The notes under the pieces are model-generated. The model had not been told where the DNA came from and did not search any database. It saw only the letters and a program-made list of their open reading frames with translations. Source: Acidobacteriota bacterium (GTDB lineage: Bacteria > Acidobacteriota > UBA4820). From it: a DNA stretch of 64,000 nt. How positions within the stretch are numbered: position 1 is the stretch's first letter; every line of letters begins with the position of its first letter. The stretch spans positions 1-64,000 of the forward strand of contig JAKQCT010000061.1 of assembly GCA_029559035.1 (NCBI GenBank), in the 5' to 3' direction. A program made the translations under genes and the position numbers. Of this stretch, positions 1 through 64,000 are shown one piece after another.

Positions 1-210
1 ACCAACCGGAATTATCGCCGTTAGGTTGCCGTTAAATATATTGACACTCTCATTTTCACTAAGGCTTCTATAAGGCATTTCCGGTCTAAATCCCGGCGTT
101 TGCATCCACGGGTCACTATAATAGGATATTTCCTGCCCCCAGATGCCGATGGAAAGCAGCGTCACCATGAATGTAAGAGTGAAAAAAACGAAAAGACGTG
201 ATTTTGTCAT
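1..210 (-). CDS. N-terminal fragment of a secreted RHS/YD-repeat-like protein
   Basis: This gene runs off the left edge; only its first 70 codons are visible. It starts at an ATG (208-210) preceded by a G-rich ribosome binding site. Residues 1-26 are a clear signal peptide: Lys/Arg near the start, a hydrophobic core, then a small-residue region. The mature start has the sequence NESVNIFNGNLTAIIP, which resembles the opening of secreted RHS-type repeat proteins (S/NGNL...PVG). That family assignment rests on this short stretch only. The gene is transcribed away from ribF's 3' end and has its own promoter, so it is probably a separate unit. Confidence 0.5.
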   Translation of the reverse strand, partial: MTKSRLFVFFTLTFMVTLLSIGIWGQEISYYSDPWMQTPGFRPEMPYRSLSENESVNIFNGNLTAIIPVG

Positions 211-248
211 TGAAATATCCCCCTGTGAAATGTCTACCCCAAGGTTTT

Positions 249-276
249 AATGTACTACTATTTTTTCAATTGTCAA
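249..276 (-). promoter_or_regulatory. Putative sigma-70 promoter of the RHS-like gene
   Basis: On the minus strand a perfect -35 box TTGACA (271-276) is followed after 16 bases by TACATT (249-254). The start codon lies about 40 bases downstream. Confidence 0.5.
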
Positions 277-405
277 AAGTTTTTGCGAGAAGCCTGAAAA
301 GTGTTTCACAGGGTTAACGCTTCAGGCGGGAACAGGCATGGATTTTCTTCCTTTTCGGATCTATCTGTCGCTTGGATTTAATAAGGGGGAGAATCGTTTT
401 TCAGA

Positions 406-1359
406 TCAGTAAAACGCTTTCTTGATGAGGGGGTTCAGTTCGAAGTATCTTTCGGCCTCGGCCTTGTCCTTCGCGATCTGCGCGACGAGGTCCGGAACGC
501 GCTCGAACTTCAGCTCGTCGCGGAGCTTATGGAAGAAGAGACAGCGCGCCTTCCTGCCGTAAAGCTCGTGCGTCCCCTTCAGCACGTGTATCTCCAGCAC
601 CACCCCGTCCTTCTCGTGAAAAGTCGGCCTGCCCCCCAGGTTCGACACCGATGGAAGCACCAGCCCAGCCCCCATGTCCAGACAAGTGATGTACACCCCC
701 GTCGCCGGGATAAGCTTATCCCCCATCGCGATGTTGGCCGTCGGAAACCCGAGCTCCCGCCCGCGGTGGTCCCCCGGAACGACCTCGCCCCGTATCTCGA
801 AAGGCCTCCCCAGAAGCTTGTGCGCGTGCTCCATGTCACCCTCAAGAAGGACGCTTCTCACCTTCGTCGCCGAGACCTCCTCCCCTTCAACCACGAGCTT
901 CGGGACCGCCTCCGCGAAGCAGCCGCGGCTCTCCGCGAACTTTTTAAGGACCGTGATGTTGCCCTTTCGCCCTGCTCCGAACCTGAAATCCTCCCCGATG
1001 TAAACCTCTCGCGGCGAGAAATTCCCGTAAAGGAGAGCGAGGAACTCGTCGGCGCTTTTTCCCGCGAATTCCTTCGTGAAGGGTACCTCTATGAAAAGCT
1101 CCACTCCCCAGCGGGAGATTATCTCTATCTTCTCCTCCCTCGTGAGGATCAGAGGCGGAGAGTTCTCCGGGTGGAGGTACGACCGCGGGTGCGGCTCGAA
1201 CGTCATGAGCGCCGGCGTTCCGCCCAGTTCCCTCGCCCTCGCGATAACCTTCCTTATAACCTTCTTGTGGCCGCGGTGGAGGCCGTCGAAGTTGCCGATC
1301 GTGAGGATCAGCGGGCTTTTCAGAGCGGGAACGGAATCGAGGTTCTTTATCGTGATCAT
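406..1359 (-). CDS. ribF: Bifunctional riboflavin kinase / FAD synthetase
   Basis: RibF phosphorylates riboflavin to FMN and adenylates FMN to FAD in the cytoplasm. The N-terminal nucleotidyltransferase domain has the NFDGLHRGHKK motif (about residues 22-32), GEDFRFG and SATKVR. The C-terminal riboflavin kinase domain has GRPFEIRGEVVPGD and GELGFPTAN-like residues. From the ATG at 1359 it encodes 317 residues, the usual length. A longer reading frame exists upstream, but it only overlaps pgpA in another frame. The start overlaps the pgpA stop as ATGA, so the two are translationally coupled. It is the last gene of the rpoBC superoperon. No convincing terminator follows; there is only a weak 7-bp inverted repeat at 292-327. 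Confidence 0.95.
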   Translation of the reverse strand: MITIKNLDSVPALKSPLILTIGNFDGLHRGHKKVIRKVIARARELGGTPALMTFEPHPRSYLHPENSPPLILTREEKIEIISRWGVELFIEVPFTKEFAGKSADEFLALLYGNFSPREVYIGEDFRFGAGRKGNITVLKKFAESRGCFAEAVPKLVVEGEEVSATKVRSVLLEGDMEHAHKLLGRPFEIRGEVVPGDHRGRELGFPTANIAMGDKLIPATGVYITCLDMGAGLVLPSVSNLGGRPTFHEKDGVVLEIHVLKGTHELYGRKARCLFFHKLRDELKFERVPDLVAQIAKDKAEAERYFELNPLIKKAFY

Positions 1360-1808
1360 AAAACCCTCGGTGCGATGATCAAAATCAAACCGGATATTGT
1401 TCCGGCCGCGAGATCGTCCGCGAAGACGCCCGTCGCGCCCTTGAGCTTTTCGAGCCTGTTTATCGGGAACGGCTTCAGGATATCGAAGAACCTGAACAGA
1501 AGTAACGCCGCCAGGTACCATTTCCACGACGCCGGCGAGATCAGAAGCGCGAGCGACTGACCAGCCACCTCGTCGACTACGACCCATTTCGGGTCGCTGC
1601 TCTCCGAAGTCGCGAGGACCCTGTTCACCGCCGGGAACCCCGCCGCGACCGAAACGACAAGGAGCGCCGCCGGGACCACCCACGCGCAGGGGCACTCGAT
1701 AAAAGCAAAAGGCATGCACAGGGCGAGAGCGAAGAGCGACCCGATCGTTCCGGGGAAAACCGGGAAACGGCCGAGGCCGAACACCGATGAAACTATCCTA
1801 GCCCACAT
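1356..1808 (-). CDS. pgpA: Phosphatidylglycerophosphatase A
   Basis: This 150-residue membrane protein dephosphorylates phosphatidylglycerophosphate to phosphatidylglycerol at the inner membrane. It shows the PgpA signatures FPGTIGSL (residues 18-25), VVDEVAGQ and RFFDILKPFPI. It has about four hydrophobic segments, and the last residues before the stop are hydrophobic. It overlaps rimO by 11 bases upstream and ribF by 4 bases downstream, so all three are probably co-translated. Confidence 0.93.
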   Translation of the reverse strand: MWARIVSSVFGLGRFPVFPGTIGSLFALALCMPFAFIECPCAWVVPAALLVVSVAAGFPAVNRVLATSESSDPKWVVVDEVAGQSLALLISPASWKWYLAALLLFRFFDILKPFPINRLEKLKGATGVFADDLAAGTISGLILIIAPRVL

Positions 1809-3129
1809 TCTTTTTCCTTCCGGATACTATCTCGCCGGCCAGGTCGTAATGGTGCGCGTCGGTGATCTTCACAGCGGAGAATCCGCCGGTCACCGCGCGT
1901 CCCTTCGTTATGTATGTCTTCCCGTCGATCTCGGGAGCCTGGAACCAGGCGCGGCCTTCAAGAAGAAGGTCGCTCTCTTCCGAAACGCCTTCGACCAGAA
2001 CTTTGTACACCCTGCCGACCTTCCCGCTGTTCTTCCCGGCGCTTATCTCCCGCTGGACAGCGGCCGCCTCTTCCAGCCTTTCCCGCTTCACCGCAGAAGG
2101 GACCCTGTCCCCCAGCTTGTAAGCGGGAGTTCCTTCTTCCCTCGAGTATTCGAAGAAACCGACGTTGTCGAGCTCGGCGTCTTTCAGGAAGCTTATCAGT
2201 TCTTCGTGGTCGGCCTTCCTCTCGTTCGGGAATCCGACGATGAAGCTGGACCTGATGCACGGTTCATTAAAAGTCTTCCTGATCTTCTCGATGAGCCTCA
2301 TGTAGCTCGCGGCGCTGCCGGGCCTGCGCATCGCTTCAAGTACTCTCCCGGAGGCGTGCTGGAGGGGAATGTCGAAATACGGAAGCACCGCGTCAGAACT
2401 GCTCCAGGCATGAATAAGTTCCGTAGTCACCTTCGTGGGGTAAAGGTACATTATCCTCACCCAGATGGGCAGGGCTGCCTTGTTGATGGCCTTCACCATC
2501 GAACAGAGGGAGCTGCTTCCGTCCTTTCCCTTCCAGCTCGCGGTGTCCTGCGAGATGATCACGGCTTCCCTGGCCCCCGAGCCGCTGGCTTTTCGGAGTT
2601 CTTCCATCACCGACTTGAGGCTTCTCGACCGCGACTTTCCCCTGATCATCGGAATGGCGCAGAACGAACAGGAATGGCCGCACCCTTCGCCGATCTTCAC
2701 ATAAGCCAGGTGCGGGGGGGTGAGGCGGAGCCTGGGGCTGTATTTCTCCGGAAGCGGGACATCCCCGCTCCTGAAAACGCCGCCGGTTTTTCCGCTCAGC
2801 ATGGAGGATGCTTCCCTGATCGCGCTTAGAGGGAAGAACCCGTCAACCTCGGGAAGCTCCCCGGCGAGTTCATCTCTGTATCTCTCGGAAAGGCATCCGA
2901 AGACGACAACCTTGCTGATCTTTCCCTTTTTCTTTAGTTCGACGGCTTCAATGATCTTTTCGAGGGATTCTTCCTTCGCGTCCCTGATGAAAGCGCATGT
3001 GTTTATGAGGAGTGCCTCGGCTTCCTCGGGGGGAACAAGCTGGTGCCCCCCCTCACGGAGCTGGCCGAGGACCCATTCTCCGTCCACGAGGTTCTTGGGG
3101 CACCCGAGCTGGACGAGAGCGATCTTCAC
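1798..3129 (-). CDS. rimO: Ribosomal protein S12 methylthiotransferase
   Basis: RimO adds a methylthio group to an aspartate of ribosomal protein S12. The 443-residue protein has the three N-terminal UPF0004 cysteines (C10, C45, C79), the radical-SAM cluster C150-x3-C154-x2-C157 in CGHSCSFCAIP followed by MIRGKSRSR, and a C-terminal TRAM domain. The residues after the cluster fit RimO better than MiaB, and a separate MiaB is encoded at 63217. It starts 49 bases after the rpoC stop with no terminator between them, so it is likely part of the same transcript. A translation-modifying enzyme fits this informational operon. Confidence 0.93.
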   Translation of the reverse strand: MKIALVQLGCPKNLVDGEWVLGQLREGGHQLVPPEEAEALLINTCAFIRDAKEESLEKIIEAVELKKKGKISKVVVFGCLSERYRDELAGELPEVDGFFPLSAIREASSMLSGKTGGVFRSGDVPLPEKYSPRLRLTPPHLAYVKIGEGCGHSCSFCAIPMIRGKSRSRSLKSVMEELRKASGSGAREAVIISQDTASWKGKDGSSSLCSMVKAINKAALPIWVRIMYLYPTKVTTELIHAWSSSDAVLPYFDIPLQHASGRVLEAMRRPGSAASYMRLIEKIRKTFNEPCIRSSFIVGFPNERKADHEELISFLKDAELDNVGFFEYSREEGTPAYKLGDRVPSAVKRERLEEAAAVQREISAGKNSGKVGRVYKVLVEGVSEESDLLLEGRAWFQAPEIDGKTYITKGRAVTGGFSAVKITDAHHYDLAGEIVSGRKKNVG

Positions 3130-3178
3130 TGGTTGACTCCCTCACAAAGAGAGGCGGAACGGGCCGGCACCGCCGGGA

Positions 3179-7726
<4,548 letters not shown>

Positions 7727-7743
7727 GGTCCACTCCTTCCGGC

Positions 7744-12063
<4,320 letters not shown>

Positions 12064-12154
12064 AAGGATATCTCCTAATTAAAGAATGCGATAAAAAGAT
12101 ACACGGGCAGGGTTCAAGAATTGACCCTGCCCAACACTCAGACGCGAAAGCGGA

Positions 12155-12532
12155 CTACTTGATCTCGACGGTCGCGCCTTTTTCCTCGAACTTCTTCTTG
12201 ATGCTCTCGGCTTCGTCCTTCGTGACGCCTTCCTTGATCGGCTTGGGAACGCCTTCGACCATGTCCTTGGCTTCCTTCAATCCGAGCGCGGTGATCTCGC
12301 GGACGACCTTGATGACTTCGATCTTCTTATCGCCGGCGTTCTTGAGAATGACGTCGAACTCCGTCTTCTCTTCAGCCGCGGCAGCCGCGGGGGCTCCGGA
12401 AGCGGCCATCATAACGGGAGCCGCTGCAGCAGCGGAGACTCCCCACTTCTCTTCCAGCATTTTGCTGAGCTGGGCAGCTTCCATTACTGTAAGTGCGCTG
12501 AGCTGTTCAACGATTTGGTTGAGATCCGACAT
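12155..12532 (-). CDS. rplL: 50S ribosomal protein L7/L12
   Basis: This 125-residue stalk protein recruits translational GTPases to the ribosome. It has an N-terminal dimerisation domain ([15 protein letters not shown]), an Ala-rich hinge at about residues 35-55, and a C-terminal domain with [19 protein letters not shown] and [10 protein letters not shown]. It follows rplJ by 38 bases in the normal L10-L12 order, which suits the pentameric stalk. Confidence 0.98.
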
Positions 12533-12570
12533 TTGTTCCTCCTTAAAAGTATTTATCGACCTTGATTAGA

Positions 12571-13086
12571 TTATTCGCTCTGTTTTCCGTGTTCGCTTAT
12601 GCATACCGCCACGTCCTGGGCGGGAGCCCTGAGGACCCTTGCGATCCTCACCATCGGAGCCTGAAGGAGCCCGATGAGCTGGGCCCTGAGCTCGTTGATC
12701 CCGGGCAGTTTGGAGAGTACTTCGACATCGCTGGTCGAGAGCACGGCTCCTTCTACGAAGGCCCCCTTGATCTTGAGGTTTGGATTGTCCTTCGAGAAGG
12801 ACATGAGGGTCTTGGCGAGAGGGATCGGATCGGCCTGCGCCCACGCTATTGCGGTGGGGCCTTCGAGGAATTTTTCCGCGCCCTCGAGGCCCGTGCCGGT
12901 GGAAGCTTTCTTCAGCAGGGTGTTCTTCACGACCCTCATCTTCCCGGACGACTGGCGGATCTTGTCCCTGAGCTGGCTTATGTCCTTGACCTTGAGACCT
13001 TTGAAGTCCACGAAATAGAAGGTCTTGTGGTTCTGTATGACCGCCTGCATTTCCTGGATGACGTCTTGCTTTTCTGTCCGATTCAC
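12571..13086 (-). CDS. rplJ: 50S ribosomal protein L10
   Basis: L10 is the stalk base; it binds 23S rRNA and L12 dimers. The 171-residue protein has the expected N-terminal rRNA-binding region (residues 1-130) and a helical C-terminal L12-binding tail. The start ATG lies 10 bases after the rplA stop and has a GGAGG-type ribosome binding site. The gap to rplA is too short for a separate L10 autoregulatory leader of the E. coli type. Confidence 0.97.
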   Translation of the reverse strand: MNRTEKQDVIQEMQAVIQNHKTFYFVDFKGLKVKDISQLRDKIRQSSGKMRVVKNTLLKKASTGTGLEGAEKFLEGPTAIAWAQADPIPLAKTLMSFSKDNPNLKIKGAFVEGAVLSTSDVEVLSKLPGINELRAQLIGLLQAPMVRIARVLRAPAQDVAVCISEHGKQSE

Positions 13087-13096
13087 GGCTTCCTCC

Positions 13097-13783
13097 TTAC
13101 TGCTCGCTGACCTGGATGGCTATACCCGGGCTCATGGTGGACGACACGTAGGCGCTCTTGATGTACTTGCCCTTCAGGGACGCCGGCCTGGCCTTTAGAA
13201 CCGCGTCCAGCAGGGACTTGAGGTTTTCCTCCAGCTTCGTCTCGTCGAAAGATATCTTGCCCACGGCGGCGTGCAGGACGCCCTCCTTGTTCACGCGGAA
13301 CTCCACCCGGCCCGCCTTCAGGTCCTTCACGGCTTTCGCCACTTCGAAGGTCACCGTCCCCAGCTTGGGGTTGGGCATGAGGCCCTTGGGGCCCAGCTGT
13401 TTTCCGAGCTTTCCCACGTCCTTCATCATGTCGGGCGTCGCCACGACCGCGTCGAAGTCGAACCATCCGCCCTGGATCTTCTCGATCGCCTCGAGGCCCA
13501 TCGCGAAGTCGGCCCCGCCGTCCTCGGCTTCCTTGATCTTTTCGCCCTGGGCGATCACGAGGACCCTGATCTTCTTGCCGAGCCCGTGGGGAAGCGAGGT
13601 CGTCCCCCTCACGTTCTGGTCTGCGTACTTGGGGTTGACCCCCAGGTTCAGAACGATCTCCACGCTCTCGTCGAACTTGGCGTAGTGTATCTTCTTGAGA
13701 AGGCCGATGGCTTCACTGATCTCGTAAACTTTCGGCTCGACCTGTGCCAGCGCGGCTTTGTGCTTCTTGCCTATGTTAGCCAT
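13097..13783 (-). CDS. rplA: 50S ribosomal protein L1
   Basis: This 228-residue L1 stalk protein starts MANIGKKHK, with the ATG at 13783 and an upstream AAGG-type site. A longer frame runs back over rplK but reads through it out of frame. L1 motifs include GLGKKIRVLV, the segment LGKQLGPKGLMPNPK and the C-terminal STMSPGIAIQV-type end. It sits in the universal rplK-rplA order. Confidence 0.97.
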   Translation of the reverse strand: MANIGKKHKAALAQVEPKVYEISEAIGLLKKIHYAKFDESVEIVLNLGVNPKYADQNVRGTTSLPHGLGKKIRVLVIAQGEKIKEAEDGGADFAMGLEAIEKIQGGWFDFDAVVATPDMMKDVGKLGKQLGPKGLMPNPKLGTVTFEVAKAVKDLKAGRVEFRVNKEGVLHAAVGKISFDETKLEENLKSLLDAVLKARPASLKGKYIKSAYVSSTMSPGIAIQVSEQ

Positions 13784-13797
13784 TTTTCGACCCTTTC

Positions 13798-14223
13798 CTA
13801 TTCGATGACGTCGAGGCCCATGCTGCGGGCCGACCCCATTATGGTCTTCTTGGCGGACTCGAGGTCCGAGGTGTTGAGGTCGGGCATCTTCTGCCTGGCA
13901 ATATCCTCGATCTGCTTCATGGTGACCTTGCCCACCTTGTTCTTGTTGGGTTCCCCGGAGCCCTTGGCGATCCCCGCGGCCTTCTTGAGAAGGTCTCCGG
14001 CCGGAGGCGTCTTCATGATGAAGGTGAAGGATTTGTCCGAGTAGACGGTGATGACGACCGGGACGATGAATCCCTCCTGGCCCTTGGTGCGGGAGTTGAA
14101 ATCCTTGCAAAAGGCCATGATGTTGACGCCGTGCTGGCCGAGAGCCGGGCCTACCGGAGGCGAAGGATTGGCGGCCCCAGCCGGGATCTGTAACTTGACT
14201 TCTGCGACGATCTTCTTAGCCAT
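13798..14223 (-). CDS. rplK: 50S ribosomal protein L11
   Basis: This 141-residue protein has the Pro-rich N-terminus ([20 protein letters not shown]) and the C-terminal rRNA-binding domain ([20 protein letters not shown]). It forms part of the GTPase-associated centre with L10/L12. It is placed directly after nusG, as in most bacteria. Confidence 0.98.
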
Positions 14224-14243
14224 TTATCTTCTCCAATTCAACT

Positions 14244-14768
14244 CTATAACTTCTCTACCTGCAGGAAATTCAACTCGACCGGAGTCGACCGCCCGAAGAT
14301 GGTCACCATCACGGTCAGCGTGCCCTTGTCGTAATTGACCGCTTCTACCGTGCCCTGGAACGAAGCGAAGGGCCCGTCGGTTATCTTCACTTTCTCCCCG
14401 ACCTCGAAGGTATACTTCGGCTTGGGAGCCTCGGTGCTCTTGGTCACGTGGCTGAGGATCCGGTCCACCTCTTCTGGCCTGAGCGCCTCCGTTCCGATGA
14501 ACCCGGTGACCTTCGGCGTATTCCTGACGACCTGGTGGGTGTTCTCGTTCATCGCCATCTGCACAAGCACGTATCCCGGGAAGAACTTCTTGGTGGAGAC
14601 TCTTTTCTTTCCTTCCTTCACTTCGACGATACTTTCGGTCGGGATCATGATCTCGCCGAAGAACTCCTGAAGCCCGAACGCCTGGATCCTGTTCATGAGG
14701 CTCTCCCGGACCCTCTGCTCGAACCCCGAATACGTGTGAATGATGTACCACTGCATTCCTTCAGACAT
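14244..14768 (-). CDS. nusG: Transcription termination/antitermination factor NusG
   Basis: NusG binds RNA polymerase and links it to Rho or ribosomal S10. From the ATG at 14768 it encodes 174 residues. The NGN domain starts MQWYIIHTYSGFEQRV and includes FFPGYVLVQM. The KOW domain (FEVGEKVKITDGPFASF) closes the protein. The frame could open further upstream, but that would overlap secE and precede the conserved start. It lies 11 bases after secE. Confidence 0.97.
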   Translation of the reverse strand: MSEGMQWYIIHTYSGFEQRVRESLMNRIQAFGLQEFFGEIMIPTESIVEVKEGKKRVSTKKFFPGYVLVQMAMNENTHQVVRNTPKVTGFIGTEALRPEEVDRILSHVTKSTEAPKPKYTFEVGEKVKITDGPFASFQGTVEAVNYDKGTLTVMVTIFGRSTPVELNFLQVEKL

Positions 14769-14779
14769 CGGGAAGTCCC

Positions 14780-14992
14780 CTAGCCGACCCTTTTGAGAAG
14801 TTCCTGGACGAGGCTGAATATAACCTGGTCCACCACCCACAGGAAGAGGCCGAAAATGATGCAAACGACGATGACGACCAGCGTCGTGTCCGTTACCTCC
14901 CCCTTGCTGGGGAAGGAAGTCCTCTTGATCTCCATCTTCACGTCTTTCAGGAAGGCGGGAACGCCCTTGAAAATTTCAAGTATCTTCATCAC
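14780..14992 (-). CDS. secE: Preprotein translocase subunit SecE
   Basis: SecE is the small essential subunit of the SecYEG channel. The 70-residue protein has the single-span bacterial form: an amphipathic helix with the VKMEIKRTSFPSKGEV motif at about residues 18-33, then one membrane span (TLVVIVVCIIFGLFLWV). Two adjacent Met codons could start it. It sits between tRNA-Trp and nusG, as expected. Confidence 0.95.
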   Translation of the reverse strand: MMKILEIFKGVPAFLKDVKMEIKRTSFPSKGEVTDTTLVVIVVCIIFGLFLWVVDQVIFSLVQELLKRVG

Positions 14993-15065
14993 AAAACCTC
15001 GCTTCTTGATGTCGCGGAAACCAGGCCGATTTTGGACATATCCTGCCCCCGTCCGGGGGCGAGTA

Positions 15066-15141
15066 TGGCAGGCCAGGAGGGACTCGAACCCCCAACACCC
15101 GGTTTTGGAGACCGGTACTCTACCACTTGAGCTACTGGCCT
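15066..15141 (-). tRNA. tRNA-Trp (CCA)
   Basis: The 76-base cloverleaf has acceptor AGGCCAG/CTGGCCT and an anticodon stem CCGGT/ACCGG closing loop CTCCAAA, giving anticodon CCA. The discriminator is G and the 3' CCA is encoded. It lies between rpmG and secE, the conserved trpT position. Confidence 0.97.
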
Positions 15142-15149
15142 ATTAAGCG

Positions 15150-15299
15150 TCATTTCACTTCCTTGTGAGGCTTGTGAGCCCTGCAGAAGGGGCAGTACTT
15201 CTTCGTCTCGAGCTTTTCCTGATGTTTCTTCTTATTCTTGGTGGTGGTGTAATTTTTTCTCTTGCACTCTGTGCATTGCAGATGTATCAGGTCGCGCAT
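15150..15299 (-). CDS. rpmG: 50S ribosomal protein L33
   Basis: This 49-residue protein is very short but unambiguous: [12 protein letters not shown], then [12 protein letters not shown], then [13 protein letters not shown]. It is the zinc-ribbon (C+) form of L33, with two CxxC pairs (C9/C12 and C36/C39). It starts only 3 bases after the EF-Tu-like stop codon. It ends 8 bases before tRNA-Trp, so the transcript must be cut there to release the tRNA. Confidence 0.95.
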
Positions 15300-15302
15300 T
15301 TT

Positions 15303-16475
15303 TTACTCCATAACCTCGACTATCTTGCCGATTCCTATGTTTTTCCCGCCTTCCGAGATCGAGAAGGCGAATCCGTCTTCAGCGAAGAACTTGGACGCCA
15401 GCTTTACGCTCACGATGGCGCTGTCCCCCGGCATGACCATCTCCCTGTCGGGCGGAAGCTCGAAGGTGCCCACGGTCCTGGTCCCCCAGAAGGAAAAATC
15501 CGCCTTGAGCCCGCTCCTGAACGGAGTATCGCGCCCGCTCTCCTCCTTGCGGAAGATGTAGACGAGGGCACGGAAAGCTTTTACCGGTTTATTGCCTGTC
15601 AGGGCGGTGATGAAAGCACCGCCTTCCATTTCACCGGCTTTCACGCCCTCGATGTAAAGTGATGCCTGGGAAACCGCACAAGCCTTCTCGGCCTGCGTTC
15701 CTTCCGTCTCCAGGGCTTTCACGGCGATCTCCTTGACCTGGCCGCCGAGGATTATCCTCGCCCTGTCGTCCTTCTTCACGCATCCCTTCAGTATCGAACC
15801 CTTGGCCAGGGTCAGGCCGAAGGGCGCCTCGGACGATTCGTCTATCCTGAAGAAGAGAGGCTTGTCGGACTCGGAGGCCGGGTCCTCGATGATGGAGTCC
15901 AAGGCTTCCAGAACTGCAAAAAGGAAGGAGCACTTTGGGCAATCCTTTTGTCCGCAACCGCAGTTCCTCGCCAGAAGAGCGCTTCCCCTGACGGCAGGGC
16001 ACTTGTCAGCCGGAAAACCCTTCTCCTTAAGAAGTCCCCTGACCTCCGCTTCGACCATGTCCTGCAGGTGCGCGCTGACCATGTCCGCCTTGTTCAGGAC
16101 GAACACAAGGCTGGCCGCGCCGACTTCCTTGGCGAGTTGCAGATGTTCCCGCGTCTGCGGCATCGTGCCGTCCGCCGCGGAAACAACGAGAAGTATCCCG
16201 TCGATGGAATCCGAAGTGACAAGGCTCTTGATGAAATCCTGGTGGCTCGGGAAATCCAGCAGCCTGTAATCCCTGTTCTTGCCGGCGATCTTTAGCTCCG
16301 CCCTGTTCAGCTTGAGCCCCGGCCCGCTGTTCCCCGAAGCCGCGAGGTCGATCTGCTCGTAGGGGACCATGGTTGTCAGGCCGATCTTGGAAAAAGAGCT
16401 GCTCATCGCGGCCAGAAGAGAACTTTTACCATGGTCGACGTGACCGATAACTGCGATAGTAAGTTCTTTCGCCAT
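15303..16475 (-). CDS. Highly divergent EF-Tu-like GTPase at the tufB position
   Basis: The 390-residue protein has EF-Tu length and three-domain layout and occupies exactly the tufB slot, after four tRNA genes and before rpmG. Kept features are the P-loop GHVDHGKS (11-18), MPQTREH (105-111), NKAD (128-131), GSAL (164-167) and the domain-3 end (SEGGKNIGIG). Altered features: switch I GITI has become GLKL (53-56), losing the Mg-linked Thr; DCPGH has become DFPSH (74-78), losing the G3 glycine but keeping the His; and the domain-2 GRGTVVTGRVERG motif is replaced. A four-cysteine cluster (C172, C174, C179, C182) is added. It may be a degenerate second EF-Tu with a changed role, or the only EF-Tu of the lineage. 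The start ATG at 16475 is chosen because it matches the MAKE- opening. Confidence 0.85.
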   Translation of the reverse strand: MAKELTIAVIGHVDHGKSSLLAAMSSSFSKIGLTTMVPYEQIDLAASGNSGPGLKLNRAELKIAGKNRDYRLLDFPSHQDFIKSLVTSDSIDGILLVVSAADGTMPQTREHLQLAKEVGAASLVFVLNKADMVSAHLQDMVEAEVRGLLKEKGFPADKCPAVRGSALLARNCGCGQKDCPKCSFLFAVLEALDSIIEDPASESDKPLFFRIDESSEAPFGLTLAKGSILKGCVKKDDRARIILGGQVKEIAVKALETEGTQAEKACAVSQASLYIEGVKAGEMEGGAFITALTGNKPVKAFRALVYIFRKEESGRDTPFRSGLKADFSFWGTRTVGTFELPPDREMVMPGDSAIVSVKLASKFFAEDGFAFSISEGGKNIGIGKIVEVME

Positions 16476-16505
16476 CTCAGACCGATTCCTTCTCACGAGT
16501 TTCAA

Positions 16506-16581
<76 letters not shown>

Positions 16582-16606
16582 TTTTTCGAAAAACATGCGA
16601 TCAATA

Positions 16607-16707
16607 TGGTGGCAAAGGGGATTCTTCCCCTCGCCGGCTCCCCTGAGGTCGCGGTCCCTCATCCCCTCGGAGGCGCAGAAATGGAGCGGGCGACGGGATT
16701 CGGACCC
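16607..16707. repeat. 101-bp direct repeat, copy 1 (partner 16787-16887)
   Basis: This copy matches 16787-16887 at 99 of 101 positions with an offset of exactly 180 bp. It covers the downstream flank of tRNA-Gly plus the last 26 bases of the tRNA. The remaining 79 bp between copies are unrelated. The flank contains a small GGGG..CCCC hairpin. No protein-coding gene is seen between the two flanking tRNAs. Confidence 0.9.
16682..16707 (-). pseudogene. 3'-terminal fragment of tRNA-Gly
   Basis: Twenty-six bases identical to the 3' end of tRNA-Gly(TCC): the 3' half of the T-arm, the acceptor strand and CCA. The rest of the tRNA is missing. It arose with the 101-bp duplication and is transcribed in the same direction, between tRNA-Gly and tRNA-Thr(GGT). 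Confidence 0.85.
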
Positions 16708-16786
16708 CCTCCGTCGAAGCGGGGCTTCTCCCGCGGAGCAACCTTCCGGTTTCCCCGCGAACCCCTTCCCGACTTCGAAGAAGCTC

Positions 16787-16887
16787 TGGTGGCGAAGGGG
16801 ATTCTTCCCCTCGCCGGCTCCCCTGAGGTCGCGGTCCCTCATCCCCTCGGGGGCGCAGAAATGGAGCGGGCGACGGGATTCGGACCC
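16787..16887. repeat. 101-bp direct repeat, copy 2
   Basis: This is the partner of 16607-16707. It overlaps the 3' end of the intact tRNA-Gly(TCC) and is therefore likely the original copy. Confidence 0.9.
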
Positions 16888-16937
16888 GCGACCCTCAGCT
16901 TGGAAGGCTGATGCTCTACCAACTGAGCTACACCCGC
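16862..16937 (-). tRNA. tRNA-Gly (TCC)
   Basis: Acceptor GCGGGTG/CGCCCGC (one G-T pair); anticodon stem TCAGC/GCTGA closes loop CTTCCAA, giving anticodon TCC. The discriminator is T and CCA is encoded. It corresponds to E. coli glyT in the tufB operon. Confidence 0.96.
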
Positions 16938-17006
16938 AAAAAGAAACCGGCACTCTATTCCTCCAAATCATCAGGGGCTTAAACGGCCCCGTCACAAGTT
17001 TTTTAG

Positions 17007-17093
<87 letters not shown>

Positions 17094-17138
17094 ACCTGGA
17101 GTATTAGGGAAAAAATCCCGGATCCTGTCTTTGTGACC

Positions 17139-17213
17139 TGGAGCCGATGAGAGGACTTGAACCTCCAACTAACGGATTACAAATCCGCTACTCTACCATT
17201 GAGTTACATCGGC
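17139..17213 (-). tRNA. tRNA-Thr (TGT)
   Basis: Acceptor GCCGATG/CATCGGC; anticodon loop TTTGTAA in stem GCGGA/TCCGT, anticodon TGT. The discriminator is T and CCA is encoded. It is the first gene of the operon and corresponds to E. coli thrU. Confidence 0.96.
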
Positions 17214-17244
17214 ACTTGATTCCTTTCGGAAATCAAGCTTGGGG

Positions 17245-17273
17245 ATAATAACATTTTTTTCGAGGCTTTGCAA
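17245..17273 (-). promoter_or_regulatory. Promoter of the tRNA-EF-Tu-rpoBC superoperon
   Basis: Minus strand TTGCAA (17268-17273), 17-base spacer with an A-run, TATTAT (17245-17250). The next bases are CCCC, a GC-rich discriminator of the kind found at stable-RNA promoters under stringent control; that control is inferred. No other strong promoter or terminator was noticed between here and ribF. Confidence 0.7.
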
Positions 17274-17385
17274 GCCCCCCCGCAGGAGGCCCTGAGGCGC
17301 GGACCAGGAAGTAACTGGCCGGCCGGAGGCCGTCACAGATCGCTCGAAAAAGAATGCTTCTTCGGGACGTGATGGTCCCTTTTAC

Positions 17386-17414
17386 TTGACATCATCTCTT
17401 CAAGGTTCTAAAAT
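17386..17414 (+). promoter_or_regulatory. Sigma-70 promoter of the kelch protein genes
   Basis: TTGACA (17386-17391), 17-base spacer, TAAAAT (17409-17414). This is a near-consensus site, 40 bases before the first kelch gene and divergent from the tRNA operon promoter. Confidence 0.75.
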
Positions 17415-17453
17415 CATTTTTCGTGAGGTAACTAATTTGAAAGGAGGAAACGA

Positions 17454-20141
17454 ATGAAGAGAGTGATCGGCAAGATGGTTTTCGTGATCCTCTGCGCTCT
17501 GATCGCGGGCTCGATGTCCGCCTTCGCGCAGGTAACGCCTCAGTGGATCGGGGTCAATGCCCTAATGCCCCAGGCAATGTACTGGTCGGCCGTCTGTACC
17601 TACAACGGCAAGGTTTACGTGTTCGGCGGGAACGCCAACGACGCGGAGACGAACACGACCTATATCTATGACCCCTCTTCCGACACGTGGACTAAGGGCG
17701 CGAACATGCCCACCCCAAGGTATCTCTGCACTGCCGCGGAAGTTGACGGAAAGATCTATGTCATGGGCGGAAGGCAGCTCGTCGCCTCCCTCAACCCCGT
17801 GGATGCCAACGAGTGCTACGACCCGGCCACCAACACCTGGACAAGCAAGACGAAGATGCCCAACGCGATCCGCGGCCACGCGGCCTGCACGGCGAACGGA
17901 AAGATCTATGTCCTGGGCGGCAACACGGGCGCGTACAGCGATACCGTTACCATTTACGACCCGACAGCCAACAGCTGGGCCAACGGGACCAAGCTTCCCG
18001 CAAAGTCAGCTTACGGCGGCGCGGTTTATTCTTCTTCGGCCAACTCGATCGTCTATACCGGCGGAGTTAAAAGCAGCACCGACTCGGCCTCCAATTTCAT
18101 CGGCAAAGTCTTCGTCTTCAGCCTAAGCTCGGGCTCCTGGGACGCTGGAACGGCCATGCCTGACAAGACCGCGTACTACGGCCTCGCCACGAACGCCGAC
18201 GGCTCCCAGGTTTACATCGTTGGCGGTTCCATGTGGGACTCGGGCTCTTCAGCGACCGTCTCTTATCCTTACACGCAGGTTTTCTACACCGCGTCGAAGA
18301 CCTTCGACAATGAAGGGCTCTACCACCCCAGCCCGTGGAACCGAGAGAACTGCAACGCCGCGTTCGCCAACGGGACTCTCTACATCCTCGGCGGCGACGG
18401 TAACGCTCTCATCGATTCAGGCAACCCAGACACGGGCGAGTTCTACGAGCCCAACTTCCCGATCAACGACGGAAGCAGCTACGCCTACATCTCCGGCGGA
18501 GTCAGCGGCGCGATCAACGGCAAGTTCTATGTCGTCGATGGAGGATTCTATGTGCCCCTCACGGGCTCGGTTTACGCGTACGATCCCGGCTCCAACACGT
18601 GGGCGAAGAAGAACGGGACCGACCCGGCGCCCAGGATGTACGCGACCGGCGGCCAGTGGAACGACAAGGTTGTCGTATATGGCGGAATGGTCGAGGATGG
18701 GAGCGTTGTTGCCACCGCGACCGTTTACGATCCTCTCGCCGACACATTCACTGCTTACGCGAACTCGAATCCCAACCTCAGCATTTTCGAAACAAGCGTG
18801 GTCCTCAACGACAAGCTTTACGTGATTGGCGGAAGGCCGGACCCTTCGGACGCTGAGACCCTCAGCAAGAAGGTCAGCATCCTCGACCTCAACAGCGGCG
18901 CATGGTCCACAGGGGCCGACATGCCCGTCGCGATCGAACAGGCAGCGGCGGCGGCTTACAACAACAAGATCTACCTCTTCGGCGGAATCGACAACGTGGA
19001 ATCCGATTACATCAACGAAAAGGTATACATCTACGACCCCTCAGCCAACTCCTGGACAACGGGCCCGTCGCAGAGCCAGTACAATCAGGCCTACGGCGCG
19101 ATCGCTTTCCCCTACGGCAATTACATCCTCGTGGACTCCGGCTATAACCTCTGGTACAACGACATCCTCGGCGGACTCTCCGGCGGAATGCTCGGAAGCA
19201 TGCAGGTCTTCGATCCCTCAGCCGGCGCGTTCAAGACGGAAGCCCAGCGCCCCTTCGGCAAGATGAGGCAGTGTTCGGCCGTGATCGGCGGCAATTATTA
19301 TTCAACTGCCGGTGAGGATCCCGACTGGCCGGTCACCCGTCTCGACATCGCCAATTTTGGCGGCGCGCCCGTCTGCACGGTGACATGCACTGCTACCGCC
19401 AACCCCACATCGGGCCAGGCCCCGCTGACGGTCAACTTCACCGGTTCAGCTACCGCTACCAACTGCACCGGCACTCCGACCTACGCCTGGACATTCGGCG
19501 ACGGCGGAAATTCCACCGAACAGAGCCCCTCGCACACTTACCAGGCTGACGGCACCTACAACTGGAGCATGACGGCCACGGTCGACAACAAGACCTGCAC
19601 GAAGTCCGGCACGGTCACCGTCGGCGGCGCCGCCCAGTGCACGGTAACCTGCGACGCCACCGCCACCGCCACCGCTCTCAACGTCGCCTTCACCGGCACG
19701 GCAACCGCGACCAACTGCACGGGAACCCCGACCTACGCCTGGACCTTCGGCGACGGCGGGACCTCCACCGAACAGAACCCCACCCATGCCTACACCGCAG
19801 CGGGTTCCTACGACTGGACTCTCACCGTCAGCGTTGACGGCGAGCAGTGCTCCAAGACGGGCACGGTTGTCGTCGGCGGCGTGACGCCTCCGACCATCTC
19901 CAGAGTTTCAAAAGCCGCCAGCCCGTTCCGCCTGATCGTTATGGGAAGCAACTTCCAGAGCGGATGCATCGTTCACATCAACGGCAACCCCGTCCCCACC
20001 ACCACCTTCAAAAGCTCCACGAAGGTCGTGGCCAAGAAGGGCGCGGCCCTCAAGGCATACGTCCCCAAGGGAGTGGCAGTCCAGGTAACGGTCGTGAACC
20101 CGGACGGCGGCGTTTCCGCTGCATACACCTACACCAGGTAA
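17454..20141 (+). CDS. Secreted kelch-repeat protein with two PKD domains and C-terminal IPT-like domain
   Basis: The 895-residue protein is predicted to be exported. Residues 1-25 form a signal peptide ending AFAQ. Residues about 30-630 are kelch-type beta-propeller blades, with repeated YVFGG/YVMGG/YVLGG strands followed by YDP...W motifs; they probably form two propellers. Two PKD domains follow (about 640-810), each with WTFGDGG and TYQADGTY-like motifs. Each opens with a CxVTC cysteine pair, which may form disulfides outside the cell. The last 80 residues resemble an IPT/TIG fold. A GGAGG site precedes the ATG. The role is unknown; surface binding or a matrix is plausible. The next gene is a paralog. 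Confidence 0.85.
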   Translation: MKRVIGKMVFVILCALIAGSMSAFAQVTPQWIGVNALMPQAMYWSAVCTYNGKVYVFGGNANDAETNTTYIYDPSSDTWTKGANMPTPRYLCTAAEVDGKIYVMGGRQLVASLNPVDANECYDPATNTWTSKTKMPNAIRGHAACTANGKIYVLGGNTGAYSDTVTIYDPTANSWANGTKLPAKSAYGGAVYSSSANSIVYTGGVKSSTDSASNFIGKVFVFSLSSGSWDAGTAMPDKTAYYGLATNADGSQVYIVGGSMWDSGSSATVSYPYTQVFYTASKTFDNEGLYHPSPWNRENCNAAFANGTLYILGGDGNALIDSGNPDTGEFYEPNFPINDGSSYAYISGGVSGAINGKFYVVDGGFYVPLTGSVYAYDPGSNTWAKKNGTDPAPRMYATGGQWNDKVVVYGGMVEDGSVVATATVYDPLADTFTAYANSNPNLSIFETSVVLNDKLYVIGGRPDPSDAETLSKKVSILDLNSGAWSTGADMPVAIEQAAAAAYNNKIYLFGGIDNVESDYINEKVYIYDPSANSWTTGPSQSQYNQAYGAIAFPYGNYILVDSGYNLWYNDILGGLSGGMLGSMQVFDPSAGAFKTEAQRPFGKMRQCSAVIGGNYYSTAGEDPDWPVTRLDIANFGGAPVCTVTCTATANPTSGQAPLTVNFTGSATATNCTGTPTYAWTFGDGGNSTEQSPSHTYQADGTYNWSMTATVDNKTCTKSGTVTVGGAAQCTVTCDATATATALNVAFTGTATATNCTGTPTYAWTFGDGGTSTEQNPTHAYTAAGSYDWTLTVSVDGEQCSKTGTVVVGGVTPPTISRVSKAASPFRLIVMGSNFQSGCIVHINGNPVPTTTFKSSTKVVAKKGAALKAYVPKGVAVQVTVVNPDGGVSAAYTYTR

Positions 20142-20163
20142 AATCACACACCATTTAACATAG

Positions 20164-20192
20164 AAGGGGCGGTTAAATCCGCCCCTTTTTTT
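20164..20192 (+). terminator. Rho-independent terminator after first kelch gene
   Basis: Nine-bp stem AAGGGGCGG/CCGCCCCTT with a six-base loop, followed by a run of seven to eight T. The next gene starts only 34 bases later, without a clear promoter of its own. Confidence 0.85.
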
Positions 20193-20225
20193 ATGGTATC
20201 CTACTTTCTTTTTTGGAGGACGGAT

Positions 20226-23162
20226 ATGAAATCCAGGATGCTGTCAATTCTCATTCTTATACTTATGTTGCCCGCCGCAACGGCAGCGGCGGTAACGTCT
20301 CTGACATGGACCGGGACGAGATCGCTCCCCCCTAAAAGCGTGGAAGCCGCCTCTTCGGCCGTTTACAACCAGAAGGTCTACCTCTTCGGAGGGCTGGTTT
20401 ACGACGCGGAGCAGAACGGCACCCTTATCTACGACCCCGCTTCAGACTCCTGGACAACGGGGGCTGACATGCCGACCGCAAGGTATTTCTCATCTGCTGC
20501 GGAGGCAGGGGGGAAGATCTATGTCTTCGGAGGCGCGAAACTCCAGAGCGGGTCTTCGGTCTCCCAGACGGCTTGCGAGGTCTACGATCCCTCATCCGAC
20601 AGCTGGACAACCGCCGCTCCCCTCCCGGCGGCGCTGAGGGGACATTCGGCCGTTTCCGCCAACGGGCACATTTATCTCCTGGGCGGAAAAACCGGTTCTT
20701 CGTTCAACGGAACCGTATATGAGTTCGACCCGGGAACCGGGTCCTGGTCCTCCTTTTCCGCGGCACCGTTCTCGGCTGCCTACGGAACCGCTGTTTTCTC
20801 GGCATCGGAAAACGTCATTTACTATATCGGCGGGCTGATAAGCGACACGCCCTCCGCGGCGAGCTACCTCGGGAAAGCTTATTCGATGAACGCCTCAAGC
20901 GGCGCGTGGGAATCCGACACCTACTCGATGCCATTCCCTGTCAGTAATTTCGGGGCCGCGATGGATCCCTCGACGGGTCTCGTCTATCTTGTGGGCGGAA
21001 TCTTCTATTCGGGATACGAACTTCCCTTTCCCGACATCCAGATTTTCAATACTGAAAGCCACATGTTCATGTCAGGCACTCTGCCGATACTCCCGGGGCC
21101 TCTCAGCAGGTTCAACAACTGCGCCGCCGTGGTCTCGGGAAAACTCTGCCTGGTCTCCGGCGCGGGAGTCGCCGTTGTCGATGTCTTCAACATAACCGGC
21201 AACAGCTGGTACCAGCCGAACTCTCCGATGAACGAGGGAGGAAACGAGGTTTACAACGCCGGAGGAGCTGGAGCAGCCGTCAGCGGGAATTTCGTGTGCG
21301 CCGACGGAGGCTTTTTCCTTCCCCTCACCGGCGCGGTCCATTCATACGCACCGGCGGGCAACGCGTGGACTCTCAAAGATGGCACGGATCCCCAGCCCAG
21401 GACCTATTCCGCCTTCGGCGAACACGACGGAAAACTCGTGATCGCGGGGGGAATGGACGGCAACGCCAATGTCCTGAACACTGTTTCTATTTACGATCCT
21501 TCGGCCGACAGCTTTTCCCTCGCCTCAGGCCATGATCCTTATCCGGCAATATTCTCCGCAGGAGCGGTTTACAACGGCAGCCTTTACCTTTTCGGCGGAA
21601 GGACGGTACCTTCGGACGAGAATTCCCTCAGCGTCAAAACCCGCGTCTTCGACATTTCCAGCGGGACTTTCTCCGCCGGCCCCGACCTTCCTTTCGCCAT
21701 CGAACAAGCTGCGGCGTCTACGGTGGGCGATCGCATCTACATTTTCGGAGGCTCGACGCTGGCCGGCCCGGACTTCATGAACAAGAACGTCCTCATCTTC
21801 GATCCCGGCGCCTCGTCCTTCACCCAGGGGCCTGCGATCCCGTATCCCGTTTACGGCCCTTCCGCTGTCTCCTACGGCACCAGCGTCCTGGTGGATTCCG
21901 GCTACTACATTTTTTACAGCACGAAGCTGGGAGGCTTCGGAGGAGGCCCGCTCAGCCTAGTTCAAATCTATGACACGCAGAGCGGGACGTTCTCACTGAT
22001 CCCCCGTCCATTCGGCAAGATCAACCACAACACGGCGGTCATCGGGACAAGGTTCTACTCGACAGCCGGGGAGGATGGTTCGTGGCCCTCATCGAGGCTC
22101 GACATCGCAGATATCGTCTCGAGCGGTTGCAGCTTCACGTGCACTGCATCCGCAACACCTGAATCGGGTGCGAAACCTCTTGAAGTAGATTTTTCGGCAA
22201 CGGCGGACGGGTCCGGCTGCAGCGGCTCCCCTTCATTCGCCTGGACCTTCGGCGACGGTGGCTCTTCGACATCGCAGAATCCCGCCCACACTTACGAGAA
22301 CGACGGAAGCTACGACTGGAGCCTCACCGTGACATGGGGCGGCCGGACATGCTCCCAGAGCGGGACAATCACAGTGGGAGGATGCGTCGTCTCCTGCGAA
22401 GCGGTCCTTTCCGCCACGTCAGGTTACGCCCCTCTCGCCGTTGATTATTCGGCATCTTCCACCGCGACGGGCTGTTCTTCCGAAGTGACATACTCCTGGG
22501 ATTTCGGGGACGAATCCACTTCGACAGATCAGACCGGCACGCACACGTACACGACCCCCGGCACCTACACCTGCACTTTGACTGCAACAGCCGACGAGAC
22601 CGACTGCACGAAAACGGCCACGATAACGGTGACCGAACCTGGAAGCTGTTCTGTCACCTGTGAGGCCTCCGCTTCTCCATCGAGCGGCAATGCGCCGCTC
22701 AGTGTGAGTTTCACTTCGGTCGTCACACCGACGAACTGCTCCGGTGCGACATCTTATCTCTGGAACTTCGGCGACGGAACAACGTCGGTCGAGCAGAACC
22801 CCGTCCATGTCTTCTCCCAGGCAGGCAGTTACGGCTGGTCGCTGACAGTCACGGTAGACGGTGTGACCTGCTCAAAGACAGGTTCGGTCACCGTCGCAAG
22901 CGCATCGGGGCCAGTGGTTACAAGCGTTTCCAAGGCTCCAAGCCCGTTCAGGCTGAAAGTTATAGGGAACGGGTTCGAGAGCGGCGCCCAAGTGCTGATC
23001 AACGGAGTCGTGGTCCCTCAGACCAAATTCAAGAGCTACAGCTTCCTCATCGCAAAAAAAGGAGCCGCCTTGAAAGCCATGTGTCCCAAAGGCGTCACTG
23101 TAAAGGTCACCGTCAAGAACCCGGACGGCAAGGTTTCCAACGAGTTCAACTACACGAGGTAA
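20226..23162 (+). CDS. Secreted kelch-repeat protein with three PKD domains and C-terminal IPT-like domain
   Basis: This 978-residue paralog of the preceding protein starts at the ATG at 20226, just after GGAGGACGGAT. Earlier in-frame codons would precede the ribosome binding site. It has a signal peptide (residues 1-22, ending ATAAAV), kelch blades to about residue 635, and three PKD domains instead of two. Each PKD opens with a CxxxC pair. The IPT-like tail closely matches the first protein (PFRLKVIGNGF, AKKGAALKAMCPKGV). The duplication has kept both ends and changed PKD number. It is probably a tandem duplication product with a related surface role. The function is not known. Confidence 0.85.
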   Translation: MKSRMLSILILILMLPAATAAAVTSLTWTGTRSLPPKSVEAASSAVYNQKVYLFGGLVYDAEQNGTLIYDPASDSWTTGADMPTARYFSSAAEAGGKIYVFGGAKLQSGSSVSQTACEVYDPSSDSWTTAAPLPAALRGHSAVSANGHIYLLGGKTGSSFNGTVYEFDPGTGSWSSFSAAPFSAAYGTAVFSASENVIYYIGGLISDTPSAASYLGKAYSMNASSGAWESDTYSMPFPVSNFGAAMDPSTGLVYLVGGIFYSGYELPFPDIQIFNTESHMFMSGTLPILPGPLSRFNNCAAVVSGKLCLVSGAGVAVVDVFNITGNSWYQPNSPMNEGGNEVYNAGGAGAAVSGNFVCADGGFFLPLTGAVHSYAPAGNAWTLKDGTDPQPRTYSAFGEHDGKLVIAGGMDGNANVLNTVSIYDPSADSFSLASGHDPYPAIFSAGAVYNGSLYLFGGRTVPSDENSLSVKTRVFDISSGTFSAGPDLPFAIEQAAASTVGDRIYIFGGSTLAGPDFMNKNVLIFDPGASSFTQGPAIPYPVYGPSAVSYGTSVLVDSGYYIFYSTKLGGFGGGPLSLVQIYDTQSGTFSLIPRPFGKINHNTAVIGTRFYSTAGEDGSWPSSRLDIADIVSSGCSFTCTASATPESGAKPLEVDFSATADGSGCSGSPSFAWTFGDGGSSTSQNPAHTYENDGSYDWSLTVTWGGRTCSQSGTITVGGCVVSCEAVLSATSGYAPLAVDYSASSTATGCSSEVTYSWDFGDESTSTDQTGTHTYTTPGTYTCTLTATADETDCTKTATITVTEPGSCSVTCEASASPSSGNAPLSVSFTSVVTPTNCSGATSYLWNFGDGTTSVEQNPVHVFSQAGSYGWSLTVTVDGVTCSKTGSVTVASASGPVVTSVSKAPSPFRLKVIGNGFESGAQVLINGVVVPQTKFKSYSFLIAKKGAALKAMCPKGVTVKVTVKNPDGKVSNEFNYTR

Positions 23163-23187
23163 AACCCAATCTAAACGGAAACGCTGA

Positions 23188-23215
23188 AAGGGACGGTCCG
23201 CCGTCCCTTTTTTTC
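23188..23215 (+). terminator. Rho-independent terminator after second kelch gene
   Basis: Ten-bp stem AAAGGGACGG/CCGTCCCTTT with a four-base loop, then a T-run. Confidence 0.87.
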
Positions 23216-23290
23216 ATTCCGCCTGTTTTTCAATCGGAATAATTAAGGAAAATATTCTGTTAATCCGGTTCTCTCTATAAGGAGGTCCGA

Positions 23291-23878
23291 ATGTCATTAG
23301 TTGGAAAGAAAGCGCCCGATTTCAGCCTCGAAGCGGTGATCGACGGACAGTTCAAGAACGTGAGACTGGCCGACTACGCGGGAAAATATGTCGTCCTTTT
23401 CTTCTACCCCCTCGACTACACTTTCGTCTGCCCCACGGAGATAATAGCCTTCGCCGAAAAACACGAAGAGTTCAAAAAGCTCAACGCCGAGGTCATGGCG
23501 GCCTCCGTTGACAGCAAGTTCGTCCACCTCGCATGGCAGCAGGCTCCGAGGAAACAGGGCGGCCTGGGTAAACTGCCTTTCCCCCACCTGTCCGACCTGA
23601 ACAAGACCCTTGCCTCCGACTACGGCGTTCTTCTTGAAGGCGGTGGCGTCGCTTTGAGAGGCCTTTTCATCATCGACGACGAGGGGATCATCCAGCACGC
23701 GACGATCAACAACCTCGGCATAGGAAGGAACGTGGACGAGGTCCTCAGGCTTGTGCAGGCTATCCGGACCGTCAAGAAGACGGGAGAGGTCTGCCCCGCG
23801 AACTGGAAGCCGGGCGACGACACGATGAAGGCCGATCCCGAAGGCTCCATGAAATATTTCGAGAAACATTACAAGTAG
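23291..23878 (+). CDS. Typical 2-Cys peroxiredoxin (AhpC/Prx1 type)
   Basis: This 195-residue enzyme reduces hydrogen peroxide and organic peroxides using a thiol partner. The peroxidatic Cys is C47 in FVCPTE and the resolving Cys is C168 in GEVCPANW. The family length and the [13 protein letters not shown] core make the call secure. Both features linked in the family to over-oxidation sensitivity are present: GGLG at residues 90-93 and a YF motif near the C-terminus. A strong ribosome binding site (AAGGAGG) precedes the ATG. No reductase gene lies next to it, and strong terminators flank it, so it is monocistronic. Confidence 0.95.
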
Positions 23879-23891
23879 GATCAGCGACGGC

Positions 23892-23926
23892 ATGAAAAAG
23901 GGCGGCTTACCCTCCGCTCTTTTTCA
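23892..23926 (+). terminator. Terminator after the peroxiredoxin gene
   Basis: A 14-bp nearly perfect hairpin: left arm ATGAAAAAGGGCGG, right arm CCGCTCTTTTTCAT, loop of seven. The T-rich right arm suits the plus strand; A-richness on the other side could make it bidirectional. Confidence 0.75.
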
Positions 23927-23939
23927 TCATAACGATTCT

Positions 23940-24398
23940 CTATCGTACCTGTTCATCGGTTACTTCCCTTATCGACAACTTCGGTGCGGGAAGTTGTGAA
24001 GCCTGATAAGAAGTTAGAAGTGGGAAGGCAGAAGTTTTAAAAGCCGGGAAGCTAGGAAGTTGGCAAGCGAGGAAGGAAGCGTATTTGCTTGAAAGAGAAG
24101 ACAGCGAAATTAACCGCAGAGAGCTGAAGTTCCATAGGGAAAAGGATTCCATAATTTTTCAATTTTCAATTTTCACTTTTCAATTTTCAATTTTGAATTG
24201 CGCCCAAGCGCTCTCTGAAGTTCCACCGTGGCCTATCCGCACCCTGATCCTTCGGTAAAAAAAGTATTGCGCCGTGCGTCGAATTTACTTCGCGCTAAGG
24301 CGCATTCCTATACGGGAGGGATTCAGCGGAGCGAGCTTGCGAGCGAAGTGTCTAAGGGGAGGGCAGAGCCCTCTTCTTTGGAAGGCCGAAGGCCGACT
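23940..24398. other. Repeat-rich spacer without genes
   Basis: This stretch between the peroxiredoxin terminator and tRNA-Leu holds no convincing gene. Positions 23985-24080 are purine-rich and built of loosely repeated GAAGTT/GGAAG words. Positions 24156-24197 are a heptamer array. Positions 24265-24400 hold several short palindromes next to tRNA-Leu, for example GAGGGCAGAGCCCTC and GGCCGAAGGCC. Short open frames here have low-complexity products and are not called. Confidence 0.6.
24156..24197. repeat. Six tandem copies of a 7-bp unit
   Basis: The unit TTTTCAA occurs six times in a row. Copy 3 ends CAC and copy 6 has GAA. It lies in the spacer between peroxiredoxin and tRNA-Leu. Confidence 0.9.
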
Positions 24399-24485
24399 TG
24401 GTGCCGAAGGGGGGAATCGAACCCCCATGAGCTTGCGCCCGGCGGATTTTGAGTCCGCTGCGTCTGCCTGTTCCGCCACTTCGGC
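24399..24485 (-). tRNA. tRNA-Leu (CAA)
   Basis: An 87-base class II tRNA. Acceptor GCCGAAG/CTTCGGC, long variable arm, anticodon loop CTCAAAA in stem GCGGA/TCCGC, anticodon CAA. The discriminator is A and CCA is encoded. Confidence 0.96.
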
Positions 24486-24494
24486 ACAGGTAAC

Positions 24495-24523
24495 AACTTA
24501 CATTTTTGATCGTGAATTGTCAA
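24495..24523 (-). promoter_or_regulatory. Putative promoter of tRNA-Leu
   Basis: Minus strand TTGACA (24518-24523), 17-base spacer, TAAGTT (24495-24500). Transcription would start only a few bases before the tRNA 5' end, in the short gap after rnr. Confidence 0.5.
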
Positions 24524-24552
24524 ACCCATGTTGTATCGAGCCGCGGGAGCCA

Positions 24553-26586
24553 TCACATCGCGAACTGGGCTTCCCTGTTGAAGAGGTCTATCTTGGCGAG
24601 CTTGACGGAAACGATCTGACCGACCTTGAGTGTCCTCGACGTGTATTTTCCCCTTGCCCAGAACCCGCTCTTGTCGACGACGAAATGGTCGCCCTCCATG
24701 AAGGAGAACGGGCATACACCTTCGATGAGCTCCTCTGTCAGTTCTATCCTGACGCCGAATTTCGTGAATCCCGTTATCATCGCGCTGAAGTCGTCGCCGA
24801 GCCGTTTCTTCAGATATATCAGGGTTATCCACTCGACCGCTTCGCGCTCGGCTTCGTCGGCCAATCTCTCTGTCTCAGACGAGTGCGCGGCGATGGCCGC
24901 GAGGTCCCGGTCCCTCTGTGCCGTTCCGGCGAGGGCTTCCTTAACCGCTCGGTGGACGACAAGGTCGGGATAGCGTCTTATCGGACTGGTGAAATGGCAG
25001 TACCGCGTCAGCGCGAGGCCGTAGTGCCCCGCCTCCTCCTCGCTGTACCGCGCCCGCATCATCGCTCTAAGTACCTGGTACGAAACGAGCCTCTCGAAAG
25101 GCTTTCCCTTCGCCGCGAGGATCGCTCTCCTCAAGATCTCGACGCTCCCCGCTTTCCTCCCGAACGACGCGCCGAGAGAGAGATTGTTAAGAAGAGGAAT
25201 TATCGACTTCAGCTTCTCCTCGTCGGGCTCCTCGTGGATCCTGTAAATGAAGCGCCTCTTTTTCTTCTTCAGGAATTCCGCGGCGGAGGCGTTGGCGAGG
25301 AGCATGAACTCCTCAATGAGCCTGTGGCTTTTCAGCCTCGGGAGCGGCAGGATCCTCTCGAGGGCGCCTTCAGGTCCGAGCTGAAGGAAAGGCTCCGGCA
25401 GATCGAAATCGAGCGAACCCCTTTCGGATCTTTTCCGGGAAAGAAGCTCGGCCAGCCTATGGCCTTCAAGGACGATCTCGGAGATCTCTTCGGGATGGTC
25501 TCTTTTCCCTTCTATGATCTCCTCTGCTTCTTCGTAGCTGAGCCTTTTCGCCGACCTGATGACGCTCTCGAAGAACATCGCTCTCTTGACGGTTCCCGAC
25601 GGGTCTATCGACATCTCGCAGGTGAGACAGAGCCTGTCTTCATTTTCGTTCAGCGAGCAGAGGCCGTCCGAGAGGGCCGCCGGGAGCATCGGGTAGACTT
25701 TTCCGGGAAGATAGACCGAATTGCCCCTCGTCCTTGCTTCCAGGTCAAGGCTCCCCTCCTCCTTTACGAAGAATGAAACGTCCGCTATGTGGACGAAAAG
25801 GCTCCAGCCCCCGTCATCGTTCCTGCGGACCGATATAGCGTCGTCGAAATCCTTCGCGTCGGAAGGGTCGATGGTGACGGTGGGCAAGTCGCGGAAGTCC
25901 CTCCTTCCCTCCGTCCACTCCTTTTTGACCGTATCCCCGAAACGCCCCGCTTCATTTTCCGCCTCTCTGGAGAACGGCCTTGCGAGGCCGAAGCTGATCT
26001 CGACAGTTTTTATCGGCGTGAGGACATCGAAGGGGTCTCCGACAGGCTCGACTTTTTCCGCCTTCAGTTCGCCGTCCGCGCGTTCCCCGAGTTCTGCTAC
26101 CGCGACCCCGGAGTTGGGGGCCGTTGTCCTGTCAAGGGCGACGGGAGAAGCTCCGCCGAAAGGCAGTAGGTAGCCGTCGGAAATTATCCCCGCGACGCGG
26201 TTCGTTCTCCTTCTCACCACGAGCATGATGGAGCCTTCGGCTTTGCCCCGTCTGGCGGAAGACTCGCAGATGACGAGGTCGCCGTTCATGGCTCCTCCAG
26301 CTTCCGAAGAAGGAACAAAGACATCTTCCCTTTCTCCGCGGGCTGGGACAACGAAACCGCCGCCACCCTTGATTGAAGAAAAAGTTCCGACAAGGAATTT
26401 TCCGCCCTTTTCCCTCAGGTAATTTTTTCTCTTGTTTACGATGTATCCCGAAAGCGCCAGGCGGCCGAGAGCGGCTGCGACTTCCGATTCCTCTGCGGCT
26501 CCGGTCTCTTCCGAAAGCCGCTTGGCGGATATCCAGGTCCCCCTGTTGTTCTCGAAGAAATCAACCAGCATTTCATAGGTGTTCAT
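24553..26586 (-). CDS. rnr: Ribonuclease R (RNB family 3'-5' exoribonuclease)
   Basis: RNase R degrades structured RNA from the 3' end. The 677-residue protein has an N-terminal winged-helix segment (1-55), cold-shock-like domains, and the RNB catalytic domain with the metal-binding aspartates of DPSDAKDFDDA (D240, D246, D248, D249). It also has CHFTSPIRRYPDL and a C-terminal S1 domain (about 600-677). It lacks the long basic C-terminal tail seen in E. coli RNase R. It overlaps the upstream phosphatase gene by 4 bases (ATGA), so the two form an operon. Confidence 0.95.
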   Translation of the reverse strand: MNTYEMLVDFFENNRGTWISAKRLSEETGAAEESEVAAALGRLALSGYIVNKRKNYLREKGGKFLVGTFSSIKGGGGFVVPARGEREDVFVPSSEAGGAMNGDLVICESSARRGKAEGSIMLVVRRRTNRVAGIISDGYLLPFGGASPVALDRTTAPNSGVAVAELGERADGELKAEKVEPVGDPFDVLTPIKTVEISFGLARPFSREAENEAGRFGDTVKKEWTEGRRDFRDLPTVTIDPSDAKDFDDAISVRRNDDGGWSLFVHIADVSFFVKEEGSLDLEARTRGNSVYLPGKVYPMLPAALSDGLCSLNENEDRLCLTCEMSIDPSGTVKRAMFFESVIRSAKRLSYEEAEEIIEGKRDHPEEISEIVLEGHRLAELLSRKRSERGSLDFDLPEPFLQLGPEGALERILPLPRLKSHRLIEEFMLLANASAAEFLKKKKRRFIYRIHEEPDEEKLKSIIPLLNNLSLGASFGRKAGSVEILRRAILAAKGKPFERLVSYQVLRAMMRARYSEEEAGHYGLALTRYCHFTSPIRRYPDLVVHRAVKEALAGTAQRDRDLAAIAAHSSETERLADEAEREAVEWITLIYLKKRLGDDFSAMITGFTKFGVRIELTEELIEGVCPFSFMEGDHFVVDKSGFWARGKYTSRTLKVGQIVSVKLAKIDLFNREAQFAM

Positions 26587-27341
26587 TGAAAAGCGGATCT
26601 CTTCCCGCCTTTTCCCGGCACAGGCAGGAGGTTATCCCCTTCAAGGACTCTCCTCGGATTGTCTATTGCCAGAAGCCTGGCAGTCGTATGGCCGTACTTC
26701 CTGTTGATGATCCTGACGGCCTCTCTGAACACGAAAGGCCTGGTTTCAGGATTGTGCGCGTCCGAGGCGATGAAAGAAATTAAGCCAAGGTCCAGGAGCT
26801 TCATTGCCGCTTTTTGAGCCGCGCTGCCGAAGGCTCCCGTGACGGACTGGGTGGTCACCTGCATGGGGACCTGCGCCTGTGCAAGTTCTAAAAGGCACTT
26901 GGGGTCCTTCTGGACGTAGAGATACCTTTCAGGATGCGCCAGCACCGGTTCCACCCCCTGAAGCATGAGGCGGTAGAGGCCGTTCGCGACGCCCCTGGGC
27001 ATGACGGAAGTTGAAAGCTCGACCAGAAGGAAGCGCTTCTTCTTCCCTATGGGGATGTACGCCCCTTTCATGTGCTCCTCTGCCAGGCCGTTCGAATAGA
27101 AGACCTCCGAGCCGAGGTGAAGCTCGATGGGAAGAGAAGCCGCCGCCTCCTTCACCCTTTCGAAGACCTCCCTGAGTTTCCCCGGCTCGTTCGGGAACCT
27201 GCCTTCCCATATGTGAGGCGTGAAACACAGCACCCCCACATTCTCATTCACCGCGGTCTCCAACCCCCTCAGCGTCTGGCTTATCTTCGCCGCGCCGTCG
27301 TCGACTCCCGGAAGAAGATGGTTGTGCAGGTCTATGTACAT
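26583..27341 (-). CDS. PHP-family (CpsB/YwqE-like) tyrosine-protein phosphatase
   Basis: The 252-residue protein has all the metal-binding PHP motifs: DLHNHLLPGVDDGA (residues 4-17), TPHIWEG, LGSEVFY, LAHPERY and IASDAHNPETRP. These match CpsB/YwqE phosphotyrosine phosphatases, which usually regulate polysaccharide-exporting tyrosine kinases. No kinase or polysaccharide cluster is in this window. The ATG at 27341 sits after AAGGGG, and the long frame upstream of it is not supported. Pairing with rnr by an ATGA overlap is unusual for the family; a polysaccharide role is inference. Confidence 0.85.
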   Translation of the reverse strand: MYIDLHNHLLPGVDDGAAKISQTLRGLETAVNENVGVLCFTPHIWEGRFPNEPGKLREVFERVKEAAASLPIELHLGSEVFYSNGLAEEHMKGAYIPIGKKKRFLLVELSTSVMPRGVANGLYRLMLQGVEPVLAHPERYLYVQKDPKCLLELAQAQVPMQVTTQSVTGAFGSAAQKAAMKLLDLGLISFIASDAHNPETRPFVFREAVRIINRKYGHTTARLLAIDNPRRVLEGDNLLPVPGKGGKRSAFQ

Positions 27342-27483
27342 CAAGAGCCCCTTAAAGTTCCTCAGTGAGCCTTTGTAACACATTTCCGGGCTTATTGAAA
27401 GAGCCTGAAGCGAGCGGTACTTTGGAGCCGATGTTATGGTACAATGGTTTCCGGCGTGTTCGCGCCCTTTCGGAGGATATGTT

Positions 27484-28140
27484 TTGAGTTTGAATATAAA
27501 GGCTTTCTGCCTCGGGCCGCTGGCGAACAACGGGTACCTTATCTGGGACGAAGACTCGAAAGAAGCCTTCGCTGTCGATCCTCCTATGGACGCTGAATTG
27601 ATGGCCTCCTTCGCGGCGAGGAGCGATCTTCGCGTTACGAAAATACTTAACACTCACGGCCATTTCGACCACATAGCGGGCAACGCCCTCATGAAGAAGT
27701 TCTCCGGCGCGGGCGTCTTCATCCACAAGGCGGACCTCGGGCTTCTGAAAAGAGGGGCCGCCCACGCCGAAATGTTCGGCCTCGAAATGGATCCCTCCCC
27801 GCCCCCCGACGGATTCCTGAAAGAGGGGGACGAGCTTATCCTGGGATCCGGCAAGATAATGGTTCTGGAGACGCCCGGCCACACTCCCGGAGGAGTTTCC
27901 TTTTATACCGAAGGCGACCTTTTTTCGGGAGATTCCCTGTTCGAAGGCAGCATAGGCAGGACCGACCTCGAGGGCGGGGATCTCGATTCGCTGGTCGACT
28001 CGATAAGGACGAAGCTTTTCGCCCTGCCGCCCGAAACTTTAGTCCACCCGGGCCACGGACCGGAAACCACCATCGGCAGGGAGATGGGCGGAAACCCTTT
28101 CGTCGGGGGATCGGCGGCCCGAAGGAGGGACCAGCCGTGA
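27484..28140 (+). CDS. Metallo-beta-lactamase fold hydrolase (glyoxalase II-like)
   Basis: The 218-residue protein has the metal-binding motif THGHFDH and further ligands in ETPGHTPGG, GDSLF and HPGHGPETT. This pattern matches the short YcbL-type hydroxyacylglutathione hydrolases. The start is taken as TTG at 27484 because a GGAGG site lies seven bases upstream; the ATG beside that site is out of frame. Its stop overlaps the next start as GTGA. The actual thioester substrate cannot be told from the sequence. Confidence 0.85.
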   Translation: MSLNIKAFCLGPLANNGYLIWDEDSKEAFAVDPPMDAELMASFAARSDLRVTKILNTHGHFDHIAGNALMKKFSGAGVFIHKADLGLLKRGAAHAEMFGLEMDPSPPPDGFLKEGDELILGSGKIMVLETPGHTPGGVSFYTEGDLFSGDSLFEGSIGRTDLEGGDLDSLVDSIRTKLFALPPETLVHPGHGPETTIGREMGGNPFVGGSAARRRDQP

Positions 28141-28925
28141 AGGGAGAGCTCCTTCCTCTTCAGAAAGGCATAATTTACGGCCCCGTCAGGTCCAGGAGGC
28201 TCGGGAACTCGCTCGGGGTCAACATCTCCCCCGCCGAGATCAAGTTCTGTTCGCTCAACTGCTCCTACTGCCAGTATTCCTGGACCGGACTCCCTTCGTC
28301 CGACGGAGAGAGGTTCAGGGAGCTTCTTCCCGCGGCAGCGGAAATAGCGGCCCGGGTAAAGGAGGCGCTGACGGCGGCGTCCGCGAAAAGGATCCGGATC
28401 GACAACATCACCTTCAGCGGGAACGGCGAGCCTACCCTCCATCCCGATTTCCCCGAGATAGTCGTCATGGTCTCTAAGCTTCGGGACTCGCTCGCCCCCG
28501 GCGCGAAGACCGCCTGCCTGTCGAACTCCACCACCATCGCAGATGAACGGATCCTCGGAGCCCTCGAAAAGATAGATGAACCTTTCATGAAACTCGACGC
28601 CGGGAGCGAGGGGATGTTCGAAATGATGAACCGCCCTTCGGGGAAAATCGCTCTTGAGAAGATAATCGAGGGGCTCGTGAAACTCGGAGGCCGCGCCACG
28701 ATCCAGTCCATGTTCACGCGCGGGGCTGTCGACAACTCCGGCGACGATGCTCTTCCGCCGTACATCGCGGCGCTGAAGAGGATCCGGCCCAAAGGGGTTC
28801 AGATCTACACTCTCGACAGGATCCCCGCTGACGGAAGGCTTCTGCCGGTGACGAAACGAAGACTCGAAGAGATAAGAAAAATAATTGAGACGGAAGCAAA
28901 GCTCCCCGCGGTTGTTTACATCTAG
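28137..28925 (+). CDS. Radical SAM protein of unknown function
   Basis: This 262-residue protein begins at a GTG overlapping the previous stop. The cluster motif is C-x3-C-x2-C in FCSLNCSYCQY, preceded by YGPVRSRRLGNSLGVN, and FSGNGEPTLHP is the SAM-binding GGE-like motif. This resembles small stand-alone radical SAM proteins described as wyosine-like or MJ0683-like rather than a pathway enzyme I can name. It has no extra C-terminal cluster domain. It sits between a thioester hydrolase and RNase Y, which gives little help. A tRNA or RNA modification role is possible but unproven. Confidence 0.8.
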   Translation: MKGELLPLQKGIIYGPVRSRRLGNSLGVNISPAEIKFCSLNCSYCQYSWTGLPSSDGERFRELLPAAAEIAARVKEALTAASAKRIRIDNITFSGNGEPTLHPDFPEIVVMVSKLRDSLAPGAKTACLSNSTTIADERILGALEKIDEPFMKLDAGSEGMFEMMNRPSGKIALEKIIEGLVKLGGRATIQSMFTRGAVDNSGDDALPPYIAALKRIRPKGVQIYTLDRIPADGRLLPVTKRRLEEIRKIIETEAKLPAVVYI

Positions 28926-28942
28926 GGGGAACAGGAGGATAT

Positions 28943-30526
28943 ATGGAGAACAGCGTTCTTTTTTATACGCTCGTGGGAATATCGGCGATAGCCCTCGCCT
29001 TCGCGCTGGGGTTTTTCGTTTCTTTCCTCATAGGGAAGAAGAGCCTTTCCGGCGCCAGGAGGCTGGCCTCGACGATCGTGGAGGACAGCAAGCGCGAAGC
29101 TGAGCAGCACCGCAGGCTGGAGCTTACCAAGGCGAGGGAGGAATGGCTCAAGGAGCATAACGAGCGCGAAGAGGAATACATGAAACGGCTCGATTCGGTG
29201 AAGAACATCGAACGGGCGATGAACCGACGGGATGCGAAGCTCCAGGGGGTCGAACGCGAGATCAAGGTCAGGGAGACAGGACTGGAAACCAGGATGGCCG
29301 AGATAGAAGCAAGGAACTCGGAGATCGACGAGAAGAAGAGGGAACTCGGGGACGCCGTCTCCGAATACCTCGGGAAGCTCGAGAAGGTCGCGGACATGAC
29401 CCAGGACGAGGCGCGTAAGAACCTTGTCGAGAACCTCAGGAAACAGGCCGAGTTCGAGGCCGCCGCTCTGATCAGGCAGATCAAGGAGGACGCCCAGAAG
29501 ACGGCCGAGATCGAGGCTCAGAAAATAATAACACTCGCCATCGAGAGGGTCGGCATCGAACAGGTCGCGGAAAGGACCACGAGCCAGTTCAAGCTCTCCG
29601 ACGAAGGCTTGAAGGGAAGGATAATCGGCCACGAGGGAAGGAACATCAAGGTCTTCGAGGAAGAGACGGGCGTGCAGCTCCTCATCAACAACGAGGACCC
29701 GATGACGCTCGTGCTCTCGGCTTTCAACCCGGTGGCGAGGGAGATAGCCAGGCAAAGCCTCGAAAGGCTCATACAGTCGGGAAAGATCCACCCCAAGAAG
29801 ATCCAGGAGTTCGTCGGGAAGACCAAAAAGAAGATCCAGAAGGAAGTCATCACCGCGGGAGAGGACGCTTTCAGGAGGCTCGGCCTGGAGCTCCCGAACC
29901 CCGAGATAGTCAAGCTGATCGGGCAGCTGAAGTACAGGACCAGCTACGGTCAGAACGTCCTCAACCACTCGATAGAGGTCGCGGAGCTTTGCGGGAACAT
30001 GGCCGCGGAACTCGGCCTGGACATCAAGCTGGCGAGGAGGGCAGGGCTCCTGCACGACCTCGGCAAGGCCATCGACGTCGTGAGGGAAGGGACGCATCCC
30101 GAGCTGGGAAGCGAGGCTGCGAGGAAGTTCAACGAGCACGAGGTCGTCGTCAATGCGATCGAAAGCCACCACGAGGACGTCGAGGTGATCCATCCGATAT
30201 CGATCCTGGTAGCCGTCGCGGATGCGATCTCCGGGTCGAGGCCCGGGGCGAGGCGCGCCTCGATCACCGATTATTTCAAGAGGATCGAGACCCTGGAATC
30301 GATCGCCAACTCCTTCGAGGGAGTCGAGCATTCCTTCGCCATTCAGGCCGGCAGGGAGATCAGGGTGATCGTGAACGCTGATCAAGTCTCCGACATGCAC
30401 CTCCCCTTCCTCGCGGGAGAGATCGCCAAGAAGATCCAGGAAGACCTCGATTATCCCGGCAAGGTCAGGGTCACCATAATCAGGGAGAGGAAAGCGGTGG
30501 AGTACGCCGGAGCCGTAGCCGGATAA
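28943..30526 (+). CDS. rny: Ribonuclease Y
   Basis: RNase Y is the membrane-bound endoribonuclease that starts mRNA decay in many bacteria lacking RNase E. The 527-residue protein has one N-terminal membrane span (about 8-28), a long charged coiled coil (about 35-200), and a KH domain with GRIIGHEGRNIKVFEEETG. Its HD domain has LNHSIEVAELC and LLHDLGKAID. Length and order are typical. The ATG follows GGAGGATAT. It lies 17 bases after the radical SAM gene and 4 bases before mqnE, so these are probably co-transcribed. Confidence 0.96.
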   Translation: MENSVLFYTLVGISAIALAFALGFFVSFLIGKKSLSGARRLASTIVEDSKREAEQHRRLELTKAREEWLKEHNEREEEYMKRLDSVKNIERAMNRRDAKLQGVEREIKVRETGLETRMAEIEARNSEIDEKKRELGDAVSEYLGKLEKVADMTQDEARKNLVENLRKQAEFEAAALIRQIKEDAQKTAEIEAQKIITLAIERVGIEQVAERTTSQFKLSDEGLKGRIIGHEGRNIKVFEEETGVQLLINNEDPMTLVLSAFNPVAREIARQSLERLIQSGKIHPKKIQEFVGKTKKKIQKEVITAGEDAFRRLGLELPNPEIVKLIGQLKYRTSYGQNVLNHSIEVAELCGNMAAELGLDIKLARRAGLLHDLGKAIDVVREGTHPELGSEAARKFNEHEVVVNAIESHHEDVEVIHPISILVAVADAISGSRPGARRASITDYFKRIETLESIANSFEGVEHSFAIQAGREIRVIVNADQVSDMHLPFLAGEIAKKIQEDLDYPGKVRVTIIRERKAVEYAGAVAG

Positions 30527-30530
30527 CGCC

Positions 30531-31646
30531 TTGGACCGCCACGCAAAGATAGCCGGCATCAGGCCCCCGGACAGGCGCCTGGGAGAGATCGCCGAAAAGG
30601 TCTTGAACGGGGCGAGGCTCACCACCGAAGACGGCCTTCATCTCCTGAGAACCCCGGGCATAGCCTTCCCGGGCCTGCTGGCCAACTTCATGAGAGAGAA
30701 GCTGCACGGGAAGGCCACCACTTTCTCGGTCAACAGGCACATAAACTTCAGCAACATCTGCAGGAACAGGTGCTCGTTCTGCGCATTCCGCAGGAACGAG
30801 GGCGAACCCGGGTCGGAAAGGCTCTCCTCCCGACAGATCGTGGACAAGGCTCTCGAAGCGGGAAGGACCGGCCCTGCGGAGATCCATATCACGGGCGCCC
30901 TCGACCCGCTTTTCAGCCTCTGCGACGCTCTCGCCGTAATAAGGGAACTTAAGGCCGCTATGCCCCTTTCGACCGTAAAGGCTTTCACGCTTGTCGAGAT
31001 CGACCATTTCTCAAAAATGTCCGGCAAGCCTCCCGAAGAGGTAATGGCTTTGCTTAAAGAGGCCGGGGTGTCGGCTTTCCCGGGAGGAGGAGCGGAGCTT
31101 TTCGGGGAAGACATCAGAGAGAAGCTCTGCCCGGAAAAGATCAGCGGCGAGAGATGGCTGGAACTCGCAGGGATGGCGCACGAGTCCGGGATACCCACCA
31201 ACGCCACGATGCTCTACGGCGTTGGGGAAACGGATGAGGACAGGATCGACCACCTCGTGAGGCTCAGGGACCTCCAGGACAGGACCGGGGGATTCATGGC
31301 CTTCATCCCCCTTCTTTTCCAGAAAGGGAACACCTGTTTTTCGGGGATAAGGGCGGCCGGGCCCTGCGAACAGCTGAGGGTTTACTCCGTTTCGAGGCTT
31401 ATCCTGGACAACATCCCCCACATCAAGGTCCACTGGGTGATGTCGGGATTGAAGATCGCCGAGTTATGCCAGTGGTTCGGCGCGGACGATGTCGAAGGCA
31501 CCGTTCACGAAGAGAGGATCGGTCACGAGGGAGGCGCCGACACCCCCATGGGATTGACAAAGGACGATGTCAGGTCGCTGATCGAGAGGTCCGGCAGGCT
31601 GCCCCTCGAGAGGGACGGCTTGTACAATCCCGTGCGCACCCGATAA
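30531..31646 (+). CDS. mqnE: Aminofutalosine synthase
   Basis: MqnE is a radical SAM enzyme that joins an enolpyruvyl benzoate to adenosine in the futalosine route to menaquinone. The 371-residue protein has the cluster CRNRCSFCAF, then VKAFTLVEIDHF, FPGGGAELF and TNATMLYGVGETDEDRIDH. These motifs fit MqnE rather than MqnC. The start is a TTG four bases after the rny stop. No other mqn gene is in the window, so the rest of the pathway must be elsewhere. A G+C-rich hairpin follows directly. Confidence 0.92.
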   Translation: MDRHAKIAGIRPPDRRLGEIAEKVLNGARLTTEDGLHLLRTPGIAFPGLLANFMREKLHGKATTFSVNRHINFSNICRNRCSFCAFRRNEGEPGSERLSSRQIVDKALEAGRTGPAEIHITGALDPLFSLCDALAVIRELKAAMPLSTVKAFTLVEIDHFSKMSGKPPEEVMALLKEAGVSAFPGGGAELFGEDIREKLCPEKISGERWLELAGMAHESGIPTNATMLYGVGETDEDRIDHLVRLRDLQDRTGGFMAFIPLLFQKGNTCFSGIRAAGPCEQLRVYSVSRLILDNIPHIKVHWVMSGLKIAELCQWFGADDVEGTVHEERIGHEGGADTPMGLTKDDVRSLIERSGRLPLERDGLYNPVRTR

Positions 31647-31673
31647 AAAAAGGGGGGCGGTCTGAGCCGCCCC
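31645..31673 (-). terminator. Terminator of the FecR/DUF6600-like gene
   Basis: Minus-strand hairpin GGGGCGG/CCGCCCC followed by seven T. On the plus strand it follows mqnE without a T-run, so it serves mainly the minus-strand gene. Confidence 0.75.
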
Positions 31674-31707
31674 GAGAGACTAGGAAAAGGAGAGGATTAA
31701 ACTCTGT

Positions 31708-33645
31708 CTATTTCTGCTTCTTCCTGGATTCCGACGAAGAAGAACCCGACCCGGAAGAAGAACTCGCGGTTGACTTGGTTTTGCCGCCTCCGGAGGTCCT
31801 AGAGCTCGCCGCCGCCTTCGTTCCTGATCCGGAGGATTCGCCGGCGCTGGATTTCTGTTTCGAGGGCCTCGATTGGGTATCGGAGGATGAAGGGGGCGGA
31901 GATGGCGGCTGTGATGAAGAGGGCGGAGGAGACACGTGCCTGTCGCTTCCCGTGGACCTGTCCGATCTGGGGGTATCTGTAGTCCTAGGCTGTTCGCGCT
32001 GAACCGGAACGTCGCGGGAAGGCGCTTCCCTCGCCGGAGGGGACTCGCGTGACGGCTCATCGTTCCTCTGAAGGCCGCGCGAAGGGTATTCCCTGTCACG
32101 GGAGGACGGTTCGCTTCTGTCGTCCCGGTAGATCCTCGACCCGGTGTCGCTCGAAACCGGCGGCTCGGTTCTCGAGGGAGAGACTCGCGACGGAGTATCG
32201 ACGCTCCTGTCCCACGAATCCCTCGCCCTGGGGCCTGAAGGGGTCTCCCTCGTTGAAGAGGCGGGCGGCGCGGTTCCGGGCTTCTTGCCTATGACCGGGT
32301 CATCCTGCCTGTCGAGGCTGGACCGGGTCGCTATCCTCATGTCCCTAGTGGAAACGGGGGGATCTGCCAGAGTGCGCTTGAGGTCGTCCGCCGATATTTT
32401 CCTGGATTGAAGATCACGAAGCTGCGCAGGCTGAAGGTTCAAGCCTCCGTGGGGCGTAACAAGGATGTCTCCTCCGTTCTTGTGCTGAAGCTTCTTGATT
32501 ACGGGGCCATCGGCGCCGTGCTTAGAAACGGGGATTATCGGCTTTCCGGGAGGAGGCCCGTGCTTGTTGACATTGACGACCTTCGTGACGTTTGTCACAT
32601 AGATGTTGTTTATGGTCACGCTGTACCATCCGCAGGGCTCCCACAGGGGACCGTAATACCCGAGAGGGCACCAGCCGATCCATCCGTCTCCCCAGTACCA
32701 GGAGACCCAGGCCGGAGAGAAGAAAACATCAGGTATCCACCCCCATCCTACGCCGATGACAAAAGTCCATCTTCCGTAGTGAAAAGGGACCCAACCCCAC
32801 GGTTCGTAGGAGATCCAGGTCGTTCCCCAGGGCGTGTAGTGCCAGTATCCGTTGTAATAAGGGTTCCATCCGGCCCCGAGGTACGCCGGCGAAGGGAACC
32901 AGACATGTCCGTATGCCGGCACACTGCGCCAGGACCCGTAATAATCGAGGTCGTCGGCGTAGGGGTAAAGCTCCGGGTCCACATATTCCCTCGATCTCCC
33001 GTTCTTCACTGGACGGGATATGTTGCGGTCCCTGAAATCGGCGATCTCCGGATAATACCCGGCTCCCACCGAGGCCGGAGACATCGGTTCATAGCCGTAT
33101 TCGGCGTAGCTCATCTCTCCCTGGGCGACCATCTGGTATTGTCCGCTGCTTCCGATTAGGGAACTCCCGTCCAGGACGGTGAGCCTGGTCCGGTCGACCG
33201 TCTCCACCTCAACAATGGAAAGGCTTTTCCTGAATGATTTGACGGATGCCGCAGGCGTCATTACGAGATGGGACGATTCTCCCGGAAGACTGGCGGGGAC
33301 CTCCAGCATCAAAATACCTCGCCAGAGGTGGACTCTCATTCCGCCCGGTGGATCGGCGACCGGGTCCGGGAACCTGCTTATCTCCAGATGGGATCCGGTG
33401 GATAGCCAGATCAGGCTTCCGTCTCCGAAAAGAATGCCCATGTTCCCCTCGGTCAGCCAGATGTTGTCGCCTTCGAAGATGGGGGAATTAAGCGTCAGGG
33501 ACTCCCTTTCGCCGGATGCCGAACCCTGGACGAAAGCCCTGCCGTCGAAATGCCTTACTACTGCGTAATCGCCGGCGAGGATCGAGAAAGAAAACGCAGC
33601 CAGGGCCAAAAAGAGGAAGATCTGATTTTTTTCAACCCTAAACAT
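31708..33645 (-). CDS. Secreted FecR-domain protein with Trp/Tyr/Gly-rich DUF6600-like region
   Basis: The 645-residue protein starts at the ATG at 33645 after GGAGGTGG. A signal peptide (about 1-25) is followed by a FecR-type domain (about 30-165, with SPIFEGDNIWLTEG and GDGSLIWLSTGSHLEI). Residues about 220-350 are extremely rich in Trp, Tyr and Gly with repeating W-x-Y-x-P patterns, as in DUF6600 proteins. The last 200 residues are Ser/Arg/Pro-rich and probably disordered. It probably sits in the periplasm or at the cell surface. A sequence matching a sigma-54 promoter lies just upstream. The molecular role is unknown. Confidence 0.8.
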   Translation of the reverse strand: MFRVEKNQIFLFLALAAFSFSILAGDYAVVRHFDGRAFVQGSASGERESLTLNSPIFEGDNIWLTEGNMGILFGDGSLIWLSTGSHLEISRFPDPVADPPGGMRVHLWRGILMLEVPASLPGESSHLVMTPAASVKSFRKSLSIVEVETVDRTRLTVLDGSSLIGSSGQYQMVAQGEMSYAEYGYEPMSPASVGAGYYPEIADFRDRNISRPVKNGRSREYVDPELYPYADDLDYYGSWRSVPAYGHVWFPSPAYLGAGWNPYYNGYWHYTPWGTTWISYEPWGWVPFHYGRWTFVIGVGWGWIPDVFFSPAWVSWYWGDGWIGWCPLGYYGPLWEPCGWYSVTINNIYVTNVTKVVNVNKHGPPPGKPIIPVSKHGADGPVIKKLQHKNGGDILVTPHGGLNLQPAQLRDLQSRKISADDLKRTLADPPVSTRDMRIATRSSLDRQDDPVIGKKPGTAPPASSTRETPSGPRARDSWDRSVDTPSRVSPSRTEPPVSSDTGSRIYRDDRSEPSSRDREYPSRGLQRNDEPSRESPPAREAPSRDVPVQREQPRTTDTPRSDRSTGSDRHVSPPPSSSQPPSPPPSSSDTQSRPSKQKSSAGESSGSGTKAAASSRTSGGGKTKSTASSSSGSGSSSSESRKKQK

Positions 33646-33667
33646 TTTCCACCTCCGTCTATCATCT

Positions 33668-33684
33668 AGCAATTGCCGTGCCAG
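33668..33684 (-). promoter_or_regulatory. Sigma-54 (-24/-12) promoter match
   Basis: Minus strand CTGGCACG, four bases GCAA, then TTGCT, matching the sigma-54 consensus TGGCACG-N4-TTGCW at every fixed position. The predicted start site falls just before the ribosome binding site of the FecR/DUF6600-like gene. No sigma-54 activator gene is in the window. Confidence 0.6.
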
Positions 33685-33691
33685 TGGACCG

Positions 33692-33723
33692 AAAAAGCAA
33701 AAGCCCCTCGAAATGAGGGGCTT
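33692..33723 (-). terminator. Terminator after the coiled-coil secreted protein gene
   Basis: Minus strand stem AAGCCCCTC/GAGGGGCTT with a five-base loop, then TTTTGCTTTTT. It separates the gene at 33772 from the sigma-54 site. Confidence 0.75.
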
Positions 33724-33771
33724 GAATGATTTCTGCCTGAAAAAGCGTCCTGGTTTCAGGACATGTTTTTT

Positions 33772-34509
33772 CTATTCAGCTTGCTCTTCCTGCACCGCGG
33801 CCGGCGGAGGAGGGACCTGCCGGGGAACGTTCGTCTCGATCACGACCGGAGTCGAAGCTATCTCCTGCTGGGTTGCTGTTATCTGGTTATCCAGGGAAGA
33901 AAGCTGCGATCTCGCCGTTCCGAGCCTTGTCTCGGCGTCCCTGATCTCGCCCTCGAGGCGGTCCTTGTCGGCGGCCATCGTCGCAAACCCGTACTGGTCC
34001 CTTTTGGCTCCGAGCTCGTTCATCAGATCGTTGACCTGTGCCTGGGCCTGTGACCGTCTGTCCATCAGGTTGTTCAACTTACCCTGGAGGCCCTGCTGCT
34101 GGCCGAGGTTCATACCGCCGGAACCGGCGGCCGCTCCTTCTCCGCCGTCCTCGGCCGGGGAAGCTTCAAGGATCCTGATCTCGTCCTCGTTGGCGAGCCT
34201 CGCCCTCTTCTTTATCTCGGCGAGCTCGTCGTCCGTTATGGTCATTTTCTTCGTGGCTTTTTTGGGGGCAGGCTTGCTGACGGCGGGGATAACTTCCTCG
34301 CCACCCTCTTCCGTTTTCCTGAGGTCGACACTGTCGACGGGAAGATAGAGCATCATCCCGAACCTTTCGAAGTAGATCCTGTCTCCGTTCACCATCGGCT
34401 TGGTGTCGGATTTCACTATCCTACCGTCCTTGAGGGCGATCTTATATACATCTTCCGAAAAGACCGTCAGGGCGAAGCACACCAAAAAGAAAACTAAAAA
34501 TCGCTTCAT
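33772..34509 (-). CDS. Secreted coiled-coil protein of unknown function
   Basis: The 245-residue protein begins MKRFLVFFLVCFALTVFS, a signal peptide. A short beta-type segment follows (KIALKDGRIVKSDTKP), which resembles the start of periplasmic proteins that sense or hold a ligand; this is a weak likeness. Residues about 125-225 are predicted coiled coil, rich in Gln, Ala and Glu. The C-terminus is Pro-rich. The ATG at 34509 follows AAAGGGGG; upstream in-frame codons lie over the divergent promoter. I do not recognise the family. Confidence 0.75.
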   Translation of the reverse strand: MKRFLVFFLVCFALTVFSEDVYKIALKDGRIVKSDTKPMVNGDRIYFERFGMMLYLPVDSVDLRKTEEGGEEVIPAVSKPAPKKATKKMTITDDELAEIKKRARLANEDEIRILEASPAEDGGEGAAAGSGGMNLGQQQGLQGKLNNLMDRRSQAQAQVNDLMNELGAKRDQYGFATMAADKDRLEGEIRDAETRLGTARSQLSSLDNQITATQQEIASTPVVIETNVPRQVPPPPAAVQEEQAE

Positions 34510-34536
34510 AGCGACCCCCTTTCCAATGCCATAGGT

Positions 34537-34565
34537 ATTATGCTTCAAAAGAATCCGCAAGTCAA
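34537..34565 (-). promoter_or_regulatory. Sigma-70 promoter of the coiled-coil protein gene
   Basis: Minus strand TTGACT (34560-34565), 17-base spacer, CATAAT (34537-34542), 28 bases before the start codon. Confidence 0.65.
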
Positions 34566-34622
34566 GGTTCGGAGCCCTTGAATTTGTCCCTCTATCCTGA
34601 TAACTTTGAAGCCGGAGGTTTG

Positions 34623-35921
34623 ATGACCGAAGCGGTTCGGACAGCCAGGGAGAACGGGATCGTCGGCGCCGGCGGCGCCGCTTTTCCGACGCACGTGAAG
34701 CTTGCATCAAAAGCCGACGTGATGATCGCCAACGCTGCGGAATGCGAACCGCTTCTTTACAAGGACGAGGAGATCCTCCGCCACTTCCCGGACCTTTTCA
34801 TGAAGGGCCTGACGATTGCCGCCTCGGCAGTCGGGGCCCAGAGGATAGTGATCGGAATCAAGGACAAACACCCCGACCTCGTAAAGATGTTGAGGGACAG
34901 GCTTCCCCGAAGCGTGGAGATCGGACTTCTCCGGGACACCTACCCTTCGGGCGACGAATTCCTGCTGGTGCGCGACCTGACGGGAAGACAGATCCCCAGA
35001 GGCGGGATCCCCATCGATGTTGGGACGGTCGTCCAGAACGTGGAAACACTTTACAACCTGGGGGCGGGCGCGCCTCTCGTCGAAAAATTCGTCACCATAT
35101 CGGGAGAGGTGGACGAAGCACTGACCCTAAAAGTGCCGATAGGAATGAGCTGGCGGAACATTCTTCAGGCTCTCCGGATAGGAACGGAGGGGAAGGGTTT
35201 CATTCTTGGCGGGCCGATGATGGGGACGGTCATCCGGAACCTCGGGCTTCCCGTGACGAAAGCCGATTCGGGGCTGGTCATCCTGCCGTCGGGCCACAGC
35301 CTCCTTGTAAAAAAATCACGGACAGAAACAGCTGTGAGGAAAATAGCCTATTCCTGCGACCAGTGCATGCGCTGTTCAGACCTGTGCCCGCGAGACCTCC
35401 TCGGCCACGGCGTCAAGCCCCACAGGGCCATGATCTCCGTGACGATGGGGGCAACCGAAAAGCTTGCCTGGAACAGGTCCGCGCTCTACTGCTGCGAGTG
35501 CGCCCTCTGCACTCTGTACGCCTGTCCCGAAGACCTGGACCCGTTCAGGGTCATGGTCGAAAGCAAGAAGCAGCTTCTGCGCGCGGGGGAACGACCCCTG
35601 AAAGGACACGTGGAAAATAACCCGATGTACAAATACAGGCGCACACCGACCAAGATGCTCGTGAGGCGCCTGGGCCTGGAGGAGTTCGTCAGGCCCCACA
35701 GGTATATTGAAAAGGACCTCCGCCCCGAGGAACTCGCGATCCCGCTGTCCCAGCACAGGGGAAGCCCCGCGGTCCCCGTCGTGAGAAAAGGTCAGAAGGT
35801 CGAAGCGCGGGAGCTGATCGGCGAGATCCCCGAAGGCGCTCTGGGAAGCAGGTTGTTCTCTCCCCTGCCCGCGGTCGTAGAAAGAGTTGACAATGAAAGG
35901 ATCCTCCTGAAGGTCTTATAG
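34623..35921 (+). CDS. pduS: PduS-like flavoprotein (RnfC-related, Fe-S)
   Basis: The 432-residue protein resembles PduS, the cobalamin reductase of the 1,2-propanediol microcompartment, which is a relative of RnfC. It has the N-terminal GIVGAGGAAFPTHVK flavin-binding motif and a SLBB-type middle. Two cysteine motifs typical of 4Fe-4S clusters follow (CDQCMRCSDLCPRD and CCECALCTLYACPED). It ends with a biotinyl-like fold (VVRKGQKVEARELIGEI). The start is at ATG 34623 because GGAGG lies just upstream; a TTG 15 codons earlier is less likely. It is co-transcribed with a PduT-like shell protein. No other microcompartment genes are in the window. Confidence 0.85.
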   Translation: MTEAVRTARENGIVGAGGAAFPTHVKLASKADVMIANAAECEPLLYKDEEILRHFPDLFMKGLTIAASAVGAQRIVIGIKDKHPDLVKMLRDRLPRSVEIGLLRDTYPSGDEFLLVRDLTGRQIPRGGIPIDVGTVVQNVETLYNLGAGAPLVEKFVTISGEVDEALTLKVPIGMSWRNILQALRIGTEGKGFILGGPMMGTVIRNLGLPVTKADSGLVILPSGHSLLVKKSRTETAVRKIAYSCDQCMRCSDLCPRDLLGHGVKPHRAMISVTMGATEKLAWNRSALYCCECALCTLYACPEDLDPFRVMVESKKQLLRAGERPLKGHVENNPMYKYRRTPTKMLVRRLGLEEFVRPHRYIEKDLRPEELAIPLSQHRGSPAVPVVRKGQKVEARELIGEIPEGALGSRLFSPLPAVVERVDNERILLKVL

Positions 35922-35937
35922 AAGGGGAATGACGGAA

Positions 35938-36507
35938 ATGGATGACCGGAAGAACTCGATAGGACTGCTGGAGCTGACTTCCATCGCGAAGGGTATAGAA
36001 TGCACCGACCTGATGCTGAAAGCGGCGGATGTCGAGATCCTCATGAGCAGGACGATCTGCTCGGGGAAATACCTCGTCCTCGTGAGGGGCGACGTGGCCG
36101 CCTGCATCTCGTCGGTGAGGGCGGGCGCCGAGGCGGGAGCGGAATGCGTCGCCGACTCGGTGACTATACCCAACCTGCACGAGCAGGTATTTCCAGCGAT
36201 CAGCCAGGCTCAGGCGGTCGGGGATGTCGCCGCTCTCGGCGTCATCGAGGGGTTCAACGTCTCGACGCTTATAGAAGCGGCCGACGCCGCCGTGAAGAGC
36301 GCGGAAGTCTCCCTTGTCGAGATCCGGCTGGCGATGGCGCTGGGAGGAAAAGCCTTCGCGGTCGTTACCGGATCGGTCGCAGCCGTCAACGCCGCTGTCG
36401 AGACAGGCAGGGACGTCCTCAAGGAAAAAGGCCTGCTCGCCAACTTCTCCATAATCCCGGCCCCAAGGAAAGAACTGGTAAAAGAGCTTCTTGAAGGGAG
36501 GCTTTGA
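35938..36507 (+). CDS. pduT: PduT-like tandem-BMC microcompartment shell protein
   Basis: The 189-residue protein consists of two BMC domains (about 8-90 and 100-180). It closely follows PduT, with IGLLELTSIAKG at its start and SRTICSGKYLV around C41. That Cys corresponds to the one that binds an Fe-S cluster at the trimer pore in Salmonella PduT. The second repeat has VEIRLAMALGGKAF. The start at 35938 is better spaced from GGGG than the ATG nine bases earlier. Its stop overlaps the tolB start (TGATG). PduS docks at PduT in known systems, so this pair probably makes an electron-passing unit. Confidence 0.9.
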   Translation: MDDRKNSIGLLELTSIAKGIECTDLMLKAADVEILMSRTICSGKYLVLVRGDVAACISSVRAGAEAGAECVADSVTIPNLHEQVFPAISQAQAVGDVAALGVIEGFNVSTLIEAADAAVKSAEVSLVEIRLAMALGGKAFAVVTGSVAAVNAAVETGRDVLKEKGLLANFSIIPAPRKELVKELLEGRL

Positions 36508-37811
36508 TGAAGAAAGCCGCGTTCATGTTTTTCACCCTACTGGCTGTGATGTCTTTCGCCATTAACTCCTCCTTCGCCGGGGATCCCCCCGGCTCGAAGG
36601 AACAGCAGATAACGGGCGTCATCAAGGAAAGCGGGTTCACGCAGGCCAGGATCGCGATCCCGGCTACGAAGTTCGACTCCGCCCTCAGCGCGGAATCGGG
36701 CGAGGTCCATTCCACTCTCACCGACGACCTGGATTTCTCAGGTTTTTTCAGGATGATCGATCCTTCGCTCTACGAAGGGATCCAGATCTCCGATAAGATT
36801 GATTACGACGCCTGGACAGGGATGGACGCGGACTACCTGCTGGTCACGAGGCTGACGAAATCGGAGAGGGTGCTGACCCTGGAAGGAAGGCTTTACGACG
36901 TCAAGCGAAAGGAGATGGTTACAGGCAAACGGATCCGGGCCGCTGCCAACCAGCCGAGGCTCCTTGCCCATAATCTCTCCTCCGTCGTGTTGGATTACCT
37001 CTTCGGGGCGGGCAGGTTCCCTACGAGCCAGGTCCTCTTCGCGGCCCAGCTGGGCGAAACCCAGGACATATTCCTCTGCGATTACGACGGCAAGAATCTT
37101 GTCAGGCTTACCGCCATGGGTATCCTGAACGTCACGCCCGACATCAGCCCGAAGGGTGACAAGATCGTCTTCACCTCGATACTCAAGGACAGGCAGGAGC
37201 TGTTCTTTCTCGACAGGGCAGGGAAAAGGACCAAGCTGTACGGCGAAGGAGAAGGACTGAACTCCAGCCCCAGGTTCTCCCCGGACGGGAGCACGATAGC
37301 GTTCTGCTCTTCGAAGTCCGGCAACCCCGACATCTGGACGGTGAACGCCAACGGGACGAACCTCACCAGGGTCTCCTTCTCTTACGGCATCGATACCGCT
37401 CCCTGCTGGTCCCCGGACGGGACCAAGATAGCGTTCACTTCTGACAGGTCGGGATCACCGCAGATCTACGTCATGGACCGGGACGGGACGAACGTCAAAC
37501 GGATCACCCCGCAGGATTCGAAGCGGTGCGACCAGCCCCACTGGTCCCCGAGGGGAGATAAGATCGTTTACACGACCATGGTCGACGGGAAATTCAACAT
37601 AGCCTCGATAGACCTGTCGACCGGCGAGGTCACGCATTTGACCCGCGGTGAAGGAGACAACGAATCCGCGACATGGTCTCCCGACGGGAGATACATCACA
37701 TTTTCGTCCAACAGGCTCGGTACCTTCCAGATCTTCATCATGAGGGCCGACGGAAGCGGTGTCAGGAGGATCTCAAACCAGCCAGATTGCTCTTCTCCAT
37801 GCTGGTTCTGA
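36507..37811 (+). CDS. tolB: Tol-Pal system protein TolB
   Basis: TolB is a periplasmic beta-propeller that works with Pal to keep the outer membrane joined to the cell. The 434-residue protein has a signal peptide (1-25), an N-terminal domain (about 30-180), and six propeller blades with repeated SPDG-type motifs (FSPDGSTIAFCSSKSG, WSPDGTKIAFTSDRSG, WSPDGRYITFSSNRLG). The start is taken at the ATG overlapping the pduT stop. No pal, tolQ or tolA is nearby, which is unusual. This gene is the main evidence in the window for an outer membrane. Confidence 0.93.
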   Translation: MKKAAFMFFTLLAVMSFAINSSFAGDPPGSKEQQITGVIKESGFTQARIAIPATKFDSALSAESGEVHSTLTDDLDFSGFFRMIDPSLYEGIQISDKIDYDAWTGMDADYLLVTRLTKSERVLTLEGRLYDVKRKEMVTGKRIRAAANQPRLLAHNLSSVVLDYLFGAGRFPTSQVLFAAQLGETQDIFLCDYDGKNLVRLTAMGILNVTPDISPKGDKIVFTSILKDRQELFFLDRAGKRTKLYGEGEGLNSSPRFSPDGSTIAFCSSKSGNPDIWTVNANGTNLTRVSFSYGIDTAPCWSPDGTKIAFTSDRSGSPQIYVMDRDGTNVKRITPQDSKRCDQPHWSPRGDKIVYTTMVDGKFNIASIDLSTGEVTHLTRGEGDNESATWSPDGRYITFSSNRLGTFQIFIMRADGSGVRRISNQPDCSSPCWF

Positions 37812-37814
37812 TAG

Positions 37815-39518
37815 ATGCTTGAAAGGCTTTGTATCAGGAATTTCGCCCTTGTCAGCTCTCTGGAGCTCGAATTCCGGAAGGGGCTCGTCCTGCTGACGGG
37901 CGAGACCGGAGCGGGAAAGTCCCTCCTGATCGGAGCACTTTCATCCCTTCTCGGTTCCAGGATGGACAGCGACCTTGTTGTGCTGAGGGACGAAGACGCG
38001 GTTATCGAGGGAACTTTCACCGGCCTGGACCCGTCGTTCTCCGGAGCTCTAGCCTCGATCGGTATTTCTGTATCCGATTCGGTAACTGTCCGGAGAAAGA
38101 TCGAGAAGAAGGGAAGAAGCAGCGCTTTCATCAACGGATGCGCCGTTTCCGCCGGCCAGCTTAAAGAGTTCACTCCCCGGCTGCTTGAGATCAACGGACA
38201 GCACCAGAGCGTAAGGCTTCTGGACGAATCGTCCCACGCCGCGATCCTGGATTCAGTGGATACCGTCAGGCCAGCCGCGCAAAAGGTCCGCGAGCTGAGC
38301 GAAAAGACCTCGAAGCTGAACGACAGGTACCGTCTGGTCTTGGGAAAGACCGGAGAGATCGAGCGGCGCACAGGAACGCTCAGGGAAGAGATCGACGAGA
38401 TCTCGAGGGTGGCACCCGCAGAGAACGAGGACGAGGAGCTCGGCGGAAAGAGAAAGGTCATGCAGAACCTTTCCACCGTAATGGAGAACCTGTCTTCCAT
38501 AAAGGCTCTCCTTGGCGGAGAAGAGACCTCCGTCCTGTCGCTTCTGAAAGAGGCTTCGAAAAAAGCCGGGGAACTGTCGGAATACAGGCCGAAGTGGTCA
38601 GCCCTCGCGAGGGAGCTGGAAGCAACAAGAAGCCCGCTCGCCGAGATCAGGGACGAGGCGGAAAGAGAAGCCTCCGACATGAGCTTCGAACCTGGGGAGC
38701 TGGAGAGAATCGAGGAACGGCTCTACCGGCTCGAAAAGCTGAAGCGCAAGTACGGCCCCCTTCTCAGAGACGTTATATCGAGGCTCGAAAGCGCCCGCGC
38801 CGAGATGGAGGAACTGAGCTCCCTGCCTCTCGACCGCGAGGCCGTCCGAAAAGAGCTGGACGAGTCTTTCAGGGAATATCTCGAAGCCGCGGCGGACCTC
38901 AGCCAAAAGAGGAGGGAATCCGCACCGCTCCTCGGGGGAAGGATCGAGTCGGCCCTCAGGCCCCTCGCTCTCGAAAAGGCGAGGTTCCAGGTCGGATTCA
39001 GCGAAAGGAAGGTAGCAGAGCCCTCCGACGTTTCGGAAAAAGGGTTGGAGGAGGCATACTTCCTTTTTTCCGCCAATGAGGGGGAAGCGCTCAAACCGCT
39101 TTCGAAAATTGCTTCGGGCGGGGAAATGTCCAGGACCGTACTGGCGATCCTCACTTCAGCGGGAGCGGGAGGAGGCCCGGACACGGTCGTCTTCGACGAA
39201 ATAGATTCCGGGATAGGCGGAAGGCCAGCCGAAAAAGTGGGAAGGTACCTCTCCCGGCTCGCCCGAGGAAAACAGATCATCTGCGTCACCCACCTCGCCC
39301 AGATAGCCGCCTTCGCCGACCAGCACATGGTTGTAGAAAAACTCACCGCATGCGGAAGGACGAATGTAGCCGCGCGCGTGCTTCAGGGAAGAGACGCACG
39401 GGAGGAAGAACTTGCGCGAATGATCGCAGGCGAGAAGGTCACCGAAACCGCCAAGGCCCACGCCCGGGAGCTTCTGAAAGCCTCCGGGGAAAAAGTACCC
39501 CCGCTTTTCCGCCCCTAG
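37815..39518 (+). CDS. recN: DNA repair protein RecN
   Basis: RecN is an SMC-like ATPase for double-strand break repair. The 567-residue protein has a Walker A motif (LLTGETGAGKSLL), QHQSVRLLD, central coiled-coil arms (about 150-370), the signature SGGEMSRTVLA, and Walker B TVVFDEIDSGIGG. A domain near the end has QIICVTHLAQIA. It lies 3 bases after tolB. No LexA-type box was recognised near it, and its position inside the pdu-tol operon argues against simple SOS control. Confidence 0.95.
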   Translation: MLERLCIRNFALVSSLELEFRKGLVLLTGETGAGKSLLIGALSSLLGSRMDSDLVVLRDEDAVIEGTFTGLDPSFSGALASIGISVSDSVTVRRKIEKKGRSSAFINGCAVSAGQLKEFTPRLLEINGQHQSVRLLDESSHAAILDSVDTVRPAAQKVRELSEKTSKLNDRYRLVLGKTGEIERRTGTLREEIDEISRVAPAENEDEELGGKRKVMQNLSTVMENLSSIKALLGGEETSVLSLLKEASKKAGELSEYRPKWSALARELEATRSPLAEIRDEAEREASDMSFEPGELERIEERLYRLEKLKRKYGPLLRDVISRLESARAEMEELSSLPLDREAVRKELDESFREYLEAAADLSQKRRESAPLLGGRIESALRPLALEKARFQVGFSERKVAEPSDVSEKGLEEAYFLFSANEGEALKPLSKIASGGEMSRTVLAILTSAGAGGGPDTVVFDEIDSGIGGRPAEKVGRYLSRLARGKQIICVTHLAQIAAFADQHMVVEKLTACGRTNVAARVLQGRDAREEELARMIAGEKVTETAKAHARELLKASGEKVPPLFRP

Positions 39519-39579
39519 GACTCTGCGGACCCATTCCCATCTTCGAAGGAGCACTCGCCACGGATGAAGTATTTAGCCT

Positions 39580-39628
39580 GCATTTGCATCATTCGTCTCA
39601 AGGCCGCTTGAGCCTCATCTCCAAATGC
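39580..39628. repeat. Imperfect 22-bp hairpin
   Basis: Left arm starting GCATTTG and ending CTCAAG; right arm starting CTTGAG and ending CAAATGC, with a four-base loop GCCG and several mismatches in the middle. It lies between recN and tRNA-Gly(CCC). There is no T-run, so it is not a standard terminator. Confidence 0.75.
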
Positions 39629-39679
39629 ACGGCATATCCCGTTATCCCCCTTCGGTCGCGGGTTCGAATTTCGATGCAT

Positions 39680-39755
39680 TGGAGCGGGCGACGGGTCTCG
39701 AACCCGCGACCTCAAGCTTGGGAAGCTCGCGCTCTACCGACTGAGCTACGCCCGC
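39680..39755 (-). tRNA. tRNA-Gly (CCC)
   Basis: Acceptor GCGGGCG/CGCCCGC; anticodon stem CGAGC/GCTTG (one G-T pair) closes loop TTCCCAA, anticodon CCC. The discriminator is T and CCA is encoded. A promoter lies 10 bases upstream of the 5' end. Confidence 0.95.
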
Positions 39756-39765
39756 TCTGAGAGAA

Positions 39766-39794
39766 ATTCTAAGGGAGAAGCACTCAAAAATCAA
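39766..39794 (-). promoter_or_regulatory. Promoter of tRNA-Gly (CCC)
   Basis: Minus strand TTGATT (39789-39794), 17-base spacer, TAGAAT (39766-39771). Confidence 0.6.
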
Positions 39795-39818
39795 GTTTCC
39801 TCCGAAACCTCCCGAGAA

Positions 39819-39848
39819 TAAAAAAAGGGGCCGGTTTCCCGGCCCCTT
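39819..39848 (-). terminator. Terminator of the giant protease gene
   Basis: Minus strand stem AAGGGGCCGG/CCGGCCCCTT with a four-base loop followed by seven or more T. Confidence 0.9.
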
Positions 39849-39868
39849 GAGAGTAGATTTGAAAGATC

Positions 39869-42800
39869 CTAGTTGCAGGTGTTCGTGAGTTCGATCGATC
39901 TCGGCGTTGCTACACCCAGAACCCTGGCATCTCCGGCAGGTCCGACGCAGAGGTCGGGATCCGTGCCGTTGTAGCCCTGGATCAGGTAGTAGTAGCAGCG
40001 TCCGGTTTCAGCCTGAGGATCGTCAAGCTGGATGTCAACAGCGTTGATGTCTCCGAAAGCAGCCGTGCACGCGAAATCGGTTCCGGTGGTGATCAGGGCC
40101 GCCAGGTTTGCCTGCAGGCCGCGGACAACTCTGTAATAAGCCGCGTCTGTATCAACCCAGTTGAACCCGATCTTGCCGTTCACCGTCTCGATCACTTCCT
40201 GAGTCGGGGCCGTGCAGCCGCAGGAGGTTATCGTGACGACGTGAGGAGCCGATGTCCCGCCGCAGCCGTTGGCGTCGGTCACGAACACAGTGTAGGAACC
40301 GGAAGCCGTAGCCTGATAGGTGGAAAGGCCCGTTCCTACCGGCGACCCGTCAAGGTACCACTGGTAGGTCGCCATTCCCGCCGTCGCCGTCAGGTCGACG
40401 TATTCCGCGGGGCAGGTGTTGGCGTTCGCTCCGCTGATCGAAGGCGTCGGAAGGGCGTTGACAGTGGCGTTCGTCGTTCCCGCAGCCGAGGTGCAGCCGC
40501 TCACCGTGACCGTGACCGAGTAGAGGCCGGTCGCCGCGGTCGTCGCGCTCGCGATGCTCGGGTCTTCGAGCGACGAGGTGAAGCCGTTCGGGCCGGTCCA
40601 GGAGTAGGTCGCGCCGCTCACCGTGTCGGTGTAGAGGTTCAGAGTGCTTCCCGCGCAGATCGGGCCGTTGTTCGTCGCCGTGGGTGTAGCGGGGATCGCC
40701 GTCCAGGTTCCGGTGGAGGCTGTGCCGTCGGTTATGTCGACGCACGCGCCCGAATCGGTGACCTTGCAATTGTAGGTGTAGGAGCCGGAAGCCTTGTTAG
40801 CGGTGTAGGTGTTGCTGTTGCCGCCAACATTGGAACCGTTCTCAGTCCACTGGTAGGTGTAGGGTGCGGTTCCGCCCGTGGGCGTCGCGGTGAAGACGAT
40901 GTCCTGTCCGCCGCAGACCGTGGTGGTGCCGTTCGGGGTCACGTCAACGGTCATCGTGCAGGAAGCGCCCGAAACGACCGTGCCGGCCGAGAGGTTTGAA
41001 GGGCAGGCGCCCGCATCGTAGGAAACCGTGTAGGTTCCGGCCACGTTTGCGACATAGGTGTAGGAATTGGCGCCGCCGATCGGGCCGCCGCCCCTGTACC
41101 ACTGGTAATTGGTCATGCCCGCTTCCGTCGTGAGTGTGTCGCCGGTCGTGCAGGTCCCCGAGCAGGTGATGGTCGGGATGACCGACTGGGCCTGATCCGA
41201 GAAGGACGTCGCGCCTGAATCGGCATTACCCGATCCGTTGACCGCCCTTATTACATAGTTGTGGCTGAGGGAATCGCCCGGATTGTAAAGCGCTCCCGTA
41301 GTGTAGCCGATCACGACCACGGAGGAGTCCCTGACCAGGTCGTACCTTGTCGCGCCCCAAGAACCATCGTAGTAGATCCTGATGCCGTCCTGGGAGCAGG
41401 CCGATTCGTCGATTATCGAGAGGAGGGTCGGCGCTTCAGGGCCAAGACAGACGCCGGTGCAGGAAGTGGCGAGGTTCTGGTAGTTGTAGTAGGCGAGGAT
41501 GAAGTTGTCCACGTAGTCGTAAGTTGCGGTGTTTCCCGCCGAACCGTTGTTTGTGCACAGGAAACGGAGAGCGAAATTGGGGTTGTTGTACATCTGGTTG
41601 GCCGTCGCCATGCTTCCGGTGTCGCCGTAGATCGCGAACCAGATGGAGTCGGTCATGTAGTACCAGGTGGTGTTGGCTTCGTTGTTCCACGGGCCTGCAA
41701 GGTTGCCCCAGGTCGTTCCTCCGTCCAGCGTGTAATCGAAGCTGAACAGGCCGTCGGTGTCACCTCCGAGCCTGACTTCCCAGAAGTAGTTGATGTCGTG
41801 ATTGACCAGGATGGGCGAGGCCGTGCTCCAGGCGTGCCTGGCGTAGTTGGTGGTGTTCCTCTGGACCGTGATGCGGCAGGAGTATCCGTCGCCGTCGGAA
41901 TCGTCAGCGTTGCTTATCGCGGCGCCTTTCTGCGTCCAGGCCGTCGTGAATCCGACCCTTCCGCCCGCGCCGGCCGTGGTCAGGGCCGTGGTGAAATGCT
42001 CTTCCATCGTGGCTTCCCAGGTCGACGAGGCGTTGACGTTGTTGGTGGGCGTGCCGGTCCTGATGCTGAAGATCCTGTCCTGGATGATGTTGATCGTGGG
42101 GTTGTAGGCGGGAGTGTTCGTGGTCGTGACGGTCAGAACGAAGGGGAGGCTCTGTCCGGGCGAGACCGAGGTGCCGACCGCGATCTGGAACCCGTCCGTC
42201 CCCGGGCCGTAAGCGTATCCCGTTCCGTAAGGGATGTTGCCGTAATCGGCCGTGTCCTTGCAGATCGTCACTCCTGCGGGGCATGACGGGCAGCTCAGCG
42301 TCGCCTGCACGCCGTAAGCCGGCTCGTTCCCGTTGTTGCTGATGTAGAAAGTAAGCGTGCCCGATTCACCGGCGTCTATCGACCAGCCGGCTTCGCTGTT
42401 GTCCCACTGGGTGGGGTCGCCCTGGAAATCGTTGCACTGCGAGTCGACAAAATCCCAGTTGTAGTTGGTGACGGTGAGGACAGGAGCTCCCGCGCAAGTC
42501 TGGGTGTCGTTGACCCTGGTTGCAGAACCGATCCACACGTCGTCTATCGCGTGGGTCATGCCCGTTTCGGCATCTCCGCGGAACCCGACCCTCAAGTTGG
42601 ACATGCCTGCGTAATCGCTGAGGTCAACGGCGCAGTAAAGCCAGGCGCCCGTTCCGGCCGAAGCATTCAGCTGATCGAAGGTCTGAAGGGGCGTGTAGGT
42701 CGTGCCGCCGTCCGTGGATATCTCGACGGTGAGGAAGGCCGATGCGCCGCCCACCGTGTAGGCGGTCTGGCTGAAGTAGAAAGTCGTCATGCCGCCCGTA

Positions 42801-45800
42801 TAACCGGCAAGGCTGAAAACAGGCGAAGCGAGTCTCGCCGAGGAGGTGGCGGAGAGGGTCTGGTTGAATTCGGCCAGTCCGGCTCCGCTGTGGGGGGTAA
42901 GGGTCAACGGGGAACCGAAAAGGATCGTGCTCCTGGCCCATGTGCCCGTGCCGCTCAGCGAAGTCCTAACCCAGTTGGTGGGAGGGAACGTGGTCAGGTC
43001 GAAGCTTTCGGTGACCAGCGCAGTCCCGGCCTGCCAGTTGGCGTCGGCGTACCTCGTGAAAGTAAGCGGGGTCGCCGCGGCGTTGTATGTCCAGGTCCCG
43101 TCGATGGAACGGATGTTCTGTACCTTGAAATAGACCTGCACCGGGCCGGTCCCCGCGCCCGTGTAGCGCACCTGGAACGGTTCCGTGGCTCTGCCGGGAA
43201 CGCCGGGCTGAAGGGCGCCGTAGAGAGCCGTCCCGTTGACTATCGTGACGTCCGGGTTCGGATGAGCCGGGTCAACGACTAGGTCGGCGTAGAAAGGCAT
43301 GTTGAGCTGGTAGGTCTCGTTGTTCTGGAGCCAGACGTTGACGATGACGGTTTCGTTCGTGTCGATGAACTCGTCGCCGTCGCATCCGCCCTTGATCTTG
43401 TCCACGGAGGAGATCACGATCGTGGGCGAGCAGTCGAGGGTGGAGTGGGCGCTTGAATAGCTTCCCGCGTCTCCGCCGGTGAAGGTGATCCAGATCTCGT
43501 CGCCGTCAGCGGCGCCGAGCTGGGTGGTCGTCACGCCGGCGACAGTGTAATTGGGCCCGCTGCCCGAAATGGTCGCGGGAAGGGGGTCGCCCGAGTCCGA
43601 ATGGTAAACGGCGTTTGTCGGGGTTCCGGTCGTGTCGCTTATCGTGGCGTAGACGGTGTCTCCGCAAACGTAGCGGCCCTTGTCCATGGTGGCGGTCGGA
43701 CCCTGGCCCTGCTCGGCCAGGTCGCCCGAAACCACGATGGCGTAGTTCTGGCCGCCGGGGGCGTTGACGCCGAGAACCCGGACGGTAAGGGTCTGGCCGG
43801 CCGAGAAGGCGGTGGTGGGAAGGAAAATGCCTTCGGTGTTGTTGGTGGCGTCCGCGGTCCCGCCGGTGGTGCTCCAGCCGCCCGTCGTGAAGACGTTGCC
43901 CCGGTAGATGCTGCCGCCGTTGATGTCGGCTTCGAGGTTGACGTTCTCGACGAGGTTGTTGCCGGCCGCGTCGTAGTAAACCATCATTATCCTGATGGGG
44001 AGGGAGTTGCTCCCGATGGTGTAGGTGAAGGTGTCCGTTCCCCCGTCAGTCACGGTGTCGTCGTGCGCCCAGAGGTATGGGGCGCTCGCGCCGATCTTCA
44101 GGACCGCGGGAAGGTTCGCCCTTCCGTATCCCTGGTCGTTCGAGTAGCGGCGCGCCACCGAGAACGAGGTCGTGGGATACGAGGTGGTGTCCAGGTTTTC
44201 GCCTGAGGCGAGAATGACCGCCTTTACCAGCGCGCCTGTGGGGGTGAAGGCGTTGGCGGGGGTCGCCGTGCCGGTGGGGTAATAACCGGCCATGAAGTAG
44301 TCCCTCACGAGGGCGGCGAGGCCAGCGACCTGAGGCGCGGCGAAGGATGTCCCGCCGTAGTAGCTCGTTTGATTCCAATCCCAGTAAATTGTCCTGGTGG
44401 CGTCGGCCTGGCACATCGCTACCGGGTTTTCACCGGCCATGTTCTCTCCGCCTACTGAAGCGGCCGTGGCCATGTACCCGCAGATGTCAGGCTTGACCCT
44501 GAGCGATGTCAGGACTGGCCCCGTCGAGGAGCCGAGGTCGTTCGTCCCGCCGCAGGTCGTGGTGCCGTCCCAGGAACAGTCCATGAAGAGCCTGGTGGGG
44601 GAAGAGACGCCCACGCCGCCGACGGTTATGCAGTTCTTTGCGGTGGAGGGAGAACCTATGGATCCCGCTCCCTGGGTTCCGTCGTTTCCCACCGAAAAGG
44701 TGACGACCATGTTGGGGTTGCTGAAGAGGGTGCTGTCTATCGCGCTCGAGTCGGCGCTGTAGTCCGCGGTAGAAGTTCCCCACGAGTTGTTCTGGATGTA
44801 AGAGCCGACGCCGATCGCGTTGGTGATCGAACCGGACATGCTGGTGATGTTAAGCCCTCCGGTCGATGTCCCGATATCCTGGAAGTAGATCTTCGCGTCC
44901 CTCGCGATGCCGTTGTCGTAGTAAGTGTTGGGGGTATGAGTAGTATCGATCGGGGCGGTCATGTTGGAGATGGAGCCCGCTGCGTGCTGGGAGGTCCAGG
45001 TTCCGTGGCCGCCGCTGTAAGTGATCTCGTTGCAGGTGTCTCCTCCCGCGTTGTAATAACCGCGGACTTTTCTATGGGTGGCGCTTGGAGCGGGAGCGTT
45101 GCCCGATGAGAACTCGGCGAAATGCTCCATCTTGGTGTCTAGGCCGGTGTCCATCATGGAGATGATCTGCGCTGACCCCGAAGCGTTCCCGTCGATGCCG
45201 GCGTTCCAGAGTTTCCAGCCGGTCGCCGTCGAGGTGGTGAAGGTGCCGTTGTTCTGGAGGACCATGGGGATCGTCGCCGGGCTGGAGCTGGAGGCGAGGA
45301 GCCTGGGATAGGCGAACTCGCTGATCCACTTGATGCCCGGGATCTTGGCGATCTCGACTATGCCCTTGGGATCCATGTAGAACCTGATGAAGTTGTTGTA
45401 CTCGTCGACGTGGATGTCGGATTCTTCCACGAAGATGCCTCTGGACGAGAGGGCCGCCAGCACTTCTTCGACGTCCGCTCCGTCGTGGAGGGAAACTTCG
45501 AAGCGCCAGGTCGCTTCAGGAAGGATCTCCGCCGGAACGGGAATGGTCCCGATCCCGGGGTTGATCTTGTAGAGAGGCTGATAGTCCCCGCAATAGGTCA
45601 CGAAGGGAAGGTTCCTCACTTCGCCCACCCTGTCGGACGGGATCGCGGCGATGTAGGTGTTCACCGGCAGGTATTCGCCGAGGACGGCTCCCGCTTGGGT
45701 GAGCTGATCGATCTGGTCCTGTGTCCTGCGGTCTCCCTCGATCTTGACGAGGTAGTATCCCTGTCCCCAGGTAAGCTGCTCGCCTTCGTTGATGAGCAGT

Positions 45801-46147
45801 TCCTTGGGAGCCTTTGCCAGATCGTTCTTTTCGTTTCGGATGTCGAGTACGACGACCCCGTTGACGCTGATCTGGGTTTCGGCCATTTCCTCGACCCGCG
45901 GAGTGGTCAAACGGCTGTCGCTGATCTTCTCCGCGTAAGGCCACCAGGTCTGTTCCGGGTCTCTCGGCAGCCTGATCTCGGTTCCGCCCAACAAAAGCTT
46001 GGTCGGGGTTTGATCATCGGCGGCAGTGTCGTCCGCGACCTGCGCCTTCAGGCTCGCTGAAGCTTCGTCCGAATCCGCCGCGAAAAGCGGGAAACAGAGA
46101 AGAAGCGCGAGGATTACGATACTGAACTTAATCCATCTTACCCTCAT
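39869..46147 (-). CDS. Giant secreted subtilisin-family (S8) serine protease
   Basis: The 2092-residue protein starts at ATG 46147, five bases after GGAGG. A signal peptide (about 1-24) and a propeptide-like region precede the S8 domain. The catalytic triad is seen as D333 (MMDTGLD), H381 (GGHGTWTS) and S601 (GGTSFAAPQVAG), with oxyanion N454 in NNSWG. About 1400 residues follow: jelly-roll-like domains (including TATYDYVDNFILAY-type) and Ig-like repeats of the PKD/SprB kind. The C-terminal segment is fibronectin-like (GKIGFNWVDTDAAYYRVVRG). The protein is probably cell-surface or released, and would break down extracellular protein. It has its own promoter and terminator. Confidence 0.9.
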   Translation of the reverse strand: MRVRWIKFSIVILALLLCFPLFAADSDEASASLKAQVADDTAADDQTPTKLLLGGTEIRLPRDPEQTWWPYAEKISDSRLTTPRVEEMAETQISVNGVVVLDIRNEKNDLAKAPKELLINEGEQLTWGQGYYLVKIEGDRRTQDQIDQLTQAGAVLGEYLPVNTYIAAIPSDRVGEVRNLPFVTYCGDYQPLYKINPGIGTIPVPAEILPEATWRFEVSLHDGADVEEVLAALSSRGIFVEESDIHVDEYNNFIRFYMDPKGIVEIAKIPGIKWISEFAYPRLLASSSSPATIPMVLQNNGTFTTSTATGWKLWNAGIDGNASGSAQIISMMDTGLDTKMEHFAEFSSGNAPAPSATHRKVRGYYNAGGDTCNEITYSGGHGTWTSQHAAGSISNMTAPIDTTHTPNTYYDNGIARDAKIYFQDIGTSTGGLNITSMSGSITNAIGVGSYIQNNSWGTSTADYSADSSAIDSTLFSNPNMVVTFSVGNDGTQGAGSIGSPSTAKNCITVGGVGVSSPTRLFMDCSWDGTTTCGGTNDLGSSTGPVLTSLRVKPDICGYMATAASVGGENMAGENPVAMCQADATRTIYWDWNQTSYYGGTSFAAPQVAGLAALVRDYFMAGYYPTGTATPANAFTPTGALVKAVILASGENLDTTSYPTTSFSVARRYSNDQGYGRANLPAVLKIGASAPYLWAHDDTVTDGGTDTFTYTIGSNSLPIRIMMVYYDAAGNNLVENVNLEADINGGSIYRGNVFTTGGWSTTGGTADATNNTEGIFLPTTAFSAGQTLTVRVLGVNAPGGQNYAIVVSGDLAEQGQGPTATMDKGRYVCGDTVYATISDTTGTPTNAVYHSDSGDPLPATISGSGPNYTVAGVTTTQLGAADGDEIWITFTGGDAGSYSSAHSTLDCSPTIVISSVDKIKGGCDGDEFIDTNETVIVNVWLQNNETYQLNMPFYADLVVDPAHPNPDVTIVNGTALYGALQPGVPGRATEPFQVRYTGAGTGPVQVYFKVQNIRSIDGTWTYNAAATPLTFTRYADANWQAGTALVTESFDLTTFPPTNWVRTSLSGTGTWARSTILFGSPLTLTPHSGAGLAEFNQTLSATSSARLASPVFSLAGYTGGMTTFYFSQTAYTVGGASAFLTVEISTDGGTTYTPLQTFDQLNASAGTGAWLYCAVDLSDYAGMSNLRVGFRGDAETGMTHAIDDVWIGSATRVNDTQTCAGAPVLTVTNYNWDFVDSQCNDFQGDPTQWDNSEAGWSIDAGESGTLTFYISNNGNEPAYGVQATLSCPSCPAGVTICKDTADYGNIPYGTGYAYGPGTDGFQIAVGTSVSPGQSLPFVLTVTTTNTPAYNPTINIIQDRIFSIRTGTPTNNVNASSTWEATMEEHFTTALTTAGAGGRVGFTTAWTQKGAAISNADDSDGDGYSCRITVQRNTTNYARHAWSTASPILVNHDINYFWEVRLGGDTDGLFSFDYTLDGGTTWGNLAGPWNNEANTTWYYMTDSIWFAIYGDTGSMATANQMYNNPNFALRFLCTNNGSAGNTATYDYVDNFILAYYNYQNLATSCTGVCLGPEAPTLLSIIDESACSQDGIRIYYDGSWGATRYDLVRDSSVVVIGYTTGALYNPGDSLSHNYVIRAVNGSGNADSGATSFSDQAQSVIPTITCSGTCTTGDTLTTEAGMTNYQWYRGGGPIGGANSYTYVANVAGTYTVSYDAGACPSNLSAGTVVSGASCTMTVDVTPNGTTTVCGGQDIVFTATPTGGTAPYTYQWTENGSNVGGNSNTYTANKASGSYTYNCKVTDSGACVDITDGTASTGTWTAIPATPTATNNGPICAGSTLNLYTDTVSGATYSWTGPNGFTSSLEDPSIASATTAATGLYSVTVTVSGCTSAAGTTNATVNALPTPSISGANANTCPAEYVDLTATAGMATYQWYLDGSPVGTGLSTYQATASGSYTVFVTDANGCGGTSAPHVVTITSCGCTAPTQEVIETVNGKIGFNWVDTDAAYYRVVRGLQANLAALITTGTDFACTAAFGDINAVDIQLDDPQAETGRCYYYLIQGYNGTDPDLCVGPAGDARVLGVATPRSIELTNTCN

Positions 46148-46207
46148 GAGCACCTCCTTGAAAGATTTATTTTATTTTTCAAAAGGGACTAACCTCCCTT
46201 AAATAAC

Positions 46208-46245
46208 AAAAAAATCATCCCGGATAAAACCAAATCCCGTCCGGG
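46208..46245 (-). promoter_or_regulatory. Possible leader hairpin upstream of the protease gene
   Basis: In the roughly 108-base leader, CCCGGA pairs with TCCGGG over a 15-base loop, followed by ATGATTTTTTT. This looks like a weak terminator or attenuator before the coding region. I see no match to a known riboswitch. Confidence 0.3.
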
Positions 46246-46261
46246 CTCGTCTGCCTGAAAT

Positions 46262-46290
46262 ATAGTATTATAATTGCCGGGCCTTGTCAA
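46262..46290 (-). promoter_or_regulatory. Sigma-70 promoter of the giant protease gene
   Basis: Minus strand TTGACA (46285-46290), 17-base spacer, TACTAT (46262-46267). Between 46291 and the TMTC gene end at 46508 nothing else is seen. Confidence 0.65.
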
Positions 46291-46507
46291 CACCTTTGGC
46301 GCTTCTAACATCTCATTATTTATCAACCAGTTAGCTTCGACCGCCATATCCCTGTTTCACGAAAACGGCAACAAAGCGGGGAAACGGCGTTTTTTCTTTT
46401 GCATTCCTGACAGTAACCCGCCTCTTCTCGGGATGGTTCTGCGGCTCATTGGAAAATCGCGGGGCCGTTCCGCGTCGGTGCTTATGGGAGTAATTCCGTT
46501 CTTTCCG

Positions 46508-48751
46508 CTATTTCCGGTTCTTGAGCCTGCGTGCTTCCAGAAGGTTCATCCTGGCCAGTTCGGATCTGGGGTCGATCTGAAGCGCCCGGCTGAACTGTTC
46601 CTCCGCCTCGCCGATCTCCCCAAGTTTTAGAAGAGCGTACCCCAGGTTTATCCTGGCTTCCGCCACTTCCGGCGCTTTCTCGACGGCTTTCCGGAAAGCA
46701 GAGGCCGCTTCTTCGATTTTTCCCGAACGGGCCAGGACGAGGCCCAGCGCGTTGAGCGTCTGCGGGTCTTCCGGCCTGACGGCAAGGGCCTCGTTGTACT
46801 GATCGGCCGCCTCCTGCAGGTCCCCTTCTTCGGCAAGCGCGGCCGCGAGGTTCGTTCTCGCCGAAAAAGAACCCTTGTCGGCGGCGACCGCTTTCCTGAA
46901 CTCCGTTATCGCCATCGACCTTCTACCGCTCTTCATCAGCAATTGCCCGTAACCGTTCAATGCCGGAGCAGATCCTGGCTCAAGCGAAAGCGCCTTCCTG
47001 TAATGCTCTTCGGATTCCTTCAGCCTGCCTGATTCAGACAGAGCGGAGGCGAGGTTGATCCTGGCGTCGAACATTTCGGGCTCCATCCCGACAGCCTTTT
47101 TTAACCAGCCGACCGCCTCCTCCGTGCGGCCCAGCTTCGCGAGCGCCATTCCCAGGTTGCTCATCCCCGCCGCGTCCGGCTTTTCATTCAGGATCGTTTC
47201 GTAATGGCCGGCCGCTTCGGCGTAATCCCCCGTCCGCATGAGAGCCGTGGCGAGGTTGAAGCGCGCCGCCCGGTACGCGGGGTCGAGCCGGACGGACTCC
47301 ATCAGATGATGTATCGCCCGTTCGTCCTCTCCCCTGAGAAGATACTGGCTGCCGACGGCGTTGTGCGCGAAAAAATTTTCAGGGTTCACGGCAAGCGCCC
47401 TGTTGAACAGCGTCACGCTGTCCGACCAGTAGCCGACCTGCGCCCTTGTCAGCGCGATCAATACGATCATGACAACCGAGAACGAGGATCCGATGACCCA
47501 TCGGGGGATCCGAACGGCTCCGGCGAAATCGGAGACCGCCCAGATCAGGACGATGAAGATCCCGATGAGCGGGATGTAGGTATAGCGGTCTGCCATCGCC
47601 TGCCCTCCCACCTGGACGATGCCGATCACGGGGACAAGCGTTCCCAGGTACCAGAACCAGCCTGTTGTCCAGAAGCCGTGCTTGCGCCCTTTGAAAACAG
47701 CCAGGATGGTGAGGGCGGCGAGCAGCAGTCCGCAAAAGATGGCGTACCCGTGAGATGTCCCGTTGTCGGACAAGGGGTAATAGGCCGACAGGTCCGAGGG
47801 GAAGAAGAGCTTTCGCAGGTAGGCGACATAAGAAGCCAGGGCGTTGAACATCCTCTGGTCGAAGGGATGGTCCTTCAAGGAGGGAACGGCCTCGGCATGT
47901 TTCTGGGCGTGGAACGTAATGACCGCGAAAACAGGAACCAGCATGAAAAGCGGGGTTTTTTCCCGCAGGAGGCGGGACAATCCTTTCCAGCCCGCGCCGT
48001 CCTCCGGCGCCGGGCCCCTCTCTCTGCCGGAGAATGGCGGCGTCCACCTATGCAGGGGCCAGATGTCCAGAAGAAGAAGCAGGAACGGAAAAGTGATGAT
48101 CATGGGCTTTGCAAGCAGGCCGCAAACGAAGCAGAAGAGAACAAGCGAATATCTTGCGGCTCCGGGTTTTTCGACGTACATGACATAAGCCAGCATCCCC
48201 GACAGCCAGAAAAAAGCACACAGGACGTCTTTTCGTTCGGCCACCCAGGCAACCGATTCCACGTGAAGAGGGTGTACCGCGAAAAGGGCCGCCACCGCGA
48301 AGCTTCTCCACTCGAGGCTCGTGGTCCTGACGAGAAAAGCGAAAAGAACGAGCGTGCTTAACAAGTGTATCAGCAGGCTTGTAAGGTGATGCCCCCCCGC
48401 CCAGAGCCCGAAAAGCTGGCAGTCAAGCATGTGCGAAAGCCAGGTCAGGGGATAATAAAATCCAAAATAGTTCGTTGAAAAAGCCCACTTGAGGTTATCC
48501 CAGGTGATCCCCTTCTGGACCCTGTCGTTCTCGTAAACGTACACGTTATCGTCGGCGGATATGAAAGAATTGGAGAAAGTGCCCCAGAATGCGGCCATTG
48601 TCATTATCAGGAGGACAGAGCCCAGAAGGAGTCTCCGCCTCGCGACCGACTTCCCTCTCCCGGAGGTCAGTGGTTTTTCCGATTCCCCGCCGTTTCCTCT
48701 CGCGGCCATCTGTCGCTTTTTTCCGGAGGGTTTCGCCGATCTGTCCATCAT
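46508..48751 (-). CDS. TMTC-like membrane glycosyltransferase with TPR repeats
   Basis: The 747-residue protein has about ten membrane segments (residues 40-440) followed by about eight tetratricopeptide repeats (about 450-740). The first outside loop holds D67-D68 in SADDNVYVYEND, as in GT-C glycosyltransferases. HPLHVESVAWVAERKDV is the core motif of this protein family. The whole arrangement matches eukaryotic TMTC proteins, which transfer mannose to cadherins, and their bacterial relatives. Sugar and target are unknown here. It lies 36 bases after a paralog, so they form a two-gene operon. Confidence 0.8.
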   Translation of the reverse strand: MMDRSAKPSGKKRQMAARGNGGESEKPLTSGRGKSVARRRLLLGSVLLIMTMAAFWGTFSNSFISADDNVYVYENDRVQKGITWDNLKWAFSTNYFGFYYPLTWLSHMLDCQLFGLWAGGHHLTSLLIHLLSTLVLFAFLVRTTSLEWRSFAVAALFAVHPLHVESVAWVAERKDVLCAFFWLSGMLAYVMYVEKPGAARYSLVLFCFVCGLLAKPMIITFPFLLLLLDIWPLHRWTPPFSGRERGPAPEDGAGWKGLSRLLREKTPLFMLVPVFAVITFHAQKHAEAVPSLKDHPFDQRMFNALASYVAYLRKLFFPSDLSAYYPLSDNGTSHGYAIFCGLLLAALTILAVFKGRKHGFWTTGWFWYLGTLVPVIGIVQVGGQAMADRYTYIPLIGIFIVLIWAVSDFAGAVRIPRWVIGSSFSVVMIVLIALTRAQVGYWSDSVTLFNRALAVNPENFFAHNAVGSQYLLRGEDERAIHHLMESVRLDPAYRAARFNLATALMRTGDYAEAAGHYETILNEKPDAAGMSNLGMALAKLGRTEEAVGWLKKAVGMEPEMFDARINLASALSESGRLKESEEHYRKALSLEPGSAPALNGYGQLLMKSGRRSMAITEFRKAVAADKGSFSARTNLAAALAEEGDLQEAADQYNEALAVRPEDPQTLNALGLVLARSGKIEEAASAFRKAVEKAPEVAEARINLGYALLKLGEIGEAEEQFSRALQIDPRSELARMNLLEARRLKNRK

Positions 48752-48787
48752 GTCTCCATGGTTTTTTCTGAACGGGCCCGACCGCCG

Positions 48788-50731
48788 TCAGGGAAGCTCG
48801 AGCAGATCCCTCAGTTTAAGGGCGTGAGGCGAATTCATCTTCTCCAGGACGGAGAGCCTTCCTCTTGCCTTGTCCGGTTCTCCGGTTTTCAACTCCAGCA
48901 AGGCCAGGTTGAACGTCTCCACGTCAAGAGAAGGGTCGAGGAGGATCGCTCTTCCGTAACACCGTTTCGCCTCCTCGTACTTGCCCTGCATTTCAAGCGC
49001 GTAAGCCAGGTAGCTCCAGGCCTCCGCCATGCCAGGCTCGATCTCCGAGGCTTTCCGGAAATAGCCCTCCGCCTCCCCCCACGACTCCGCGGTCATCGCC
49101 TGCTTCCCTTTTTTAACGGCTTCCTGGATGATCATGATCTTCGCGGCCTTCATGTTCTCCGTTAATTTTTTCGCTTCGTGGCCGTGTTCCCGCGCGAGCC
49201 TGAAACATTGCAGAGACTCCTCGTATCTCCTGAGATTGAACAGGACGCTCGCCTTGTTGTAATACGCGCCCGGATGCCGGGGATGCTCGGCGAGCTCGGC
49301 ATCGCAAAGCTCAAGAGCCTTGCGATAGAGCGAGCCGGCCCGGTCAGGGTCTCCCTTGTCGGCATGCACGTTCCCCAGCTCGACATAAGCCATCACGGCC
49401 CCGGGCGACCTTTTTATGATGTTTTCGAAAAGCGTCCCGTCGTCCCTCCATGTCGCGATCTGAACCCTGGAAGCTGAAAAGAAGATGGCGGCAACGACGA
49501 GGAACGACGCCCCGACCATAACCTTTCTCCAGGTTTTTCCCGCGGTCAGCTTTTCCCAGGGTATTCCGATGACGGCCATCGCGAAAAGGCCCCAGTATGG
49601 AAAGTACACATACCTGTCCGCGTAAGCCTGCATTCCCACCTGGAGAAGGCCGAGCACCGGTAGAAGAGAAACCAGAAAAAACAACCAGCCCGCCATCAGG
49701 ACCGGCGAGCTTTTCCTCAGCTTGAAGAAAAGGAACGTGGCGGCAAAAAGGCCGGCCGCGATAAGAAGCGGGAGAAGGGGGTGGTAGTTGCCCTCGTGAT
49801 GGGTGTACAACGCGCAGAGGTTGAAGGGAAGGACCAGCTTGTAGAGGTAGAAACCCAAACCGAGGAACGCCTCCCCGACCCTGTGGCCGAAAGCGACATG
49901 CGAAAGGGCGGCCATCGTCCCGGTATCCCTCTGTGCCAGGATGGTCAATATTCCCGACGCGAGCGAGATCAGAAAAAGAGGGATCTTCTGAACGACGAGC
50001 GAACCCAATGTCCGCAATGTGCTCCTGAGGTCGCCCGGGGCACCGAACCTCCCGAGGGGCCAGAAGTCCGCGATAAGGAGAAGCACCGGGAACATCACGA
50101 TGCTCGACTTGCTCATCAGGCCCATGACGAAAAACGAATACAGCAGCAGGCGGTACAAAAGGGTTTTTCTTTTTTCAGCGCCCGGACGATGAACGATCAG
50201 GTAACAGATCAGCGCAAGGACAAGGAACAGTGCCGACAGCAAGTTTTTCCTCTCCGCGAGCCAGGCGACCGATTCGACGTTCATGGGGTGCAACGCGAAG
50301 AACGCGGAGACAGCAGAGCTTTTCAAGGGACTGCCGGTCACCAGCATGATCAGGAAAAAAAGCAGGACCGCGTTTACGGAATGCAGAACCACGCTGGTGA
50401 GATAATGCCCCCTCGGATCTGTTCCGAAGAACTGGACATCCGTCATGTGGGACAGCCACGTTAGCGGATAATAAAAGCCGAAATAGGTGGTGGTGAAGGC
50501 CCACTTCACGTTTCCGGCGTTGAGCCCTTCCAGGACCCTCTCGTTCGACGTTATGTAAACCGGGTCATCCCAACTGTGAAAAGTGTGGTTCAGGACGGGA
50601 AGATAGGTTATCACTGCAAGGAAGAAAATGACCACCGCCAGCCATCGTCCGCCGGGAGCGGCCGTCTGAACGGCAGCGTTCGCCGCGGCATCGACCGGCT
50701 TTTTCTCTCTCTTTTTTGCGGCTTTGACCAT
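48788..50731 (-). CDS. TMTC-like membrane glycosyltransferase with TPR repeats (paralog)
   Basis: This 647-residue paralog of the downstream gene has the same GT-C-like membrane half: D55-D56 in FHSWDDPVYITSNER, then HPMNVESVAWLAERKN. It has fewer TPR repeats (about four, residues 465-640). The TPR segment varies most between the two, which fits a role in picking the acceptor. The gene is first in the pair; the region before it (50732-50949) contains no gene or clear promoter that I can see. Confidence 0.8.
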   Translation of the reverse strand: MVKAAKKREKKPVDAAANAAVQTAAPGGRWLAVVIFFLAVITYLPVLNHTFHSWDDPVYITSNERVLEGLNAGNVKWAFTTTYFGFYYPLTWLSHMTDVQFFGTDPRGHYLTSVVLHSVNAVLLFFLIMLVTGSPLKSSAVSAFFALHPMNVESVAWLAERKNLLSALFLVLALICYLIVHRPGAEKRKTLLYRLLLYSFFVMGLMSKSSIVMFPVLLLIADFWPLGRFGAPGDLRSTLRTLGSLVVQKIPLFLISLASGILTILAQRDTGTMAALSHVAFGHRVGEAFLGLGFYLYKLVLPFNLCALYTHHEGNYHPLLPLLIAAGLFAATFLFFKLRKSSPVLMAGWLFFLVSLLPVLGLLQVGMQAYADRYVYFPYWGLFAMAVIGIPWEKLTAGKTWRKVMVGASFLVVAAIFFSASRVQIATWRDDGTLFENIIKRSPGAVMAYVELGNVHADKGDPDRAGSLYRKALELCDAELAEHPRHPGAYYNKASVLFNLRRYEESLQCFRLAREHGHEAKKLTENMKAAKIMIIQEAVKKGKQAMTAESWGEAEGYFRKASEIEPGMAEAWSYLAYALEMQGKYEEAKRCYGRAILLDPSLDVETFNLALLELKTGEPDKARGRLSVLEKMNSPHALKLRDLLELP

Positions 50732-50949
50732 CGACCTTTCTGCACGCCTTTCAAATCCGAATTATTCTTCATGTCCCGTCGCAAGTCAATGGTCTTGCGT
50801 CTCCGCAACGGATGCGATCCCGGGAGGCGGCGGGGAATGCCGGGCCGAGCGCCGGTAAGGGCAGATATCCCCTACAGCGGCGCTCTCGAGCGGCGCAGCG
50901 GGGGGACGGCCGGGGGTTCAGGCGAGTTGCCGTCTCGCGGGCACACCGA

Positions 50950-50979
50950 TTGCAGTCGGAGAGATTTTTCTTTTATACT
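50950..50979 (+). promoter_or_regulatory. Promoter of the meaB operon
   Basis: TTGCAG (50950-50955), 18-base spacer, TATACT (50974-50979). Transcription would start close to the meaB ribosome binding site, giving a very short leader. Confidence 0.6.
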
Positions 50980-50998
50980 GATGTTTGGGAGAATCTTC

Positions 50999-51946
50999 AT
51001 GAACCCGCCTTTCCTTTGCCGCAGCGACGCCAGGAGAATAGCAAGAGTTCTTTCGCAGGTGGAGAACAGGTCTCCCGGGTGCGCCTCGCTCATGAAGGAG
51101 TGCTGGAAACAGGCGGGCGGGGCGTGGATCATCGGGATAACGGGGCCTCCCGGGGCGGGCAAATCGACGCTGACCTCCTCGCTGATAAGGAAATTCAGGG
51201 AGGAGGGAAAAACGGTGGGTGTGCTCGCCGTCGACCCGTCTTCCTCCTTCTCGGGCGGGGCGCTCCTGGGCGACAGGATAAGGATGATGGAGATGAGCCT
51301 GGATGAGGGCGTGTTCATCAGGTCCGCCGCCACGAGAGGCTCGATGGGCGGGCTCTCCGCCGCCGCGGGGGACATGATAACCGTTATGGACGCGGCGGGC
51401 TTCGACGTCATACTGGTCGAGACCGTCGGCGTGGGGCAGGACGAGATAGACATCATAAGGGAAGCCGATTCGGTCATCCTCGTGCTGGTGCCCGGCCTGG
51501 GCGACGACATCCAGGCGCTGAAAGCGGGGATAATGGAGATCGCCGACATCTTCGTCGTCAACAAGGCCGACAAGGAGGGCGCGGAAAAGCTCGAAAGGGA
51601 GATAGTGTACATCCTCGGGCTCTCCCCCGTCAGGAAGGAATGGACGCCTCCGGTCGTGAAGACCGTCGCCTCGAAGAACGACGGGATGGGAGCCCTGGCG
51701 GAAAAGCTCGCTGAGCACCACAGGTTCCTCAGGTACACGGCGTTCCTGAGGGAAAAGAGGAAACAGCGGGGAGCGGAAAAGCTCAGGAAGCTCCTGCTCG
51801 AAGGAATAGAGAAGAAGCTGAAGAAAGGCCCGCTGGCCGTCGGCGAGGAAGAAAAGCTGAAGGAGGATTTCGTCGGGAAGCGGAGCGATCCTTACTCCGC
51901 CGCCGAGGAGATCCTCGACGATCTTTCATGGGAGGGAACGGAATGA
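50999..51946 (+). CDS. meaB: Methylmalonyl-CoA mutase-associated GTPase MeaB
   Basis: MeaB is a G3E-family GTPase that guards and reloads the adenosylcobalamin of methylmalonyl-CoA mutase. The 315-residue protein has GPPGAGKST, DPSSSFSGGALLGDR, ETVGVGQDEID and NKAD. The ATG at 50999 follows GGGAGA and fits the promoter position; the much longer frame upstream would extend past the promoter. Its stop overlaps the next start (ATGA). The mutase itself is not in the window. Confidence 0.93.
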   Translation: MNPPFLCRSDARRIARVLSQVENRSPGCASLMKECWKQAGGAWIIGITGPPGAGKSTLTSSLIRKFREEGKTVGVLAVDPSSSFSGGALLGDRIRMMEMSLDEGVFIRSAATRGSMGGLSAAAGDMITVMDAAGFDVILVETVGVGQDEIDIIREADSVILVLVPGLGDDIQALKAGIMEIADIFVVNKADKEGAEKLEREIVYILGLSPVRKEWTPPVVKTVASKNDGMGALAEKLAEHHRFLRYTAFLREKRKQRGAEKLRKLLLEGIEKKLKKGPLAVGEEEKLKEDFVGKRSDPYSAAEEILDDLSWEGTE

Positions 51947-52341
51947 AACTTGACCACATCGGGATAGCCGTGGAATCCATCGAAAAGGCGAAAATCTTCT
52001 ACGAGGAAATGGGGCTTTCCATCAGGGCTCTCGAAGAGGTGCCCGAGCAGAAAGTGCGGGTGGCGGTCTTCCCGGTCGGGGAATCGAGGATCGAGCTTCT
52101 CGAGACCCTCGACCCCGAAGGGCCCGTGGGGAAGTTCCTCGCGAAGAAGGGCCAGGGGCTGCACCATATCGCTATGAAGGTGGACGACATCAGGGCGGCC
52201 ATCGCGAAACTGAAGGAGAAGGGCGTCGAGATGATCGACCGCGAGCCGCGCAGAGGCGCCGAAGGATGCCTGATCGCTTTCGTACATCCGAGATCCACGG
52301 GCGGAGTGCTTCTCGAGCTGACGGAGAAGAAGGATGAATAG
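51943..52341 (+). CDS. mce: Methylmalonyl-CoA epimerase
   Basis: The enzyme interconverts (R)- and (S)-methylmalonyl-CoA. The 132-residue VOC-fold protein has the metal ligands in MKLDHIGIAV, RIELLE, LHHIAMKVDD and GVLLELTEK. The start at 51943 overlaps the meaB stop by four bases. With MeaB it shows that the cell runs a propionyl-CoA/succinyl-CoA interconversion; the direction is not known. Confidence 0.93.
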   Translation: MKLDHIGIAVESIEKAKIFYEEMGLSIRALEEVPEQKVRVAVFPVGESRIELLETLDPEGPVGKFLAKKGQGLHHIAMKVDDIRAAIAKLKEKGVEMIDREPRRGAEGCLIAFVHPRSTGGVLLELTEKKDE

Positions 52342-52669
52342 GAAAGGGGGCGGCGCGGGGGCTGGAAAGATCGTCGTCCTGTACCTGAAAGAACCGAGGG
52401 AAAAACTATGGGGAATTCTCCTGGAGACGGGCATGGCGGGGATCTGGTTCAGGGGGCTGGAACTTAACTCATTCGAGGATTACGCCCACCAGGAGGCAGG
52501 AAAGAAGGAACCCCTCGTCCAGCCCAACACGCTTTTCGTCCCATACCTGCGGGTGGAGAAGATCGTCGAGGACGAAGATTCGGGAAGCCTGCCGTCGCTC
52601 AGCACGAGGTTCCGGCAGGTGACCGGCCTCAAGGCGGGTCCGCACCTCACTAAAGGCAGGCGGCAATGA
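52334..52669 (+). CDS. Small conserved-looking protein, function unknown
   Basis: The 111-residue protein starts inside the end of mce (8-base overlap) and its stop overlaps the next gene (ATGA), so it is firmly part of the operon. It has YLKEPREKLWGILLE, GIWFRGLELNSFEDYA and a C-terminal segment with LPSLSTRFRQVTG. From memory, similar small proteins occur next to methylmalonyl-CoA epimerase genes in Acidobacteria-like genomes; I cannot check this. The sequence looks soluble, with no known motif, and may aid the mutase system. Confidence 0.7.
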   Translation: MNRKGGGAGAGKIVVLYLKEPREKLWGILLETGMAGIWFRGLELNSFEDYAHQEAGKKEPLVQPNTLFVPYLRVEKIVEDEDSGSLPSLSTRFRQVTGLKAGPHLTKGRRQ

Positions 52670-52941
52670 GCTACGACCCCTCGGACGAAAAGCTGGAAAG
52701 CATCCTTAACGACGTCGTCACGGCTTTCGACGCGGCTACCCCCCGCCTCAAGAAGAGGGTCTTCGCGGGGCTTCTGGACGAGATCGCGCTGAGAAACGCC
52801 GTCCTCGGGAAAAACGGTGTTAATATGGATGATCTTGATGCTGAAAAGTACAAGGAGGATTGCTGGGAAGAGGTGGAGGGAACGAGGGCGCAGCTGGCTG
52901 CGAAGCTGCTCTATTCCCTCATGAGCGAAGAGATAACCTGA
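52666..52941 (+). CDS. Small helical protein, function unknown
   Basis: The 91-residue, highly charged protein is predicted to be all helical. Its start overlaps the previous stop by four bases and it ends 18 bases before the malic enzyme gene. It shows no family motif that I recognise. The tight overlap and good coding sequence argue that it is a real gene. Confidence 0.6.
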   Translation: MSYDPSDEKLESILNDVVTAFDAATPRLKKRVFAGLLDEIALRNAVLGKNGVNMDDLDAEKYKEDCWEEVEGTRAQLAAKLLYSLMSEEIT

Positions 52942-52959
52942 TCGAGAAGGAGGAACGAA

Positions 52960-55206
<2,247 letters not shown>

Positions 55207-55232
55207 CGGACAAAGGAAGCAGATAAAGCTTG

Positions 55233-55262
55233 AAAGGCGGGCTGAGAGGCCCGCCTTTTTTT
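55233..55262 (+). terminator. Terminator of the meaB-maeB operon
   Basis: Ten-bp stem AAAGGCGGGC/GCCCGCCTTT, six-base loop, then seven T. Confidence 0.9.
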
Positions 55263-55754
55263 CTACCTTTCAAGGACCTCCCGGACCCTTATCCCCGAGA
55301 TCCTCCATCCCTCTTCCCCCTTGTGAAGCCCGAACGCCACCTCGTTCACGTTGGAGAGCCCTTCGCCTCCCCCTCCCTCCGATTCGACGAGGACGGTCGC
55401 TTCCGCAGAGGCGGCCTCATCCCCCGTTTTCTCAATGCCGACGTCGGCGAGCTTGACCTTGAACACTGTCTTCTGGCGCATGAGGACAAGGTAGCCCCTC
55501 TCGACGTCATCGACGGACAGACTCCTCTCGAGACCGATCTTTTCGACGGCCAGATCGACCTCGGGCGCGAAGAACCTGTTCGCTTTTTTCGACCTTGCCG
55601 CTATGGCGACCGGGTTCTCGCCGCCTTCTTTCGACGCCCAGCCGGCGGTGTCGCGCAGAAGCTTCCTGATCTTCCTCTCCTCGGTCGGGTAAAACGCCAT
55701 GACAAGGACCACCGCGACAAGGACCGCGCCAACGGCGGCGTATTTTTTCACCAT
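55263..55754 (-). CDS. Membrane-anchored small protein, function unknown
   Basis: The 163-residue protein begins MVKKYAAVGAVLVAVVLVMAF, an N-terminal membrane anchor. The remainder is a soluble domain of mixed structure, with a helical start (ERKIRKLLRDTAGWAS) and later strands ending GWRISGIRVREV. It resembles small NTF2-like periplasmic domains, but the match is weak. It overlaps the end of lepB by 7 bases, so the two are co-expressed. The longer upstream frame would run over lepB and is rejected. Confidence 0.7.
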   Translation of the reverse strand: MVKKYAAVGAVLVAVVLVMAFYPTEERKIRKLLRDTAGWASKEGGENPVAIAARSKKANRFFAPEVDLAVEKIGLERSLSVDDVERGYLVLMRQKTVFKVKLADVGIEKTGDEAASAEATVLVESEGGGGEGLSNVNEVAFGLHKGEEGWRISGIRVREVLER

Positions 55755-56248
55755 AACAGCTTCCCCATTATCCTTTTCGCCGGGACCTCGCCGAAGTCGT
55801 GGTGTTCGATCGGAACGGACCTGTTGTCCCCGACGACGAAAAAGTTTCCCGGCCCGATCTTCCTTTCGGGATAGTTCCAGTCGCATTCAGTGACGGGATA
55901 TTTTTCCGCGCGGGGCTTCCCGTCGACGAACAGGACCCCGTCCCTGAAAGAGACCGTCTCGCCGCCCGCCGCGACCACTCTTTTCAGGAGGATCACCCTT
56001 CTTCCCGCAAGCCTGATCCCCACGACGTCTCCGGGACGGGGGTCCGAGAAAACATATGATCCCGCGAATATGAAGTGGAGAGATCCGTCGCGAAGAGTGG
56101 GCTCCATGCTTCTACCTTTAAGCCTGACCGGAACCAGGACGAAATAGAAGAGCAGGGAAGACGCCGTTGCCACCGCCGCCATCCTCAGAAGGAGGCGCGG
56201 CGTCAGCCTCGGAAAAAGGAAGTTCTTCCACACGGCGCTCGCGTTCAT
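55748..56248 (-). CDS. lepB: Signal peptidase I
   Basis: LepB removes signal peptides from exported proteins. The 166-residue protein has one N-terminal membrane span, the catalytic Ser in GRSMEPTLRDG, the catalytic Lys in ILLKRVVA, and the box GDNRSVPIEHHDFG, slightly unlike the usual GDNRxxSxDSR. The start is uncertain: an ATG at 56248 is taken, but a GTG at 56284 is preceded by GGGAGG only two bases away. Many exported proteins in this window need such an enzyme. Confidence 0.88.
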   Translation of the reverse strand: MNASAVWKNFLFPRLTPRLLLRMAAVATASSLLFYFVLVPVRLKGRSMEPTLRDGSLHFIFAGSYVFSDPRPGDVVGIRLAGRRVILLKRVVAAGGETVSFRDGVLFVDGKPRAEKYPVTECDWNYPERKIGPGNFFVVGDNRSVPIEHHDFGEVPAKRIMGKLLW

Positions 56249-56293
56249 CACTGAGATTGTATCCGAATTTCCTGTTTTTATCACACCCTCCCT

Positions 56294-56322
56294 TTGAAAA
56301 GGACCTTTTCTTGGATTATCCT
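56294..56322 (+). promoter_or_regulatory. Promoter of the first V4R/DUF2378-like gene
   Basis: TTGAAA (56294-56299), 17-base spacer, TATCCT (56317-56322), 45 bases before the start codon. Confidence 0.55.
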
Positions 56323-56366
56323 GACACCGCTAAAAAAGTGAATAGCGGGAAGGAAAGGGGGTCGCC

Positions 56367-57074
56367 ATGTCGCAGCAGCAGTATGGTGATTTTATCAGGG
56401 GGCGTCTTTTGTTCATCGAACAGTACTGCGCGGAACACAAGATGGATTTCGAAAGCGTGATCCGGAATATCGAAGAGGATGCAAGAAGGAGGATCGATTC
56501 CGACGAAAAGAAACAGCTTATCCTCCGGCAGTTCTTCGAAGGAGCGGGGGGGGCGGACTCGACTATTCCGAGCTGGGTGGACAGGGTCTTTCTCGAAGCG
56601 ACGTCCCAGGTCCTGAAAGGCTGCCAGTCGCCCCTCTACACGACGACCTCCAGGCTGCCCTGCATCCCCTTCGAAGCCGCGAGGTTCAACGCAAAGAGGC
56701 AGGCCGACACCATCTTCAGGACCATGTTCAAGGATAAAACTCCGGAAGAATGGATCAGGTGGAGCTTCCCCGCGGTTTACAGGAAATGTTACGGGGAGAC
56801 CGCCGCCAGGAAGCTCAAGATCGTCGAGTTCTCTTCGCAGCATTTCGGAGTGATCACCGACAACACCGGCCTCGAAAAAGCTTCCAGGATAGATTGCTCG
56901 ACCGTCATCGGCTATATCTGCGGAGCCCTGGAACAACTCGGAGCGGGCGAGATCACGATCACGCACAAGAGCTGTCTCGCCGAGGCTCCTTCGGGACAGA
57001 AGATCTGCACTTTCGACGCGATGTTCGAATTCCCCGCGCGCCATTCCGATCCGTTCCGCAAACAGTTACGGTGA
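56367..57074 (+). CDS. Cysteine-rich V4R/DUF2378-like protein, copy 1
   Basis: The 235-residue cytosolic protein is a paralog of the next gene. The C-terminal 80 residues (YRKCYG, ASRIDCSTVIGYICGALEQLG, then C203 and C214) resemble the ligand-binding V4R fold or the myxobacterial TIGR02265 (DUF2378) family; I cannot decide which. The N-terminal part is helical (FIRGRLLFIEQYC) and includes SPLYTTTSR and ARFNAKRQADTIF. Six cysteines (21, 99, 141, 177, 203, 214) are kept in both copies, suggesting a metal, heme or redox role. A GGAAAGGGGG site precedes the ATG. It is probably a sensor or small-molecule binder. Confidence 0.75.
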   Translation: MSQQQYGDFIRGRLLFIEQYCAEHKMDFESVIRNIEEDARRRIDSDEKKQLILRQFFEGAGGADSTIPSWVDRVFLEATSQVLKGCQSPLYTTTSRLPCIPFEAARFNAKRQADTIFRTMFKDKTPEEWIRWSFPAVYRKCYGETAARKLKIVEFSSQHFGVITDNTGLEKASRIDCSTVIGYICGALEQLGAGEITITHKSCLAEAPSGQKICTFDAMFEFPARHSDPFRKQLR

Positions 57075-57147
57075 CGGCGACTTCCCCCGGCATGACGACG
57101 GCTGAAACCTGAATGCCAGGCCGGCCCATCGTTTCGTGTAACGCTTG

Positions 57148-57176
57148 TTGTTAAAGCACGGTTTTTGGGTTATCAT
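57148..57176 (+). promoter_or_regulatory. Promoter of the second V4R/DUF2378-like gene
   Basis: TTGTTA (57148-57153), 17-base spacer, TATCAT (57171-57176), 22 bases before the start codon. Confidence 0.55.
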
Positions 57177-57198
57177 TCATTTTTTGGGGGGACATCCG

Positions 57199-57876
57199 AT
57201 GACCGAAGACTCCGGATCGCAGCTGGGCGATTTTATAAAGGGGCGCATGCTCTTCATCGAGGATTACTGCCTTAACCACGGCCTGAACTTCAAGGACACG
57301 ATATACTCCATCGAAGAAGAGATGATGAAGAAAGCGGACTCCGCCGAGAAAAAGGAGTTCCTGAAGAACCGCGTATTCCACGGAGTCATCCTATCGACAT
57401 CGATCCTGCCGAACTGGGTCGACAAGGCGTTCCTCGAAGCGATGGTCGCCGTCCTGAAGGGGCCGGGAGCCCCTCTCTACACGACGACCTCGAGGATATC
57501 CTGCATCTCCTTCGAGGCGGGGAGGTTCAACGCCAAGAGGCAGGCGGACACCATTTTCAAGATCCTTTACCAGAACAAGAAACCGGCCGACTGGCTGAAG
57601 ACTGGCTTTCCCGGGCTTTACAGGAAATGTTACGGGGACCTGGCGGGCAGCAACCTCAAGATGACGGAACGGAATCCAGGAAACTGGGAGATAGTGACCG
57701 ACAACACGCACCTTGAGAAAGCTTCGAGGATCGACTGCTCCACCGTCATCGGCTACCTTTTCGGGTCCCTGGAAAAGCTCGGCGCGAAGCACGTCGTAAT
57801 AAACCACAGCAGCTGCAAGGCCGAAGCCCCCGTCGGCCAGAAGCTCTGCGTTTTCGAAATAACATTCGACAGTTGA
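57199..57876 (+). CDS. Cysteine-rich V4R/DUF2378-like protein, copy 2
   Basis: The 225-residue paralog of copy 1 shares LGDFIKGRMLFIEDYC, SPLYTTTSR-like PLYTTTSR, GRFNAKRQADTIF, YRKCYGD and ASRIDCSTVIGYLFG. Its C-terminal end (SSCKAEAPVGQKLCVFEITF) closely fits the V4R pattern of a Cys, a loop, then C-x-FE. The start at 57199 follows GGGGGG and an in-frame extension upstream covers the promoter. A separate promoter suggests it is expressed at different times from copy 1. It converges with thiG ten bases away. Confidence 0.75.
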   Translation: MTEDSGSQLGDFIKGRMLFIEDYCLNHGLNFKDTIYSIEEEMMKKADSAEKKEFLKNRVFHGVILSTSILPNWVDKAFLEAMVAVLKGPGAPLYTTTSRISCISFEAGRFNAKRQADTIFKILYQNKKPADWLKTGFPGLYRKCYGDLAGSNLKMTERNPGNWEIVTDNTHLEKASRIDCSTVIGYLFGSLEKLGAKHVVINHSSCKAEAPVGQKLCVFEITFDS

Positions 57877-57886
57877 GGAGGAGCTG

Positions 57887-58657
57887 CTACCTGCTGATCC
57901 CTTCGAGAGGGCTCGACGCGGTGGCGTAGGGCTTTCTTTCGATCCTTCCGGCAAGGTACGACAGCCTCCCCGCTTCGACTCCTTTTTTCATCGACGCCGC
58001 CATGGAGACAGGATCCTTCGCGCCGGCTATGCCCGTGTTCATGAGCACTCCGTCCGCCCCGAGCTCCATCGCCAGGCACGCGTCCGAGGCGGTCCCCACT
58101 CCCGCATCGACGATCAGCGGAATGGTGATGAACTCCCTCAATATCCTTATATTGTGAGGATTCTGAATACCCAGTCCCGACCCTATCGGGGCCGCGAGCG
58201 GCATTATCGCGGCCGCCCCCGCGTCGGCGAGCCTCCTGGCGTTCACCAGGTCGTCGTTGGTGTAAGGCAGGACGACGAACCCCTCCCTGACGAGGGTCTT
58301 CGTCGCCTCGAGCAGGCCGGCGTTGTCGGGGAAGAGGGTCTTCTCGCATCCGATGACCTCGAGCTTGACCCAGTCGGACATCCCGCATTCCCTCGCCAGC
58401 CTTGCCGCCCTCACGGCTTCTTCGGCAGTGTAACAGCCTGCCGTGTTCGGAAGAAGGAAGTATTTTTTCGTGTCAATATGATCCAGCAGCGACGGCTTGG
58501 AACGGTCCAGCTCCACCCGCCTCACCGCGACGGTCACGACCTCCGCGCCTGATTCCTCGAAGGCTTTTTTCATCGTCTCGTTGTCTTTGTATTTCCCCGT
58601 TCCCACAAAAAGCCTCGAACCGAAAGTTTTTCCGGCGATCGAAAGAATGTCAGCCAT
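57887..58657 (-). CDS. thiG: Thiazole synthase
   Basis: ThiG makes the thiazole half of thiamine from deoxyxylulose phosphate, ThiS thiocarboxylate and a glycine imine. The 256-residue TIM barrel has FVGTGKY, the Schiff-base Lys in VKLEVIG, PIGSGLG, and [12 protein letters not shown]. It overlaps pth by 8 bases. No thiS, thiF or thiH is present nearby and no TPP riboswitch is seen, so its control seems tied to the L25-pth operon. Confidence 0.93.
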
Positions 58658-59267
58658 CGTCCTCTTCCTTCCCTTCTTCCTCTGCTGCGGTCCCCTTTTT
58701 GTTGTGCATGTTCATCGCCTTCTGCCATCCCGAGAAAAGCGCGTCCCTTATCGCCTCAGCGGCTCTTTCCGCCGATGAGAGCAGTTCGTCGTAACGCTCT
58801 TCGGGAAGCGGCGTCAGAAGGTAGTCGACCGTGCCGTCCCTCTCGACTCGGTAGTCCCCGACACCTATCCTGACGCGGGGGAACATGGTGGTCCCGATCT
58901 CCGCGATTATCGATTCCATTCCGTGATGTCCCCCGGCGCCTCCTTGCGGTCTTAGTCTCACCGCGCCGAAGGGGAGGTCGAGGTCGTCATAGCATACGAT
59001 GAGCTTCGAGGCGGGAAGGCCGTGTTTTCCGAGGAGCCTCGAGACCTCCTCTCCGGACCTGTTCATGTAGGCCTGGGGAAGCGCGAGAAGGACGCCGTCC
59101 CCCTTGACGCTCTTCAGCGAGACGAGAGAGTTCCCGTCCTTCGAGAATTTCGGGGCTTTCATGAGGGCTCTCAGGGCGGAGACGGCATCGAACCCGGCGT
59201 TGTGCGGGGAGCGTTGATAATCCCCACCGGGATTGCCGAGTCCGACGACGATGCGCGAGATTGCCAT
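58650..59267 (-). CDS. pth: Peptidyl-tRNA hydrolase
   Basis: Pth frees stalled peptidyl-tRNAs. The 205-residue protein has [20 protein letters not shown] with catalytic His in [15 protein letters not shown], and YDDLDLPFG with the catalytic Asp. [12 protein letters not shown] follows. The C-terminus carries an acidic, Lys-rich tail. It follows L25 by 15 bases, the usual neighbourhood. Confidence 0.95.
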
Positions 59268-59282
59268 GAAGTAAGAAAGAGC

Positions 59283-59996
59283 TTACTTCTTCTGCTCTTT
59301 CTTGGGTTGTTCCTTCTTGTCCTTGTCTTCCCCTTCGCCATCCTCTTCCGGCTTCTTGCCCTTGGCGATGACCTCGGGCTCCTGAGGCGCGCCTTCCTCG
59401 GCTGCCGCAGGGGCGGCTTCCACTTCGGCCTTCGGGGCTATTACGTGCACCACCGGCTGGGACTTGTCCTCGGCCAGGATCCTGACGTTCTCGCCGAGCT
59501 TGAGGTCCGAGATCTTGATGGACTGGTGGATCTTGAGAGGAGTTATGTCCAGCGTGATCCTGGCGGGGATCGCCTGGGCCTCGCACTCGATCTCGATGTC
59601 CCTCATGATCTGGTCCAGAAGGCCGCCGTCGGTCTTGACTCCTTCGGGTATCCCTTCGCAGATGACGGGGATCCTGACCTTGACCTTCTCTTCCGGGTCC
59701 GTCCTTCTGAAGTCGGCGTGGATCAGCGCGTTGGTGACGGGATTTATCTGGAAATCCTTGATCATGACGTGGCGGCGCCTTTTCGTGCCCTTGAGGGAAA
59801 AGAGGAGGATCGAGTTCTTTCCCTTCTCGGAACGGAGGATCTCGACGACCTTCTTCGCGTCAACGTAGATCGACAGGGGCTCGGTGCCTCCGCCGTAGAC
59901 GGTCGCGGGTATGCATCCCTCGATGGCCTTCTTGCCGCTCGCCTTGCCGGTGATCTCTCTTTTTTCGACTACCACTTCCTGGATCTGTTCGGTCAT
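59283..59996 (-). CDS. rplY: 50S ribosomal protein L25 (CTC/TL5 type)
   Basis: L25 binds 5S rRNA. The 237-residue protein has the N-terminal 5S-binding domain (GKASGKKAIEGCIPATVYGG), a TL5/CTC-type beta-domain (about 95-185) and a C-terminal low-complexity Glu/Lys tail (about 190-237). It is first in an operon with pth and thiG, and L25-pth adjacency is widespread. Confidence 0.95.
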   Translation of the reverse strand: MTEQIQEVVVEKREITGKASGKKAIEGCIPATVYGGGTEPLSIYVDAKKVVEILRSEKGKNSILLFSLKGTKRRRHVMIKDFQINPVTNALIHADFRRTDPEEKVKVRIPVICEGIPEGVKTDGGLLDQIMRDIEIECEAQAIPARITLDITPLKIHQSIKISDLKLGENVRILAEDKSQPVVHVIAPKAEVEAAPAAAEEGAPQEPEVIAKGKKPEEDGEGEDKDKKEQPKKEQKK

Positions 59997-60029
59997 TTTA
60001 TACTCCTGAAATCAACATTCAAAAGCGGG

Positions 60030-60058
60030 ATTCTATCCTAAATTAAGTTTTTTTGCAA
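60030..60058 (-). promoter_or_regulatory. Promoter of the L25-pth-thiG operon
   Basis: Minus strand TTGCAA (60053-60058), 17-base A/T-rich spacer, TAGAAT (60030-60035), about 34 bases before the L25 start. Confidence 0.65.
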
Positions 60059-60128
60059 GAGGACTTTAACCCCGCTTCGGGGGGCCTCCGCGGATCGCTT
60101 TCCCGAACGGTCGAGTTCTCGGCGGGAG

Positions 60129-60641
60129 CTACTCCATGGCCTCCAGCGAGAATTCGGGGAAATCGTAAAAGTAACCGCTCCTGTTGAAATAATCGACCTC
60201 CGCCCTGACCAGCGCCGTGTGCGCCTCTTCTATCTTCAGGAACTGACCGAAGAACTTCCCGCCTTCCGGCCCGAGGCTCAGGACGAGTTTCTCGTAGAGC
60301 TTCGTGGCCTCCTCTTCCAGCCTCAGCGCCGTGAGGAGCCTGTCCATCTCGCTCTGGTTCCCCCCGCCTCCCGCGGCTCCGTTCATCGCCTTCCCGCCTT
60401 CGATCACCCATTCGGTCCTGGTGAAGAGCGTGGAAAGAGGCTCTTCAGGAAGCGATCCGGTCTTTCCGTACTCCTCGTCCATCTTTTTCAGGTAGGAGAC
60501 ATGGCCGTCCTCTTCCCTCGCCAGCAGGCTGTAGAACTTCCTTCCGGGTTCCGTTCCCGCTTTCTCCGCAGACTCCTTGTAATGGGCCCTGATCTTCCTT
60601 TCGAATTCGAGCGACGCTTCGATGGCTTCCCTGAGATTCAT
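60129..60641 (-). CDS. Ferritin-like diiron protein (rubrerythrin-like domain)
   Basis: The 170-residue four-helix protein has the two diiron half-sites: E14 with E44-x2-H47, and E110/E111 with E138-x2-H141. This is the rubrerythrin/ferritin-like pattern without the rubredoxin Cys4 domain. A Gly/Asn-rich linker (about 86-98) joins the halves. The role could be peroxide reduction or iron handling. The ATG at 60641 follows GGAGGCGAT. It is divergent from mutL and converges on nothing obvious before the L25 promoter. Confidence 0.8.
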   Translation of the reverse strand: MNLREAIEASLEFERKIRAHYKESAEKAGTEPGRKFYSLLAREEDGHVSYLKKMDEEYGKTGSLPEEPLSTLFTRTEWVIEGGKAMNGAAGGGGNQSEMDRLLTALRLEEEATKLYEKLVLSLGPEGGKFFGQFLKIEEAHTALVRAEVDYFNRSGYFYDFPEFSLEAME

Positions 60642-60675
60642 ATCGCCTCCTTTACGACGGTTCAAAATGAGATGT

Positions 60676-60681
60676 TATAAT
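60676..60681 (+). promoter_or_regulatory. -10 element of the mutL operon
   Basis: A perfect TATAAT, 23 bases before the mutL start. A weak -35 match (TTACGA) lies 18 bases upstream. Confidence 0.5.
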
Positions 60682-60704
60682 GAACGCTTTCAGAGGTCAA
60701 GGAA

Positions 60705-62396
60705 ATGGCGGATATCAGGGTCCTCGAAGACAGGGTGGTCAACAAGATAGCGGCGGGCGAAGTGGTGGAAAGGCCCGCCTCGATCGTGAAGGAACTGATC
60801 GAGAACAGCCTCGACGCCGGGGCTACGAGGATCTCCGTGACGGCGGAAGCCGGCGGTAAAAAGAAGATCGTTGTCGAGGACAACGGCGGCGGTATGCTCA
60901 GGGAAGACCTTCCTCTCTCGCTCCTCAGGCACGCGACCAGTAAGATCTCGGGAGAAAAGGACCTCGACTCGATAGCTTCGCTCGGGTTCCGGGGGGAAGC
61001 CCTCGCCGCCATATCGTCGGTCGGCCGAACCAGGATAGAGAGCAGGAGGAAGGGTTTCCGCGAAGGGTTCGCCATGATCTGCGAGGGAGGAAAAACCGGG
61101 GATGTGTTCCCCGTGGGCGCCACCGAAGGAACGCGGATAACTGTCGGGGACCTTTTCTTCAACACCCCCGCGAGGGAGAAGTTCCTGAAGAGCGACGCGA
61201 CGGAGCTGACCCACATAATCACGCTCGTGGAATCGTACTCGCTGGCCAGGCCGGAAGTGGCTTTCAGCCTGAGATCTTCAGGCGCCGTCATAATCGACCT
61301 CGCGCCGGCCTCCAACGCGAAAGAACGCTTCTTCGACCTTTTCCCCGAGCTCGACAGGAACGATTTCCACGACGTGAATTTCTCCCGCGACGGGCTTTCT
61401 GTATCGGGATTCATAGCCGACCCGTCGAAGAACCTTTCCACCACCAGGTACATCTTCACCATCGTCAACGGGAGGCTCGTGAGGGACAAGCTTATCCAGG
61501 GCTCGATATTCAGGGCGTACGAGGAGACGATGCCGCGGGGAAGGTTCCCCCTGGTTTTTCTCGACATTTCCATAAATCCTTCCGAAATAGACGTCAATGT
61601 CCACCCGGCGAAAAGGGAGATCCGTTTCAGGAGGCCCGGGCCGGTCTCGGACCTTATCACGGGAGAGCTGAGAAAAGTGCTCCATCCCGGGGAACGACAG
61701 GCGTACCGCCCCACAGAAATTCAGCCTTCTCAAAGCGGACCCGCACCGTCTTTTATCAGAGAACCCCTTCCGCTCATCCAGGGAGAGTCCCCGGCGACCG
61801 ACGCTCCTCGTTTCACTCCCGCCCCCCCGTCCGATTTCAGGGTGCTCGCCATATGGAGGAAGGGCTTCCTGCTCCTCGACGGGCCGCAGGGCCTTTCGAT
61901 AGTCGACCAGCACACGCTCCACGAGAGGATACGGTTCGAGCAGTTCAGGAAGTTCATCGATTCCAAAGGGCCCGCGCGGCAGTTCCTGGAGCCGCGGGGC
62001 TACGCCGTCCCCAGGGCGCTCGTCCCGAGGATATCCGAGCTTGCGGAAACGCTTTCCTCCCAAGGGTTCGAAGCGGAGGTCATGGGAGAGAGTTCGATCG
62101 CCGTGAGGAGCGCGCCCGCTTTCCTCGAAGAGAGCGAGATCGATCCCCTCGTCGAAGAGTTCATCTCGGAGGGGCGCGAGGTCCTGAAGACCCACAAGGA
62201 AATTCTTAAAAGCGTCCTCGTGATGAGGTCTTGCAGGGGCTCCGTGATGATGGGCGAGCCTCTTTCCGTCGAGAAGGCGCAGTACCTGATCGACCTCCTC
62301 GTCTCGATGAAAGCGCCTTTGACTTGCCCGCACGGAAGGCCGATAATGTTCACCTTGAAAAGCGAGGAGATCCTCGCGCGCTTCGGCAGGAGATGA
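60705..62396 (+). CDS. mutL: DNA mismatch repair protein MutL
   Basis: The 563-residue protein has the GHKL ATPase motifs: IAAGEVVERPASIVKELIEN, DNGGGM, SLGFRGEALAAI and GTRITVGDLFFNTPAR. The C-terminal domain keeps the endonuclease metal motif as DQHTLHERIRFE (DQHA-x2-E-x4-E with A changed to T) and CPHGRPI. This points to a nicking MutL, in line with lack of MutH. MutS is not in the window. It overlaps mazG by four bases. Confidence 0.95.
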   Translation: MADIRVLEDRVVNKIAAGEVVERPASIVKELIENSLDAGATRISVTAEAGGKKKIVVEDNGGGMLREDLPLSLLRHATSKISGEKDLDSIASLGFRGEALAAISSVGRTRIESRRKGFREGFAMICEGGKTGDVFPVGATEGTRITVGDLFFNTPAREKFLKSDATELTHIITLVESYSLARPEVAFSLRSSGAVIIDLAPASNAKERFFDLFPELDRNDFHDVNFSRDGLSVSGFIADPSKNLSTTRYIFTIVNGRLVRDKLIQGSIFRAYEETMPRGRFPLVFLDISINPSEIDVNVHPAKREIRFRRPGPVSDLITGELRKVLHPGERQAYRPTEIQPSQSGPAPSFIREPLPLIQGESPATDAPRFTPAPPSDFRVLAIWRKGFLLLDGPQGLSIVDQHTLHERIRFEQFRKFIDSKGPARQFLEPRGYAVPRALVPRISELAETLSSQGFEAEVMGESSIAVRSAPAFLEESEIDPLVEEFISEGREVLKTHKEILKSVLVMRSCRGSVMMGEPLSVEKAQYLIDLLVSMKAPLTCPHGRPIMFTLKSEEILARFGRR

Positions 62397-63211
62397 CGCC
62401 ATTGAGCAGGGAACCCGTCGATAAAAAAAGCGGTTACCCCGAATACGCGAGGCTCGTAGAGTTAATGGCCAGGCTCCGCGCTCCCGGCGGATGCCCGTGG
62501 GACAGGTCGCAGTCGAGGGAGGACCTCAAGACCTACCTCGTGGAGGAGACCTACGAAGTGCTCGACGCCATCGACTCGAAGAGCAGCGATAAATTGAAGG
62601 AGGAGCTGGGCGACCTGCTTCTCCAGATCGTCTTCCACGCGGAGATCGCGGAGGAGGAGAACGCCTTCGACATCGAGGATGTCTGCCGTTCCATAAACGA
62701 GAAGCTCGTCAGGAGGCACCCGCATGTCTTCGGCGACGCGAAGGCGGAGACTCCCGACATAGTCCTCAAGAACTGGGAGACGATCAAGAAGGGCGAGAAG
62801 GAAGGGAAATCCGCGCTAGGCGGAGTCCCCAAGGTCCTTCCCGCGCTGCTCAAAGCCTACCGTCTGCAGGAAAAGGCGGCGAGGGTCGGCTTCGACTGGG
62901 AGGAGACGAGGCAGGTCGAGGCGAAGGTGGACGAGGAACTCGCGGAGCTGAGGGAGGCGACGGAGAACGGCGACAGGGAAAAGATCAGGGAAGAGCTCGG
63001 GGACCTCCTCTTCGCCATCGTCAACCTTTCGAGATTCTTGAAGCTCGACCCCGAGGACACCCTTCAGTCGGCCAACGAAAAATTCATCAGGCGGTTCAAG
63101 GCGGTGGAGAAGTCCGCCGCGGACGACGGCCGGGACCTTCACGGAATGAGCCTCGCGGAGATGGACCAGCTCTGGGAGGAAGCGAAGAAGAAAGAGCGGT
63201 CCGAGAGCTGA
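62393..63211 (+). CDS. mazG: Nucleoside triphosphate pyrophosphohydrolase MazG
   Basis: MazG removes non-standard or excess NTPs. The 272-residue protein has two MazG repeats with the acidic metal sites EETYEVLDAI/EELGDLLLQIVFHAE and DEELAELREA/EELGDLLFAIVNLSRF. CPWDRSQ is near the start. The ATG at 62393 overlaps the mutL stop (ATGA). A longer frame upstream is only an out-of-frame reading of mutL. Confidence 0.95.
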   Translation: MTPLSREPVDKKSGYPEYARLVELMARLRAPGGCPWDRSQSREDLKTYLVEETYEVLDAIDSKSSDKLKEELGDLLLQIVFHAEIAEEENAFDIEDVCRSINEKLVRRHPHVFGDAKAETPDIVLKNWETIKKGEKEGKSALGGVPKVLPALLKAYRLQEKAARVGFDWEETRQVEAKVDEELAELREATENGDREKIREELGDLLFAIVNLSRFLKLDPEDTLQSANEKFIRRFKAVEKSAADDGRDLHGMSLAEMDQLWEEAKKKERSES

Positions 63212-63216
63212 CCTCC

Positions 63217-64000
63217 ATGCCCAAATATTTCGTCAAGACCTGGGGCTGCCAGATGAACGTCCTCGACGGCGACAAGATCGCCTCCCTTCTCGAGGAACTG
63301 GGCTACGAAAAAGCGGACAAGCTGGAAGACGCCAACGTCATACTCCTCAACACCTGTTCCGTCAGGGAGGGCCCGGAGGACAAGGTCTTCGCGGAATTGT
63401 CGAGGCTCAAGAAGCTCAAGAAGAAGAACCTCGAGATCCTCGGAGTCGCCGGATGCGTCGCCCAGCAGGAAAAGAACGCCGTCTTCGAAAGGGCGCCCTA
63501 CGTGGACATCGTCATGGGGCCGCGCTCCCTCTCCCACCTGCCCGCGCTTCTTAGGCAGGCGCGCGACCAGAGGGCCATGGAAACGAGCGACAAGGAAGAC
63601 TCCCTTCTCTTCCCCCCGGAAATACTCAGGAGAAGCCATCCGACGAAGGCTTCGGTCACCGTGATGGAGGGATGCAACAAGAGATGCTCCTACTGCATCG
63701 TCCCCGAAACCAGGGGACGGGAGGTATGCAGGCCGATAGGTTCGATACTGGAAGAGATCTCGGTCGCGGTGGAACGCGGATACAGCGAGATAGAGCTCCT
63801 GGGGCAGAACGTCAACTGCTGGAAGCACGGAAACGAGGATTTCACGGACCTTCTCGACAAGGTCTCCTCGGTCGCCGGAGTGAAAAGACTGAAGTTCATG
63901 ACAAGCCATCCGAAACATTTTCCACTCGAGGCCGCTAAGCTGATGGCGGAAAGGGAGAACATCTGCAACTTCCTGCACCTTCCGCTCCAGGCGGGAAGCT
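63217..64000 (+). CDS. miaB: tRNA-2-methylthio-N6-dimethylallyladenosine synthase, partial
   Basis: The 3' end is outside the window; 261 codons are visible. MiaB adds a methylthio group to i6A37 of tRNA. The N-terminal cysteines are C11, C47 and C80. The radical SAM cluster is C153-x3-C157-x2-C160 in EGCNKRCSYCIVPETRG, which is specific to MiaB as opposed to RimO. The ATG at 63217 lies five bases after the mazG stop. It completes a mutL-mazG-miaB operon. Confidence 0.95.
   Translation, partial: MPKYFVKTWGCQMNVLDGDKIASLLEELGYEKADKLEDANVILLNTCSVREGPEDKVFAELSRLKKLKKKNLEILGVAGCVAQQEKNAVFERAPYVDIVMGPRSLSHLPALLRQARDQRAMETSDKEDSLLFPPEILRRSHPTKASVTVMEGCNKRCSYCIVPETRGREVCRPIGSILEEISVAVERGYSEIELLGQNVNCWKHGNEDFTDLLDKVSSVAGVKRLKFMTSHPKHFPLEAAKLMAERENICNFLHLPLQAGS

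Follow-up and report, generated by a model that had tools for sequence, protein, structure and literature searches.

An EF-Tu-derived protein in the tufB slot of an Acidobacteriota family that probably no longer carries aminoacyl-tRNA

EF-Tu is among the slowest-changing proteins known, and as a rule gene conversion prevents any divergence between the two copies of its gene. The locus described here raises the question of what an EF-Tu-derived protein is kept for when it occupies the tufB slot and departs from EF-Tu at the residues that sense GTP and hold tRNA. The window analysed comprises 64,000 nucleotides of an Acidobacteriota bacterium (assembly GCA_029559035.1, contig JAKQCT010000061.1, positions 1 to 64,000). 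Its tufX gene is an intact open reading frame of 390 codons plus a stop, encoding a protein of 390 amino acids (TufX). An earlier note on this DNA had assigned the gene to the tufB slot, and this position is borne out by the flanking genes, which run in the order tRNA-Thr(tgt), tRNA-Tyr, tRNA-Gly, tRNA-Thr(ggt), tufX, rpmG, tRNA-Trp, secE, nusG, rplK, rplA, rplJ, rplL, rpoB. The gene and its immediate neighbours are as follows.

16506..16581, minus strand: tRNA-Thr(ggt), the nearest gene upstream of tufX
15303..16475, minus strand: tufX, EF-Tu-derived, in the tufB slot (open reading frame and profile matches)
15150..15299, minus strand: rpmG, starting 3 nt past the tufX stop
15066..15141, minus strand: tRNA-Trp(cca), downstream of rpmG

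Besides the 3-nt gap between tufX and rpmG (15297-15308), an AGGAG ahead of rpmG sits within the last tufX codons in two related genomes (G001 and G003; L053:2025-2060), which suggests translational coupling. The tufX leader contains a 101-nt direct repeat (98%; 16607-16707 and 16787-16887). Its second copy extends into the 3' end of tRNA-Gly(tcc); an orphan tRNA-Gly 3' end is therefore present in the first. A weak promoter-like site was found at 17273-17245 (2 sites in the region vs 0.8 expected). Two large open reading frames that lie side by side (17454-20141 and 20193-23162) are apparent tandem paralogues; they have Kelch-like as well as PKD-like repeats and resemble each other in a C-terminal segment.

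The nearest matches of TufX in Pfam, NCBIfam and PDB sequences are EF-Tu proteins. Its score against the EF-Tu model TIGR00485 is 270.4 bits, about half of the equivalog cut-off of 522.4. An assignment to SelB was rejected, as the score against the SelB model (97.9 bits) is under the cut-off of 242, and EF-Tu domain 3 is the last part of the protein, up to residue 390, with no C-terminal SECIS-binding extension. The motif changes listed in the earlier note (GLKL for GITI, DFPSH for DCPGH, domain 2 without GRGTVVTGRVERG, His84 kept) are all present in the translation. Sequencing error, which that note had considered, is ruled out, since identical changes occur in intact frames in three further genomes. 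The relevant parts of the protein are listed below.

16422..16445, minus strand: P-loop GHVDHGKS (residues 11-18), kept
16305..16319, minus strand: end of switch I, GLKLN (residues 53-57), with EF-Tu Thr61 replaced by Lys55
16242..16256, minus strand: DFPSH (residues 74-78), with the DxxG glycine replaced by serine and His84 retained as H78
16083..16094, minus strand: NKAD (residues 128-131), guanine recognition, kept
15975..15986, minus strand: GSAL (residues 164-167), kept
15930..15962, minus strand: cysteine cluster C172-x-C-x4-C-x2-C182, inherited, likely a zinc knuckle
15603..15872, minus strand: domain 2 (about residues 202-291), with GRGTVVTGR and the aminoacyl pocket gone and the Pfam domain-2 match absent
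15306..15602, minus strand: domain 3 (about residues 292-390), with the Pfam GTP_EFTU_D3 match persisting and most T-stem contacts gone

The four tufX proteins were compared with a reference set of 48 orthodox EF-Tu rows, in which 166 positions are near-invariant; 54 of these positions survive in every tufX and 71 in none. The retained part includes the entire nucleotide site (11 of 11 residues of the P-loop, NKxD and SAL motifs) and His84, while the replacements of Thr61 by Lys and of Gly83 by Ser occur in four of four tufX and in none of the 48 orthodox rows. A fifth cysteine, C159, is likewise invariant in tufX and absent from that position in the reference set. Of the 12 contacts to the aminoacyl group, A76 and the 5'-phosphate, taken from a published list (PMC4329189), only two to three remain. 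Among the individual residues, Thr61, Gly83, His66, Phe218, Asn273 and Arg288 are lost, and K89 and E259 are retained. At the positions that we take to contact the T-stem, two to three of seven remain, and at those presumed to contact EF-Ts, six to seven of eight; the QTREH stretch is, as we assume, widespread in the broader EF1 family. EF-Ts as a putative partner of TufX is possible on these presumed contacts, and we consider it rather doubtful. No second EF-Ts was seen, each genome having one tsf gene where any was found.

The genome of the window (2.86 Mb, 95% complete) contains a second, orthodox tuf gene in the str operon, between fusA and rpsJ; tufX as the only EF-Tu of the genome is thereby rejected, and the tufB-slot copy is not the elongation factor. 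The str EF-Tu has an insert in switch I (RRDSTKILTIA), and a like insert is found in families f6 and f15 of the phylum. In three genomes (G016, G031 and G025) the single EF-Tu match is of this insert-bearing type, so that it can serve as a working EF-Tu. In addition to the insert, the str EF-Tu of the window's family has GSAW for GSAL in the G5 motif (L052:8296-9501, L045, L043). With an orthodox copy elsewhere, and with the tRNA pocket and the GTP-sensing residues gone, the proposal of the earlier note that the protein is a former EF-Tu, no longer acting as a standard elongation factor, holds up well: TufX has very probably ceased to be a standard aminoacyl-tRNA carrier.

An AlphaFold model of TufX, built from four sequences, has the three-domain EF-Tu fold with a pLDDT of 84, falling below 50 in switch I (residues 40-57). 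In Foldseek comparisons the model gave TM scores of 0.88-0.91 with open, GDP-type EF-Tus and 0.53 with the GTP forms 1EFT and 1TTT, the open form being suggestive only, as EF-Tu predictions without clustering were dominated by the closed form in a 2026 study (PMC13351119). The loss of Thr61 together with Gly83 also points to an open, GDP-like state. In Escherichia coli, EF-Tu T61E stays open with GDP and has a slight preference for this form with GDPNP; EF-Tu phosphorylated at T382 is trapped in the open form with EF-Ts binding kept (PMC5851678). Thus, a GTP-locked form, one of the possibilities raised earlier, is the less likely state in view of the lost residues, the predicted open conformation and the T61E precedent; a fixed open or GDP-like state of TufX, as modelled, appears reasonably probable.

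The distribution of substitutions indicates which part of the protein is maintained. Over the whole gene, dN/dS among tufX is about 0.06, with dS near saturation. The G domain (197 codons, pS 0.74) has a pN of 0.072 between two tufX genes (L014 and L053), against 0.224 for domain 2 and 0.189 for domain 3, at a pS of about 0.7; this low G-domain value relative to the other domains indicates that purifying selection has its focus there. In the str pair, amino-acid changes are nearly absent from all domains; domain 2 is the least variable part of that pair and the most variable part of tufX. A pseudogene is rejected, as the frames are intact and nonsynonymous change, lowest in the G domain, is far under synonymous. 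With ribosomal-protein genes as the reference set, the codon adaptation index of tufX is 0.571, under that of every ribosomal-protein gene tested (0.586-0.767); that of the str tuf is 0.666. A selected function distinct from elongation is, in our judgement, likely.

The history of the slot was followed in 13 genomes of the order, in ten of which it is assembled; the other three are uninformative and do not show a loss of the copy, as one contig stops after secE (G012), one genome yielded no nusG (G008) and one contig starts inside a tuf gene (G011). All ten assembled loci hold this EF-Tu lineage, in different states. The slot is occupied by an orthodox EF-Tu in G004, G006 and G007, by a partly degraded copy in G005 and G009 (Thr61 to Pro, Asn273 to Arg), by a strongly degraded copy in G010 (changes at the end of switch I, at Gly83 and in most of the pocket of domain 2), and by tufX in G000-G003, the four members of the window's family. 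Outside this family no tufX was found among 396 genomes of the phylum, the four tufX scoring 687-737 bits and all others at most 319. In three genomes of the order the two loci hold orthodox EF-Tus that differ from each other, where a near-identical pair would be usual (L055, L057 and L058 with L046, L048 and L049).

In the tree, the tufB-locus copies of the order and tufX fall into one group that excludes every other EF-Tu (support 93/99). A tree that joins tufX with the str copies instead scores 24 log units lower, which at p 0.094 is no formal rejection. As far as sequences can tell, tufX is a descendant of the tufB-locus EF-Tu and not of the str copy, the tree, the slot and the cysteine cluster being in agreement. 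In a quick tree, a path of 2.92 separates the window's tufX from its nearest relative, many times the distance between the str copies of these two genomes. In a tree of five genes from the neighbourhood, the genus of G005 falls with the genera whose copy is still orthodox (88/95) and not with the window's family, and the change therefore occurred at least twice.

The cysteine cluster was considered new in the earlier note, where a metal- or redox-controlled factor was one of the possibilities. A newly gained cluster that confers a function is not supported, as the cluster predates the divergence. The motif CGCGxxxCxxC after GSAL is also present in the orthodox tufB-slot EF-Tus of the same order (G004, G006 and G007), in EF-Tus of families f7, f19, f37 and f79 of the phylum, and, in variants, in EF-Tus of Atribacterota, Omnitrophota, Sporomusa and Syntrophomonadaceae; it was therefore inherited by tufX. 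In one genome rated 100% complete (G017), the cluster-bearing protein is the sole EF-Tu match. All four cysteines are retained in tufX despite heavy divergence. Since ordinary EF-Tus that are apparently alone in their genomes have this cluster too, it is likely better read as a structural zinc knuckle than as a switch. A literature search for zinc in EF-Tu, or for EF-Tus without tRNA binding, returned nothing relevant.

These results bear on several explanations of why the gene has been kept. A zinc- or redox-sensing GTPase with the cluster as its switch would agree with the survival of the four cysteines and with the invariant C159, but the occurrence of the cluster in ordinary, apparently sole EF-Tus makes such a sensor very improbable. 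TufX could instead be a redundant EF-Tu copy in slow decay, functionless itself and held in frame mainly for the coupled translation of rpmG. It does change faster than EF-Tu, partly degraded copies exist in G005, G009 and G010, and both the 3-nt gap and the AGGAG within the last tufX codons would fit coupling; however, coupling would not conserve the G domain as observed, nor does decay account for frames that are intact in four genomes or for new residues that are fixed there, and we regard it as unlikely.

An alternative EF-Tu for one or a few special tRNAs, which the earlier note had also proposed, or a stress- or antibiotic-resistant EF-Tu like EF-Tu3 of Streptomyces, where a condition-specific second EF-Tu is known (PMC4342817), would be consistent with the retained K89 and E259. 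It fits badly with the few pocket contacts left, with the loss of the six residues named above and with domain 2 being the part that varies most in tufX and least in the str pair, so that this role seems quite improbable. We favour, with some confidence, a displaced tufB EF-Tu, predicted to bind guanine nucleotides in an open form, to carry no aminoacyl-tRNA, and to be kept for another, probably regulatory, task.

For this displaced EF-Tu the following course can be proposed. The different EF-Tu of the str operon would have taken over tRNA delivery, which left the tufB copy free to change. Judging from the kept nucleotide site and the cysteine cluster, TufX would bind GDP or GTP and probably zinc. 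It would be unable to close on GTP or to carry aminoacyl-tRNA. More speculatively, it could have an accessory or regulatory role in translation, exerted through the face of its G domain, with EF-Ts or the ribosome as examples of what it might engage.

Among known systems, orthodox EF-Tu (TIGR00485, CGCGxxxCxxC type) shares with TufX the slot, descent, three-domain fold, P-loop, NKxD, SAL, His84 and cysteine cluster, whereas TufX is without the tRNA pocket, Thr61, the DxxG glycine and most T-stem contacts. A distinct second EF-Tu lineage beside the normal one is also found in some actinomycetes (actEF-Tu, or EF-Tu3 encoded by tuf3), and this is the one distinct bacterial EF-Tu subfamily named in a survey of translational GTPases (PMC4342817); by description it differs in serving translation under specific conditions and in resisting EF-Tu antibiotics, while in tufX the tRNA pocket is lost. 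The Methanosarcina protein aEF-X (MM1309) is a SelB/EF-Tu-like GTPase whose switches no longer sense the nucleotide, with one conformation with GDP and GMPPNP (PMC4329189); however, it is archaeal, of SelB/EF-Tu/aIF2-gamma-like origin, and protects Cys-tRNA(Cys), and no shared descent with tufX is claimed. The E. coli T61E and T382-phosphorylated forms resemble TufX in that a change of Thr61 favours the open form and T382 phosphorylation spares EF-Ts binding (PMC5851678), but phosphorylation is a reversible modification of a working factor and tufX is a separate gene.

What appears to be new here, on the evidence of sequence comparison, is an EF-Tu-derived protein minus the defining binding site of EF-Tu, found only in the window's family among the 396 genomes of the phylum. 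Tentatively, it may represent a second EF-Tu-derived bacterial subfamily free of tRNA handling, a nucleotide-binding regulator with a zinc knuckle, in an order where the two tuf loci escaped gene conversion and hold different types and where the tufB copy lost tRNA binding at least two times in parallel. One order thus has two EF-Tu types, one of them visible at four stages from a working factor to a rewritten protein in the same operon slot, so that it can be asked what a translation GTPase does without tRNA delivery, and which parts of EF-Tu serve otherwise.

Follow-up and report, generated by a model that had tools for sequence, protein, structure and literature searches.

A PduS/PduT-like gene pair packed with tolB and recN is a probable satellite locus of a fragmented, ACI-like metabolosome in an acidobacterial genome

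The window, a 64,000-nucleotide stretch of DNA from a MAG of 2.86 Mb (95% complete), carries adjacent PduS-like and PduT-like genes, and domain matches confirmed both assignments of the first-pass annotation. The pduS-like gene (34623..35921, + strand) opens with an ATG at 34623, immediately preceded by GGAGG, and encodes 432 residues. Its product matches Complex1_51K, the FMN/NADH-binding domain type (1.5e-42), followed by the 4Fe-4S dicluster domain Fer4_17 (4.5e-12) and a C-terminal barrel-sandwich domain, RnfC_N (2.3e-8). Both [4Fe-4S] tetracysteine motifs are present, CxxCxxCxxxC as C245/248/251/255 and CxxCxxCxxxxC as C290/293/296/301, with the spacing published for Citrobacter freundii PduS (PMC2982820). 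All eight of these cysteines are kept in 83-85 of 86 homologues. A Foldseek search with the AF2 model (pLDDT 91) returned RnfC, the NADH:ferredoxin oxidoreductase subunit, as the best match (E 2e-23). RnfC of the Rnf complex is thus the closest solved fold and has the FMN and dicluster domains in common with PduS, but its barrel-sandwich domain is N-terminal whereas that of the window protein is C-terminal, and for this reason we set the two apart. The score against TIGR01945 is 228 bits, below the cut-off of 245.95. A PduS would also be expected to act as an NADH-dependent flavin/corrin reductase and to bind PduT.

The pduT-like gene (35929..36507, + strand) encodes a 192-residue BMC-T shell protein with two tandem BMC domains (PF00936, 1.3e-43). 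Its nearest solved structures are the PduT-type tandem BMC proteins 3nwg, 3pac and 3n79 (E 4e-46 to 5e-43). The Fe-S-binding cysteine noted at first reading is present, but it is residue 44 of the open reading frame (T-I-C-S-G-K-Y) rather than C41. This residue aligns to the pore cysteine of PduT, a site occupied by serine in 3n79, and is a cysteine in 90 of 94 homologues. Because the protein scores 135.7 bits against the NCBIfam equivalog TIGR02526 (eut_PduT) and does not reach the cut-off of 250.3, we call the gene PduT-like rather than a curated equivalog.

Two conserved neighbors without a part in a microcompartment follow on the same strand: tolB (36507..37811), for the Tol-Pal beta-propeller protein, and recN (37815..39518), for a DNA repair ATPase, which is the last gene of the packed block. 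RecN scores above the TIGR00634 cut-off, and TolB falls slightly short of that of TIGR02800 (331 against 343 bits). The pduT stop and the tolB ATG overlap in TGATG, and only 4 nt separate tolB from recN; given this packing, pduS, pduT, tolB and recN look like the single operon that had been proposed, with the tight spacing seen directly and shared transcription suggested by it. The intergenic stretch at 34507..34622, between pduS and a divergent signal-peptide gene (start about 34506, - strand), is likely the promoter region of the block, and a scan 5' of pduS gave no + strand sigma-70-like match there.

Scanning the open reading frames, together with whole-genome BMC, EutN and PduL searches, uncovered no further BMC gene in the window. 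The earlier statement that other microcompartment genes are missing nearby holds; the PTA_PTB domain encoded at 52960-55206 (+), which is part of a fusion with a malic enzyme (MaeB type), is not PduL. MeaB is also real (50576-51946, +; PF03308, 4e-91), but its position 14 kb away is a weak link between pduST and B12 chemistry, since MeaB serves methylmalonyl-CoA mutase and the diol dehydratase large subunit had no match in a search whose control was silent too. The MeaB GTPase has about 150 additional N-terminal residues without a Pfam match.

Further BMC genes do lie elsewhere in the genome, as a search of the MAG had been expected to decide. The BMC-domain search returned four matches, two from PduT (one per half) and a single BMC-H from each of contigs C59 and C49, and the BMC-P search returned three, all on C59. 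The shell set of the genome consists of two BMC-H, one BMC-T and three BMC-P genes at three separate places, which is enough for one shell. The pair is consequently no orphan, because the remaining shell and enzyme genes are found on other contigs of the same MAG. A full BMC operon elsewhere with its own pduT had been named as the finding that would make the window gene a displaced second copy. The search found no other BMC-T in the genome, and we rejected that reading because the window gene is the only one.

The main locus on C59 combines a BMC-H gene, the BMC-P triplet, a 146-residue protein with a cysteine motif and a D-2-hydroxyacid dehydrogenase (PF00389/PF02826; L088:12016-13002). The small protein (L088:11579-12016) adjoins the BMC-P triplet and, like its relatives at L123-L130, has no family match. 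Its N-terminal helix is EP-like, its C-terminal cysteine motif, PC..EP.K.C..(C).GRC.TLGF, is conserved, and it is possibly a compartment protein that binds a metal or an Fe-S cluster. We considered an FBA-type aldolase (PF01116) encoded divergently from the BMC-H gene on C59 as the signature enzyme but rejected it, since its position there is not conserved in relatives.

On C49, the second BMC-H gene is accompanied by a CoA-acylating aldehyde dehydrogenase, nearest to the acylating acetaldehyde dehydrogenase model TIGR02518 (566 bits, cut-off 620). This enzyme (L089:1182-2774) and its relatives (L131-L140) end in a conserved tail, DFVSExDVRxAxxxxRxIxIHxKTIITPSAxELGExxxIFE, beyond a variable linker, a layout that would be typical of encapsulation peptides. 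Searching the genome with the tail for cargo that carries a similar one returned only the aldehyde dehydrogenase itself. A TPR gene paired with a PF00596 class II aldolase lies on a further contig, C66 (L142:4657-5876), detached from the shell locus.

Much of this organization is shared across the order. BMC genes occur in 13 of 13 genomes, PduT in 11 (the window's own included) and the BMC-P triplet in nine, and the three-way split is common to most of them. Whether relatives keep the gene order pduS-pduT-tolB-recN had been put forward as a check, and it is kept in all nine informative ones, meaning those whose contig extends far enough; in one of these, a contig end cuts away pduS. Since the pduST sequences of the order form one clade, the arrangement most likely arose a single time and was inherited. 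Genome G004 argues against a mere assembly break, as its three loci are found on different contigs, which are 158, 119 and 82 kb long. The option of a scattered microcompartment, one of two offered at first, is thus the one that fits, with BMC-H, BMC-T and BMC-P genes in three places here and a similar set in most genomes of the order.

Most gaps in the shell set fall in the incomplete genomes G003 (440 contigs, 88% complete), G011 and G012 (510 contigs, 67% complete). PduT is present and BMC-P was not found in G003, G007 and G012; in G005, shell genes are present and PduT was not found. G007 is 98% complete and has both pduST and the locus with BMC-H and aldehyde dehydrogenase, and our searches recovered neither BMC-P nor a second BMC-H from it, which points either to a shell that lacks pentamers or to an assembly gap. 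PduL was not found in any of the 13 genomes. Six genomes of a sister family (L125-L130) encode, in the main locus and immediately next to BMC-H, a PF00596 class II aldolase whose C-terminal extension ends in an amphipathic-looking helix. The pair of TPR gene and aldolase stands at the shell locus in that family and apart from it in the window's genome, where the C66 aldolase lacks the C-terminal extension but still adjoins the same TPR gene.

Outside the order, the flanks of 72 loci with a close PduT contained no other BMC-H, BMC-P or matching aldehyde dehydrogenase; where genes were mapped, these flanks have a median of 10 kb per side, and they reach at least 5 kb on both sides in 35 loci. 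BMC-P genes, usually three, are nevertheless present in 39 of 40 tested genomes from outside the order that have a lone pduST. Within the phylum but outside the order, BMC-P occurs in 12 of 12 PduT-positive genomes versus 13 of 35 PduT-negative ones (Fisher p 1e-4, not corrected for relatedness). From these two comparisons we conclude that lone pduST is a common satellite form that accompanies a shell. Sixteen loci, among them L018, L019, L053, L060, L061, L064 and L066, have a conserved gene for a product of about 412 residues near the lone pduST, mostly upstream of it, and many of these loci come from Ignavibacteria. Two PduT-like frames from two genomes of one genus (G040:C110:32261-32806 and G052:C21:89256-89801) each contain one in-frame TGA.

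We consider it very likely that pduST in the window is the satellite of a single metabolosome, the genes of which are distributed over three or more genomic places. The fuller explanation that we favor, and consider probable, is that this metabolosome is ACI-like and fragmented and that PduS and PduT form its electron outlet across the shell. The class II aldolase on C66 would probably supply an aldehyde, which the aldehyde dehydrogenase would turn into acyl-CoA and NADH inside the shell. PduT would probably trimerize as part of the shell and hold a [4Fe-4S] cluster in its pore, and PduS would probably dock on it at the inner face, take electrons from NADH via FMN and its two [4Fe-4S] clusters, and pass them via PduT to the cytosol. 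If electrons leave through PduT in this way, NAD+ would be regenerated inside, although it could also be recycled there by another enzyme, for example the hydroxyacid dehydrogenase of the main locus. Published work shows that PduS oxidizes NADH and binds PduT, and outward electron passage has already been proposed for the two proteins (PMC2982820, PMC6325248). The reported potentials are about -150 mV for the PduS flavin and +99 mV for the PduT cluster (PMC2982820, PMC6325248), so flow from NADH through PduS to PduT is downhill. For the window's system, we put the outward direction, from lumen to cytosol, at about an even chance.

The same satellite could instead carry electrons inward, delivering reducing power to the lumen for aldehyde or acyl-CoA reduction or for the reactivation of an enzyme. 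In favor of this reading, the system has a second NAD enzyme, the hydroxyacid dehydrogenase encoded next to the BMC-P triplet. We regard inward flow as unlikely, because the published potentials favor transfer from NADH to PduT and because the large subunit of diol dehydratase (PF02286) had no match in the order, a search whose control was silent too.

It is less likely still that PduS acts as a general cobalamin reductase for methylmalonyl-CoA mutase, with PduT as a mere anchor. The presence of meaB 14 kb away would suit such a role, as would the reduction and binding of cobalamin by PduS from the PDU system (PMC2982820), but across the phylum pduST follows BMC-P (the 12 of 12 versus 13 of 35 genomes above), and the order keeps tolB and recN next to it rather than B12 genes. 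Slightly less again can be said for a free two-protein redox device outside any shell, the other option offered at first, which we consider very improbable. The 72 lone loci and the three genomes of the order with PduT and no BMC-P found (G003, G007 and G012) would be expected of such a device, but 39 of 40 genomes with a lone pduST encode BMC-P elsewhere, the PduT-positive genomes of the phylum outside the order all do so, and the assemblies of two of the three, G003 and G012, are in many pieces or incomplete. Least credible of all is the reading of pduST as a decaying remnant of a former compartment, for although fragmented loci could mark a stage of loss and the aldolase of the window's family is tail-less and elsewhere, the cluster cysteines of PduS and Cys44 of PduT are conserved at the frequencies given above, and a complete shell set with intact frames persists in two families.

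If pduST belongs to a fragmented metabolosome, then PduS and PduT, commonly interpreted as accessory to B12 in the propanediol compartment, are a conserved part of a microcompartment class to which no function is assigned and in whose loci we saw no B12 enzyme. The aldolase of the sister family points to the breakdown of sugar phosphates as the chemistry of the compartment. One shell with one BMC-T and split genes also offers a clean natural test case for the carriage of electrons across a shell. A broader proposal, which we hold only tentatively and think rather doubtful, is that PduS and PduT are a free-standing electron-outlet module that relocates freely among many fragmented metabolosomes with BMC-P triplets, that in this order the module became locked to tolB-recN, and that the aldolase of the window's family was expelled from the compartment. 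Were this so, the redox port would be expressed with housekeeping genes, and the enzymes and other shell genes would be controlled separately.

How does this system compare with those already catalogued? The pair resembles PduS and PduT of propanediol (PDU) and glycyl radical (GRM) loci in the adjacency of the genes, the domain order, the tetracysteine spacing and the pore cysteine. It differs in lying outside a BMC operon, in an order in which PduL was not found; a PF02286 diol dehydratase match was likewise not obtained in the order, in a search whose control was also silent. Satellite loci, shells with fragmented genes and the ACI type have all been described before (PMC4207490, PMC8217296), and pduST is a satellite locus by the published definition, as a shell gene distal from the locus with BMC-H and BMC-P (Axen 2014, Sutter 2021). 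Neither PduS nor RnfC is mentioned in the main text of the 2021 catalogue (PMC8217296), so a pduST satellite that stands alone, and its link to tolB-recN, may not have been reported so far, and we found nothing specific in the literature on Aminicenantes microcompartments. The FRAG types, reported from Ignavibacteriae, Gemmatimonadetes, Planctomycetes and candidate phyla, are defined by models of shell-protein composition (Sutter et al. 2021); judged by arrangement rather than by those models, our system is like them in having shell genes at several genomic places and a BMC-P triplet.

The closest likeness is to the ACI type, which has been reported mainly from Acidobacteria subdivisions 4 and 6 and comprises a PF00596 aldolase with a C-terminal encapsulation peptide, a hydroxyacid dehydrogenase, a BMC-P triplet, BMC-H and a satellite aldehyde dehydrogenase (Sutter et al. 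2021, PMC8217296). Of these, the window's genome has the BMC-P triplet, BMC-H and hydroxyacid dehydrogenase in its main locus and the aldehyde dehydrogenase at a satellite (C49), and in the sister family BMC-H is joined by a class II aldolase (PF00596) that bears a C-terminal extension. In contrast to ACI, pduST here occupies yet another place of its own, tightly packed with tolB and recN, and the aldolase is absent from the main locus. Because that aldolase lies on C66 and lacks the extension, we file the window's system as ACI-like rather than as ACI.
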